Below, in pieces: positions 1 to 54,421 of a DNA stretch of 54,421 nucleotides. Source of the stretch: Cyanobacteria bacterium K_Offshore_surface_m2_239 (GTDB taxonomy: Bacteria > Cyanobacteriota > Cyanobacteriia > PCC-6307 > Cyanobiaceae); NCBI GenBank assembly GCA_016882305.1, contig VGQX01000004.1, positions 1-54,421 on the forward strand, written 5' to 3'. Numbering within the stretch: position 1 is the stretch's first letter; every line of letters begins with the position of its first letter. The position numbers were made by a program, and so were the translations under genes. Below the pieces are notes generated by a model that was not told the origin of the DNA, made no database searches, and was given only the letters and a program-made list of their open reading frames with translations.

Positions 1-1678
1 CCACCAGCATCACCTGCTCGATCAGGGGGCTCTCCACCAGGGCTTCCTCCAGCGGGCCCGGCTCGATGTTCTCCCCGCTGCTCAACACGATCGTGTCCTT
101 CGCGCGGCCGGTGAGCACCAGGGAGCCGTCCGCCAGCAGCCGTCCCAGATCCCCCGTGTCAAACCAGCTCTCGCTGTCCAGCACCTTCGCCGTGGCCTCC
201 GGCTTGCCGTGATACCCCGCCATCACCTGCGGTCCCCGGGCCAGCACCAGCCCCGGCTCGCCGATCGCCACCGGCTGGCGATTCTCCGGCCGCACCACCC
301 GCAGGGCCGTGCCCGGCAAGGGCTGGCCGGCGCTGCCGCGCCGGTTGCGCCAGGGCCTTCGGCAGGTCAGCACCGGACTGGTCTCCGTCAAGCCGTATCC
401 CACCAGCAGCTCGATGCCGATGGCCTCAAAAAAGCCGTCCACATGGATCGCCAGGGCGCCACCGCCACTGATGGCGGTGCGCAGCTCGCCCCCCACCAGC
501 TGGTCGCGCACCTTCGGCCAGAGAAGGGCCGAGGCCAGGCTGTGGAGCGGCGCCCGCAGCAGCGCCTCCAGCCCCGCCGCCAGGCGACGGCTGGCCGGTT
601 CCGGCGCGAGGGTGAGGTCGCGGGCGGTGCGGCGGGCCCGTTGATAGGCGCGGCTGTTGGCCAGGGCGCGGGTCAACAGCGTCCGCCGGGCCTCGGGCAT
701 GGCGGCCAGGGCATCCTCGAAGCCCGACAGCAGCGCCTCCCACAGCCGCGGCACGCTGATCATGTACTGCGGGCGCACGGCGCGCAGATCGGCCTTCAGG
801 TGCCGCAGGCTGGTGTACGTCTGCTGGCAGCCGCAGGAGAGCAGGAAGTATTCCGCCGTGCGCTCATAGGCATGCCAGATGGGCAGCACGCTGAGCACCC
901 GATCCCCGGGGGAGGGCGCCACCGCCACGCCGAGATGGCGGATCTGGTGGAGGAGGTTGGCGTGGGTGAGGGGCACGCCCTTCGGTTGGCCGGTGGTGCC
1001 CGAGGTGTAGAGCAAGGTGGCCAGGCGCCCCTCGCCTCCGGTCGGGACGGGGGGCGTCGGAGCGGTCGCCCCCCGCTGCCGCAGGTCCTCCCAGGACAGG
1101 CTCGTCCCGCCATCCGCCCGGGCCGCCGCCTCCCCCTCCAGGCAGAGCACGAAGCGCAGGCGCGCCAGCTGGTCCGGACGGGGCTCCAGCTTGCGGAACA
1201 GGGCGGCCGATTCCACCACCAGACCGGCGGCGCCGCAGTCATCGAGGATGTAGCGCAACTCCTCCACGGGAGCTCCGCCGCCGCGCACGGCATCCGCCGC
1301 GCCAGCGCGCATCAACCCCTGGTCGCTGATCAGCCAGCGGGGGCTGTTCTCCGCGAACAGGGCCACCACGTCGCCGGGAGCCACCCCCAGGGCGGCGAAG
1401 GCCGCCGCCGCCCGCGCGATCTCTTCTCCCAAGGCGCGATAGCTGAGGCGAATCGGCGGGCTGGCGTGGGTGTCCTCCAAGGCGATGGCCTCCCCGTGGC
1501 GCTCCGCCAGCACGGGCCAGAGCCGCTCCAGGCCGTCCACCCCCCGCCAGGGGTCCCGCCGGGCCAGGGCGGCGCCATCCTCGGGGGAGCCGGTCCACTG
1601 AATTTCGGCGCGTGGGGCGCCCGCGGGGGCGTGGCTGGCGGGGGCGATCGGCATCGGTGGCCTGAAGAGCCCGCTCAT
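1..1678 (-). CDS. AMP-binding long-chain acyl-CoA synthetase, C-terminus truncated by window edge
   Basis: Minus-strand translation from ATG at 1678 stays open to the window edge; contains LLYTSGTTGQPKGVPLTHANLLHQ and GYGLTETSPVL, ...YHGKPEATAKVLDSESWFDTGDLGRL...GRAKDTIVLSSGENIEP typical of the AMP-binding family. Confidence 0.93.
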   Translation of the reverse strand, partial: MSGLFRPPMPIAPASHAPAGAPRAEIQWTGSPEDGAALARRDPWRGVDGLERLWPVLAERHGEAIALEDTHASPPIRLSYRALGEEIARAAAAFAALGVAPGDVVALFAENSPRWLISDQGLMRAGAADAVRGGGAPVEELRYILDDCGAAGLVVESAALFRKLEPRPDQLARLRFVLCLEGEAAARADGGTSLSWEDLRQRGATAPTPPVPTGGEGRLATLLYTSGTTGQPKGVPLTHANLLHQIRHLGVAVAPSPGDRVLSVLPIWHAYERTAEYFLLSCGCQQTYTSLRHLKADLRAVRPQYMISVPRLWEALLSGFEDALAAMPEARRTLLTRALANSRAYQRARRTARDLTLAPEPASRRLAAGLEALLRAPLHSLASALLWPKVRDQLVGGELRTAISGGGALAIHVDGFFEAIGIELLVGYGLTETSPVLTCRRPWRNRRGSAGQPLPGTALRVVRPENRQPVAIGEPGLVLARGPQVMAGYHGKPEATAKVLDSESWFDTGDLGRLLADGSLVLTGRAKDTIVLSSGENIEPGPLEEALVESPLIEQVMLV

Positions 1679-1680
1679 GG

Positions 1681-2361
1681 TTACAGGCCCGACAGGGTTT
1701 CGGTCGGCTCCGGTGGCCGCAGCGACAGGTTGAACTCCTGGCGGAAGGCCGCCAGCAGGGGACGCCGCAGGGCCTCCGCCTCCAGACCCGGCCGCCAGTC
1801 GCTCAGGCGACCCACCCGCCGCCCGGCCAATCCGCAGGGCACGATCGCCGCGAACCCCTCCAGGTCGCAGCAGACATTCAGGGCCAGACCGTGCTGGCTG
1901 ATCCAGCGCTTGGCCCCCACCCCGAGGGCGGCCACCTTCGCCCCCTCCAGCCACACGCCGGTGAGCCCCTCGATCCGCTCGCCCCGCAGATCCAGCCCCG
2001 CGAGAACGGCGATCACCACCGCCTCCAACGACCGCAGGTAGCGGTGCAGATCCGCACCGTGGCGGCGCAGGTTCAACACCGGATAGAGGACGAGCTGGCC
2101 GGGGCGATGGTGGGTCACCTCTCCACCGCGATCGATGCGATGGAGGGGAAGGGGCGGCCGGCGGGGATCAAAGCGCAGATGGGCCTCGCTGGCGCCGCGG
2201 CCCAGAGTGTAACAGGGCTCGTGCTCCAGCAGCAGCACCGCCTCCGGGCCGTCGGGATCCCGCAGCAGCCGATCGCGCAGCGTCCGCTGCCAGACCCAGG
2301 CCCTGGGGAAGGACACCGGCCGCCGGGCTTCAAAAAGAATTGCGCTGTCGTTGAGCGTCAT
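1681..2361 (-). CDS. lipB: lipoyl(octanoyl) transferase
   Basis: 226 aa; [70 protein letters not shown] motifs of LipB. Confidence 0.95.
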
Positions 2362-2427
2362 GGCTGCCTCTCTCTACTGTGGCCAGAGACCCCCACGGGC
2401 CGAGCCCCAACCGGTTGAACGAACGCC

Positions 2428-3015
2428 ATGAAACTTTTGATCCACGGTCGCAACCTGGAGATCACCGATGCGATTCGCGACTACACCGAGACCAAGCTCA
2501 GCCGAGCGATCAGCCATTTCGAGGACCTGGTGAAGGAGGCCGACGTCCACCTGTCCGTGGCCCGCAACCCCCGTGTCCCGCAGCAGACGGCGGAGGTGAC
2601 CATGTTTGCCAACGGCGTCGTGATCCGCGCCCAGGAGCGCAGCGAAAACCTCTACGCCAGCATCGACATGGTGGCCAGCAAGCTGGCCCGTCAGCTCAAT
2701 CGCCACAAGGATCGGTTGCAGGAGCGGGAGCAGGGTCCGGTCCATCGCTCCGCCGCGGCCGAGGAGGCCGGCGCCGCCCATCTCCCCAAACCCGGCCAAC
2801 CCCTCACCGACGGGATGGAGCCCAACCTCCCCCATCGCGGCGTGCGGCGCAAGTATTACGCCATGGCGCCGATGACCCTGGAGGAGGCCCTGCACCAGCT
2901 GGAGCTCATCGATCACGACTTCTACGTCTTCCGCGATGCCGGCACCCAGCAGATCCAGGTGGTCTATCGCCGCAACCACGGGGGTTTCGGCCTGATTCAA
3001 GCGAAGGACGCGTGA
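2428..3015 (+). CDS. hpf: ribosome hibernation promoting factor, long form (LrtA-like)
   Basis: 195 aa MKLLIHGRNLEITDAIRDYTETKLSRAISHF N-terminal domain plus C-terminal KYYAMAPMTLEEALHQLELIDHDFYVFRDAGTQQIQVVYRRNHGGFGLI. Confidence 0.95.
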   Translation: MKLLIHGRNLEITDAIRDYTETKLSRAISHFEDLVKEADVHLSVARNPRVPQQTAEVTMFANGVVIRAQERSENLYASIDMVASKLARQLNRHKDRLQEREQGPVHRSAAAEEAGAAHLPKPGQPLTDGMEPNLPHRGVRRKYYAMAPMTLEEALHQLELIDHDFYVFRDAGTQQIQVVYRRNHGGFGLIQAKDA

Positions 3016-3680
3016 GCGAGGAGATCCCCGATCTGGCCCCCTTCATCGACCATGCCCTCCTGGATCCCCACCATGGGCTGGAGGGCCTGAGGCGGTGCTG
3101 CGATGAGGCGAGCCATTTCGGCTTCGCCGCCGTCTGCGTCGCCTCCCGCTGGGTGGCCGCCGCCCGGGAACGGCTGCCCCTGCGCCAGAAGGTGCGGATC
3201 GTCTCGGTGATCGGCTTTCCCTTCGGCGCCGTGCCTCCCGCCGTCAAACGCGCGGAGGCCGAGGCCGCCGTGGAGGCGGGCGCCGATGAGCTGGACGTGG
3301 TGCCCGATTTCGGCGCCCTCGCCGACGGCGACAGCCGCGCCCTGCTGGCCGACCTGGCGCCGATTGTGGAGCTGGGCGCGCCGGTGAAGGTGATCCTGGA
3401 GCAGTCCCGGCTGGACGCCGCCGCCCTCCAGCTGCTTGTGGAGGTGAGCCTGGATGCTGGCGCCCGGTTTTTGAAGACCGGCAGCGGCTTCGCTGCCCCG
3501 GTCACCCCCGCCCAGGTGCGGCAGTTGCGGGAGTTGAGCCGCGGCCAGGCCGCCGTCAAGGCCGCCGGGGGCATCCACGACCTGGAGACCGCCCTCGCCC
3601 TGGTGGAGGCGGGCGCGGGCCGGCTCGGCACCAGCCGCAGCGTTGCCCTGATGGCCGCCCTGGCCGACCGCGCCCGCTGA
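3012..3680 (+). CDS. deoC: deoxyribose-phosphate aldolase
   Basis: GTG start overlapping hpf stop; VSVIGFPFG, EAGADELDVVPDFG, VKVILEQSRL, FLKTGSGF, VKAAGGIHD motifs. Confidence 0.93.
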   Translation: MSEEIPDLAPFIDHALLDPHHGLEGLRRCCDEASHFGFAAVCVASRWVAAARERLPLRQKVRIVSVIGFPFGAVPPAVKRAEAEAAVEAGADELDVVPDFGALADGDSRALLADLAPIVELGAPVKVILEQSRLDAAALQLLVEVSLDAGARFLKTGSGFAAPVTPAQVRQLRELSRGQAAVKAAGGIHDLETALALVEAGAGRLGTSRSVALMAALADRAR

Positions 3681-3688
3681 GAGCCCCC

Positions 3689-4510
3689 ATGGTCCGCGAG
3701 CGGTTGGTGGAGGGCCTCGCGCTGCGCTGCTCCGCGCTGGGGGAGAGCGATCGTCTGCTCACGCTGCTCAGCGAGGAGGACGGCCTGATCCGCGTGGCCG
3801 TCCCCGGCGCCCGCAAACCCCGCAGCCGTCTGGCGGCGGCCCTCCCCATGGCCCACGTGCGGTTGCAGGTCGGGGGGCGCGACCTGCCGCGGGTGCGGCA
3901 ACTCACCCTGCTGCGCAGCTTCAGCGGCCTCGGGCAGCGGCTGGAGACCCTGGCGGCCGCCCAGGCCCTGGCGGAGCTGTGCCTGGGGCTGGTGCCCACC
4001 GGTGCTCCGGCGCCGGGGTGGCCCGCCGTTGCGCTCGCCCATCTCGGGCGGCTGGAGGAGGTGGTGGTGGAGGCCAGCGAGCGGGTGGAGGCCCTGGCCA
4101 TCGCCGTGCAGGGCACCGCCCACCTGCTTGCCCTCGGGGGCTATGCCCTCCCCCTGGGCCAGTGCGCCCGCACGGGCGAGCCGCTGACCCCTCCCCTCGG
4201 CGACACCCTCTGGCGCTGCAGTCTGCTGCCGGAAGCGGGCCTGGTGCGCGGTGCGGCGGCGGGGGCGGCCGTGGTGCTCACCGCCTCGGAATTGGCGTTG
4301 TTGCAGCGGCTGCCGCGGCCCGGCCTGCCCCGCGGCCGCAGCGGTGTCTTGCTGGGACCCGAGCGGGTGTGGCTTCGTTTGCTGAACGTCATGGAGTTCT
4401 GGTGTGACGAACATCTGGGTCGACGCCCACGAGCCTTCAGACTGCTGCGAGCCAGTGCGGAAGCGATGCCCCAACCCCATTCCGCCACCCGCTCCGTGAC
4501 GGAGCGATGA
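3689..4510 (+). CDS. recO: DNA repair protein RecO
   Basis: 273 aa; LRCSALGESDRLLTLLSEEDGLIRVAVPGARKPRSRLAAALPMAHVRLQV is RecO-like. Confidence 0.88.
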   Translation: MVRERLVEGLALRCSALGESDRLLTLLSEEDGLIRVAVPGARKPRSRLAAALPMAHVRLQVGGRDLPRVRQLTLLRSFSGLGQRLETLAAAQALAELCLGLVPTGAPAPGWPAVALAHLGRLEEVVVEASERVEALAIAVQGTAHLLALGGYALPLGQCARTGEPLTPPLGDTLWRCSLLPEAGLVRGAAAGAAVVLTASELALLQRLPRPGLPRGRSGVLLGPERVWLRLLNVMEFWCDEHLGRRPRAFRLLRASAEAMPQPHSATRSVTER

Positions 4511-5892
4511 AGGATCCGGTTGTCCACCAGAGGGTTGATCCACCCGACGAGCCCCGGACCCTCCCCGCCAGCGAGACGGGCCTGGCGGCGGTGCTGGCGC
4601 GGGGGGATTTCCGTCGCCTGTGGATCGGCCAGATCTTCTCCCAGCTGGCGGACAAGTTCTACATCGTGTTGATGGTCTTCCTGATCGCCCAATACTGGGT
4701 GCCCGGTGATCTGGGGGGAGACACGCCCCTGGCGGAGGCGGCGGCGGCGATCCGGATCAATCTGGAGAGCCGCGCGCAGGTGATCACGCTGCTGGCGACG
4801 GGGATCTACGTGGCCAACACGATTCCCGCCGTGCTGATGGGCACCGTGGCCGGCGTCTGGGCCGATCGCTGGCCCAAGCGATCGGTGATGGTCGCCTCCA
4901 ACGGCCTGCGGGCGTTGCTCGTGCTCTTCGCTCCCCTGGCCCTGGTGCCTGGCCCGCAGTGGCTGGGGTTGAGCTGGGGCTACTGGGCGCTGGTGCTGAT
5001 GACCTTCACCGAATCGGTGCTCACACAGTTCTTCGCCCCCGCCGAACAGGCCGCCATCCCCCTCCTCGTTCCCCCGCATCAACTGCTGGCGGCCAATTCC
5101 GTGTACCAAGCCACCAGCATGGCGGCCACCATCGTTGGCTTTGCCTTGGGGGACCCCATCCTGCGGCTGCTGCGCAACGCGTTGGCCGCCGTGGGCGTGC
5201 CGAACGGGGAATTTTTGCTGCTGCCCCTGTGCTACGGATTGGCCGCGTTCGCGCTTCTGGGCATCCGGGTGGAGGAGCCGCCGCGCCAGGCGCGCCGGGT
5301 GTCCATCTGGCAGGAGATCGGTGAAGGCCTGGAGGTGCTGAGGGAACGGGCCACCGTCCGCACCGCCATGCTGCAGCTGGTGTTGCTCTACAGCCTGCTG
5401 GCGGCTCTTTACGTGCTCGCCATCAGCCTGGCGGCGGCCATTCAGTCGCTCGGCCCCACGGGGTTCGGCACCCTCCTTGCCATGAGCGGCATCGGCCTGG
5501 CGCTGGGGGCTCTCGCCATGGCCCAGCTCGGGGAACGCTTCAGTCGCCGCCTTCTGGCCACCGCCGGATTGGGAACCATCGCCTTCAGCCTGGTGCTGCT
5601 CGGCCAGCTGCGCGGCAGTCTCGTGCTCACCCTGGTCCTCTGCGTGCTGCTGGGGCTGGGGGCCGCGCTGCTGGCCATTCCCGCTCAGACCACGATCCAG
5701 GTGGACACCCCGGAAGACCAACGGGGCAAGGTGTTCGGCCTGCAGAACAACCTGATCAACATCGCCCTCAGCCTTCCCCTCGCCCTGGCGGGCACCGTTG
5801 TGAGCCGCTATGGCCTGCTTCCGGTGCTTTGGGGGCTGGCGGCCATCGCGCTGGTGGCGGCCCTGAGCGAGCAACCGTGGCGGCCATCCTGA
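4507..5892 (+). CDS. MFS transporter
   Basis: 461 aa with repeated hydrophobic helices; LARGDFRRLWIGQIFSQLADKFYIVLM; ATGA overlap with recO. Confidence 0.88.
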   Translation: MKDPVVHQRVDPPDEPRTLPASETGLAAVLARGDFRRLWIGQIFSQLADKFYIVLMVFLIAQYWVPGDLGGDTPLAEAAAAIRINLESRAQVITLLATGIYVANTIPAVLMGTVAGVWADRWPKRSVMVASNGLRALLVLFAPLALVPGPQWLGLSWGYWALVLMTFTESVLTQFFAPAEQAAIPLLVPPHQLLAANSVYQATSMAATIVGFALGDPILRLLRNALAAVGVPNGEFLLLPLCYGLAAFALLGIRVEEPPRQARRVSIWQEIGEGLEVLRERATVRTAMLQLVLLYSLLAALYVLAISLAAAIQSLGPTGFGTLLAMSGIGLALGALAMAQLGERFSRRLLATAGLGTIAFSLVLLGQLRGSLVLTLVLCVLLGLGAALLAIPAQTTIQVDTPEDQRGKVFGLQNNLINIALSLPLALAGTVVSRYGLLPVLWGLAAIALVAALSEQPWRPS

Positions 5893-5931
5893 GCGCTGGC
5901 TGCTACCTTTCGAGGAGGTTGATCGCAAGCG

Positions 5932-7188
5932 GTGATCCACATCGCCTGGTTGGGAAAAAAATCACCTTTCTGCGGCAACGTCACTTACAGCCTGACCACC
6001 ACGGAATCCTTGCGTCAGCGTGGGCATCAGGTCAGCTTCATCCATTTCGACACCCCCACCGGACCCACCCTGAACCGCGCGGAGCCCGCCGCCGCTCAGG
6101 CGCGCGGCGGTGAGCCCTCCCGCGGCGAGGCCTTCGCCCCCTGGCCCCGCTTCCCCCGTGCCGTGGAGGCCGGCTCCGGCGCGGCGCCGGATTCTCCGGA
6201 GGTGGCCCTTCCCTACCTGGTGAAATCGCAGGTGTACACCATCCCCTCCCCCGGCGCCCTGCGGGAGTTGCGGGAGTCGCTGGAGCGCCTGCGGCCCGAT
6301 GTGGTGCATGCCAGCCTCACCCTCTCCCCCCTCGACTTTCGCCTCCCCGATCTCTGCCAGCAGCTCGGCCTGCCGCTGGTGGCGACCTTTCATCCGCCCT
6401 TCGACGCCAACCTTCGCAACATCACGGCCGGCACCCAGCAGCTCACCTACCAGGTTTATGCCCCCTCACTGGCCCGCTACGACCGGGTGATCGTCTTTTC
6501 CGCCCTGCAAGCGGACCTGCTGGAGCGACTGGGCGTGCCCCGCGATCGGCTGGCCATCATCCCGAACGGTGTCGACACGGACACCTGGGCCCCGGCGTGC
6601 CCCGCCAGCCAGCTTCCGCTCAATGAGCTGCGCCAGCGTTTCGGCGGTCGCCGCGTCTTCCTCTACATGGGGCGCCTCTCCACGGAAAAGAACGTCGAAG
6701 CGCTGTTGAAGGCCTGGCGCCTGGTGCGGCCGGCGGGCTGCCTGCTTCTGATCGTGGGCGATGGCCCCCTGCGCGGGGCCCTGCAACACAATGAGGCGGA
6801 CGTGCTCTGGTGGGGCTACGAGGGCGATCTGCGGCGCCGGGTGGCCCTGCTGCAGGTGGCGGAGGTGTTCCTGCTGCCCTCTCTGGTGGAGGGGTTGTCG
6901 CTGGCCTTGCTGGAGGCGATGGCCTGCGGCAAGGCCTGCGTGGCCACCGATGCGGGGGCGGACGGGGAAGCCCTGGACGGGGGGGCCGGGATTGTGATCA
7001 GCACTCAGGGGGTCACCACCCAACTGCGCACTCTGCTGCCGGTGTTGCGCGACCACCCGCTCCTCACCGCCGAACTCGGCCGTCGCGCCCGGGCCCGCGT
7101 CCTGGATCGCTACACCCTCAGCCGCAACATCGATGCCATCGAAAAGCTTTACAGCGATCTGACGCGTCGCCCCGTGGCGGCGGCCTGA
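5932..7188 (+). CDS. group 1 (GT4-type) glycosyltransferase
   Basis: GTG start with GAGGAGG upstream; IPNGVDTDTW, LYMGRLSTEKNVEALLKAWRLV, PSLVEGLSLALLEAMACGKACVATDAG. Confidence 0.92.
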   Translation: MIHIAWLGKKSPFCGNVTYSLTTTESLRQRGHQVSFIHFDTPTGPTLNRAEPAAAQARGGEPSRGEAFAPWPRFPRAVEAGSGAAPDSPEVALPYLVKSQVYTIPSPGALRELRESLERLRPDVVHASLTLSPLDFRLPDLCQQLGLPLVATFHPPFDANLRNITAGTQQLTYQVYAPSLARYDRVIVFSALQADLLERLGVPRDRLAIIPNGVDTDTWAPACPASQLPLNELRQRFGGRRVFLYMGRLSTEKNVEALLKAWRLVRPAGCLLLIVGDGPLRGALQHNEADVLWWGYEGDLRRRVALLQVAEVFLLPSLVEGLSLALLEAMACGKACVATDAGADGEALDGGAGIVISTQGVTTQLRTLLPVLRDHPLLTAELGRRARARVLDRYTLSRNIDAIEKLYSDLTRRPVAAA

Positions 7189-7192
7189 AGGC

Positions 7193-9130
7193 TCAGTAGC
7201 GCTCTGGAACCGGGCGGCGCCATTCCAGGGGCACCCCCGCCGTCCCCAGGTCCGCCGCCCGCGCCTCCAAGCGCCGCCGATCCAGGCGCCAGAGCCTGTA
7301 GAGGCCGGCCCGATCGAGTTCCACGGGCTGGAGATCGCGCCAGTGGGGCGCCTGCGCGGTCCGCTGATCGATCACCACCAGTACGGTGGGTTGCTCTGCG
7401 GGCGGGCTGGGCCGCTGACCGCGCCGCCGCTCATGGCGCAGACGGTCGCTGAGGTTGCGCAGGCCCGCCGGCTGGATGCCCTCGTAGATCACCACCCGGC
7501 GGCTGTAGTAGTGCAGGGAGGGCTTGAGGATGCCCACCATCGCCAGGGGCTCGCCGGGCTTGGCCTGCCGCGCGATGCTCGCGGCCATGGCGCGCACCGG
7601 CGCACCGCGCAACCGATCCCCCAAAGCCCAGCTGGGCAGCAGAGCCAAGGGAACGAACAGCACCAGGGGCAGCTGCAGGGCCAGCAGCCGGGCCGCGGGC
7701 TTGCGGTGGGAGACGACCCAGCCGAGCAGGGCGGCGGCAAGCCAGCAGAGGCCGGCCAGGGGCAGACGACCGCCACGCACCAATTCCGCCGGCAGCGTGG
7801 GCAGCTCCGGATCCTGGATCAGTCCCACCAGCCAGGGGCCCGTGAAGAACACGGCGGCGATCAGGAGGGTGAGCAGCAGGGTGGCGCGCCACGCCCAGCG
7901 GCCAGCGCGCCCGCTCACCCCGCCAGCTGGCGTGGCGGGGGAGGCGGCCAGGGCGATGAGCACCGCCGCGGCCGGCACCGCCGGCAGCCAGTAGCTGGGG
8001 AGTTTCGTGGAGGCCGCCGTGAAGAACGCCAGCACCGCCAGCAGCCAGCAGGCGCAGAACCGGCCCAGCGACTGGGGCGGGTCCGCGGGTCGAATCGGTG
8101 ATCCTCCTCCCCGACGCGGGGGACCCAGCGCGCGGACCAGGCCCAGAAGGAGAAGGGGGGAAAAGGGCAGGCTGGCGATCAGCAGCACCGGGCCGAAGAA
8201 CCACCAGGGCTGCAGATGGTGGTTCACCACGGAGGTGAAGCGCTGCAGATTGTGGTAGCCGAAGAAGCTGTCCCAGAACGGCCGCCCCTCCGCCGCCAGG
8301 GCCAGCCCGTACCAGGGAGCGGTGACCAGGGCCGTGACCAGCAGGCCCCGCCCGGGGCGCAAACGTCGCGCCAGCTCAGCCAGGCCGCCCTGCGAGGCGC
8401 CGAAGAGCACGAGGGTGAGCGCCACCAACACCACCGCCACCGGCCCCTTCGTCAGCACCGCCAGCCCGAGCACCACCCAAGCCGGCCACCAGGCCCCCTG
8501 GTTGGCGGCGTAGCGGCGCCAGAGCAGCAGGAGGCTGAGGGCCAACAGGGCGCTGAAGAGGGCATCGCTCACCGGCGTGCGGCCCCACAGCAGCACCAGC
8601 GGGGACAGAGCGAACGCCAGGGCCGCCTCCAGGGGCTGGGCCACGGCGGTGGTCCTCAGCCCGGCGCGCTCGGCGTCCTCCGCGTTGGCGTCCGCGTCGG
8701 CCAGGACCCCGGGGCCCGCGGTCTGGGGCCAGCGCAGCAGGGTGTCCGCCAGGCCGAGCATCACCGCCGCCGTGGCCAGGGCGGAGGGCAGGGCCGCCGC
8801 CCAACTGCCGAGAGGATTCCACCGGGCCTGACCGGGGAGGGCGTACAACGCCCCCATCAGCCAATACACCAGGGGCGGCTTGTCGTAGCGCGGCAGTCCA
8901 TTCACCCGCGGGATCAGCCAGTCGCCGCCCTCCGCCATGGCGCGGGCGGCGGCGGCAAACAGCGGCGGGGTCTCATCCACCAGTCCCGTGCCGCCCAATT
9001 TCCAAACGAACAGCAGCAGGCCGAAGGCCAGAGTGAGCGCCAGCACAAGGGCCTGTCGCCGACGCCCGCGTTGGGCCAGGCGGGGTGGCCGGGGGGAAGT
9101 CCCACGGGGCGAAGGGAGGGTCGTGGGCAT
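7193..9130 (-). CDS. glycosyltransferase family 39 / ArnT-like membrane protein
   Basis: 645 aa; multi-TM; LVDETPPLFAAAARAMAEGGDWLIPRVNGLPRYDKPPLVYWLMG N-terminus typical of the family. Confidence 0.88.
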   Translation of the reverse strand: MPTTLPSPRGTSPRPPRLAQRGRRRQALVLALTLAFGLLLFVWKLGGTGLVDETPPLFAAAARAMAEGGDWLIPRVNGLPRYDKPPLVYWLMGALYALPGQARWNPLGSWAAALPSALATAAVMLGLADTLLRWPQTAGPGVLADADANAEDAERAGLRTTAVAQPLEAALAFALSPLVLLWGRTPVSDALFSALLALSLLLLWRRYAANQGAWWPAWVVLGLAVLTKGPVAVVLVALTLVLFGASQGGLAELARRLRPGRGLLVTALVTAPWYGLALAAEGRPFWDSFFGYHNLQRFTSVVNHHLQPWWFFGPVLLIASLPFSPLLLLGLVRALGPPRRGGGSPIRPADPPQSLGRFCACWLLAVLAFFTAASTKLPSYWLPAVPAAAVLIALAASPATPAGGVSGRAGRWAWRATLLLTLLIAAVFFTGPWLVGLIQDPELPTLPAELVRGGRLPLAGLCWLAAALLGWVVSHRKPAARLLALQLPLVLFVPLALLPSWALGDRLRGAPVRAMAASIARQAKPGEPLAMVGILKPSLHYYSRRVVIYEGIQPAGLRNLSDRLRHERRRGQRPSPPAEQPTVLVVIDQRTAQAPHWRDLQPVELDRAGLYRLWRLDRRRLEARAADLGTAGVPLEWRRPVPERY

Positions 9131-9219
9131 GCCCGGGGTGCGCGGTTGCCATGGCCAGGGCGCATGGTGGCATGGAGGCGATAGGGTGCCGAGAGATCCG
9201 GCGCCCCGCGAGCCACGCC

Positions 9220-9597
9220 ATGCCGTTGCGGCCTGATCCTCCCGTCCTGCCGGACCCCGCGTCCCAGGGAGCGGACAAGCGTCTTTGGCTGGGCCTGGCC
9301 GCGGGCTTCGCCATCATCTTTCTTCTCGCCCTGCTCGTTCAGTGGCTTGTGCCGGCCACGCTCCGCCCCTCCCCTGCTCCAGGCGGGCCGAGGGCGCCGG
9401 GGGCGGCCAACAAGGGCGCCCTGAACAGCAACGCCCCCTTGATGACACGGCCCCAGCTGTTGGAAAACCAGCAGGCGATGCCTGAATTGATCGACTTCGA
9501 CGCGCGGACGCCTGCGGCCAATCCCAGCGGCGGCGGCGCCCCCATCGGCGTCCCCGGTCCACCCTCCAGCCTGGGCACCGGAGCGCTTGGCCAGTGA
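9220..9597 (+). CDS. small membrane-anchored hypothetical protein
   Basis: MPLRPDPPVLPDPASQGADKRLWLGLAAGFAIIFLLALLVQWLVP...; one N-terminal TM; upstream of and overlapping the ClC ORF. Confidence 0.6.
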   Translation: MPLRPDPPVLPDPASQGADKRLWLGLAAGFAIIFLLALLVQWLVPATLRPSPAPGGPRAPGAANKGALNSNAPLMTRPQLLENQQAMPELIDFDARTPAANPSGGGAPIGVPGPPSSLGTGALGQ

Positions 9598-10963
9598 GCG
9601 CGGGATCGCTCGCCTCGCCGTGAACGATCGAGGCGCGCCACCGTCGCGGTCGTCGGGGGGGCTTGCCCTGCCGCGCTTGCTTCTCTCGTTGACTCTCGTC
9701 GGGGCGCTGGTGGGGGCTTTTTGCTGGCCCCTGACCCTGGTGGACCGGCTGCAGGACCAGCTCGTGGGCCGCTTGCCGGCCTTTTCCGCCACCCCCTGGA
9801 GCCTGCCCACCCTCCTGCTGGCCCTGACGCCGCTGGTGGCCATGCCCCTGATCCTTGGGCTGCAGGCCGGGATCTGGCCGGAGGGGGCCAGCTCGGGCAT
9901 TCCCCAGACCCTGGTCAGCCTCAAGGACCCGGAGGAGGCCAGGTTGCTCCTGGCGCCTGCGGCCACCCGCCAGCGGCTCGTGCTGTGGTCTCTCGCCTCC
10001 CTGGCGCTGCTTCCCCTTGGTCGGGAGGGGCCGGTGGTGCATTTGAGCGCGGCCCTGGCCCAGGGCCTCCGCCGCCGCTGGCCCGGACTTCTGCACCCCC
10101 TGGATCGTCGCGCCTTCATCGCCCTGTGCGGGGGCGCCGGCATGGCGTCCGCCTTCGACACCCCCTTGGTGGGAGTGGTCTTCATGCTGGAAGAGCTCAG
10201 CCGTCGCATCGACGGCGTGGTGATTCCCGCAGCCATGGTGGTCTGCGCTGTCGCCGGCGAAATGAACCACTGGGGCGGACAGCCGGAATTTGCCCTGGCC
10301 GTGCTCCGCGAGAGCGCTGGGGAGCTGGATCAGCTGGTGCTGGCCCTGCCGATCGGCCTGGCCGGGGGGCTGGTGGGGGTGGGGTTCAGCACCTTGATCC
10401 TGCGCCTCTCCGCCCTCCTCGGTCCCCTGGCCAAACGGCGCCCGCTCCTCCTTGGCCTGGCCCTGGGGGGCCTCCTCAGCGGGCTATGCCTGCTCACGGG
10501 AGGAGTGAGCGGCGGCGACGGGGAGGTGGTGATGACCCGCCTTGTGGGCCAGCCCCAGCTCGGAGCGGGCGGTTGGCCGGGCTTCGCGGCGCGTGTTGTC
10601 GGTCCGTCCCTCTGTTTGGGGGCTGGGGTGCCGGGGGGGCTGATCGATCCGGCCCTGGCCCTGGGAGCCCTGGTGGGCCGGGCGATCGGCCAGCCGTTCC
10701 ACTCCCCGCTGTTGGGGATCGCCTTGGGGCTGGCGGCCGCCCTGGCTGGCGCCACCCAGCTGCCCTTGGTGAGCGTGATGTTCAGCCTGCGGCTGCTGGG
10801 GGATCAGCAATGGCTGCCGGGGGTGGTGCTGGCCGGGGCCCTGGGCGCTGGTCTGAGTCGGCTCCTCGGTGGCCGCGCCATCTATCACGTTCTGGCGGAA
10901 CGATTGATGGAGCAACGCGCGGTGGATCGCGCCGCAGCGGCTGGAGGCGAACCAGGGCGTTGA
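9587..10963 (+). CDS. voltage-gated ClC-type chloride channel/antiporter
   Basis: 458 aa; PLGREGPVVHLSAALAQGL, GGAGMASAFDTPLVGVVFMLEE, CLGAGVPGGLIDPALALGALVG. Confidence 0.92.
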   Translation: MASERGIARLAVNDRGAPPSRSSGGLALPRLLLSLTLVGALVGAFCWPLTLVDRLQDQLVGRLPAFSATPWSLPTLLLALTPLVAMPLILGLQAGIWPEGASSGIPQTLVSLKDPEEARLLLAPAATRQRLVLWSLASLALLPLGREGPVVHLSAALAQGLRRRWPGLLHPLDRRAFIALCGGAGMASAFDTPLVGVVFMLEELSRRIDGVVIPAAMVVCAVAGEMNHWGGQPEFALAVLRESAGELDQLVLALPIGLAGGLVGVGFSTLILRLSALLGPLAKRRPLLLGLALGGLLSGLCLLTGGVSGGDGEVVMTRLVGQPQLGAGGWPGFAARVVGPSLCLGAGVPGGLIDPALALGALVGRAIGQPFHSPLLGIALGLAAALAGATQLPLVSVMFSLRLLGDQQWLPGVVLAGALGAGLSRLLGGRAIYHVLAERLMEQRAVDRAAAAGGEPGR

Positions 10964-11010
10964 GGACGGGGGACGGACCCCTGCCTGCTCAAGGAGTGCC
11001 GAAGGCGGGT

Positions 11011-12648
11011 TCAGGCGATCGCGGGCAACCGCGGACAGGCCTCCACGAGGGTGCGGGTGATCGCGGCCTTCGGGTGGCTCAGGAGCGCGGAGCCTGAGCC
11101 CTCTTCGACGATGCGCCCTCCCTCCAGCACGATCACGCGGTGGCAGAAGCCGCTCGCCACCGCGAGGTCATGGGTGACGAACACCAGCCCCAGCCCGAGC
11201 CGCCCCCGCAGATCCCGCAACAGGGCCAACACCTCGGCCTGCACCTCCGCGTCAAGCATGCTCACGCTCTCGTCGCACAGCAGCACGCGGGGTTGAAGGA
11301 TCAGGGCGCGGGCGATGGCCACCCGCTGCTGCTGGCCGCCGGAAAGCTGCCGCGGGCGCCGATTCTCAAAGGCCTCCGGAGGCTCCAGACCCACCGCCGC
11401 CAGCTGTTCCCGCGCCCGCTGTCGGGCCTCGCCCCGGCCGGCCAGCCGATGGATCAGCAGGGGATCGGCCACGGCCTCCCCCACAGACATCTGGGGATTC
11501 AGGCAGGCCAGGGGATCCTGGAACACCATCTGCAGGCGTTGGCGGGCCTGGCGCAGGGCCCTGCCGCGCAGGTGGCGCAGATCCTGACCCAACAGCCGCA
11601 CGGAGCCGCCCCGCACGGGTGCCAGACCCATCAAGGCGCGGCAGAGGGTGCTTTTGCCACAGCCCGACGCGCCCACCACGCCGATGGTTTCCCCTTCATG
11701 GAGCGTGAGGCTCACCCCGTCCACAGCCTTCAGCCAGCGAGGGTTCCAGGGGGGCGAGGGCAGGGGATGCCAGCTCCGCAACGCCGAAATCTCCAGCAGC
11801 GCCGGCGTTGCGGCGGGGGCCACGCTGGAGCGTCCTTCCCGCTCCCGCGCTGCTTGCACCAGCCGCCGACCCACCGCCGAGGCCGGCGCGGTGAGCACCT
11901 GGCGGCTGGGGCCCTCCTCCACCAGCCGGCCCGCAGCGAGGACGGCGACGCGCTCGCACCAGCGGCCTGCCATGGCCAGGTCGTGGGTGATCAGCAGCAG
12001 GGCGCTGCCGGCCTCCTCGCAGAGCCCGCAGAGTTCAGCCATCACCTGGCTCGTCACCGCCACATCCAGGCTGGTGGTGGGTTCATCGGCCATCACCAGC
12101 GGCGGGCTGAGGGCCATGGCCAGGGCGATGGCCACCCGTTGGCGCATGCCGCCGCTGAATTCATGGGGGTAGCTGCCGTAGCGGGCGGGCGCGATTCCCA
12201 CCCGCTCCAGCAGCTCCTCCGCTCGCGCCCGCAACGCGCGCCGGTTCGCCGGTCGATGGGCGGCGAGGGTGTCGCGCACGTGCTCGCCCACCGTGAGCAG
12301 GGGGTTCAGGCGGGTCATCGGGTCCTGGAACACCAGCCCCGCGGCCTCCCCCCGCAGGTGGCGCAGGGCTCCCCGCTCCAGTCGGCGCGGATCGCGACCC
12401 GCCAGCTCCAGGGTGCCCTCACAGACGCTCCCCGGCGGCAGCAGCCCCAGCACGGCGCGGGCCACGGTGCTTTTGCCGCAGCCTGAGGGTCCCACCAGGG
12501 CCAGACGATCGCCCCGTCTGAGGGTCAGATCCAGGCCGTCGAGGGTGGGGCTGGAGGCGCCGGGATACCGCACCAGCAGCTGGCGCAGGACCAGCACCGG
12601 ATCGGTGTCCGCGCCATGGCGCGGGCTGAGGGGAGGGGCGGGCGCCAT
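11011..12648 (-). CDS. ABC transporter, two fused ATP-binding domains (oligopeptide/nickel type)
   Basis: 545 aa; two Walker A (GPSGCGKST, GASGCGKST), two LSGG-type signatures (FSGGMRQR, LSGGQQQR), two Walker B (ADEPTTSLD, CDESVSMLD). Confidence 0.95.
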   Translation of the reverse strand: MAPAPPLSPRHGADTDPVLVLRQLLVRYPGASSPTLDGLDLTLRRGDRLALVGPSGCGKSTVARAVLGLLPPGSVCEGTLELAGRDPRRLERGALRHLRGEAAGLVFQDPMTRLNPLLTVGEHVRDTLAAHRPANRRALRARAEELLERVGIAPARYGSYPHEFSGGMRQRVAIALAMALSPPLVMADEPTTSLDVAVTSQVMAELCGLCEEAGSALLLITHDLAMAGRWCERVAVLAAGRLVEEGPSRQVLTAPASAVGRRLVQAAREREGRSSVAPAATPALLEISALRSWHPLPSPPWNPRWLKAVDGVSLTLHEGETIGVVGASGCGKSTLCRALMGLAPVRGGSVRLLGQDLRHLRGRALRQARQRLQMVFQDPLACLNPQMSVGEAVADPLLIHRLAGRGEARQRAREQLAAVGLEPPEAFENRRPRQLSGGQQQRVAIARALILQPRVLLCDESVSMLDAEVQAEVLALLRDLRGRLGLGLVFVTHDLAVASGFCHRVIVLEGGRIVEEGSGSALLSHPKAAITRTLVEACPRLPAIA

Positions 12649-12728
12649 GGCGGCGAGGAAAGTTGCCCCAGCTTGGCGTCCCCCCGGGTTGGCTTCCTGG
12701 CTAACATGTGGTCATCGTGAGGAGGTCA

Positions 12729-15083
12729 ATGCTCAGGACCATCCCCGACCGGGTCGCTCCAAACGACGGGGGCGCCGCGTTGGATGGTGATGGGCCGGTC
12801 GATTCCTTCACGCTTCCCGGAACTTCCCTCCCCGCCCGCCGTCGGCTGATTCGCGAGCCCGCCGACTATGGCGTGCCTCTCCCGGAGTGGTTGAAGGAGT
12901 GCGTGCGGCACGTCCCTCCGGGCACGGGCGACAGCTGTCCCACCGACACCGAGGCCTTGCTCGCCTCGGCTTTCGACTTCGCCTTCCAGCTCCACGAGGG
13001 GCAATTCCGGGCCACAGGGGAGCCCTACATCGTGCATCCGATCGCTGTGGCCGATCTGCTGCGCGACATCGGGGCCAGCGCGGCGGTGATCGCCGCCGGC
13101 TTTCTCCACGACGTGGTGGAGGACACGGAGGTGACGCCCCGGGAGTTGGAGGAGCATTTCGGCGCGGAGGTGCGCGCGCTCGTGGAGGGGGTGACCAAGC
13201 TGGGGGGAATCCACTTCACCAACCACACCGAAGCCCAGGCGGAAAATCTGCGGCGGATGTTCCTGGCCATGGCCAGCGACATTCGCGTGGTGTTGGTGAA
13301 ACTGGCGGATCGGTTGCACAACATGCGCACTCTCGGCGCTCTCAAGCCGGAGAAACAGCAGCGCATTGCCCGCGAAACCCGCGAGATCTACGCTCCCCTG
13401 GCCAATCGTCTGGGCATCGGACGGTTCAAGTGGGAGCTGGAAGACCTGGCCTTCAAGGTGTTGGAGCCCGAGGCTTTTCGGGAGATCCAGCAAGCGGTGG
13501 CCACCAAGCGCAGTGAGCGGGAAGAGCGTTTGGGCGTCACCACGAGCCTGTTGCGGGAGCGCTTGGTGGCCGCCGGATTGGACCCCTGCCAGGTGAGCGG
13601 ACGCCCGAAGCACCTCTACGGGATCTGGAGCAAGATGCAACGTCAACAGAAGGCGTTTCACGAGCTCTACGACATCGCCGCCCTGCGCATTCTCTGCCCC
13701 TCGGTGGATAGCTGCTACCGCGCCTTGGCGGTGGTGCATGACACGTTTCGACCCATTCCCGGGCGGTTCAAGGATTACATCGGCCTTCCCAAGCCGAACG
13801 GCTACCAATCCCTGCACACCGCCGTGATCGGCCGCCATCGACCGATCGAGGTGCAGATCCGCACCATCGAGATGCATCAGGTCGCTGAATTCGGCATTGC
13901 GGCCCACTGGAAATACAAGGAGGGCGGCTCGCCCGCCACGGGGGACACGGAGCGTTTCAACTGGCTGCGGCAGCTGGTGGATTGGCAGAAGGACGGCGGC
14001 TCCGAAGACAGCAGCGACTATCTGGCCTCGATCAAGGAGGACCTGTTCGATGAGGAGGTCTTCGTCTTCACTCCCAAAGGGGACGTGGTGGGGCTGCGCA
14101 AGGGGTCAACCGCTGTCGATTTTGCTTATCGCATCCACTCAGAAGTTGGCAATCATTGCCAGGGGGTGAGGATCAACGATCGGCTCTGCCCGCTCGCCAC
14201 GCAACTGCGCAATGGCGATTTCGTGCAGGTGATCACGGCCAAGTCCGCCCATCCCAGCCTGGATTGGTTGAATTTCGTCGTCACGCCCACCGCGCGCAAC
14301 AGAATTCGCTCCTGGTACAAGCGCTGCCACCGGGAGGACAACATCCAGCGCGGTACCGAACTGTTGGAGCGGGAGTTGGGGCGGGAGGGCTTCGATGCCC
14401 TGCTGCGCGGGGAGGCGATGGTGCGCGTCGCTCGCCGCTGCAATCTGTTGAGCACGGAGGATTTGTTGGCCTCCCTCGGTTTCGGCGGGGTGACCCTGCA
14501 ACAGGTGGTGAACCGGCTGCGGGAGGAGATTCGCCTGGCGGCGGCCGCAGCCACCCCTCAGCCGACCAATGAGGAGGTGGCCGCCAGCGTGGTCGCCGCC
14601 CACACCACCGGACCCTCCGCGCAGCACTCGGGCAGCCCGATCCTGGGGCTGGAGGGCTTGGAATACCGGATGGGGGGGTGTTGCAGTCCGCTGCCGGGCG
14701 CGGCGATCGTCGGCACGGTGGCTCTGGGCAATCACGGCATCACGATCCACCGTCAGGACTGCGGGAATCTGGCCCACGTGCCGGCGGAGCGTCGTCTGCC
14801 GGTGCGCTGGAATCCCGCCATGGCGGAGGAGCATCGGCGCCGCTACCCGGTGCAGCTGCGCATTGAGGTGCTCGATCGGGTCGGTGTTCTGAAGGACATC
14901 CTCACCCGTCTGTCCGACCATCGCATCAACGTCAGCGATGCCCGGGTGCGCACCACCGCCGGCAAACCCGCCCGCATCGACCTTCGTGTGGAGCTCGGCG
15001 ACGATGACCAGCTGCGGGACACGGTGGATCAGATCCGCTCCATGGCGGACGTGCTGGACATCGCTCGCACGGGCAACGGCTGA
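12729..15083 (+). CDS. spoT: bifunctional (p)ppGpp synthetase/hydrolase
   Basis: HD domain (GFLHDVVEDT), RelA/SpoT synthetase (RPKHLYGIWSKMQRQ, YDIAALRILC), TGS and C-terminal ACT; GGAGGT precedes ATG at 12729. Confidence 0.95.
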   Translation: MLRTIPDRVAPNDGGAALDGDGPVDSFTLPGTSLPARRRLIREPADYGVPLPEWLKECVRHVPPGTGDSCPTDTEALLASAFDFAFQLHEGQFRATGEPYIVHPIAVADLLRDIGASAAVIAAGFLHDVVEDTEVTPRELEEHFGAEVRALVEGVTKLGGIHFTNHTEAQAENLRRMFLAMASDIRVVLVKLADRLHNMRTLGALKPEKQQRIARETREIYAPLANRLGIGRFKWELEDLAFKVLEPEAFREIQQAVATKRSEREERLGVTTSLLRERLVAAGLDPCQVSGRPKHLYGIWSKMQRQQKAFHELYDIAALRILCPSVDSCYRALAVVHDTFRPIPGRFKDYIGLPKPNGYQSLHTAVIGRHRPIEVQIRTIEMHQVAEFGIAAHWKYKEGGSPATGDTERFNWLRQLVDWQKDGGSEDSSDYLASIKEDLFDEEVFVFTPKGDVVGLRKGSTAVDFAYRIHSEVGNHCQGVRINDRLCPLATQLRNGDFVQVITAKSAHPSLDWLNFVVTPTARNRIRSWYKRCHREDNIQRGTELLERELGREGFDALLRGEAMVRVARRCNLLSTEDLLASLGFGGVTLQQVVNRLREEIRLAAAAATPQPTNEEVAASVVAAHTTGPSAQHSGSPILGLEGLEYRMGGCCSPLPGAAIVGTVALGNHGITIHRQDCGNLAHVPAERRLPVRWNPAMAEEHRRRYPVQLRIEVLDRVGVLKDILTRLSDHRINVSDARVRTTAGKPARIDLRVELGDDDQLRDTVDQIRSMADVLDIARTGNG

Positions 15084-15142
15084 CGGATCCGTCCCCGTCT
15101 CGCCTCCCCCTGCCAGTCTGGAACCCCCGCCTGGCACCAGCA

Positions 15143-16024
15143 TTGGAAAGCAATCCTCTGACCTCGGTGATGCTCCCCCTCGCCCTGGCCTTCATCATGC
15201 TGGGCATGGGTTTGGGGTTGTTGCCGGACGACTTCCGCCGCATGGGCCGCCAGCCCAAAGTCGTTGCGGTGGGCGTGATCTGCCAGATGGTCGTCCTGCC
15301 CCTGATCGGGGTGTTGATCGTCGCGGTGGTGCCCATGCCTCCGGTCATCGCCATGGGTCTGCTAGTGGTCGCCCTCTGCCCGGGCGGGCCCTCCTCGAAT
15401 CTGATCACCTATCTGGCCAAGGTTGACGTGGCGCTCTCGGTGAGCCTCACGGCCCTCAGCAGCCTGCTGACCGTGGTCACGATTCCTGTGCTGGCCAATC
15501 TGGCCCTGCGCTGGCTGCTGGGCACCGAGGCGGAGATCCGCCTGCCGATCGGCACCACCATGGCGCAAATCCTGCTGATCACCCTGGTGCCCATCGCCAC
15601 AGGGATGGGTCTGCGGCGGCGTTGGCCCGCCACCGCTTTGCGGTTGGAGCGCCAGGTGAGTCGGCTGGCGGCGGGCCTGCTGGCCTTGATCATCCTGCTG
15701 TTGCTGGTGCGGGAGGGCGACAAGCTGCCCGCGTTTCTCTGGAAGGCCGGCTTGGGGGTGGTGTTGCTCAATGGTCTGGGCACGCTGGCCGGTTTCCTGG
15801 CGGGACGGGGTTCGGGGCTGCCTCTCTCGCAGCGGCTCACTCTCGCCATTGAGGTGGGCATCCAGAACTGCACCCTGGCGCTCGCCATCACGGCGGGCCT
15901 GCTGCGCAGCCCGGAGATGGCGGTGCCGGCCGCGCTCTACGGGCTCTGGATGAATGTCGCCGGTCTGGCGATGGTGCGGATCGGCCGCCAGCTCACGGCG
16001 CGTTCCCAACCGACCGCCACATAA
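15143..16024 (+). CDS. bile acid:sodium symporter family transporter
   Basis: 293 aa multi-TM; ALCPGGPSSNLITYLAKVDVALSVSLTALSSLLTVVTIPV and EVGIQNCTLALAI typical. Confidence 0.9.
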   Translation: MESNPLTSVMLPLALAFIMLGMGLGLLPDDFRRMGRQPKVVAVGVICQMVVLPLIGVLIVAVVPMPPVIAMGLLVVALCPGGPSSNLITYLAKVDVALSVSLTALSSLLTVVTIPVLANLALRWLLGTEAEIRLPIGTTMAQILLITLVPIATGMGLRRRWPATALRLERQVSRLAAGLLALIILLLLVREGDKLPAFLWKAGLGVVLLNGLGTLAGFLAGRGSGLPLSQRLTLAIEVGIQNCTLALAITAGLLRSPEMAVPAALYGLWMNVAGLAMVRIGRQLTARSQPTAT

Positions 16025-16054
16025 TCTGGGATCCCTTCCTGTGAACACCCGCGG

Positions 16055-17680
16055 ATGCGCTTGAACGCTCTCAGCGCCGCAGCTTGCCGGAGTTTTCATC
16101 CCGATTGGTTTCTCCCGAGCCTGACCCCCACACCGATTCCGGGCGATGTCCGCAACCGGCGGGGCTGCCGGCTCAGCCCTCTGGTCCCGGTGCTGGCCGC
16201 GCTCGCCATCGCGCAGCCCCTGCTGCCGCTGGCACCCGCCAAGGCTCTGGAGGAGGTGGTTGTGCAGCTCCCGTTGGTGGACACGGGACTGACCATCAAG
16301 GTGAACGAGTTGCGCAGCCTGGAGGCGCTCCGCGCTGGCAACAGCGATTTGGCCGAACTGGATCGGGCCAGCGATGGAGCCATTGGCCGGCAGGTTTGGG
16401 AGGTGCTCAACCAACCGGTTCCCCTCCGTCTCACCCGCATCGTGGATGGCTCGGTGGGGTCGCCCTTGCTGGATCAAGCCATTCTCGTGCTCTCCACCAT
16501 CGGCAAGGTGGAGGGTCGCCCGCCGGATCTCACCGGGGCAACGCTGCGGGAGGCCCTGGACAAGGCCTCGGCGACGGGTGATCTCACCCTTTTGAACCTG
16601 ATCAAGGCCATCCCCGGCCAACGCCTCACCCTGAATCTGACCCGAGCCAAGGACATCGCCAACCGAATGCTGGAGCAGCGCGATGAGGCTGTGGAGCTGC
16701 TGGCGCGTCTGCCGCAGGTGGTGCCTCCGTCAACGCCGCTGAGCCCGGGTGGTGCGGTGATCACGCGCACGGTGCGGATTGCCGTGGCCCATCGCAAGCA
16801 ACCTCTGGAGCTGGTGGTGATGGAACCCCAAGCGACGGGCAATGGACATCTGGTGCTGATCTCCCATGGCCTCTGGGACGATCCGAAGAGCTTTGCGGGG
16901 TGGGGCCGTCTGCTGGCCAGTCGCGGATACACCGTCATCCTGCCTCGCCATCCTGGAAGCGACAGCACCCAGCAGGAAGCTGTGTTGGCCGGTGAGGCGC
17001 CCCCACCCACGGCGGATGAGCTTGCCTTGCGCCCCTTGGATGTCAAAGCGGCGATCGACCAGGTGAACGGACTGGGCTTGACCACCAAGGTGGACAACCA
17101 GCGCGTTGTCGTGTTGGGTCACTCCTGGGGTGGCACAACGGTGCTGCAACTGGCGGGAGCACGGCCGACCGAGGCCAACTTGCGCAGGAGCTGCAACGAC
17201 GTCCGCTCCCCTGATCGCAACCTGAGCTGGACGCTGCAATGCAGCTGGGTCAGCGGCGTGAACCGGGCGTCGATCCACGATTCGCGGGTGATCGCGGTGG
17301 CTGCGGTGAGTCCACCAGCCTCCCTTCTGTTTCCGCGGGGATCCGGAGCGGATCTCAATGCGCGCGTGCTGCTGGTGAGCGGCAGTCGCGATTGGGTGGT
17401 GCCGCCGGATCCGGAGGCCATTGATCCCGTTCGCACCGCCGCGCGAGCGGGCCATCAACTGGTGCTGGTCAACGGCGGCGATCATTTCAATCTCAGACCG
17501 GAGGCGCAGGCGGATGGAGGTGTGCTCGGAGCGATGCTGTTGAAGTGGGCAGATGCCGCCTTCTCAGCCGGCGAGGGAGCCCGACCCCGGGAAGGCGCGG
17601 CTCCCCTGCTCACGGGTGGGGGCTGGGGACATGCTGACTTCCCGATGGTGGACGCCACGCGGGCGGTCCAGAACCCGTAA
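16055..17680 (+). CDS. secreted alpha/beta hydrolase with N-terminal DUF1400
   Basis: LEEVVVQLPLVDTGLTIKVNELRSLEAL (DUF1400-like) and VVLGHSWGGTT nucleophile elbow; GDHFNL near C-terminus. Confidence 0.88.
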   Translation: MRLNALSAAACRSFHPDWFLPSLTPTPIPGDVRNRRGCRLSPLVPVLAALAIAQPLLPLAPAKALEEVVVQLPLVDTGLTIKVNELRSLEALRAGNSDLAELDRASDGAIGRQVWEVLNQPVPLRLTRIVDGSVGSPLLDQAILVLSTIGKVEGRPPDLTGATLREALDKASATGDLTLLNLIKAIPGQRLTLNLTRAKDIANRMLEQRDEAVELLARLPQVVPPSTPLSPGGAVITRTVRIAVAHRKQPLELVVMEPQATGNGHLVLISHGLWDDPKSFAGWGRLLASRGYTVILPRHPGSDSTQQEAVLAGEAPPPTADELALRPLDVKAAIDQVNGLGLTTKVDNQRVVVLGHSWGGTTVLQLAGARPTEANLRRSCNDVRSPDRNLSWTLQCSWVSGVNRASIHDSRVIAVAAVSPPASLLFPRGSGADLNARVLLVSGSRDWVVPPDPEAIDPVRTAARAGHQLVLVNGGDHFNLRPEAQADGGVLGAMLLKWADAAFSAGEGARPREGAAPLLTGGGWGHADFPMVDATRAVQNP

Positions 17681-17737
17681 GGCTCAAGCGAGGGGCGAAA
17701 CTGGCGGCGCCGCGCTCCACGGGCGGCGCCGTGCTTC

Positions 17738-19288
17738 TCAACCGCGAGGGAGGCGGCAGCGCCGACGCAGTTTGCGGCTGAACGTCCAGGCCATGGCGGC
17801 GCCGCTCACCGCCAGGGGGCCTGGCACGGGCTCTCCTGCGAGCGGTGGCGTGCTCAGCGGGGAGAGCCGCGCCAGGGAGGCCTGTTCAAAGTCGTAGGCG
17901 TAGCCGAGGAGCTTCTCTTCCTCATAGGCTTTGGCCAGGAAGGACAGGCCCAGAGGATTTTTGTTGTTCAAGGTTTGATATCCCGCCGGCACAATGATCG
18001 TGGGATAGCCCGCCCTGGCACCAATGGCGGCGCCGCTGGCGCCACTGAAAAGAATGGCATCCAAACTGTTGGCCGCCATGAAGGCGTCGATGCCAAGGGT
18101 GCGGGAGTTGAGAATGTCAGCGGCTCGATCGGCCTGATAGCGGATGGTGTCAGCGCTTCCAGGGGTGAGATCGATCAAGCGAGAGGTGTCAATTCTCACC
18201 TTGCCGTATTTGAAGGGGCCGGCTGGATCGGGATTGGCGGCATTATAATCGATAATGAAGGTATTGACATCATCGATATCTTGAATGTTGGCGGCAGGTC
18301 CCAGGCTGGCCAGATAGGCATTCAGATCGCGTTTGAATTCATAGGGCAACACCGTGCTGCTGTTGGTGGGTGGTGTGAAGGGAATCTTCAGAACGGTGGC
18401 GCCTTCCGCGCGCAACACATCCAGAGCCTGGTTGAAGATGGCCAACTGTTCAGAACCGCTGGCCGTGGAGCCATTGGGCTCGGCGTAGTAGCCAAGTCTG
18501 GCGCCTTGCAGAGCATCAAGCCTCAAATAGGGCGTGTAATCGCTTTTCGCTTTGCCAACGCTCTCGGCGGTTTGCGGGTCTTTGGGATCCTCTCCTGTCA
18601 GGGCGCCGAGCAGGATGGCGGCATCGGTGACGGACCGAGCCATCGGGCCGGCGGTGTCCTGGCTGGCGGCGATGGGGATGATGCCATCGCGGCTCCAGAG
18701 GCCAACGGTAGGTTTGATGCCCACCAAGGAATTCTGATTGGCGGGGCTGAGGATGGATCCGGAGGTTTCCGTGCCGATGGCGATGGTGGCGAAGTTCGCC
18801 GCCATCGCTGCCCCTGACCCCGCGCTGGACCCTCCCGGAGAAAGCAGGGGGCGCCCATCCCCGCCCGGCAGCGCCACCGGGTTGTAGGGATTGAACGTGT
18901 AGCCATTGAGCGAGCTGTACCCCGCTGGCATGCCAGAGGTGAGATAGTTCGCGAATTCAGTCAGGGATGTTTTGCCGAGAATGATCGCACCGGCATCCAG
19001 CAACTTCAGAGCGATGGTGGCGTTGTCGGGCGGCAGGGAGCCCGCCAGGCCGAGGAAACCCGCTGTCGTGGGCAGAAAGCTGGTGTCGATGTTGTCTTTC
19101 AACAGAACAGGAATGCCGTGCAGCGCAGACCGTGGTCCTGTGGTGCCGCGCTCCAGGTCGAGGGCGGCCGCCTGGGCGACGGCATTGGGATTGAGGGAGA
19201 TGATGGTGTTGAGATTCAAGCCCCCCGGCCCGTCATAGGCGGCGATCCGGTTGAGATAGAGCTGCACGAGCTGCGCCGAGGTCAACAC
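17738..19288 (-). CDS. amidase-signature family protein with C-terminal PEP-CTERM-like sorting motif (annotated start is probably not the native one)
   Basis: HGIPVLLKDNIDT, GGSSAGSGAAMAANFATIAIGTETSGSILSPA (Ser-cisSer-Lys triad); C-term VPGPLAVSGAAMAWTFSRKLRRR; in-frame codons FSLEQATIPSINAAFDAG lie upstream of the GTG at 19288. Confidence 0.88.
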   Translation of the reverse strand: MLTSAQLVQLYLNRIAAYDGPGGLNLNTIISLNPNAVAQAAALDLERGTTGPRSALHGIPVLLKDNIDTSFLPTTAGFLGLAGSLPPDNATIALKLLDAGAIILGKTSLTEFANYLTSGMPAGYSSLNGYTFNPYNPVALPGGDGRPLLSPGGSSAGSGAAMAANFATIAIGTETSGSILSPANQNSLVGIKPTVGLWSRDGIIPIAASQDTAGPMARSVTDAAILLGALTGEDPKDPQTAESVGKAKSDYTPYLRLDALQGARLGYYAEPNGSTASGSEQLAIFNQALDVLRAEGATVLKIPFTPPTNSSTVLPYEFKRDLNAYLASLGPAANIQDIDDVNTFIIDYNAANPDPAGPFKYGKVRIDTSRLIDLTPGSADTIRYQADRAADILNSRTLGIDAFMAANSLDAILFSGASGAAIGARAGYPTIIVPAGYQTLNNKNPLGLSFLAKAYEEEKLLGYAYDFEQASLARLSPLSTPPLAGEPVPGPLAVSGAAMAWTFSRKLRRRCRLPRG

Positions 19289-19295
19289 TCCGGCG

Positions 19296-19628
19296 TCAAA
19301 CGCGGCGTTGATGCTCGGAATCGTGGCCTGCTCCAGGGAAAACGGCGCGGCCTGGGGCCAGCGGCGCCACCAGAGAGCAGCCCAGACCGAGGACCAGCGC
19401 GGCCAGGCGCGCTTTGTGCTCCGCCAGGGGCTTCCAGGTCCGCGCCCGCTCTCGGCCTGGAAGGGCTGCTTGCCCCTGCCCGCGGCTTGGGCGGAAGGCC
19501 GACGCCTCCGCCGTGGAGAGGCGCCCCTGCCACACCTGCGGTGATGGCGTTGCAGTCTTGGCTGGCCCTGGACAGAGGGTGTCGCTGTAGCTGTAGCTAT
19601 CGCTATAGCTGTGGTTGTTGTTTGACAT
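19296..19628 (-). pseudogene. candidate frameshifted 5' part of the amidase gene (Ser-rich leader plus signal peptide)
   Basis: ORF encodes MSNNNHSYSDSYSYSD...EHKARLAALVLGLGCSLVAPLAPGRA, a signal-peptide-like segment ending where the amidase frame resumes (APFSLEQATIPSINAAFD) in another frame. Confidence 0.5.
19581..19610. repeat. 6-bp tandem microsatellite (gtcgct gtagct gtagct atcgct atagct)
   Basis: five consecutive hexamers, reads SYSDSYSYSD on the minus strand. Confidence 0.8.
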
Positions 19629-20154
19629 TGTGTATTGGCGTAAATACTTTTATTTTATGACGAGAAATCCCTCGTGTAGGCAGTATCTTATTTGACATTT
19701 TGAGGCCTTATCAGCTGCCGCACACCATCGCTTTCCGCGAGCCCCCTCGTCCCCTGGCTCGGACGACCCTCTCACGGCTGGCCAGCGGGATGACACACGC
19801 GCCATCGTGAGAAGAAACCGCATGGAACCCTTGGCGCCTGCCGCCGACATCAAGCCGATGGTGCTGAGCGGAGGAGATGCGTTTCGGGACGTCCAACAAG
19901 CCCCGGCCAAATCCGCTCCGTGAGCCACGAAGGCTTGTCAAACCATCACGATGTCAATGAAGAAAGTCTTAAGCGATCGACGGTTACCCATGGGCATGGC
20001 TACCATAACTATATCTATTGGGATGGTGATGGCAACAACCGTGGAAATCTTGCTCACGGGGGCAGTCCTCCCCGAGCGTGAACGGGTGGCAGGCGCTGGA
20101 CAAAGACGAAAGCCTGGCACTCATCACCGACATCGACGCCCCGGGGATCTCGGG

Positions 20155-20841
20155 TTGAAGGTCGCCTCCGCGGTTTGCCGTCTCAGTTGCTTGGGGCTGG
20201 CCATCCTTGCGGCGGCTGTCCCGTCTCACGCAACTGCGGTGAATCTCGACTTCAGCTTCTCTCCCGCTTTGTCGCAAAATGAGCCCATTCCCCAATCCTA
20301 CGGAGACATCCCAGGTCAGATTGACCTTGTTTATTCCTCTGTAAGCGCTCCTGGTTCATCCACACCGTGCTTTGATCCACAATTGCGATTCTGGGACGTA
20401 GAATATAGTAATCTCCTGGATGTCGCCTATGCCTGTAATGGTGGTACAGGCCAGATCAAGCTGTTGCCCCTTCCCGGGTATCAAGTCACTCTCCAGGGGT
20501 TTGACCTCGGGGCTTGGCCTCGTGTTGATCGGTCATCACAGGTGACGGTTTTCGCCGCCGATCTCTCGACCGTTGTTGTCCTGGATCCGCCGCCGCTGAC
20601 GATTTCTGGGACGCTGGCCAAGCAGTATTCGTTTGCGGGCCCCCAGTTCACGCGTCTGGATGGCTTCGCCATTCAATACGGACCCGATGGTTTCAACGTA
20701 GGCATCGATAACTTGAGGTTTGTCGTTTCCCCTGTGCCGGCGCCCCTGCCTCTCTTGGGGGTGGCGGGACTGTTTGCTGGCAGCCGCAACCTCCGCAGAC
20801 GTGTCAAAGCGGTCCAGAGCATCAAGGCCGGCGGGACCTGA
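20155..20841 (+). CDS. small secreted protein with PEP-CTERM-like C-terminus
   Basis: TTG start gives signal peptide MKVASAVCRLSCLGLAILAAAVPSHATA; C-term VPAPLPLLGVAGLFAGSRNLRRRVKA. Confidence 0.7.
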   Translation: MKVASAVCRLSCLGLAILAAAVPSHATAVNLDFSFSPALSQNEPIPQSYGDIPGQIDLVYSSVSAPGSSTPCFDPQLRFWDVEYSNLLDVAYACNGGTGQIKLLPLPGYQVTLQGFDLGAWPRVDRSSQVTVFAADLSTVVVLDPPPLTISGTLAKQYSFAGPQFTRLDGFAIQYGPDGFNVGIDNLRFVVSPVPAPLPLLGVAGLFAGSRNLRRRVKAVQSIKAGGT

Positions 20842-20882
20842 GGGCCCCCCTTGCTGTCAGGAAGACGTCCAGCCTCCCATGC

Positions 20883-21167
20883 TCATCGCGGGCTTGGCGG
20901 GCGAGCTGGCGGCTGCCATTGCGGCGAGCAAGGCTCCCAGCCCTCCCGCCGCAGATGGAGCCAGAGGGCCAGAGCGTCATCCCGGCAAAGCTCCTGCCGA
21001 TGTTTGAGCAGCGGGGAGGACTGATCGTCAATCCATTCTCCGCTGGTGACCTCCAAGGACTGGCGCCAGCGGTCCCACCGGGCGGGCTGGAAGTGCAACA
21101 CCCTGGGCCCCGCACGGAGCCAGGCCTCTCTGGGGGAGGGGGGGCGGCCTTCGCCAGCAGGCGTCAT
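20883..21167 (-). CDS. DUF1651-like small protein
   Basis: RAGPRVLHFQPARWDRWRQSLEVTSGEWIDDQSSPLLKHRQELCRDDALALWLHLRREGWEPCSPQW resembles the picocyanobacterial DUF1651 family. Confidence 0.7.
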   Translation of the reverse strand: MTPAGEGRPPSPREAWLRAGPRVLHFQPARWDRWRQSLEVTSGEWIDDQSSPLLKHRQELCRDDALALWLHLRREGWEPCSPQWQPPARPPSPR

Positions 21168-21187
21168 GGTCGGTCGGCCTTGCCCGT

Positions 21188-21472
21188 TCAGGCCACCTCC
21201 GGTGCCCAGCCGCGTTGCCGCAGAAGGTCTTCCGTCCAGCTCGGACACCGGTGGGTGATGTGTTCCCCGTGGGCAATCAGTCCCTGGCGCAGCTGGCAGG
21301 TCAGCAGCGGCACGCAGTTGGGACCGGCATGGTGGCGAAACCAGTGGCAGGTGAGGCAGACCTTGTGACTGCGGCTGGTCCGCAGCACCGTCTGGTCGAG
21401 ATAGGGCCACTCCTCGATCGGTTCGAGGGGGCTGGCTCCAGGAGCGGCTGCACGGGAGGAGGGGGCGGCCAT
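21188..21472 (-). CDS. small Cys/His-rich conserved hypothetical protein
   Basis: 94 aa; KVCLTCHWFRHHAGPNCVPLLTCQLRQGLIAHGEHITHRCPSWTEDLLRQRGWAPEVA. Confidence 0.6.
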   Translation of the reverse strand: MAAPSSRAAAPGASPLEPIEEWPYLDQTVLRTSRSHKVCLTCHWFRHHAGPNCVPLLTCQLRQGLIAHGEHITHRCPSWTEDLLRQRGWAPEVA

Positions 21473-21593
21473 GGACGTTGAGTGGTCGTACGGCTGTACT
21501 AGCACGCTGGAGATGGTTTGGCGCGCCCGCGTGCCGGGAGGCGGAGCGGCGGCCTCAGGGCCGGCCGCCATCCGTCGAGTCAAGGCCCGCTCC

Positions 21594-24227
21594 TCAGGCC
21601 AGGGCCGGCACCGCCTCGCTGAGAGGGGCTGTCGCGTCGGCGGTTTGGAAGCGCAGGCGCTCGTTCCGCACGTCCACCGCGATCGCCAGGCCGGGGGCGA
21701 AGGTGCCCGCCAAGATCGCCTTGGCGATGGGCGTTTCCAGCTCCCGCTGGATGGCGCGCTTCAGCGGACGGGCCCCGTACACGGGGTCGTAACCGACGCC
21801 GGCCAACCAGTCGAGGGCTTCGCCATCGAGCCGCAGCCCCAGCTTCTTCTCCTCCAGCCGCTTCGCCAACCGCTTCACCTGCAGCTCCACGATCTCGCGC
21901 AGCTCCTCCGCCTTCAGGCTGTGGAAGATGATCGATTCATCCAGACGGTTGAGAAATTCCGGGCGGAAGTGGGCCCGCAGAGCTTCGTTCACCCGCTTCT
22001 CCATCTCCGCGTGGCGGGCGGGATCGCCGGCCAGATCGAGGATGGATGCGCTGCCGATGTTGCTCGTCAGGATCAACACCGTGTTGGTGAAATCCACCGT
22101 GCGGCCCTGGCCGTCGGTCACGCGACCATCATCCAGGATCTGCAGCATCACGTTGAACACATCGGGGTGAGCTTTCTCCACCTCGTCAAAGAGGATCACC
22201 GCATAGGGCCGACGCCGCACCGCTTCGGTGAGCTGGCCTCCCTCCTCGTAGCCGACATAGCCCGGAGGCGCCCCGATCAGACGGCTGACGGCGTGTTTCT
22301 CCATGTATTCGCTCATGTCGATGCGCACCATCGCCTCCTCGGAATCAAAGAGCTGCGCCGCCAGCGCCTTGCTGAGCTCCGTTTTGCCCACACCCGTGGG
22401 GCCGAGGAACAGGAAGCTGGCGATGGGGCGGTTGGGATCGCTCAGGCCTGCCCGGGAGCGCTGGATGGCATCCGCCACGGCGGTGACGGCCTGCTGCTGG
22501 CCAATGACGCGTTGATGCAATTCCTCCTCCAGGTGCAGCAGTTTTTCCATTTCGCTCTGCACGAGCTTGCTCACCGGAATGCCGGTCCACTTGGCGATCA
22601 CCTCGGCGATGTCATCCTCGGTGACCTCTTCCCGCAGCAGGGTCTTGCCGCCCTGACCGCTGTTGAGCTCCGCCTCTTTGGCCGCCAGCTTGCGGTTGAG
22701 CTCGCCCAGGGTGCCGTATTCCAGCTCAGCGGCCTTGTTGAGGTCGTAACTCCGCTTGGCCTGCTCGATCTGCAGCTGCACCTGTTCGATCTCCTCCTTG
22801 ATGGCGCCCAACTCATCGATGGCGCCCCTCTCCTTCTGCCATTGGGCGTTGAGAGCGCTTTGCTGTTCGCCCAGTTCAGCGAGCTCCTTCTCCAGGCGTT
22901 CCAGCCGGTCCCTGCTGGCCACATCCGATTCGCGACCCAGGGAGAGCTTTTCCATCTCCAGCTGCAGGATGCGTCGATCCAGCTCGTCGATCTCCTCGGG
23001 TTTCGAGGTGATCTCCATCTTCAGCCGCGCGGCGGCTTCATCCATCAGGTCGATGGCCTTGTCCGGCAGGAAGCGATCGGCGATGTAGCGGCTGGAGAGC
23101 ACAGCGGAGGCGACGATCGCGTTGTCAGCGATGCGCACGCCATGGTGCACTTCATAGCGCTCCTTCAACCCCCGCAGGATGGAGATGGTGTCCTCCACAG
23201 TGGGCTGATCGACAAAGACCTGCTGGAAGCGCCGCTCCAGGGCAGGGTCCTTTTCGATGTGTTGACGGTGTTCGTCGAGGGTGGTGGCGCCGATGCAGCG
23301 CAGTTCACCGCGAGCCAGCATCGGCTTGAGGAGGTTGCTGGCATCCATGGCGCCACCGGTGGCGCCCGCGCCCACCACGGTGTGGATCTCGTCGATGAAC
23401 AGCACGATCTGCCCCTCGGAGGCGGTCACCTCCTTCAGGACGGCCTTGAGACGCTCCTCAAATTCGCCGCGATACTTGGCACCCGCGATCAAGGCGCCCA
23501 TGTCGAGGGCGATCAGCTGGCGGTTCTGCAGCGCCTGAGGCACGTCGCCGTTGACGATCCGTTGGGCCAGCCCCTCCACGATGGCTGTCTTGCCCACCCC
23601 GGGCTCGCCGATCAGCACCGGGTTGTTCTTGGTGCGGCGGCTGAGAATCTGAATGGTGCGGCGGATCTCCTCATCCCGGCCGATCACGGGATCCAATTTC
23701 CCATCCCGGGCGGCGGCGGTGAGATCGCGCCCGTATTTCTCCAAGGATTCGTAGGTGCCCTCAGGATTTTGATCCGTCACCTTCTGGTTGCCGCGCACGT
23801 CGACGACAGCTTGCTTCAGCGTGTCGGCGGTGCCGCCGCACTGGCTGAGGAGTTGCCGGCCGCAGCGATCATCGCTGGCCAAAGCCAGCAACAGATGCTC
23901 AATCGAGATGTAGCTGTCCCCGAAACCAGCCTTCAGAGAATCAGCCTGATCCAACACATTGTTGAGGCTCTTGCCGAGATAGATGTTGTCCGGCGCGGCG
24001 CTCAAGCTCGGCTGGCTGGCGATGAACGCCTCGATCTTCGGGCTCAGGCTGCCAAGATCCACACCCGCCTTGTCCAGGATCCGGCTGGCCAGGCCCTCCT
24101 GGGCGAGCAGGGCAGCGAAAAGATGTTCGCTTTCCATCTGCTGTTGCCGTTTTTGCTGCGCCAATTGCTGAGCGGCAACGACAGCGGCCCAGGCCTTCTC
24201 CGTGAACAGTTCGGCGGTGGGATGCAT
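21594..24227 (-). CDS. clpB: ATP-dependent chaperone ClpB
   Basis: [13 protein letters not shown]; two AAA modules ([33 protein letters not shown]), coiled-coil middle domain. Confidence 0.97.
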
Positions 24228-24324
24228 GGTGTGAAGCCTCCTGGATCTCAAACGCGAAGATGGTTCATCTGTGAGCCTATGCAGCTGTCGCGAACAGATC
24301 GAGCGTGAGGACCGAACACAACCG

Positions 24325-25638
24325 TCACCGCGCTCGTTCGGAGGTGGGGAGAACCGAAAGGGAAGCGCAGGCCATCCGCCTTCGCAGACGCCGGCTCCAG
24401 GCCACCAGGCTCGCTACCCCAACGATCGGCAGGGGAGCGGGCACTTTCACCGATGCAATGAAGCTGGCGTTGAGAGCGACAGGTACGTGACCGCTGATCT
24501 CACCAAAGGTCGCGTTGCTGATGTTGTCAATGTCACCATAAGAGGTGCCTAAGGATGTGGCATAGCTGACGATGGTGGCAATCTGGTCGCCGATGAAGCC
24601 AGGACTTCCGGAGTCCGAACGGGCGACGGTGGCCTCTTTGGTGCCCGTGCCAAGATTGCAGTAGATGGGATTGCCCGCAAGGGAAGGATTGATAAACGTG
24701 CTCAGTCTGCAAGATACGTCATTAGCCGCCAATCCGCTGTCAAAATCGCTGATCCATGTGTTCAAGCCATCAGCGAACAATGGATCGGATAGAAATTCTC
24801 CGTTGAAATTTGGATCTTTCCATTGAAAGTCATACCGATTGCTCCCCTGACGCAAACGGCCGATCACCCCATTGGCGCCAACAGATCCTCCGGAATTGGA
24901 GGTTAATCCATAACCAGATAAATCAAATGTCGAGGATCTCGGATTTTGGAGGTAAAGTTCATAAGATCTGGCGAAAGAGGGTGCTGGTCCGGAAAGCCTG
25001 AGCACCGCCAGGTCGTTATCCTCAATCGGCTTGCCTGAGTAGCCGGGAGCGATAAAGAAATTTGAAATACTGACGCCTGTAGCCGCAGAGCTGCTGTGAA
25101 CAATCGTATCTGGCTGGTAGGGCGGCGACATGCTGCCATCGTAGAAGAAAGCCGTCGCAGATGTGGCATTGAGGTTGCCAAGGCCGTCGCTGACGCAATG
25201 AGCGGCGGTTAAAATCGAACGACGATCATTGAGTAAAGAGCCAGTGCAGATAAAGGTATTGGAGGCACCTTTTGAAATCAGAAGGCTGGCCACGCCTGAA
25301 AACCTGGGCATGGTGGGCAGGTAGATCGCATTGCCGCCTGACGCCACGGGAGCATTCGAGGTGGTTCCCACCAGGAGGCTGTTCACCGTCCAGGGAATTC
25401 CATGGGTGACACCAGAGATCAACCGATCGCTCGGCTCGGCCACCGTGGCCCCCACAACATCTTGCGCCTTGACCTGGCTGGTCAACGCGGAGACGGAGAC
25501 GGTCAACCCAAGAAAGCTGGCCACCCAAAACAATGGCTTCGCGGAGCCAGGGCAGACAGAAGAGAAAGATGAGACAGAGGAGTCGGAGGAGTCAGAGGAG
25601 TCGGGGAGGCTAGAAAAGCCACAAATGTTGTTCATCAT
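24325..25638 (-). CDS. trypsin-like serine protease with signal peptide and PEP-CTERM-like C-terminus
   Basis: TAAHC (His), [10 protein letters not shown] (Asp), [10 protein letters not shown] (Ser); signal [27 protein letters not shown]-term [23 protein letters not shown]. Confidence 0.82.
25540..25612 (-). repeat. 9-bp tandem microsatellite encoding [15 protein letters not shown] at protease N-terminus
   Basis: minus strand gactcctct/gactcctcc/gactcctct/gtctcatct/ttctcttct. Confidence 0.75.
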
Positions 25639-25849
25639 CTTTGATTTCTTTGAATCCCCTCTTTCTATGGTATCTTCTCTGAGCGTGGTTTCTTTTGTTT
25701 GCAATCTGTGATTTGCACCCCGATATTCAGGCCATTCCCGTCTCACCGCGATCTCCTTTGGCTTCTGCCTGCCCCTCCAGGCTTGCTGGCGTCGCCTGGA
25801 CGGCGGTGCAAGATGACCTTGGACGCTCCTTCACCTTGTTGAGTGTCGT

Positions 25850-26161
25850 GATCGTGGCGGCGCCCTCCGCTGCCTTTCCCCGAGGTGGCGGAGGCTTTGG
25901 TGGATTCCGGGCGGGCGGGATGGGCATGGGCGGCTATCACTTCGCTGATTGTGGTTCCGGGCAGCTCGTATCCATTACGCCTCCGTGGAAGCCGTGGGCC
26001 TCTATGGCGTGAGTTTTTCCTATGCCCTCGGCAATGACATCAACCTCAATGGGGCGGCCAACTGTCAAGCGGGCCTGCTCAACGGACAGCGGCCCGCCAC
26101 CGCCCCTCAAGCGCAGCTGCTGAACGCGGTCTGCCAGGTGGCCTGCGGGACAGGGACCTGA
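25850..26161 (+). pseudogene. possible frameshifted Gly-rich secreted protein gene
   Basis: VIVAAPSAAFPRGGGGFGGFRAGGMGMGGYHFAD in one frame, then RIHYASVEAVGLYGVSFSYALGNDINLNGAANCQAGLLNG...ACGTGT-stop in another. Confidence 0.4.
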
Positions 26162-26220
26162 TCCGCTCCACAACCCCATCCGCGAACGGGTTCCCCCCAA
26201 CGGGAGAAAGGTTCGCCAAA

Positions 26221-28311
26221 GTGTCGCTTCGCCTCTTCTCTCCCCCTGTGCTCTCGCCGTTTCCGGCGCCCCTGCGCTGGGGGTCCGCCCTCTTGATCAC
26301 AGCCCTGGGCAGTCGCTATCTGGTCTGGCGCCTGACCAGCACACTCAACGTCCATTCCCCACTCTCGACGGCGTTGAGCGTGCTCCTGCTGGCGGCGGAG
26401 CTTCTGCTCCTGAGCCATGGTTTTCTCCAGGTGTGGCTCAGTTGCCTCGGCGGGAGCGACGGCAGCGCAGCGATCGCCGCCGCGACGGCGCGCTTGGAGG
26501 TTGATCGGAGGCGCGCTCCCCAACGTCTGCTCTCGGTGGCTGTGCTGGTGCCCAGCCGCGGCGAACCGGCGGCGGTGATCGAGCGCTGCTTGCGGGGCTG
26601 CCTGGCGATCGACTACCCCCGTCATCAGGTGTGGTTGTTGGACGACAGTGACCGCGAGGAGCTGCGCCGGCTCTGTACCCACCTGGGGTGCGGCTATCTG
26701 GCCCGCACGGAGAACCGCCATGCCAAGGCGGGCAACCTCAACCACGGCTTGGCTCGGGTCCACGCCGACCTGATCGCGGTCTTCGACGCCGATGTCGTTC
26801 CACTCAGCGATTTCCTGCGTCGCACGGTGGGCCTCTTCGCCGATCCTTCCGTGGGCTTTGTGCAGACGCCCCAGACCTACATGAACGCCGATCCGCTGAT
26901 GCGCAACTTGCGGCTGGAGCGCTGGCTGCTGGCCGATGAGGAATCCTTTTACCGCTGGATCGAACCCACGCGCCAACGCCTCGGTGCCGTGGTTTGCGCG
27001 GGCACCTCCTTTGTCATGCGTCGTCAGGCCCTGCTGGCGGTGGGGGGATTCGAGACCGGCACCACCTCAGAGGACCTGGCCACGGGCTTGCGCCTTGTGG
27101 CCGCGGGTCTGCGGGGGGTGTACGTGCCGGAAAAACTGAGTGCGGGTCTGGCGCCGCTGACGATTGGAGCCATGGTGACCCAGCGCTGTCGCTGGGCCAG
27201 CGGCACCCTGCAGATCCTGCGCACGGGGGCCAACCCGCTCACCATCGCCGGCTTGAACCCCTTGCAGCGCCTGGCGTATCTGGAGGGCATCGCCCACTGG
27301 CTGCTGGTGTTTCCCCTCCTGGTATTGGCGGTGGCCCCTCTCACGCTCGGCCTGGAGGACCTGGCGCCCTTGCGGGTGCGCCCAGAGGCGCTGCTGACGG
27401 TCGCTCTCCCCTTTCAGCTCAGCCAGCTCCTGCTGATCCGTTGGCTCAGTGGGCAATCCCGCAGCGCCCTGATGCCGGAGCTCTACCGCTGGGTGTTGGC
27501 CTGGCCCCTGGCGGTCACCGTGGTCGGCACGTGTCTGGGGCGCCCCCAGCCCTTTCGCGTCACCCCGAAGGCTCCGGCCGCTCGCCCGGGGGAGGCCCCC
27601 AACGCTCGCCTCCTGGCGCCGCTCTTGGCCCTGCTCGCCGTGCAGGGCGTCGCCTTGGTCCGATTGATTCTGCTTCTGCTGAACGATTGGTCGGGGAGGC
27701 TCCCCCTGACGGATGGACGGGGAACGCTGGTGGTGCTGGGCCTCACTTGGTCGCTGCTCAACGGGCTATTGCTCCTGGCGGCGAGCCGAGCCTGTTGGGA
27801 TCGTCCCCGAGAGGATGGGGTGCCTTGGTTGGCGCCTGCCTTGGGGGGCTGGGGGCTCACTGCGGCGGGGGTGAGGCCGTTGGTGGTGAGCGCGATCAGT
27901 GAGCGGGGCTGTGAGGTGCGGCTGAGTCTGGAGTCCTGCTCGGACGGGGGGGGGGCGGGAAGCTGGGCGGAGCCGGCCAGGGTGTGTTTGGATCATCCGC
28001 TGCTCTGCCAGGACCTTTGGCCCGTGCGGTGCGAATGTAGGGCGCCACTCGGGCGAAGGCCAGGCGGGAGCTGGGCCTTGGGGCGCAGAGCTGAGGTGAG
28101 GGAAACCGGCGTGTGGCTGGGATTGCGTTGGGACGCTCTCACTCCCGATCAGGTGGACCGCCTGCAGACCTACCTGTATCGACGGCCAGGGCTTTGGCCG
28201 ACCCTGCCAGCCCCCTGGGATCCCCTGGCACTGGCGGTGATGGGGCGTCGCTTGCTGCAAAGGATCCCGCCGGAGAGCTGGTTTTCGCGCAGCGTCATGC
28301 CCATCCGCTGA
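26221..28311 (+). CDS. cellulose-synthase-like family 2 glycosyltransferase
   Basis: multi-TM; VLVPSRGE, WLLDDSDR, VFDADVVP, TSEDLATGLRL, QRCRWASGTLQI (D,D,D,QxxRW). Confidence 0.9.
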   Translation: MSLRLFSPPVLSPFPAPLRWGSALLITALGSRYLVWRLTSTLNVHSPLSTALSVLLLAAELLLLSHGFLQVWLSCLGGSDGSAAIAAATARLEVDRRRAPQRLLSVAVLVPSRGEPAAVIERCLRGCLAIDYPRHQVWLLDDSDREELRRLCTHLGCGYLARTENRHAKAGNLNHGLARVHADLIAVFDADVVPLSDFLRRTVGLFADPSVGFVQTPQTYMNADPLMRNLRLERWLLADEESFYRWIEPTRQRLGAVVCAGTSFVMRRQALLAVGGFETGTTSEDLATGLRLVAAGLRGVYVPEKLSAGLAPLTIGAMVTQRCRWASGTLQILRTGANPLTIAGLNPLQRLAYLEGIAHWLLVFPLLVLAVAPLTLGLEDLAPLRVRPEALLTVALPFQLSQLLLIRWLSGQSRSALMPELYRWVLAWPLAVTVVGTCLGRPQPFRVTPKAPAARPGEAPNARLLAPLLALLAVQGVALVRLILLLLNDWSGRLPLTDGRGTLVVLGLTWSLLNGLLLLAASRACWDRPREDGVPWLAPALGGWGLTAAGVRPLVVSAISERGCEVRLSLESCSDGGGAGSWAEPARVCLDHPLLCQDLWPVRCECRAPLGRRPGGSWALGRRAEVRETGVWLGLRWDALTPDQVDRLQTYLYRRPGLWPTLPAPWDPLALAVMGRRLLQRIPPESWFSRSVMPIR

Positions 28312-28364
28312 TCGGCAGAGCCGACGGTTAATGAAGACCGAGAGAGCGCCGCATGCCACCGATT

Positions 28365-28852
28365 TCAGGGGGTGAGCCAGAAGCGAGAGCATGATTCCGT
28401 AGCCAACAGCGCGGAGCCACTGGTTGCCCCTCCACTCTGCTCCTTGCGTTCGACGGCTGGGATGTAAAGAGCACATAGAAAGTAAGGGGTTTTCTGGGTT
28501 GCATTACTGCTCAAGGTCAGCAGCAACTTCTTCATCTTGTTGGGCACAAGTTTAAAGCTTGCTGGCGCGAGCTGCACACCTTCTGTCAGCACTTCCCCGG
28601 CTTGGGTTGGATCGCTGCTTGGTCCCTTGACCCGGACTGTGATGTTCACAGGTTCGGAGCGCGAATGAGAAACTTGGAACTTGATGCGTGCGGTTTGATT
28701 TCGCAACTTGAATTCCTTCCGCCCGTGTTGGAAATGTCGCAGAAGCTTGGGCTGGAACCAGAAGCATTGATATCGGCTGATGTACCAGCGAGGCCGGTCG
28801 CGGGTGCGCAGAGCAGAGAGAAAAGCGTTGCAAAGACGACTTTGTTTTTCAT
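28365..28852 (-). pseudogene. secreted pilus-chaperone-like protein, split by an apparent frameshift
   Basis: signal peptide MKNKVVFATLFSLLCAPATGLAGTSADINASGSSPSFCDISNTGG (frame starting 28852), then RKEFKLRNQTARIKFQVSHSRSEPVNITVRV...VQLAPASFKLVPNKMKKLLLTLSSNATQKTPYFLCALYIPAV in a different frame. Confidence 0.55.
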
Positions 28853-28926
28853 GGGAAGAAGTTTCGAGAGGACGTTGCCCGTGAGGGCTCACTTGTCATA
28901 GAGGCAATCCATCGGTGGGGTCAAGG

Positions 28927-28951
28927 AAAAAGGACGTGCCCCTGCCTTTTT
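28927..28951. terminator. candidate stem-loop aaaaagg / ccttttt
   Basis: 7-bp perfect inverted repeat with 11-nt loop, in the gap upstream of the IS3-like orfA. Confidence 0.3.
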
Positions 28952-29014
28952 GGGCCAGTGAGATCGTTAATGGCATTTGTCTCACATACTCTCGTTTTGT
29001 CTCTGTGAACGGCA

Positions 29015-29317
29015 ATGCCTAAACGTCGAATCCATCCGCCTGAGTTCAAGGCCCAAGTTGTGCTGGATGCCCTCGGTAGCAAAAAGACATTGTCTGAACT
29101 TGCTGCTAGCCATGAACTGCATCCAGTCCAGGTATGCCAATGGAAACAACATGCCTTGAAGCATTTGCCAGATCTGTTTCGACATCCAGATCGTGAGGAT
29201 CAAGATCGCTCCGCTGATTCCTTAAGCAAGCGGTTGGCCAGATTGGAGCCAGCCAATTCAGAATTGATGAATGAGATTCAATGGCTCAAAAAAAATTCTA
29301 CAATTACGATCAGCTGA
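29015..29317 (+). CDS. IS3 family orfA (HTH) protein
   Basis: MPKRRIHPPEFKAQVVLDALGSKKTLSELAASHELHPVQVCQWKQHALKHLPDLF. Confidence 0.85.
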   Translation: MPKRRIHPPEFKAQVVLDALGSKKTLSELAASHELHPVQVCQWKQHALKHLPDLFRHPDREDQDRSADSLSKRLARLEPANSELMNEIQWLKKNSTITIS

Positions 29318-30306
29318 CCTTGCGCTCACTCCTGGAGCCAGATCATCCATGTATCTCGTTACGACAACAATGTAAATTGATCGGTGTCAACAGATCAAGT
29401 TATTATTATCGACCCGCTGCTATCTATTGCAAATCACCTCAGCTTGCCCACCTGATCGATCGGTTCTGTGCACTGGATCCACGAATCAGTTGTCGTCATC
29501 TCTTGTCGCAACTAAATGCCCATGGCTTTGCTCTGTGTAAAACAACTCTTCATCGTCTCCTCTGCCGGTTGGGATTTGCGCCTTTTGAGCGAAAATTAAC
29601 CAGGTTGTTGGAAGCCCGACTTCTGCAAATGCCGCCCCTTCCCGTGCAAGGGGAGGGATTTGAACAACATGGTGAGCAGTGGATTCTTGATTTTGCGTAC
29701 TGGCCCTCCTCCCAAGGGGATTTTTTTGCTTCTCTGCTGGTGGACGCTGGCTCGCGCAATTGTTTGGCCTGGGGTCTTTCCGATCGTCTCTCGCCAGATC
29801 TGGTGACCCGGGTGTTGTGGGGGGCCATGGAGACCCACCCCTTGCCCCTCCTGCTTCGCTGTGAAACGGTTCTGCCCTATGTCAGTTCGCGTTGCTTGCG
29901 AGACCTGTTGCGGGCCGGCATCAGTGTTGTGGGACCCTTGTGGTTGGGATCACTGCAGGGTTCCGGTCGGTCCACTGTGTTGTCTCCCATTTGGACAGGA
30001 TTGAAGCAAGCTGCTGAATTTCTGCGTTCCGCACACGGCCCACGCAGTGAGGCCTCGATTCTTGATCAGGTGATCCGGGAGGGAAATGAACGGATGGCCA
30101 GAGATCGTGATTCGGATGAGGGAAGTTCTTCCCTCGGCTTGGAGCCCGTCAGGCTGCCAGCTGCCAGGACCCTTTGGGCGGGGTTTAACGATGCTCGTCC
30201 GATCCTGCCGGAGGTTGAGGACCAATCAAAAAGTTTTTTGACTCACACCATCCCCTTCCCCACCCGCCGAAGGACGGATCCGAACCAGCGGCAATCCATG
30301 GGTTGA
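29281..30306 (+). CDS. IS3 family orfB-like protein with degenerate integrase core
   Basis: LLEPDHPCISLRQQCKLIGVNRSSYYYRP and ALCKTTLHRLLCRLG are orfB-like; WILDFAYWPSSQGDFFASLLVDAGSRNCLAWGLSD resembles the rve start, but the second Asp and final Glu are not recognisable. Confidence 0.7.
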   Translation: MAQKKFYNYDQLTLRSLLEPDHPCISLRQQCKLIGVNRSSYYYRPAAIYCKSPQLAHLIDRFCALDPRISCRHLLSQLNAHGFALCKTTLHRLLCRLGFAPFERKLTRLLEARLLQMPPLPVQGEGFEQHGEQWILDFAYWPSSQGDFFASLLVDAGSRNCLAWGLSDRLSPDLVTRVLWGAMETHPLPLLLRCETVLPYVSSRCLRDLLRAGISVVGPLWLGSLQGSGRSTVLSPIWTGLKQAAEFLRSAHGPRSEASILDQVIREGNERMARDRDSDEGSSSLGLEPVRLPAARTLWAGFNDARPILPEVEDQSKSFLTHTIPFPTRRRTDPNQRQSMG

Positions 30307-30393
30307 GGCCAGAACCGGCGTCTCTTGGCCCTGGTGCCGCCCTTGCGGCGATGGCTTTTGCTTGACTGGTGACCGTGACTGGACGGAGCTCCC

Positions 30394-31905
30394 TTGACGT
30401 GTCTGTTGATCGCGGGGGACCTGCCGGTGATTGCCGGAGACGAGCAGGCCCTCCAGACCTTGAATCGGGACCCTGTTGAGGCGGGCCCTCCAGCCCCCTT
30501 GGCGCCGCGCTTGGCTCACGTTCGCTCCGCTTTCGCCTGTGCGCTGCACATGCACCAACCGACGATCCCCGCCGGTCGTCAAGGGGAACTGATCTCCCAT
30601 TTGCAGTACATGTTTGAGCATCCCGATGAAGGAGACAACCACAACGCCAATGCTTTTGCCCATTGTTATCAGCGCCTGAGCACAATCCTGCCTCAATTGA
30701 TCCAAGAGGGTTGTGATCCGCGGATCATGTTGGATTATTCCGGCAACTTGTTGTGGGGATTTCAACAGATGGGACGAGAAGATATTTTGACATCCTTGCG
30801 CAGCCTCACCTGTGATCCACCGTTTCATCGCCATGTGGAATGGTTGGGAACCTTCTGGAGTCATGCGGTTGCTCCTTCGACGCCGATTCCAGATCTGAAG
30901 TTGCAGATCTTGGCCTGGCAGCATCACTTTGCCTCCTTGTTTGGCCGGGAGGCCTTGCGCCGTGTGCGTGGATTCTCTCTTCCAGAGATGCATCTGCCCA
31001 ACCACCCGGACACTCTCTATGCAACCGTCAAAGCGCTGCGGGAGTGTGGCTATCGCTGGCTCATGGTGCAGGAGGACAGCGTGGAGACCTTGGAGGGTCA
31101 ACGCCTGGCTCCAGAACAACGCTGGATTCCTAATCAACTCGTAGCCCGCAATTCAGATGGGGAGACGGCGACGATCTTGGCGTTGATCAAAACCCAAGGG
31201 TCTGACACAAAGCTGGTGGGGCAAATGCAACCTTATTATGAAGCTCTTGGCCTGGAAAGACAAATCGTTGCTGGGCAGGGGATTCCATCCTTGGTTTCGC
31301 AAATCGCTGATGGGGAGAATGGTGGGGTGATGATGAATGAATTTCCCCCTGCGTTTTGCCAGGCGCATCACCGTTGTGCCGCTGCGGGCCCTCTGGCAGA
31401 GACCGTGGCGATGAATGGCAGTGAATACCTTGATCTTCTGGCTGACCGTGGACTTCGCGATGAAGATTACCCTCGGATTCAAGCGGTTCATCAACATCGA
31501 CTCTGGAGCATGGTCGGTCCGTCCCCCACGCGCGAGAGCGTTGCGGCGGCCATCGTCCGCCTTGGCGACTCCGATCCCCAGCTGAAGATGGTCGGCGCCT
31601 CGTGGACCAACAACCTCAGCTGGGTGGAGGGCTATGACAATGTGCTGGAGCCAATGCAGGCGTTCAGCGCCCGTTTTCATCAACGCTTCGACCCGTTGGT
31701 GGAGCGCACACCTGCTGTCACCCGCAGTCGGCCTTACCAGGAGGCCCTGCTGGCGTTGCTGCTGCTGGAAACGAGTTGTTTTCGCTATTGGGGGCAAGGT
31801 CGTTGGACGGACTATGCCAAGCACATTCATCGCTGCGGCACAGCCGCGCTAGAGGCTCTGTCCGAGGCCTCGATCGAGGAATTCGAGGGCAATTCCGAGG
31901 GGTGA
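30394..31905 (+). CDS. glycoside hydrolase family 57-like protein
   Basis: CALHMHQPTIPAG, IMLDYSGNLLWG, PEMHLPNHPDTLYATVKALRECGYRWLMVQEDSVE; true start may be internal. Confidence 0.82.
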   Translation: MTCLLIAGDLPVIAGDEQALQTLNRDPVEAGPPAPLAPRLAHVRSAFACALHMHQPTIPAGRQGELISHLQYMFEHPDEGDNHNANAFAHCYQRLSTILPQLIQEGCDPRIMLDYSGNLLWGFQQMGREDILTSLRSLTCDPPFHRHVEWLGTFWSHAVAPSTPIPDLKLQILAWQHHFASLFGREALRRVRGFSLPEMHLPNHPDTLYATVKALRECGYRWLMVQEDSVETLEGQRLAPEQRWIPNQLVARNSDGETATILALIKTQGSDTKLVGQMQPYYEALGLERQIVAGQGIPSLVSQIADGENGGVMMNEFPPAFCQAHHRCAAAGPLAETVAMNGSEYLDLLADRGLRDEDYPRIQAVHQHRLWSMVGPSPTRESVAAAIVRLGDSDPQLKMVGASWTNNLSWVEGYDNVLEPMQAFSARFHQRFDPLVERTPAVTRSRPYQEALLALLLLETSCFRYWGQGRWTDYAKHIHRCGTAALEALSEASIEEFEGNSEG

Positions 31906-31991
31906 ACATCAGCGGATGACGTGACGAGTGGTGTAGCGCTCTGCCTCGCTCTAGGCTTGATTCAACATCACACACCGGCCCGATCCTGGCG

Positions 31992-33344
31992 CTAAGGACA
32001 GAGCGCCACGTTCTGCGCGTCGCGCAACACGCGCCCGATGGTGGCATTGGGTGCCGAGGCGCCGTTGGAAATGGCGCTGAAGTAGCGCGGTCCTGTCTCT
32101 GTGAGCAGCAGGCCACTGATGGAACGCACACCGGTGAGCGTGCCCGTCTTCGCGTAGACGCGGCCGGCCAGCGGCGTCCCCACGTAGAGGTTCTTGAGGG
32201 TGCCGCGGCGACCAGCGATGGCCATGGAGGACACATAGGCGCGCCCGTAGGGATGTTGATCCATGCGCATCAACAGGGCGGTGAGGAAGCGGCTGGTGAG
32301 GCGATTGGCGCGATCGAGGCCACTGCCATCGGCCACCCGCACCCCCTCCATCGGCAGACCCTGCTGGCTCAACCAGACGGTTTGACGCCGCACCGCTTCG
32401 GGCAGCTCCCAGGTGCCAGCCCCGGAGCGGAGCAACACCTCGGCGGTGAAGTTGTGGCTGTCGGTGTTGGCCAAGCTCAGGAGACCCTGCATGGTGGTGG
32501 AGGGCTCCTCATGGACCAACACCGCATCGGTGGGGAGGGGTTGGTCGGCGGACACCACCTGCATCTGAATGTCGCCGCCCTGCTGGTTGGCGGTGCGTCG
32601 CATCAGCGCCTGGAGCCGGGAGACCGGGTTGCTGACAGCGTCATCGATGGCGTTGCTCGTGACCGCCAGCCGGGTGATCGGCGCCCCGTACCACTGGGCG
32701 CGATCGGCGTAATGCCATCCCTGAGGCCACCAGCTCTGTTGGGGCACCTCCGCCACCTGCAGACGCACCACTCCGCCAGCCTGGCCGGTGGAGCCACCGG
32801 AACGGAGGGCGAGCTGGGTGAAGCGCTGCAGCTGCGGCAAGGCCAGATCCGGGTCCCCCTCACCGGTCAGGCGCAGGGTGCCGTCCGCCAGGCGCCAGAG
32901 CTGGGTGTTCAGCCGGAAGTCCGGCCCCAGCCGATCGAGGGCAAAGGCCGTGCTCACCAGCTTCTGGTTCGAGGCAGGCACCCGCGGGCGGGTGCCGTTC
33001 ACATCCGCCAGCAACCGTCCGGAGGCATCGGCGATGCTGACGCTCCACACCTCCCGCTCGCCCGCCAGTTGGGCGGCCAAGCGCTGCTGGAGGGCCGGGC
33101 AGCTGGGCTCGCTGCCCAGGCTGGGCACCCCCAGGGCGGGCGTGAGGGGCGGCAGGGGCAACACCGGCACCGTCCGTCGTCCACCCTGCAGACCAGGCAG
33201 GGCGGGAGACGAGGCCAGGGCCGCGCCACCGGCGACGATCGGAGAGAGCAGCGCGAGGCTGAGTCCAGCCGCCAGGGAGCGACGGTTCAAGCGCGGTGCC
33301 AGGGGGTGGGGAGGGGTTGTGCGGTCCAGGAAGGAGGAAGGCAT
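31992..33344 (-). CDS. dacB: D-alanyl-D-alanine carboxypeptidase/endopeptidase (PBP4 type)
   Basis: RVPASNQKLVSTAFALDRLGPDFRLNTQLW, ADGSGLDRANRLTSRFLTALL, YAKTGTLTGVRSISG. Confidence 0.92.
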   Translation of the reverse strand: MPSSFLDRTTPPHPLAPRLNRRSLAAGLSLALLSPIVAGGAALASSPALPGLQGGRRTVPVLPLPPLTPALGVPSLGSEPSCPALQQRLAAQLAGEREVWSVSIADASGRLLADVNGTRPRVPASNQKLVSTAFALDRLGPDFRLNTQLWRLADGTLRLTGEGDPDLALPQLQRFTQLALRSGGSTGQAGGVVRLQVAEVPQQSWWPQGWHYADRAQWYGAPITRLAVTSNAIDDAVSNPVSRLQALMRRTANQQGGDIQMQVVSADQPLPTDAVLVHEEPSTTMQGLLSLANTDSHNFTAEVLLRSGAGTWELPEAVRRQTVWLSQQGLPMEGVRVADGSGLDRANRLTSRFLTALLMRMDQHPYGRAYVSSMAIAGRRGTLKNLYVGTPLAGRVYAKTGTLTGVRSISGLLLTETGPRYFSAISNGASAPNATIGRVLRDAQNVALCP

Positions 33345-33345
33345 C

Positions 33346-33885
33346 TCAGGATTGGCCCCCGACGACGAGGTTGGTGACATTGCCGCTGAAGCGGTAGTTG
33401 GACCCCTCCAGTTCCACTGGCGCGCCGATCTTCAGGGTCTGGTTGCCCAGCACCACCCCGCCGCCGCCCCGGCGGCCCTGGCCTTCCAGAATGAAGCGGG
33501 CGTCGAAAGTGCCGAAGGTCCTCTGGTTGGGATCGGGGGTGGAGATCAGTTTGCCCTCGGGGGTGAGGATCGTGAGACGGCGCTGGAGGGCCTCCAGCCG
33601 GGCGATCCTCACCTTGCCGTGGGGAGCGTTGCGGATGACGATCGACACCTCCCCTTCCGCCGCGATGGCGCGGAACAAGGCGGCGCTGTCCGCAGCGGGT
33701 TCGCCCCGCACATCCACCGACACCTTGACTGGCACCACACCACCGGTGGCCTTATCGACGGCGTTGGAGAGCTTGGGACTCCAGATCACCCCCGCCGCAG
33801 CCAACAGCACGGCCGCCCCTGCGGCGAGGTCCACCAAGCTCCAACGGCCGGACGGTGGGTTCGTGGAGTGGGGTTCGCTGGCCAT
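33346..33885 (-). CDS. DUF4330-like membrane-anchored protein
   Basis: WSLVDLAAGAAVLLAAAGVIWSPKLSNAVDKATGGVVPVKVSVDVRG. Confidence 0.7.
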   Translation of the reverse strand: MASEPHSTNPPSGRWSLVDLAAGAAVLLAAAGVIWSPKLSNAVDKATGGVVPVKVSVDVRGEPAADSAALFRAIAAEGEVSIVIRNAPHGKVRIARLEALQRRLTILTPEGKLISTPDPNQRTFGTFDARFILEGQGRRGGGGVVLGNQTLKIGAPVELEGSNYRFSGNVTNLVVGGQS

Positions 33886-34038
33886 GGGCACGTGTCGGTC
33901 GGCGAAGTTTAAGGGGGGTCCCGGCGCAAGACCAGCCTCATCCGCCACGGGTTCCGCCCGCCGCTTCCGCATCGTGCCGCACCTCGCCTTGCCACACCTC
34001 GCCGTGCAGCCGTGTCCTCGTCCCCGGAGGACTCGCGA

Positions 34039-34740
34039 TCAGCGCTGGAGGTTGTCGATCAGATCCCCGAGAGACCGCAGTTGCCGCCCCAAGCCGCCGT
34101 CTTCCCCGCTGAGGGCGGCGTCTTGCTCCTCCGCGGAGGGTTTCTGGGGGAAGCGGGCGGCCAGGCGGAAGCCATCGGGATCGAGGCGATAAAGCTCCCA
34201 GTCGCCGGGATGCGCGCGACTGAGGGCGGCGTTGGCGAAGGGTTGAAGGGCGTAGGCCGCCTGCCACTGGGCCAGGAAGCCCTTGCGCCGTGCCCGCGCC
34301 ACACTGCCGATGCCCACCGCCGCATCCTCCAGGGTGGGGTTGAGCAGCACGATGGGCCCCGGATGGGCCTCGCAGACCGCCTCCACCAGGTCGTAGTCGG
34401 AGGGGCCGGGCCCCACCAGCAGGAGCCGCTCGCTGGTGGGGCCCTCCGTCGGGGGCCGGCGCCGCTGGTCGCCGAGGCTGGTGATCATGGGCGCCAACTC
34501 CCCCCCGTCACGCCGGGCCAGGGCGGTGGCGCCCGCGTCAGGGAACACCACCCTGAGGGCGGGTGAGCACTCCCGCAGCCCCGCAGCCAGCCGCAGGGCC
34601 AGCGGCAGCAGCTTCAGCCCCTCAAAGCGCAGGTCTGCGGTCCAGCGCTGGCGGCCATCGCTGGAGAAGGCGGAATCCAGCGCTTGCAGGACTTGCGCCT
34701 CGGCCTGGCGCAGATCGGACGGGAGCATGGAGTCGGTCAA
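34039..34740 (-). CDS. DUF1995-like protein
   Basis: LPSDLRQAEAQVLQALDSAFSSDGRQRWTADLRFEGLKLLPLALRL. Confidence 0.75.
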   Translation of the reverse strand: MTDSMLPSDLRQAEAQVLQALDSAFSSDGRQRWTADLRFEGLKLLPLALRLAAGLRECSPALRVVFPDAGATALARRDGGELAPMITSLGDQRRRPPTEGPTSERLLLVGPGPSDYDLVEAVCEAHPGPIVLLNPTLEDAAVGIGSVARARRKGFLAQWQAAYALQPFANAALSRAHPGDWELYRLDPDGFRLAARFPQKPSAEEQDAALSGEDGGLGRQLRSLGDLIDNLQR

Positions 34741-34753
34741 GATGGCGCGAACC

Positions 34754-35983
34754 CTAACGAGGGAGCGCGGCGTCCACCTCGGCGATGGCCTCCGCGAGCG
34801 CGGCCGGCACCCCCGCCAGATCCTCCTCCCGCAGCCAGGGTCCCACGCTCAGCCGCAGGCCGGCGCTGGCCTCCTCCGGCGAGAAGCCCATGGCGAGCAG
34901 CACCCGGCTGGCGCCGGTGGTCGCCGTGGCTCCCGCGCCGCTCCCCAGGGCGCTGCAGGCGGAGCCGCTGCCGCAGGCCACCCCGCGCCGGGCCAGGGCC
35001 CGCACCAGGGCGCGGCCAGGGAGGGGGCGTCCCCCCCGGCCGCGCGCCAGCAGGCTCAGATGATGGGGCAGCCGGCGCTGGTGGTCCTCCGGGTCCGGCC
35101 CGAGAAGCTCCAGTCCGGGGCGCCCGCGCAGGTCGCGCCAGAGGGCATCGCGCACCCGCGCCACGGGATCGCGGCCGCCGTGGGCCCGCAGGCGCTGCTG
35201 GCAGAGGCGGAGGGCCGCGCTGAAGCCGGCGATCAGCGGCACGGGTTCGGTGCCGCCGCGCCGCCCCGCCTCCTGGGCGCCGCCGATGAGCGGTTCCAGC
35301 GCCAGCCCGCGACGGACGAGCAGCAGACCGATCCCCCTCGGACCCTGCAGCTTGTGGGCGGCGCCGCTGAGGAGATCGACCGGCAGCGCGCTCCAGTCGA
35401 TCGGTTGATGGCCGAGCACCTGCACCGCGTCCACGTGCAGGCGGAGGCCACGCTCCCGGCAGAGGTCCCCCAGGGTGGCCAGCGGTTGCAGGCTGCCCAC
35501 TTCGCTCTGCCCCCAGATCACCGACACCAGCCGGGTGGGGGGGGCGAGCAGGGGCTCGAGGGCGTCGAGGCGCAGCAGACCCTGGCGATCCACCGGCAGT
35601 CGCGCCACGGTCCAGCCGCGTTGGACGAGCACGGCCGCCGCCGCTTCCGTGGCGGGATGTTCCACGGCGCTGATCACCAGGCGTCCGGGGGGGAGGGTGG
35701 CGGCGCTGCCGAGCAGGGCGGTCTGAATCGCCTCGGTGCCACCGGAGCACCAGACCACCTCCTCCGGAGCGGCCCCCAGATCCTCCGCCACCCCCCAGCG
35801 GCCGCGCTCCAACGCCTCCGCCGCCGCCAGGCCCTGGCCATGGAGGCTGGAGGGGTTGCCCCAGCTCTCGCGCCAGGCCCGTTCCATGGCCTCCCACACC
35901 TCCGGGGCCAGGGGGGTGGTGGCACAGGCGTCGAGGTAGAGCGGTGGCGGGGCGGGGAGATCAGGCCCCAAGGCGGGTGCCAT
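34754..35983 (-). CDS. cysteine desulfurase (NifS-like class V aminotransferase)
   Basis: PLYLDACATTPLAPEVWEAM, CSGGTEAIQTALLGSA, DAVQVLGHQPIDWSALPVDLLSGAAHKLQGPRGIGLL, CGSGSACS. Confidence 0.92.
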   Translation of the reverse strand: MAPALGPDLPAPPPLYLDACATTPLAPEVWEAMERAWRESWGNPSSLHGQGLAAAEALERGRWGVAEDLGAAPEEVVWCSGGTEAIQTALLGSAATLPPGRLVISAVEHPATEAAAAVLVQRGWTVARLPVDRQGLLRLDALEPLLAPPTRLVSVIWGQSEVGSLQPLATLGDLCRERGLRLHVDAVQVLGHQPIDWSALPVDLLSGAAHKLQGPRGIGLLLVRRGLALEPLIGGAQEAGRRGGTEPVPLIAGFSAALRLCQQRLRAHGGRDPVARVRDALWRDLRGRPGLELLGPDPEDHQRRLPHHLSLLARGRGGRPLPGRALVRALARRGVACGSGSACSALGSGAGATATTGASRVLLAMGFSPEEASAGLRLSVGPWLREEDLAGVPAALAEAIAEVDAALPR

Positions 35984-37109
35984 CGGGCCGGCGGCCGAGG
36001 AGGCGGCTTTCCAGCGAATCGTTGGCCAGTTGCACGAGGTCATCGAGGGACCGCCCCTCCAAGAGGGCGGCCACCCTGGCGCGGGCCTCGGCGCTGGGAC
36101 AGGCGTCGGGGCGCTGGCAGCCCTGGGTGCAGGCGGTGGCGCAATCGATCGGCTCCGCCGTCGCGCTGGAGGACGGGGCTGGGGCGGCCTCGACGGCGGT
36201 GGCCGGCTGGGCGCCGCCGCCGGTGGACTCGGGAGCCAGCCAGCCCTCCACCGCTTGGTCCAGGGGGCCCGCCAGCCGACCGTGAACCACCGGCTCCGCC
36301 GGGCCTGTCATGAACACATGGCCGCTCGTCTCATCCCAAGCGATCCACAGCGGACCTCCAGGGAGGTCGAGACGGGCCTGGCGGTCGCTGAGCCCGAGCA
36401 GGTGGCAGGCCACGAGGGTGGCGCAGGCGCCGGTGCCGCAGGCCAGGGTCACCCCGGCCCCCCGCTCCCACACCCGCAGGCGCAGATGGCCTGGCGCGAG
36501 CACCTGCACGAGATGCACGTTGGTCCGGGCCGGGAAGGCCGGATGCGCCTCCAGCTCCGCGCCGATGGCCTCCAGGTCGAGGGCGGCCAGCTCGGCCACA
36601 GGCACCACGACGTGGGGGTTGCCCATGCCCGCCGCCGCGACAGCCCAGCGCTGACCCCCGGCCTCCAGCTCCCCCTGAGGCAGGCCCGCCGGACCGGTGG
36701 GAAGGGTGGTGGGCACGGTTTCGGGAATGAGAAAAGGGGCACCCATGTCCACCCGCACCTGGCCGTCCTCCTCCAGCTCGGGGCGCATGGTGCCCGCCGC
36801 GGTTTCCACCGCCCAACGGCGCCCGGGCCCCTCCCCATCGCGATCGGCGAGGAAACGGGCCAGGCAGCGGATGCCATTGCCGCACATCTCCGCCTCCGAA
36901 CCATCGGCGTTGAAGATGCGCATGCGCAGGTCGCCGCCGCTTTCCGGCGGGAGCGCGAGGATCACCCCGTCGCCGCCCAAGCCGAAACGGCGGTCGCAGA
37001 GGCGTCGCACCAGGTCGGGTTCGGCCGCGCCCGCCCCACCGGGGGAGCCGGCGCGCAGGTCGAAGAGGAGAAAGTCGTTGCCCAGACCCTGATACTTGCT
37101 GACATCCAT
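35961..37109 (-). CDS. dapF: diaminopimelate epimerase with Cys-containing C-terminal extension
   Basis: KYQGLGNDFLLFDLR, EMCGNGIRCLARF, LACGTGACATLVA; about 100 extra residues after GPAEPVVHG including CATACTQGCQRPDAC. Confidence 0.93.
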   Translation of the reverse strand: MDVSKYQGLGNDFLLFDLRAGSPGGAGAAEPDLVRRLCDRRFGLGGDGVILALPPESGGDLRMRIFNADGSEAEMCGNGIRCLARFLADRDGEGPGRRWAVETAAGTMRPELEEDGQVRVDMGAPFLIPETVPTTLPTGPAGLPQGELEAGGQRWAVAAAGMGNPHVVVPVAELAALDLEAIGAELEAHPAFPARTNVHLVQVLAPGHLRLRVWERGAGVTLACGTGACATLVACHLLGLSDRQARLDLPGGPLWIAWDETSGHVFMTGPAEPVVHGRLAGPLDQAVEGWLAPESTGGGAQPATAVEAAPAPSSSATAEPIDCATACTQGCQRPDACPSAEARARVAALLEGRSLDDLVQLANDSLESRLLGRRPDGTRLGA

Positions 37110-37144
37110 GGCGCTTTGAGCCCCGCGCAATCTCCGTCGATCCT

Positions 37145-37384
37145 ATGCAGAGCTTCTTTGAGAACCGCGGCACGAAGTTGGACACCACCCTGCCCAGCGT
37201 GCGCCACATCCAGGAATTGATCCGCACCCGCACGGTGGTGAGCCTCAGTCTGATGAGCGGCCAGGAGGTGGAGGGGGTGATCAAGTGGCAGGACATGCAC
37301 TTCCTCGCCCTGCGGCAAAGCGCCAACCAGCCCCTGGTGATGGTCAACCGGGAAGCGATCACGCTTCTGCGGGCGCTGATCTGA
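37145..37384 (+). CDS. hfq: cyanobacterial-type Hfq
   Basis: 79 aa [63 protein letters not shown]; Sm-fold-like. Confidence 0.85.
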
Positions 37385-37457
37385 GGTCCCCCCCGGTCAG
37401 GGGGGGTGTGGCACCATCGTGGAGCCGGGCGCTCCCTGCCCCACCGCTCTTTTCACC

Positions 37458-40058
37458 GTGTCCGATCCCTCCCGCTACAAGCCCCAGGAGATCGAAAGTC
37501 ACTGGCAGGCGATCTGGCGCGAACGGCGGCTCGACCGCACGCCCGAGGTCGCGGAGAGCGGGGACGCCTTCTACGCCCTCTCGATGTTCCCCTATCCCTC
37601 GGGGACCCTGCACATGGGCCATGTCCGCAACTACGTCATCACCGACGTGGTGGCCCGCCACCAACGGATGCGGGGTCGGCGGGTGCTGCACCCGATGGGT
37701 TGGGATGCCTTCGGGCTGCCGGCGGAGAACGCGGCCATCGAGCGGGGCGTCGATCCCGCTGAGTGGACCCGGCGCAACATCGCCCAGATGCGGACCCAGC
37801 TCGAACGGCTCGGACTCTCCATCGATTGGTCCCGCGAGGTGACCACCTGCCAGCCGGAGTACTACCGCTGGACCCAGTGGTTGTTCCTGCGGTTCTGGGA
37901 GGCGGGGCTGGCCTACCGGAAGGAGGCCACGGTGAACTGGGATCCGGTGGATGAGACGGTGCTCGCCAACGAACAGGTGGACGGGGAGGGCCGCTCGTGG
38001 CGCTCCGGGGCGCTGGTGGAGAAGCGCAAGCTGCGTCAATGGTTTCTGCGGATCACGGCCTATGCCGATCCGCTGCTGGCCGATCTGGACCAGCTGACCC
38101 TCTGGCCTGAGCGGGTGCGCACGATGCAGGCGAACTGGATCGGCCGCTCCACGGGTGCCGAGCTTGATTTTCCCGTGGTGGATGGGGAGGGGAGGGAGAC
38201 CGGCGCCACGATCCGCGTCTTCACCACGCGGCCGGACACGCTGTTTGGCGTCACCTACCTCGTCCTGGCGCCGGAGCACCCCCTGGTGCCCTCCCTCACC
38301 AGCGCCGACCAGGCGGTGGCGGTGCTGGCCTTCCAGGATCTGGTGGCGGGCGAGAGCGAGCGGGAGCGCACCGACGAGGAGCGACCCAAGCGGGGCGTCC
38401 CGATCGGCGCCCGGGTGCGCAACCCCGCCAGCGGCGAGCTGATCCCCCTCTGGATCGCCGATTACGTGCTGGCGGACTACGGCAGCGGCGCGGTGATGGG
38501 CGTGCCGGGCCATGACCATCGCGATTTTCTCTTCGCCCGCCAGCACGACCTCCCGATCCGCCAGGTGATCGTGCCCGAGGGGGCTGATCCGGCGGCCTTC
38601 GCCGGCGCCGCCTGGACCGAGCCGGGGGTGATGATCCATTCCGGCCCGTTTGATGGTCTTCCCTCCGGGGAGGCGAAGGCGACGATCGTGGCCGCGGCCG
38701 TGGAGGGGGGCTGGGGAGCTCCCCGCGTGCAATATCGCCTGCGGGACTGGTTGATCTCCCGCCAGCGCTACTGGGGCTGTCCGATTCCCATGGTGCGCTG
38801 CCCCGACTGCGGCGATGTGCCGGTGCCTGTCGAGCAGCTGCCGGTGGTGCTTCCCACCGACCTGACCCTCGATGGACGGGGGGGCTCTCCCCTCAGCCAG
38901 CGGGAGGCGTGGTGGACGGTGGCCTGCCCGAACTGCGGCGGACCGGCGCGCCGGGAAACCGACACGATGGACACCTTCATGTGTTCCAGCTGGTACTACC
39001 TGCGTTATGCGGATCCACACAACAGTGAGCTTCCGTTCGGCAAGGACGCGGTCGATCGTTGGCTGCCCGTGGATCTATATGTGGGCGGCATCGAGCATGC
39101 CATTCTCCATCTACTCTATTCTCGCTTTTTCACCAAGGTGCTGCGGGATCAGGGGTTATTGAGTTTTGGTGAACCCTTCACGCGCCTCTTGACGCAGGGG
39201 ATGGTCCAGGGCCTGACTTATCGCAATCCCACCACCGGCAAATATGTTGCTCCCGCGGATGTCAATGATGTGAACGATCCGCGCGATCCGATCAGCGGAG
39301 AGGTGTTGCAGGTGAGTTTTGACAAGATGTCCAAGTCCAAGCACAACGGTGTCGACCCCTCCGCTGTCATCGACCGCTACGGCGCCGATACGGCGCGCCT
39401 GTTCATCCTCTTCAAGGCGCCCCCGGAGAAGGATCTGGAATGGGAGGACGCGGATGTGGAGGGTCAGTTTCGCTTTCTGCAGCGCCTCTGGCGGCTGGTG
39501 GACGGGGCCCGCGAGCAGGGGATCCGCCCGCCTGCCGCTGGCTTCACGCCCCCGGAGGATCTGAGCCCGGCGGAGCGGGATCTGCGCCGGGCGGCGCACA
39601 CCGCCATTCAGGACATCAGCGGGGATCTGGAGGGTGAGTTGCAGCTCAACACGGCGGTGTCCGAGTTGATGAAGCTGAGCAATGCCATGACGGCGCTTCT
39701 GCCACAGGCGCGTCCGGAGGTGGCCGGGGAAGCCGTGGCGATTTTGGTGTTGCTGCTGGCTCCCTTTGCCCCCCATCTGGCGGAAGAGCTCTGGCATCGC
39801 CTGACGGGCGCGGCCGACAGCGTGCATGAGCGGTCCTGGCCCCAGCTTGACGCGTCCGCCTTGAGTCGGGACACGATTCCGTTGGTGATTCAGGTGAAGG
39901 GGAAGGTGCGGGGCAATCTGGAGGTGCCCGCCGATGCCGATGCTGCCACCTTGGAGCGGTTGGCCCTGGAGAGCGACGTGGCCGCTCGCTGGCTGGAGGG
40001 CCAACCACCCCGCCGGGTGATTGTGGTGCCCGGCAAGCTGGTCAACCTGGTGCCCTGA
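37458..40058 (+). CDS. leuS: leucyl-tRNA synthetase
   Basis: [17 protein letters not shown] (HIGH), [12 protein letters not shown] (KMSKS), CP1 editing domain. Confidence 0.97.
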
Positions 40059-40103
40059 GGCTCAGGTGCGGTGAGGCTCAGGTGCCCTCAGGCTCAGGGG
40101 CGC
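40056..40103. repeat. 16-bp tandem repeat x3 between convergent leuS and pgi
   Basis: TGAGGCTCAGGTGCGG | TGAGGCTCAGGTGCCC | TCAGGCTCAGGGGCGC. Confidence 0.9.
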
Positions 40104-41713
40104 TGAAAGCGCAGAGAGTCCGGCTGGCCCCAATCGCCACTGGCGCTGTACCCGCGACCGTTGAAGCAGAGATGGCGCAGAATCCAGAACAAGGATTCGG
40201 GACTCTCCAGACCGAGGGTCGTCCGCAAGCTCTCCAGGTCGTGGCTGGCCCCATCGGCGAGGGTGGCCTCCAGGCGCTGCTGCACGGTGAGGATTTGGGC
40301 CGCCGCTGTTTTCCCCGCCTCCACGCCGGGTTGGTGGTAAGCATTCACATTGATGAACTCCCCGTACAGACCCACCGCCCTCTCGAACAAGGCGATCAGG
40401 GCGCCCAGGGAGCGAGCATCGAAACGCTGCAGGGTGATGGTCAGGGATTGCCGGCCGCCCTCGCAGAGGGCGGAGCGGGTGCCCTGGAGGAAGCCCGCCA
40501 GGAAGTCCGCCGGATCCTCTCCGTCCACGGAGGTGATGTCGGCGGGCTCATCCAGCGCTTCGATGAACACCACGAAAAAGTTGTCCAGCCCATCCCGCAA
40601 CTGCTGCACGTAGGCGTGCTGATCGGTGGAGCCCTTGTTGCCGTAGACAGCCAGGCCCTGGTGCACCACCTGACCCTCGCGATCCAGGCGCTTGCCCAGG
40701 GATTCCATCACCAGCTGCTGGAGATAGCGGCTGAAGACCTCCAGCCGGTCCCGGTAGGGAAGCACGACCATGTCCCGTCGGCCCTTGCCGTCGCCGGCCA
40801 CATACCAGCTGGCGGCCAGCAGGGCTGCGGGATTATCGCGCAGGGAGGCGACGCGGGTGCGGGCATCCATGGCGGCGGCTCCCTCCAGGAACCCCCGCAT
40901 GTCGGCTCCGACGAGCACGGCGGGGAGGAGGCCCACGGCGCTGGTGATGCTCGTGCGGCCTCCCACCCAGTCGGGCATGTCAAAGCGCGCGAGCCAGCCC
41001 TCCTGGCTGGCCTGCTGATCGAGGTGGCTGCCGGCCATGGTGACGGCGACCGCCTGGCGGGCCCAGTCGCCGCCCGTGGCCTCCAGACGGGCCCGGGCCT
41101 GCTCCATGCCCAGACGCGGTTCGGGGGTGCCGCCGGATTTGCTCACGACGATCACCAATGTTGTCAGCAGCCGGGATCCAAGGGCGGCCAAGGTGGCGCT
41201 CATGCCCTGGGGATCGACGTTGTCGAAGAAGTGGAAGGGCAACCCCTCCCCGTGGCGCTGAAGCGCCCGGATGATCAGCAGAGGGCCGAGGCCAGAGCCA
41301 CCGATGCCGATCCACAGCACGTCGGTGAAGGGCGCGCCGCCCGGGGCGGTGAGAACACCTCCGCGCACCTCCCTGCCGAAAGTGTCGAGACGCTCGATCT
41401 CGCCGCGGATCAGCTCCCGGGTTTCCGGGTTGGGGGCGCGGTCGGGGTCCCGCAGCCAGTAGTGACCGACCTGGCGATGCTCATCCAGGTTGGCGACCGC
41501 TCCAGCCTCCAGCTCCGCCATGGCCTGGAAGGCGGCGGCGGCACGAGGTTCAAGGGTCTCCAGATCCGCCGCGGAGAGGGCCATGCGACTGGCATCCAGC
41601 CAGAGGCCCAGGGCGGGGTCGTACCACAACAAGTCTTGGAAGCGCCGCCAGAGGCTGGCGGGATCCGATCCGTTGAGCGGAGGAAGGGCGGTCGACCGCG
41701 AAAGCGTGGACAT
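40094..41713 (-). CDS. pgi: glucose-6-phosphate isomerase
   Basis: LWIGIGGSGLGPLLIIRAL, VIVVSKSGGTPEPRL, GNKGSTDQHAYVQQLRDG, NAYHQPGVEAGK. Confidence 0.96.
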   Translation of the reverse strand: MSTLSRSTALPPLNGSDPASLWRRFQDLLWYDPALGLWLDASRMALSAADLETLEPRAAAAFQAMAELEAGAVANLDEHRQVGHYWLRDPDRAPNPETRELIRGEIERLDTFGREVRGGVLTAPGGAPFTDVLWIGIGGSGLGPLLIIRALQRHGEGLPFHFFDNVDPQGMSATLAALGSRLLTTLVIVVSKSGGTPEPRLGMEQARARLEATGGDWARQAVAVTMAGSHLDQQASQEGWLARFDMPDWVGGRTSITSAVGLLPAVLVGADMRGFLEGAAAMDARTRVASLRDNPAALLAASWYVAGDGKGRRDMVVLPYRDRLEVFSRYLQQLVMESLGKRLDREGQVVHQGLAVYGNKGSTDQHAYVQQLRDGLDNFFVVFIEALDEPADITSVDGEDPADFLAGFLQGTRSALCEGGRQSLTITLQRFDARSLGALIALFERAVGLYGEFINVNAYHQPGVEAGKTAAAQILTVQQRLEATLADGASHDLESLRTTLGLESPESLFWILRHLCFNGRGYSASGDWGQPDSLRFQRP

Positions 41714-41867
41714 GGCCGCTGCTGCACCGCGCAGGCTCTGCCACCGTACTGAACTGCCTGAAGGAGTCGCTTGCTGTTGGGCCACCGCCAGGACCGAACG
41801 GGGAAGGGGTGGACAGGGCGAGGAAAGCGGGAATAATTAAGTCATCAATCTTTATCGTGCCCCTTCC

Positions 41868-42725
41868 ATGGGCCTCCGCCTCCTGCCGCGGCCCTCCCCG
41901 CCTCAACGGTTCCGCCGTTGGCCAGCCTTCGGCCTGGCTGCCCTGGTCCTCGCGGCCGGGGGCTGGGCCTGGAGCGAGCGGCGATCAGCGACCTTCCAGC
42001 GGCAGGCGTCCACGCCCGACTGGATTCGCGACCAGGCCCAGGAGATGGTCCGCCACTCCTCGCCCCTGGAGGGGCAGCGGCCCGATCCGATCGATTTCAC
42101 CGAGGAGGAGCTGCGGGAGCTGAACCGCCGTTTCGGCGTGCATGGCCCCCAGCCCGCCTTGGCTCAGCTCTTCACCGAGGGTCTCGACCAGCTGCAACCC
42201 CTGCGCAATCACACCTTGTCGCGGGTGGAGGAGCTCAGGCCCTTGATCTTGCGCCACAGCACGCGCCAGCGCATCAATCCCATGCTGGTGGCGGCGGTGC
42301 TCTTCGATGAGATGCACCATGCCAAGCCCGGCGAAGACAGCGCCCTGGCTGTGCGGAGTGGCCTGTTCCAGACGCAAGGTCCCGCGCAGCTGAGCGTGGG
42401 CGAGATGGTGAAGCAGGGGCTCTTGCCGACGAACGCCACACCGGAGCAGATCCTGGAGGCGCGTCTCCAACTCCTCGACCCCGACCACAACGTGGAATTG
42501 CTGGTGGGCAAGTTCGCGCGGCTCGCCTACAAACTGGGGCTTCCCCGCCACCGGACGCTCATGGCCAGCGGTCACCCGCGGGACGCCAAGGCGCTGGCCA
42601 CCCTGGCCTATCTGCACAACGGCAAACTGGACTATCCCGCCCGCATCCTGCGCTACATGCAGGATCCAGCCCTGCACGCCCTGATCTACGGCACCCGGCA
42701 GAGCGTCACCAGTCCCCTGATCTGA
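41868..42725 (+). CDS. conserved hypothetical membrane-anchored protein
   Basis: 285 aa, N-terminal TM, RINPMLVAAVLFDEMHHAKPGEDSALAVRSGLFQTQGPAQLSVGEMVKQGLLP; weak transglycosylase-like pattern only. Confidence 0.65.
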   Translation: MGLRLLPRPSPPQRFRRWPAFGLAALVLAAGGWAWSERRSATFQRQASTPDWIRDQAQEMVRHSSPLEGQRPDPIDFTEEELRELNRRFGVHGPQPALAQLFTEGLDQLQPLRNHTLSRVEELRPLILRHSTRQRINPMLVAAVLFDEMHHAKPGEDSALAVRSGLFQTQGPAQLSVGEMVKQGLLPTNATPEQILEARLQLLDPDHNVELLVGKFARLAYKLGLPRHRTLMASGHPRDAKALATLAYLHNGKLDYPARILRYMQDPALHALIYGTRQSVTSPLI

Positions 42726-42740
42726 AGCGAGCGAGGGGCG

Positions 42741-43637
42741 TCAGCAGACCACACCCAGGGCGTTGAGCCGGTCCCGCAGTTCACCCCAGTCGAAGCTGCG
42801 CGGGTCAGCCCGCTCCCCGGCCAGATCAACATGGCGGTGAGTGGTGATCGCCTCGGCGGGGATGGAAAAGCGGCGCATCCAGTCCGCCAGCACCACGGCC
42901 ATGGCGTCGTACTGAGCGGCGGTGTAGCCGCTGTGGGCGCCCTCGGCATGTTCCCCGTCGATGGGGGTTTCCAGGCTGAGATGGAGAGCAAAGTTGTTCA
43001 CCGAGCCGCCCACCTTGGGATTGGTTATCGCCCACTGCCCCTGGAAGGTGGAATTGCCAGCGCCGAAGGCGCGCTTGGACGGATCCAGGGCCTCCACGAT
43101 CTCTCCCCTGCCACCGATCAGCATGTGGTAACTGACCTGGTCATCATCGCGGGGATGGGGGGTGAGGAAGGTGTTGACGGCGGAACTCAATCCGTACACC
43201 GTCTCATGGAGGACCACCAGCCTGGGGGTGGGATCGAGAGGATTGCCGAAGGCATCCCGGGTCAGGCGCTCGCCATAGTTGGTGGGATGGATGCGCAGCC
43301 GCTGGGTGCGGCTGGGCAGCTCCGCCAGAAGCGCGCGGAGACGGGCCTCCAGGGCGGGATCGGCGGCGGCGCAGCTCCGGCCCAGCGGCGACCGCCACAC
43401 GACGCGGGCGGGGGGGGGCGGCGCCGGGCGCGGCGGACGCTGTGGCGGTGCGGGCCTGGGTTGCCGCACCTCCTCCAGGATGTCGAGCAGGGAGGGGGCG
43501 CCGTTGGCCTGTGGGCTGCCACCCGCGCCTCGCACCAGCCAGAGCGCCATGCCACTGACCACCAGGCTGGCGCCCGCCACGCCCATCAGGAGACCCTTGG
43601 CCTGGCTGCGCAGCGTCAAGGCACCAGCTCCAGCCAC
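42741..43637 (-). CDS. N-acetylmuramoyl-L-alanine amidase (Amidase_2 type)
   Basis: RLVVLHETVYGLSSAVNTF, YHMLIGGRGEIVEALDPSKRAFGAGNSTF, NFALHLSLETP, ITTHRHVDLAGERADPRSFDW; N-terminal TM. Confidence 0.88.
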   Translation of the reverse strand: MAGAGALTLRSQAKGLLMGVAGASLVVSGMALWLVRGAGGSPQANGAPSLLDILEEVRQPRPAPPQRPPRPAPPPPARVVWRSPLGRSCAAADPALEARLRALLAELPSRTQRLRIHPTNYGERLTRDAFGNPLDPTPRLVVLHETVYGLSSAVNTFLTPHPRDDDQVSYHMLIGGRGEIVEALDPSKRAFGAGNSTFQGQWAITNPKVGGSVNNFALHLSLETPIDGEHAEGAHSGYTAAQYDAMAVVLADWMRRFSIPAEAITTHRHVDLAGERADPRSFDWGELRDRLNALGVVC

Positions 43638-45352
43638 TGGCGACGCCGCTCCAGAGCGGCGGGGCTGGCCTGGGGAAGGGGTAGGAGTCGCCAGCGCTCG
43701 ATGGCCGGGGGGTCGGGGATCAGCGTTGTCTCCCGCACCAGGCCCTGACGGGCGAACAACACCTGGAACGGCAGTCCGGAGGGGTCAGCTCCAGCGCGGC
43801 CGAGCAGGGCGTCCACCTCCGCCGGGCGCCGCACCCGTTGCCGGTTGAGGGCCAGCAGCTCGTCCCCCACCTCCAGGCCGGCGTTTTCGGCCGCGCCTCG
43901 GCGGGCCACGCCCTTCAGGCGCACCCCCGCCTCGGAGGAGGGGTCCAGCTGCCAGCCTGCGGCTGGACGGGAGGCATAGTCCGCCCGCAGCTCCAAACCG
44001 ACATCCGCGAGATAACTCTTCATGTCGGGATCTTCGGTACGGCGCAGCCATTGCGGCAAAAGGGTGGACAGATCCTCGGCCTGTTCCGTGAAGATGGCGA
44101 GCAGGTCGTCTTCTCGATAGCCGGCTTCCCAACGTCCGAAACGCCGCCAGAGCTCGCGCGCCACCAAGCTCAGGGCGGAGCCGCGGCGCCGCAGGTGAAG
44201 ATCCAAAACCAGCGCCAGCACCGCGCCCTTGAGGTAGTAGCTCACCTGGCTGCCGGAGGAGTAGGCGTCCTGGCGATAGAGCTTCACCCAGGCCTCCAGG
44301 CTGCTGTCCCGCAGGCTCTGGACCGCGCGGCCCGGGCAGAGCAGGTAGCGGCTCAGGTCTTCCGAGAGAGCCGCGAGGGTGTCCGCTTCTCCGCACAGGC
44401 CGCAGCTGCCGGGCAGCAGGAGGTCGTAGTAGCTGGTGACCCCCTCCGCGAACCAGAGGGTGGGCACGGGAACCGGGAGCCCGTAGTCCACCGGTGTCAG
44501 CTCGACGGGGCGGAGGCGCCGCACATTCCATTGATGGAGATATTCGTGGGCCACCAGGCCGAGAAGCTTGCGTCGTCCTTCGGGGCTGGCCAGGCGTCCG
44601 CGACTGAACTGCAGGACCGCCGCGTGATTGTGCTCCAGGCCGCCGTAGCCCTCCTCCAGGAGATGGAGCACGAAGAGAAAGGGATCGCCCGGAGGACGCT
44701 CCTCCCCCAGCAGGCGGCAACAGGCCAGGCAGACCCGCTCCACATCCGTCAGCCAGGCGGGGTCCTCCGCCGGAGGGTCGCCGCCCCAGCTCACCCAGCG
44801 GTGGTCCACCCCCGCCACCTGGAAGTCATGAACCGGATGGGGTCCCGCCTCCACCGGGCTGTCGATGAGGGCGTCGAATGTCTCCGCCCGCCATCGGTCC
44901 TCTCCGACGCGCGGCAGGGGCAGGAAGGCCTCCCAGCCGGGCGGCAGTCGCAGCTCCAGCTCGTGGGGCCGCCAGCGCTCCCCCTCGATCTCCAGCGCCA
45001 CCCCGGCCAGGGCGAGGAAGGCGTGGTCGCTGTTGAGATGACAGGTGCGCACCGTGAGATCGCTGGCCTGGATGGCGTAGCGCACCTCCAGGGGGTCCAG
45101 GCTGGAGAGCCGCAGGAGCCAGGTGGCGGGAGCCAGCCGTTGACTGTCGCGTTGGCGTGCTCCCTGCCACACCTCCAACCCTTCCAGGGTGCGCACGTAG
45201 TCGCGAATCAAGTAGGAGCCCGGGGTCCAACCGGGCAGACGCAGCTCGAGGCGATGGTGGCGCGGTTGGAAGCGCAGTCGGACCCGAATCAGATGCTGGT
45301 GGGGCGCCCGCAGGTCGAGGCTGAGAAGGGGAGGCAACCGCGCGCTCAGCAA
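43616..45352 (-). CDS. M61 family peptidase with PDZ domain
   Basis: LVAHEYLHQWNVRRLRPVEL (HExxH), WFAEGVTSYYDLLLPG, C-terminal PDZ-like GAAENAGLEVGDELLALNRQRV. Confidence 0.9.
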   Translation of the reverse strand: MLSARLPPLLSLDLRAPHQHLIRVRLRFQPRHHRLELRLPGWTPGSYLIRDYVRTLEGLEVWQGARQRDSQRLAPATWLLRLSSLDPLEVRYAIQASDLTVRTCHLNSDHAFLALAGVALEIEGERWRPHELELRLPPGWEAFLPLPRVGEDRWRAETFDALIDSPVEAGPHPVHDFQVAGVDHRWVSWGGDPPAEDPAWLTDVERVCLACCRLLGEERPPGDPFLFVLHLLEEGYGGLEHNHAAVLQFSRGRLASPEGRRKLLGLVAHEYLHQWNVRRLRPVELTPVDYGLPVPVPTLWFAEGVTSYYDLLLPGSCGLCGEADTLAALSEDLSRYLLCPGRAVQSLRDSSLEAWVKLYRQDAYSSGSQVSYYLKGAVLALVLDLHLRRRGSALSLVARELWRRFGRWEAGYREDDLLAIFTEQAEDLSTLLPQWLRRTEDPDMKSYLADVGLELRADYASRPAAGWQLDPSSEAGVRLKGVARRGAAENAGLEVGDELLALNRQRVRRPAEVDALLGRAGADPSGLPFQVLFARQGLVRETTLIPDPPAIERWRLLPLPQASPAALERRRQWLELVP

Positions 45353-45690
45353 ACGACGGTGAGCTCCGCCCCGGGGAGATGGGAGGAGGCGTCCCGCAGA
45401 GCGAGGCGGGCCCCGTAGGCCCGGGTGATCCGCCCCAGCAGAGGGGAGAGGTCCTGGCGGCGGCTGAGGCGCGAGAGGTCGCCCACCAGGGCCAGGGAAC
45501 CATCGCTCTCCCGCTGCCAGCCCAGCCGCTGGCCCTCCCTCAAGGTGATGGCGACGGCCACCGGCACCGTTTCCCCGGCGAAACCGATCACCAGGCCATC
45601 CCGCTCGGGGTGAAGCTCAAGCCCTTCCAACGCGGACACCAGGAGATCGACGTCACGCAACACGGTGGGCAGGGTCGTGAGATGGGACAT
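45346..45690 (-). CDS. DUF1257/Ycf35-like protein
   Basis: MSHLTTLPTVLRDVDLLVSALEGLELHPERDGL... Confidence 0.65.
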   Translation of the reverse strand: MSHLTTLPTVLRDVDLLVSALEGLELHPERDGLVIGFAGETVPVAVAITLREGQRLGWQRESDGSLALVGDLSRLSRRQDLSPLLGRITRAYGARLALRDASSHLPGAELTVVC

Positions 45691-45787
45691 GGGGCCGAGA
45701 CAGGAGGGGAGGGAAACCGGAGGAGGCGTGCGGGGGTGGGGGAACGGCGTGCGGGAAGCTGGCGAAGGCGGCGCCCCACCCAAGCCC

Positions 45788-46453
45788 ATGAACTGCCCGA
45801 ACCCTAGCGATGTCGCGGAGAATCTCCAGTGGCCATGGCCACAGACCTGGCCTTCCCATCGCTTTCCGCTGCGCTTGGGGGTGATGGCCTCGGGGGAGGG
45901 GAGCAACTTTGAGGCTCTGGTGGCGGCCACCCGCGACGGTCCGCTGCGCGCCGAGGTGGTGCGGCTGGTGGTGAACAACGCCGCCTGCGGCGCCAGCGCC
46001 CGGGCGGAGCGGCTGGGGATTCCCTGCCAATGCCTGGATCATCGCGCCTTCCCCAGCCGCGAGGATCTCGACGGGGCCCTGATCGCGGCGTTCCAGGCGG
46101 CGGCGGTGGATCTGGTGGTGATGGCCGGCTGGATGCGCATCGTCACCCCCCGCCTGATCGAGGCGTTCCCCGATCGCCTGCTCAACATCCACCCCTCGCT
46201 GCTGCCGAGTTTTCGGGGGCTGGACGCCGTCGGCCAGGCCTTGGCGGCGGGGGTGTGCCTCACCGGCTGCACCGTCCACCTGGTGCGCCCGGAGGTGGAC
46301 AGCGGACCGATCCTGGCCCAGGCCGCGGTGCCGGTGAAATGCGGGGATGACGCGTCCACGCTGGCGGCGCGGATCCATCGGCAGGAACACCGCATCCTGC
46401 CGCTGGCGGTGGCGCTGGCGGCCCAGCGGCTGGAGAGCGGGGATCAGGGATAG
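45788..46453 (+). CDS. purN: phosphoribosylglycinamide formyltransferase
   Basis: LGVMASGEGSNFEAL, VVMAGWMRIVTPRLIEAFPDRLLNIHPSLLPSFRG, TGCTVHLVRPEVDSGPIL. Confidence 0.95.
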   Translation: MNCPNPSDVAENLQWPWPQTWPSHRFPLRLGVMASGEGSNFEALVAATRDGPLRAEVVRLVVNNAACGASARAERLGIPCQCLDHRAFPSREDLDGALIAAFQAAAVDLVVMAGWMRIVTPRLIEAFPDRLLNIHPSLLPSFRGLDAVGQALAAGVCLTGCTVHLVRPEVDSGPILAQAAVPVKCGDDASTLAARIHRQEHRILPLAVALAAQRLESGDQG

Positions 46454-47511
46454 AAGGGCAGCAGGGGCAGGCCCGTTTCCGGGGGCAGGCCGCTCATCAG
46501 GTTGAGGCATTGCACGCCCTGCCCCGCCTGACCCTTGATCAGGTTGTCGATGGCCGCCATCACGATCAGCTGCCCCGTCCGCCGATCCACCTGCACGGAC
46601 AGGAGGCAGCGATTGGTGCCCCGCACCCACTTGGTCGCGGGGTAGGTGCCCACCGGCAAGACCTCCACGCAGGGGCTCTGGCGATAGACCGCCCGCACGA
46701 GGGTGCCGCAATCGTCCGCCGTCAGGCCTGGATCCCGCAGCCGCGCGTAGACCGTGGCCAGAAGGCCGCGCACCATCGGAATCAGGTGCGGGGTGAACTG
46801 CACCAGGAGGGGATGGCCGCAGACCTGGGCGCACTGCTGCTCGATCTCGCTGGTGTGGCGGTGGCCGATCACGCCGTAGGGGGCGACGGATTCGCCGGCC
46901 TCCGCCAGCAGGAGATGCTCCTTGGCGGCCCGGCCGCCGCCGGAGGTTCCGGTTTTGGCGTCGATGACAATGCCGTTGAGCTCGATCAGCCCCTGGCTGA
47001 GGAAGGGCAGCAGAGAGAGCAAGCTGGCGGTGGGGAAGCAGCCCGGCGCTGCCACCAGCCGCGCCTTGGCGATGCGCGGCGCCTCCCACTCCACCAGCCC
47101 GTAGACCGCTTCGGCGCAGAGCGCACTGTCATCGCGGGGATGGGCGCGGGCCTCGGCCCCGTAGACCTCGCGCCAACGGTTGAGGGAGCGGTAGCGATAG
47201 TCGGCGGAGAGATCGACCACCTTCACGCCCCGCTCCAACAGGGCGGGCACCAATTGGGACGCCAGACCATTGGGCAGGCTGAGCACGGCGAGATCGGCGG
47301 CGGCGGCGATGGCCTCGGCGTCGCAGGCCTGCACCACCGGATCGCCCGGCAGGGGAAGAAAGGGCACCAGATCGCTCCAGCGTTTGCCGCTGCTGCGCTC
47401 CCCCCCGAGAAAGGTCACCTCCAGGAGCGGATGATCACGAAGCAGCCGCAACGTTTGCAGGCCGCCATAGCCACTGGCGCCGATGACCGCGACCCGCCCC
47501 CCTGCCGTCAT
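46444..47511 (-). CDS. argC: N-acetyl-gamma-glutamyl-phosphate reductase
   Basis: [54 protein letters not shown]. Confidence 0.95.
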
Positions 47512-47617
47512 CTTTTGGCTTGCAAACGCACCATCCTACCGGCTGCCGCCAATCATCTGCCCGGTCCCCTCAGGCTCTATAAAGAAAGTCAGCCAAGCTC
47601 CCTTCTTCCGCAGTCCG

Positions 47618-49324
47618 TTGACCCTCACACCGGAGCGCCCCACCACCGACGCCGAGTCCGCCCTTCGCTTTGACAGCATCGCCGACGGTCTGGCGGCCAT
47701 CCGCAACGGCGAATCGATCGTGGTGGTGGATGACGAAAATCGTGAAAACGAAGGGGATCTGATCTGCGCCGCTCAATTCGCCACGCCGCAGCAGATCAAT
47801 TTCATGGCCACGGAAGCGCGGGGCCTGATCTGTCTGGCGATGGACGGCGAGCGGCTGGACGCCCTCGACCTGCCGCTGATGGTCGACCACAACACCGACT
47901 CCAATCAGACGGCCTTCACGGTGAGCGTCGACGCGGGACCGGAGCACGGTGTGGGCACGGGCATCTCGGCGGAGGATCGGGCGCGCACGATTCAGGTGGC
48001 CATCCACCCCCGGAGCCGTCCGGCGGACCTGCGGCGGCCCGGCCACGTGTTCCCCCTGCGGGCTCGCTCCGGCGGCGTGCTCAAGCGGGCGGGGCACACG
48101 GAGGCGGCGGTGGATCTGGCGCGCCTGGCGGGGCTCTTCCCCGCCGGGGTGATCTGCGAGATCCAGAACGCCGACGGCTCGATGGCCCGGCTGCCCGAGC
48201 TGCTGGTCTACGCCCGTCGCCATGGCCTGCGGCTGATCTCCATCGCCGATCTGATCCGCTATCGGCTGGACACGGAGCGATTCGTGCGCCGTCAGGCGGA
48301 GGCCCTGTTGCCGAGCGCCTTCGGGGATTTTCGGGCGATCGGCTATCGCAATGAGCTCGATGGCAGCGAACATGTGGCCCTGGTCAAAGGGTCGCCGGAG
48401 AAGGCCAACGCCCCGGTGCTCGTGCGGGTGCACAGCGAGTGCCTCACCGGCGACGCCTTCGGCTCCCTGCGCTGCGACTGCCGCCCGCAACTGGAGGCCG
48501 CCCTGCGCATGATCGAGGCGGCGGGCGAAGGCGTGGTGGTGTATCTGCGGCAGGAGGGGCGGGGGATCGGGCTGGTGAACAAGCTGCGGGCCTACAGCCT
48601 GCAGGATGGCGGCCTGGACACGGTGGAGGCCAACGAGCGGCTGGGGTTTCCCGCCGACTTGCGCAACTACGGCGTCGGCGCCCAGATCCTCAGCGACCTC
48701 GGCGTCCGCCAGCTGCGGTTGATCACCAACAATCCGCGCAAGATCGCCGGGCTCGATGGCTATGGCCTGGGGGTGGTCGATCGGGTGCCCCTGGTCATTG
48801 ACGCCGGCGCCCACAACGCCGCCTATCTCTCGGCCAAGCGGCTGAAGCTGGGCCATCTCATGGAACCCCTTCCCCGGGGGATGGCGGAGCCAGAAGCGTT
48901 CTCCAGTCCGGGTCCCACCGCCGTGGTGGCCTGGCAGGGCGAGGGGGAGAATCCGCAACGGGACCACAGCCTGCTGCAGCGGTTGCAGGTCTGGGCGGAG
49001 GAGCGGGCTTTGCGCTGGACCGTGGAGGATCGTCCGCGGCTGCTTGCCCTGCTGGAGGGGCCCACCCTGGCGGTGCTGCTGACGGCCCAACCGGGACAGG
49101 AGCTGCGTCCCGCCGATCTCGCCGCCGTGCTCACCCTTCTGGCGGCGGGGCCCGAAACGCGGGCCGTGGCGCTGCTCCTCGCGCCGGACAGCACCCGTGG
49201 CAGCCATCCCTCCGCCCTGCTGGAGCCTGAACGGCGTCCCCTGGCCGATCTCCACGCGGCGGGCACCCTGGCCTGTCCGCGGCTGGCGATGGAGCCTGGA
49301 GCCTTCATCCGCTGGCAGCGTTGA
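47618..49324 (+). CDS. ribBA: bifunctional DHBP synthase / GTP cyclohydrolase II with C-terminal extension
   Basis: [64 protein letters not shown]. Confidence 0.95.
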
Positions 49325-49377
49325 CGATCGGCCCGACGGCCGCCCGCCTGTAGAACAGCTTCAACCCCTCCGATCCC

Positions 49378-50307
49378 ATGACCCTTTCCTCAGCCCTTCA
49401 ACTCCATGCCGCGCGTCTGGGCGTGTTGGGCGGCAGTGGCCTCTATGGCATGGAGGGCTTGGAGGACGTCCAGGAGGTGGCGATGTCCACGCCTTACGGG
49501 GACCCATCCGACAGCCTGCGGGTGGGGCGCATCGGCGCGCTGGAGGTGGTGTTTCTGGCCCGCCATGGACGGAATCACACCTTCACGCCGAGTGAGGTGC
49601 CCTACAAGGCCAACCTCTGGGCGCTGCGCTCCCTGGGCGTGCGCTGGATCCTGTCCGTGTCCGCCGTGGGATCCCTCCAGGAGGAGGTGCGCCCCCTCGA
49701 CATGCTCGTGCCGGATCAGTTCATCGATCGCACCCATCAGCGCCCGTTGAGTTTCTTTGGCGAGGGGCTGGTGGCCCATGTCACCGCCGCCGATCCCTTC
49801 TGCCCCTCCTTGAGCGCGATCCTGGCCGATGTGGCCGACAGCCTGATGCCGGAAGGGAGGGCGCTGCACCGGGGGGGGACCTACCTCTGCATGGAGGGTC
49901 CGGCCTTTTCCACCCGCGCCGAGTCCGAGCTCTACCGCTCCTGGGGCTGCCAGGTGATCGGCATGACCAATCACACCGAGGCCCGATTGGCGCGGGAGGC
50001 GGAAATGGCCTACGCCACCCTGGCCATGGTGACGGATTACGACTGCTGGCATCAGGAGCATGACGCCGTGTCGGTGGAGATGGTGATCGCGAACCTGCGG
50101 GCCAACGCCGAGCTGGCCCAGCGGATCGTGCGTTTGGCGGCGGAGCGGGTGGGGGCGCAGCGGCCGAGCAGCACGGCGCACCGCGCCCTGCGCCACGCCC
50201 TGATGACGCCTCCCGAGCACGTGCCCGCCGCCACCCGCGCCCGCACGGAACTCTTCACCGCCCCCTACTGGGGAACGGCCGCGACCGCCGCCAGCGAGTC
50301 TCTCTGA
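49378..50307 (+). CDS. mtnP: S-methyl-5'-thioadenosine phosphorylase
   Basis: LGVLGGSGLYGMEGL, FLARHGRNHTFTPSEVPYKANLWALRSLGV, MEGPAFSTRAESELYRSWGCQVIGMTNHTEARLAREAEM. Confidence 0.95.
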   Translation: MTLSSALQLHAARLGVLGGSGLYGMEGLEDVQEVAMSTPYGDPSDSLRVGRIGALEVVFLARHGRNHTFTPSEVPYKANLWALRSLGVRWILSVSAVGSLQEEVRPLDMLVPDQFIDRTHQRPLSFFGEGLVAHVTAADPFCPSLSAILADVADSLMPEGRALHRGGTYLCMEGPAFSTRAESELYRSWGCQVIGMTNHTEARLAREAEMAYATLAMVTDYDCWHQEHDAVSVEMVIANLRANAELAQRIVRLAAERVGAQRPSSTAHRALRHALMTPPEHVPAATRARTELFTAPYWGTAATAASESL

Positions 50308-50308
50308 A

Positions 50309-50386
50309 GCGCCCCTCAGCCGCCCGGCACCGGAGGGCCCCTCGGCCGCCCGGCACCGGAGCGGCCTTCAGCCGCCCGGCGCCTGA
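50309..50386. repeat. 26-bp tandem repeat x3 between convergent mtnP and murQ
   Basis: gcgcccctcagccgcccggcaccgga | gggcccctcggccgcccggcaccgga | gcggccttcagccgcccggcgcctga. Confidence 0.9.
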
Positions 50387-51300
50387 AGCTTGAGGTTGAG
50401 AGCCTCCAAGGTGGCGCGCAGCGAGGGACCGTGGCGTTCGAGGGCGGCGGCGGCGGCGGCGGCCTCCAGCCCGCTGGCGGCCATGAGCAGGGCACATTTC
50501 ACCGACCCGCCGCTCTCCGCCAGCAGGGCCCGCCCTCGTGACCGCTCCACCGCCGCCAGGTCGGCCAGGATCCGCAGGGCCCGATCCTCCAGCTTGGTGT
50601 TGCTGACGGACACGTCCACCATGCGGTTGCCGAACACCTTGCCCAGACGCACCATCACCCCCGTGGAGAGGATGTTGAGCGCCATCTTCGTGGCGGTGCC
50701 AGCCTTCAAGCGCGTGGATCCCGTGAGGAGCTCCGGTCCGGTGACCAGGCGGATGTCGATGGCGCCCGGCATGGGGGCCTGATCGGCGGGAACGCAGGCC
50801 AGCGCGATCGTCAGAGCGCCCAACGCCTGGCCATGGCGCAAGGCCCCCAGCACGTAAGGGGTGGTGCCCCCGGCGGCGATGCCCACCAGGGCGTCCGCGG
50901 CGCTGAATCCCCGCTCCCGCAGGTCGGCGACGCCCCGCTCCTCCCGATCTTCCATCCCTTCGGAACTGCGCAGCAGAGCGGGGGCTCCGCCCGCCAGCAC
51001 CCCCTGCACCAGCTCGGGCGGCGAACAGAAGGTGGGCGGGCATTCCGCCGCGTCGAGGACGCCCAGGCGGCCGGAGGTTCCGGCGCCGAGATAGAAGAGG
51101 CGCCCTCCCTGGCGCAGGCGGCCGGCGATCGCCTCAATGGCCTCCGCCAGTTGGGGGGCGGCCCGTTGCACGGCCCGCTGGGGCTCCAGATCCTCTTGGC
51201 AGAAGAGGTCCACCAGGGCATCGGTGGGGAGTTGGTCGAGGGCTTGACTGGCGGGATGGGCCATCTCCGTCAGCAGATGCCCGCGGTTGAGCTCGCTCAC
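50368..51300 (-). CDS. murQ: N-acetylmuramic acid 6-phosphate etherase
   Basis: RLFYLGAGTSGRLGVLDAAECPPTFCSPPELVQG, IAAGGTTPYVLGAL, ATKMALNILSTGVMVRLGKVFGNRMVDVSVSN. Confidence 0.95.
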   Translation of the reverse strand: MSELNRGHLLTEMAHPASQALDQLPTDALVDLFCQEDLEPQRAVQRAAPQLAEAIEAIAGRLRQGGRLFYLGAGTSGRLGVLDAAECPPTFCSPPELVQGVLAGGAPALLRSSEGMEDREERGVADLRERGFSAADALVGIAAGGTTPYVLGALRHGQALGALTIALACVPADQAPMPGAIDIRLVTGPELLTGSTRLKAGTATKMALNILSTGVMVRLGKVFGNRMVDVSVSNTKLEDRALRILADLAAVERSRGRALLAESGGSVKCALLMAASGLEAAAAAAALERHGPSLRATLEALNLKLQAPGG

Positions 51301-51710
51301 AGCAGACCCTCCAGGCGACGGCGGAAGGCCTCCAGCTCTGGATCCGAGCCGCTGGAGTCGTCCTCCCCTCGCTCCGAGCGGGCGGCGGTGGCCGCTTCCT
51401 TCCAATGGTCCACGTCGAGATTGCGTGGCGGCGGGGCGATCAGCAGACGGTCCTCCTCGCTCTGGGGCAGGAACCCCGCCGGCACGAACCGCGCCTCGTA
51501 GCCCGCCTGAGCGCAAAAGAGTTCCACCTCCTCCCGGTCGATGCGCTCCACGGTGGGCATGGGAAAGTCCTGGGCCTCCAGCAGACCCGCATAGCGCTCC
51601 GCGTCGTCGGCGTCCTCAAAGAGCAACACCACCGTGCGACCGGCCAGCTCGATGGAGTGGATGCCTTCCTCGTCGCTGCCGGCATCAAAAAGGAGCACGT
51701 GCACGGGCAT
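51297..51710 (-). CDS. DUF3110-like protein
   Basis: MPVHVLLFDAGSDEEGIHSIELAGRTVVLLFEDADDAERYAGLLEAQDFPMPTVERID. Confidence 0.75.
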   Translation of the reverse strand: MPVHVLLFDAGSDEEGIHSIELAGRTVVLLFEDADDAERYAGLLEAQDFPMPTVERIDREEVELFCAQAGYEARFVPAGFLPQSEEDRLLIAPPPRNLDVDHWKEAATAARSERGEDDSSGSDPELEAFRRRLEGLL

Positions 51711-51763
51711 GGCTTTGGCTTCAGGGTGGCCCACGACGGGAGAATGGAGGCTGGGTCAGTGTC

Positions 51764-52636
51764 TCACCCGGGGGCCGCGAGCTCCCCCAGGCGTCGATAG
51801 AGGGCTTCCTCGGCCTCGCTCAAGGCTGCGGGCACCATGATGCGCAGCTCGATGATCTGATCGCCCCGCTGGTCGCCAAGGGGCAGGCCGCGCCCCCGCA
51901 GCCGCAGGAGGCGACCGCTGGAGGATCCGGGGGGAACGCGCAAGCGCACGGGACCTTGCAGGGTGGGCACGAGCTTCTGGCAGCCCAGGGCGGCTTCCCA
52001 GGGGGTGAGCTCCAGGGTGAAGAGCACCCGCAGGCCATCCACCCGCAGGCCCTCGGACGTGCGCACGCGCAGGTGGAGGAAGTGATCGCCGCCGCCGGGG
52101 GCCAGGCCCGGCAGGCGCAGACGCCAGCCATCCCCGGCCAGCGGAGGCGTCCACACCTCCACCAGAGTGCCGTCGTGCAGCTCGATCTCCACGCGTTCGC
52201 CGGCCACCGCCTGCTCCGGGGTGAGCTCCACCAGGGTCTCTTCCGTGATGGCGGCGGGCACGGGCGGTGGCGGCGGGGGGGAGTGGGTGACCGGTCCCGT
52301 TGCCGGGGCGGGGTCCTCGGCGGCGGTGCCGTAGAGCTCATCGAGATAGGCCTCGAAATCGGGAAAACCGCGGGCGAAGGGATCCGCCTCCGCGCCAGCG
52401 GCCTCGCTCCAGGGCTCCTCTCCGGCTTCCCAGGCCTGGCGACGACGTGGATCGGACAGCACCGCGTAGGCCTCGTTGACCCGTTTGAAGCGCTCCTCCG
52501 CCACGGGATCGTTGCCGTTGAGATCGGGATGCCAGCGACGGGCCTGCTCCCGGAAGGCCCGCTTGAGCCGTGCCGCGTCCGCCCCGGGCTCCAGGCCCAG
52601 CACTTGCCAGTAGTCCACGCTGTTTGGGCGACTCAT
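51764..52636 (-). CDS. dnaJ: DnaJ/CbpA-like co-chaperone
   Basis: J domain DYWQVLGLEPGADAARLKRAFREQARRWHPDLNG (HPD) and C-terminal DnaJ-like domain; no Cys-rich zinc region. Confidence 0.92.
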   Translation of the reverse strand: MSRPNSVDYWQVLGLEPGADAARLKRAFREQARRWHPDLNGNDPVAEERFKRVNEAYAVLSDPRRRQAWEAGEEPWSEAAGAEADPFARGFPDFEAYLDELYGTAAEDPAPATGPVTHSPPPPPPVPAAITEETLVELTPEQAVAGERVEIELHDGTLVEVWTPPLAGDGWRLRLPGLAPGGGDHFLHLRVRTSEGLRVDGLRVLFTLELTPWEAALGCQKLVPTLQGPVRLRVPPGSSSGRLLRLRGRGLPLGDQRGDQIIELRIMVPAALSEAEEALYRRLGELAAPG

Positions 52637-52646
52637 GGGCCAGGGG

Positions 52647-54421
52647 TCACAACGGTCCCCAGGGATCGTCGTCCTCCCGCCGCCAGCGCGAGGCCCGCTC
52701 CCGATCGCGGTCGGGGTCTCTCAAGCGGTCGCGATCCAGGTCGCGGTCGCGATTGAGGTCCCGGGAGCGGTCGCGATCCCGGGAACGGTCGCGATCCCAG
52801 GCGCGGTCGCGGGGTGGCGGACTTTCGCGGAACCCTCCCCCCCCCGGGGCGTAGGGCGGTTCCGGGAACGTGCGGTCGGACCGGCCCCCGCGTCCCTCCC
52901 AGCTGTCCCAGTCGTCGTCGTCAGAGAAGAGCTCATCCTTGAGGGAGCCGAGAGTGTTCTTCAGCCCCTGCAGGGGACCGCCCTCGTTGCGCTGCTCGCT
53001 GAGCAGACGGCGGTTGAGGCCGAAGAGCGCCTCCTGCAACTGGCTCACGGCCAGCTCCAGCTCGGCGTCGTCCGCCTGGCTGTCGGCCAGCAGATCCTGC
53101 AGTTGCCGCACGGCCAGCTCAACGCCGCGCTGTTGCCGTTCCGCTCCATAGGGACCCAGCTCCAGGGCGGCGTCCCGCAGGCGGCGCTCCGCCTGGGAAA
53201 CCAGGGTGAGGGCGCGATTGCGCCGATCGATCACGGCCCGCTTGCGGCGATCCTCCGCCGCCTTGCGCTCCGCCTCCTCCAGCAGGGCCTGAATCTCCTC
53301 CTCGCTGAGGTTGGAGCCCCCCTGGATGGAGACGCTCTGCTGACGGCCGGTGGTGCGGTCGGAGGCGGACACCTGCAGAAGTCCGTTGGCGTCGATGTCA
53401 AAGGAGACCTGCACCTGGGGCACCCCGCGGGGGGCGGGGGGAATGCCAGCGAGGCGGAAGCGTCCGAGGGATTTGTTGTCCTCCGCCATCTGCCTTTCGC
53501 CCTGCAACACATGAATGTCCACCGAATTCTGATTGGCTTCCGAGGTGCTGAACACGTCGCTGCGTCGCACGGGAATCGGCGTGTTGCGGGGAATGAGCAC
53601 CTTCATCAGGCCACCAATCGTTTCCAATCCCAACGAGAGGGGGGTGACATCGTTGAGCATGAGGTCACGCAATTCACCCGTCAGGATTCCGGCCTGCACG
53701 GCGGCACCGATGGCCACCACTTCGTCGGGATTCACCGATTGACAGGGGTCGCGGGGGATGAGGGTGCGCACCATTTCTTGCACCATCGGCATGCGGGTCG
53801 CCCCGCCCACCAGCACCACATCATCGATGGACTCCGCATTGAGATTGGCATCGCGCAGGGCGCGCTGCACCGGACGCAGGAGGCGATCGAGCAGTTCCGG
53901 GCAGAGAGCCTCGAAGGTGGCGCGCTCGAGGGTGGTCTCGATGTGGAGGGGGCCTTCGGGGCCGGTGGCGATGAACGGGAGGGAGATCGGGGCGCTGCGC
54001 ACGCCGGAGAGCTCCTGCTTGGCCTTTTCCGCCGCCTCGCTGAGGCGTTGCAGAGCCTGGCGGTCGCGGCGGAGATCGAGCCCGTGCTCCTTGAGGAAGG
54101 CCTCCGCCACCCAGTCCACGATGCGTTGGTCCCAGTCGTTGCCCCCGAGCTGGGTGTCGCCGCTGGTGGCTTTGACGTCAAACACGCCGTTGGCGATGCG
54201 TAGAAGGGACACGTCAAAGGTGCCGCCGCCGAGATCGAAGACCAGCACGCGTTTGACCGTGGTGCGATCGAATCCGTAGGCCAGGGCGGCGGCGGTGGGC
54301 TCGTTGAGGATGCGCTCCACGGTGATGCCCGCCAGTCGGCCCGCGTCGCGGGTGGCCTGGCGCTGGGCGTCGTTGAAGTAGGCGGGGACGGTGATCACCG
54401 CCGCTTCGACCGGTTCGCCCA
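52647..54421 (-). CDS. dnaK: Hsp70 chaperone DnaK, N-terminus truncated by window edge
   Basis: [66 protein letters not shown]. Confidence 0.97.
52700..52812. repeat. degenerate hexamer-like tandem repeats encoding Arg-Asp dipeptides in the DnaK tail
   Basis: repeated cggtcgcgatcc-type units; translate to [34 protein letters not shown]. Confidence 0.85.

Follow-up and report, generated by a model that had tools for sequence, protein, structure and literature searches.

A probable Cyanobium-lineage PEP-CTERM sorting tail on three neighbouring proteins, and on about 50 across a draft genome with no exosortase assembled

Three neighbouring proteins encoded in a 54,421-nucleotide stretch of DNA from Cyanobacteria bacterium K_Offshore_surface_m2_239 (“the window”) carry one common C-terminal tail, which is very likely a PEP-CTERM sorting signal of the Cyanobium lineage. 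It would be read by that lineage's own exosortase, whose gene probably escaped assembly here and would lie right past the first position of contig C1. We hold to this reading, and place the enzyme in an assembly gap, because tail and exosortase co-occur, because the genus has an exosortase, and because the gene order on C1 points to such a gap. The direct basis comprises the tags with their number and position, heuristic signal peptides, co-occurrence with exosortase and, in relatives, the catalytic triad and the exopolysaccharide neighbourhood of the enzyme.

Tails in the window and across the genome

The pattern VP[AG]PL-x3-G-x7-SR-x-LRRR was found on three proteins within positions 17738-25746, each time 6-16 residues before the stop (Table 1). 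A six-frame search of the window for the strict form (VP.PL...G.......SR.LRRR) yielded 3 occurrences, always 6-16 codons before a stop, while 150 first-order Markov shuffles of the window contained the strict pattern 0 times and a looser pattern 0.07 times per shuffle. The tails are located as the initial annotation had described them, but the strings it gave as C-termini contain the motif without being the exact protein ends, since the motif core is followed by CRLPRG in the amidase, by VKAVQSIKAGGT in the small protein and by 16 residues in the protease. The signal peptide which that annotation had assigned to the small protein was predicted here too.

Table 1 Tagged proteins, their tails and associated features in the window.
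Feature	Position	Strand	Remarks
Amidase-signature enzyme, tagged C-terminally	17738-19288	-	PF01425 245 bits; NF005300 above cut-off; in-frame part of gene
Amidase tail VPGPLAVSGAAMAWTFSRKLRRR	17759-17827	-	6 residues before stop
Signal-peptide-like stretch ARLAALVLGLGCSLVAPLAPGRA	19344-19412	-	Upstream of amidase, in another minus-strand frame
Small secreted protein, no family match	19951-20841	+	Predicted signal peptide
Small protein tail VPAPLPLLGVAGLFAGSRNLRRR	20734-20802	+	12 residues before stop
clpB	21594-24251	-	Between small protein and protease
Trypsin-like secreted protease	24325-25746	-	PF00089 51.6 bits; LTAAHC, NDLAVL and SDSGSP motifs read in sequence
Protease tail (23 protein letters, not shown)	24376-24444	-	16 residues before stop

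Across the whole assembly, a 3.5-Mb, 343-contig, 95.6% complete draft, a profile built from the three tails identified 52 places at E<1e-3, the window's three included. DNA was taken for most of these places, 34 were extracted as C-terminal, and the distance from tail to stop, measured for 33, had a median of 7 residues. A simple and admittedly crude heuristic, with proteins cut by contig ends being missed, recognized a signal-peptide-like N-terminus on 23 of the 34 tagged proteins. The consensus of the 33-row alignment (VPGPLP-x-LGA-xx-A-xxx-SR-x-LRRR) combines a Pro motif, a hydrophobic stretch of only ~12 residues and a basic cluster near the C-terminus, with G or A as the middle residue of the Pro motif in nearly all 33 rows, i.e., without the Pro-Glu-Pro triplet.

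The initial annotation had proposed a genome-wide search for the motif and a check against curated CTERM models. The first returned about 50 copies rather than an absence, and the motif is also abundant in relatives. The second gave a divided answer. Pfam and NCBIfam scans of the three whole window proteins found no CTERM domain, and none of their tails passed a curated CTERM model (one at 14.1 bits, short of the cut-off of 16; the other two without match). Elsewhere in the genome, TIGR04155 (cyano_PEP) matched 10 of the 33 tails at E<=10, with one seen over the cut-off (23.6 vs 21.6 bits), and one tail passed TIGR02595 (16.1 vs 16), while most genome tails scored under the curated cut-offs.

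The same annotation had also suggested a dedicated, co-sorted functional module for the three neighbours. Their tags do lie inside ~7 kb, and two or three tags also stand close together at C22, C68, C188, and C6. However, the three genes sit on mixed strands and are not an operon, clpB intervenes between two of them, they are 3 of ~50 tagged genes scattered through the genome, and a DNA search of the genus with 17600-21400 gave alignments to five relatives that covered the amidase and left out the small protein. A dedicated module is thus very improbable, and the three neighbours do not stand out within the ~50-protein set.

Co-occurrence with a lineage exosortase

Among 250 genomes of the order, the tail was present in 38 and an exosortase in 48. 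Specifically, PF09721 was found in 37 of the 38 tail genomes, the sole exception being the present one, versus 11 of the 212 tail-less genomes (Fisher p ~1e-33, kinship ignored). At the genus level, 39 of 42 genomes encode a TIGR04178 protein over cut-off, and the three genomes without exosortase are all fragmented drafts, i.e., this one and two others of ~250 and ~280 contigs. Named genomes with matches include isolates of Cyanobium sp. and of Synechococcus sp.; Cyanobium sp. Aljojuca 7A6 is one isolate that carries the exosortase gene. A class-wide search of 291 genomes detected the tail at E<=1e-7 in 3, each belonging to this genus. Overall, nearly all sampled members of the genus Cyanobium have both tag and exosortase, as do some other genera of the family. 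Since the tag is widespread in the genus yet mostly scores below curated models, the surface proteome of common freshwater picocyanobacteria is probably under-annotated. Our literature search found no paper treating exosortase together with Cyanobium. Separately, a contig labelled Thiodictyon (L165) encodes a Cyanobium-like exosortase along with a protein bearing the same tail; it is probably a mis-binned cyanobacterial contig.

This distribution bears on whether the tail could be a generic C-terminal membrane anchor served by no dedicated processing enzyme. A hydrophobic stretch followed by arginines would suit such an anchor, but fixed prolines and SRxLRRR on unrelated proteins exceed an anchor's needs, the hydrophobic part is short at ~12 residues, and the tail is both narrowly distributed (3 of the 291 class genomes) and tracks exosortase. 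We consider a generic anchor very unlikely.

The relatives' enzyme belongs to the exosortase family, as it exceeds the PF09721/TIGR04178 cut-offs and carries the Cys/Arg/His triad (C-x-G, N-x-x-R, [FW]-x-H). In a tree of HMM-picked exosortases, the main Cyanobium enzymes formed one well supported group, with 13/13 rows from tail genomes. Some tail-bearing relatives carry exosortases outside this clade, so that tag and enzyme do not pair strictly one to one. Of the NCBIfam models, cyanoexosortase A (CrtA, TIGR03763) matched the tested exosortases best, over nearly its full length; this makes it the closest known type, yet scores of 105-132 bits for five relatives' enzymes fall under the 150-bit cut-off and leave them outside cyanoexosortase A proper. 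The exosortase of relatives adjoins exopolysaccharide genes, encoding a WcaI-like glycosyltransferase, a WcaF-like acetyltransferase, a Wzc-like kinase, and a Wza-like export protein, and such neighbours are expected for PEP-CTERM systems (PMC1569441).

Compared to known systems, the tails share with PEP-CTERM and its cyanobacterial subclass (TIGR02595, PF07589, TIGR04155) a short Pro motif, a hydrophobic stretch and a basic end near the C-terminus, along with signal peptides, many copies per genome and a tie to exopolysaccharide (PMC1569441), but read P[GA]P where those tags have PEP, and their SRxLRRR is strict. Nostoc punctiforme has dozens of PEP-CTERM proteins and, in an exopolysaccharide locus, cyanoexosortase B (CrtB), whose deletion alters the extracellular abundance of these proteins (PMC12188702). 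The relatives' exosortase likewise lies in an exopolysaccharide locus but is distant from CrtB (~38-44 bits vs a cut-off of 300). The same three-part tag logic is seen in MYXO-CTERM and GlyGly-CTERM, which are paired with myxosortase and rhombosortase, intramembrane proteases that differ from exosortase, rhombosortase being a rhomboid protease (PMC11980579, PMC3237569); the tails here have neither the invariant Cys nor the GlyGly motif.

The PEP-CTERM/exosortase assignment of the initial annotation is thus strengthened by the ~50 copies, the borderline TIGR04155 and TIGR02595 matches, the order-wide co-occurrence with exosortase, and tailed amidase orthologues in three relatives. Under this assignment, tagged proteins would be exported by Sec through their N-terminal signal peptide and held in the inner membrane by the short hydrophobic stretch, arginines inside. 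The lineage's membrane exosortase, whose closest known type is cyanoexosortase A, would then cut near VPxP through its Cys, and the cut protein may be handed over to the outer surface or to exopolysaccharide. In the present organism, the exosortase gene would lie in sequence missing from the assembly, probably right past the C1 start.

The exosortase gap in the assembly

The initial annotation had seen no exosortase in the window, and this extends to the whole assembly, although 39 of 42 genus genomes have one: at E<=10, neither PF09721 nor TIGR03763 nor an 11-row profile made from the exosortases of relatives gave a hit, and TIGR04178 gave none at E<=0.001. A DNA search of the genome with 11 kb of the exosortase locus recovered a gene flanking that locus and a remote Wzc paralogue, and nothing else. 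A second Wzc/Wza-like pair, on contig C32 at 11-16.5 kb (L119/L120), adjoins a tagged protein with the tail VPGPAPILGVAGALGIARKLRHRI; as a candidate exosortase locus this pair was rejected, being 42-49% identical and with no exosortase beside it.

In many genus genomes, the exosortase is located ~8-9 kb from the gene for a ~213-residue protein. Here, that gene lies at C1:53.6-54.1 kb and is followed by genes for an M23 peptidase and PspA, which in relatives are on other contigs or far from the ~213-residue protein gene. The exosortase locus is thus absent from its usual site on C1, where the sequence is contiguous, the surroundings of the junction being free of Ns, and the chromosome is rearranged. 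The junction segment (C1:54,100-54,420) had no match among the other sequences compared, and the contig may be chimeric at this point. In the complete relative G038, an ABC-transporter-type gene follows the M23 gene, and the counterpart of this stretch in the present genome is found at C1:1.8-5.5 kb, near the contig start, with the ABC-transporter gene at C1:1836-2600. C1 itself begins inside a group II intron (1-1850, with reverse transcriptase and maturase domains), where the assembly breaks. From this gene order, the exosortase locus is probably located just beyond C1:1, through an inversion joining both ends, and the missing exosortase is probably a gap in a fragmented draft assembly.

Alternatively, the exosortase may truly have been lost, with the exopolysaccharide locus deleted in the C1 rearrangement and the tags acting as plain membrane anchors or being cut by another membrane protease. 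The empty searches, a usual site that is contiguous without the locus, and the lack of any close copy of the neighbouring locus in the searched assembly would all fit such a loss. Yet the tags remain numerous and well conserved, the gene is kept in 39 of the 42 genus genomes with the other two exceptions also being fragmented drafts, gene order sets the locus beside a contig end where a group II intron interrupts the assembly, and completeness stands at 95.6% over 343 contigs. Loss by this route therefore appears unlikely. It is a little more doubtful still that the lineage lost its exosortase and keeps ~50 tagged proteins whose tag was taken over by another membrane protease or works uncut.

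Tagged proteins of the window and their surroundings

No start codon was found upstream of 19288 for the amidase frame. In all five relatives whose orthologue was read, a signal-peptide-like stretch shares the frame of the domain, and three of these orthologues show the tail (L169, L171, and L173); the frames of L170 and L172 break off before the gene end and are therefore uninformative on the tail. Since signal peptide and domain share one frame in these orthologues but differ in frame in the window, the window amidase probably carries a frameshift, which may be genuine or an error in the sequence. Translation of the small protein probably starts downstream of 19951. For the protease, a plasmid collection held only distant matches (29.5% identity).

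A family 2 glycosyltransferase with a weak cellulose synthase match (26221-28311) adjoins the tagged protease, and a link to exopolysaccharide is possible. Further along, a transposase-type helix-turn-helix protein (29015-29317, PF01527) is followed by a frame without Pfam match (29281-30306). Finally, the segment 20906-21400 has many matches in most genus genomes, several per genome at ~66-82% identity, and also matches two further places in its own genome (C186 and C85), representing either repeated DNA or a gene family.
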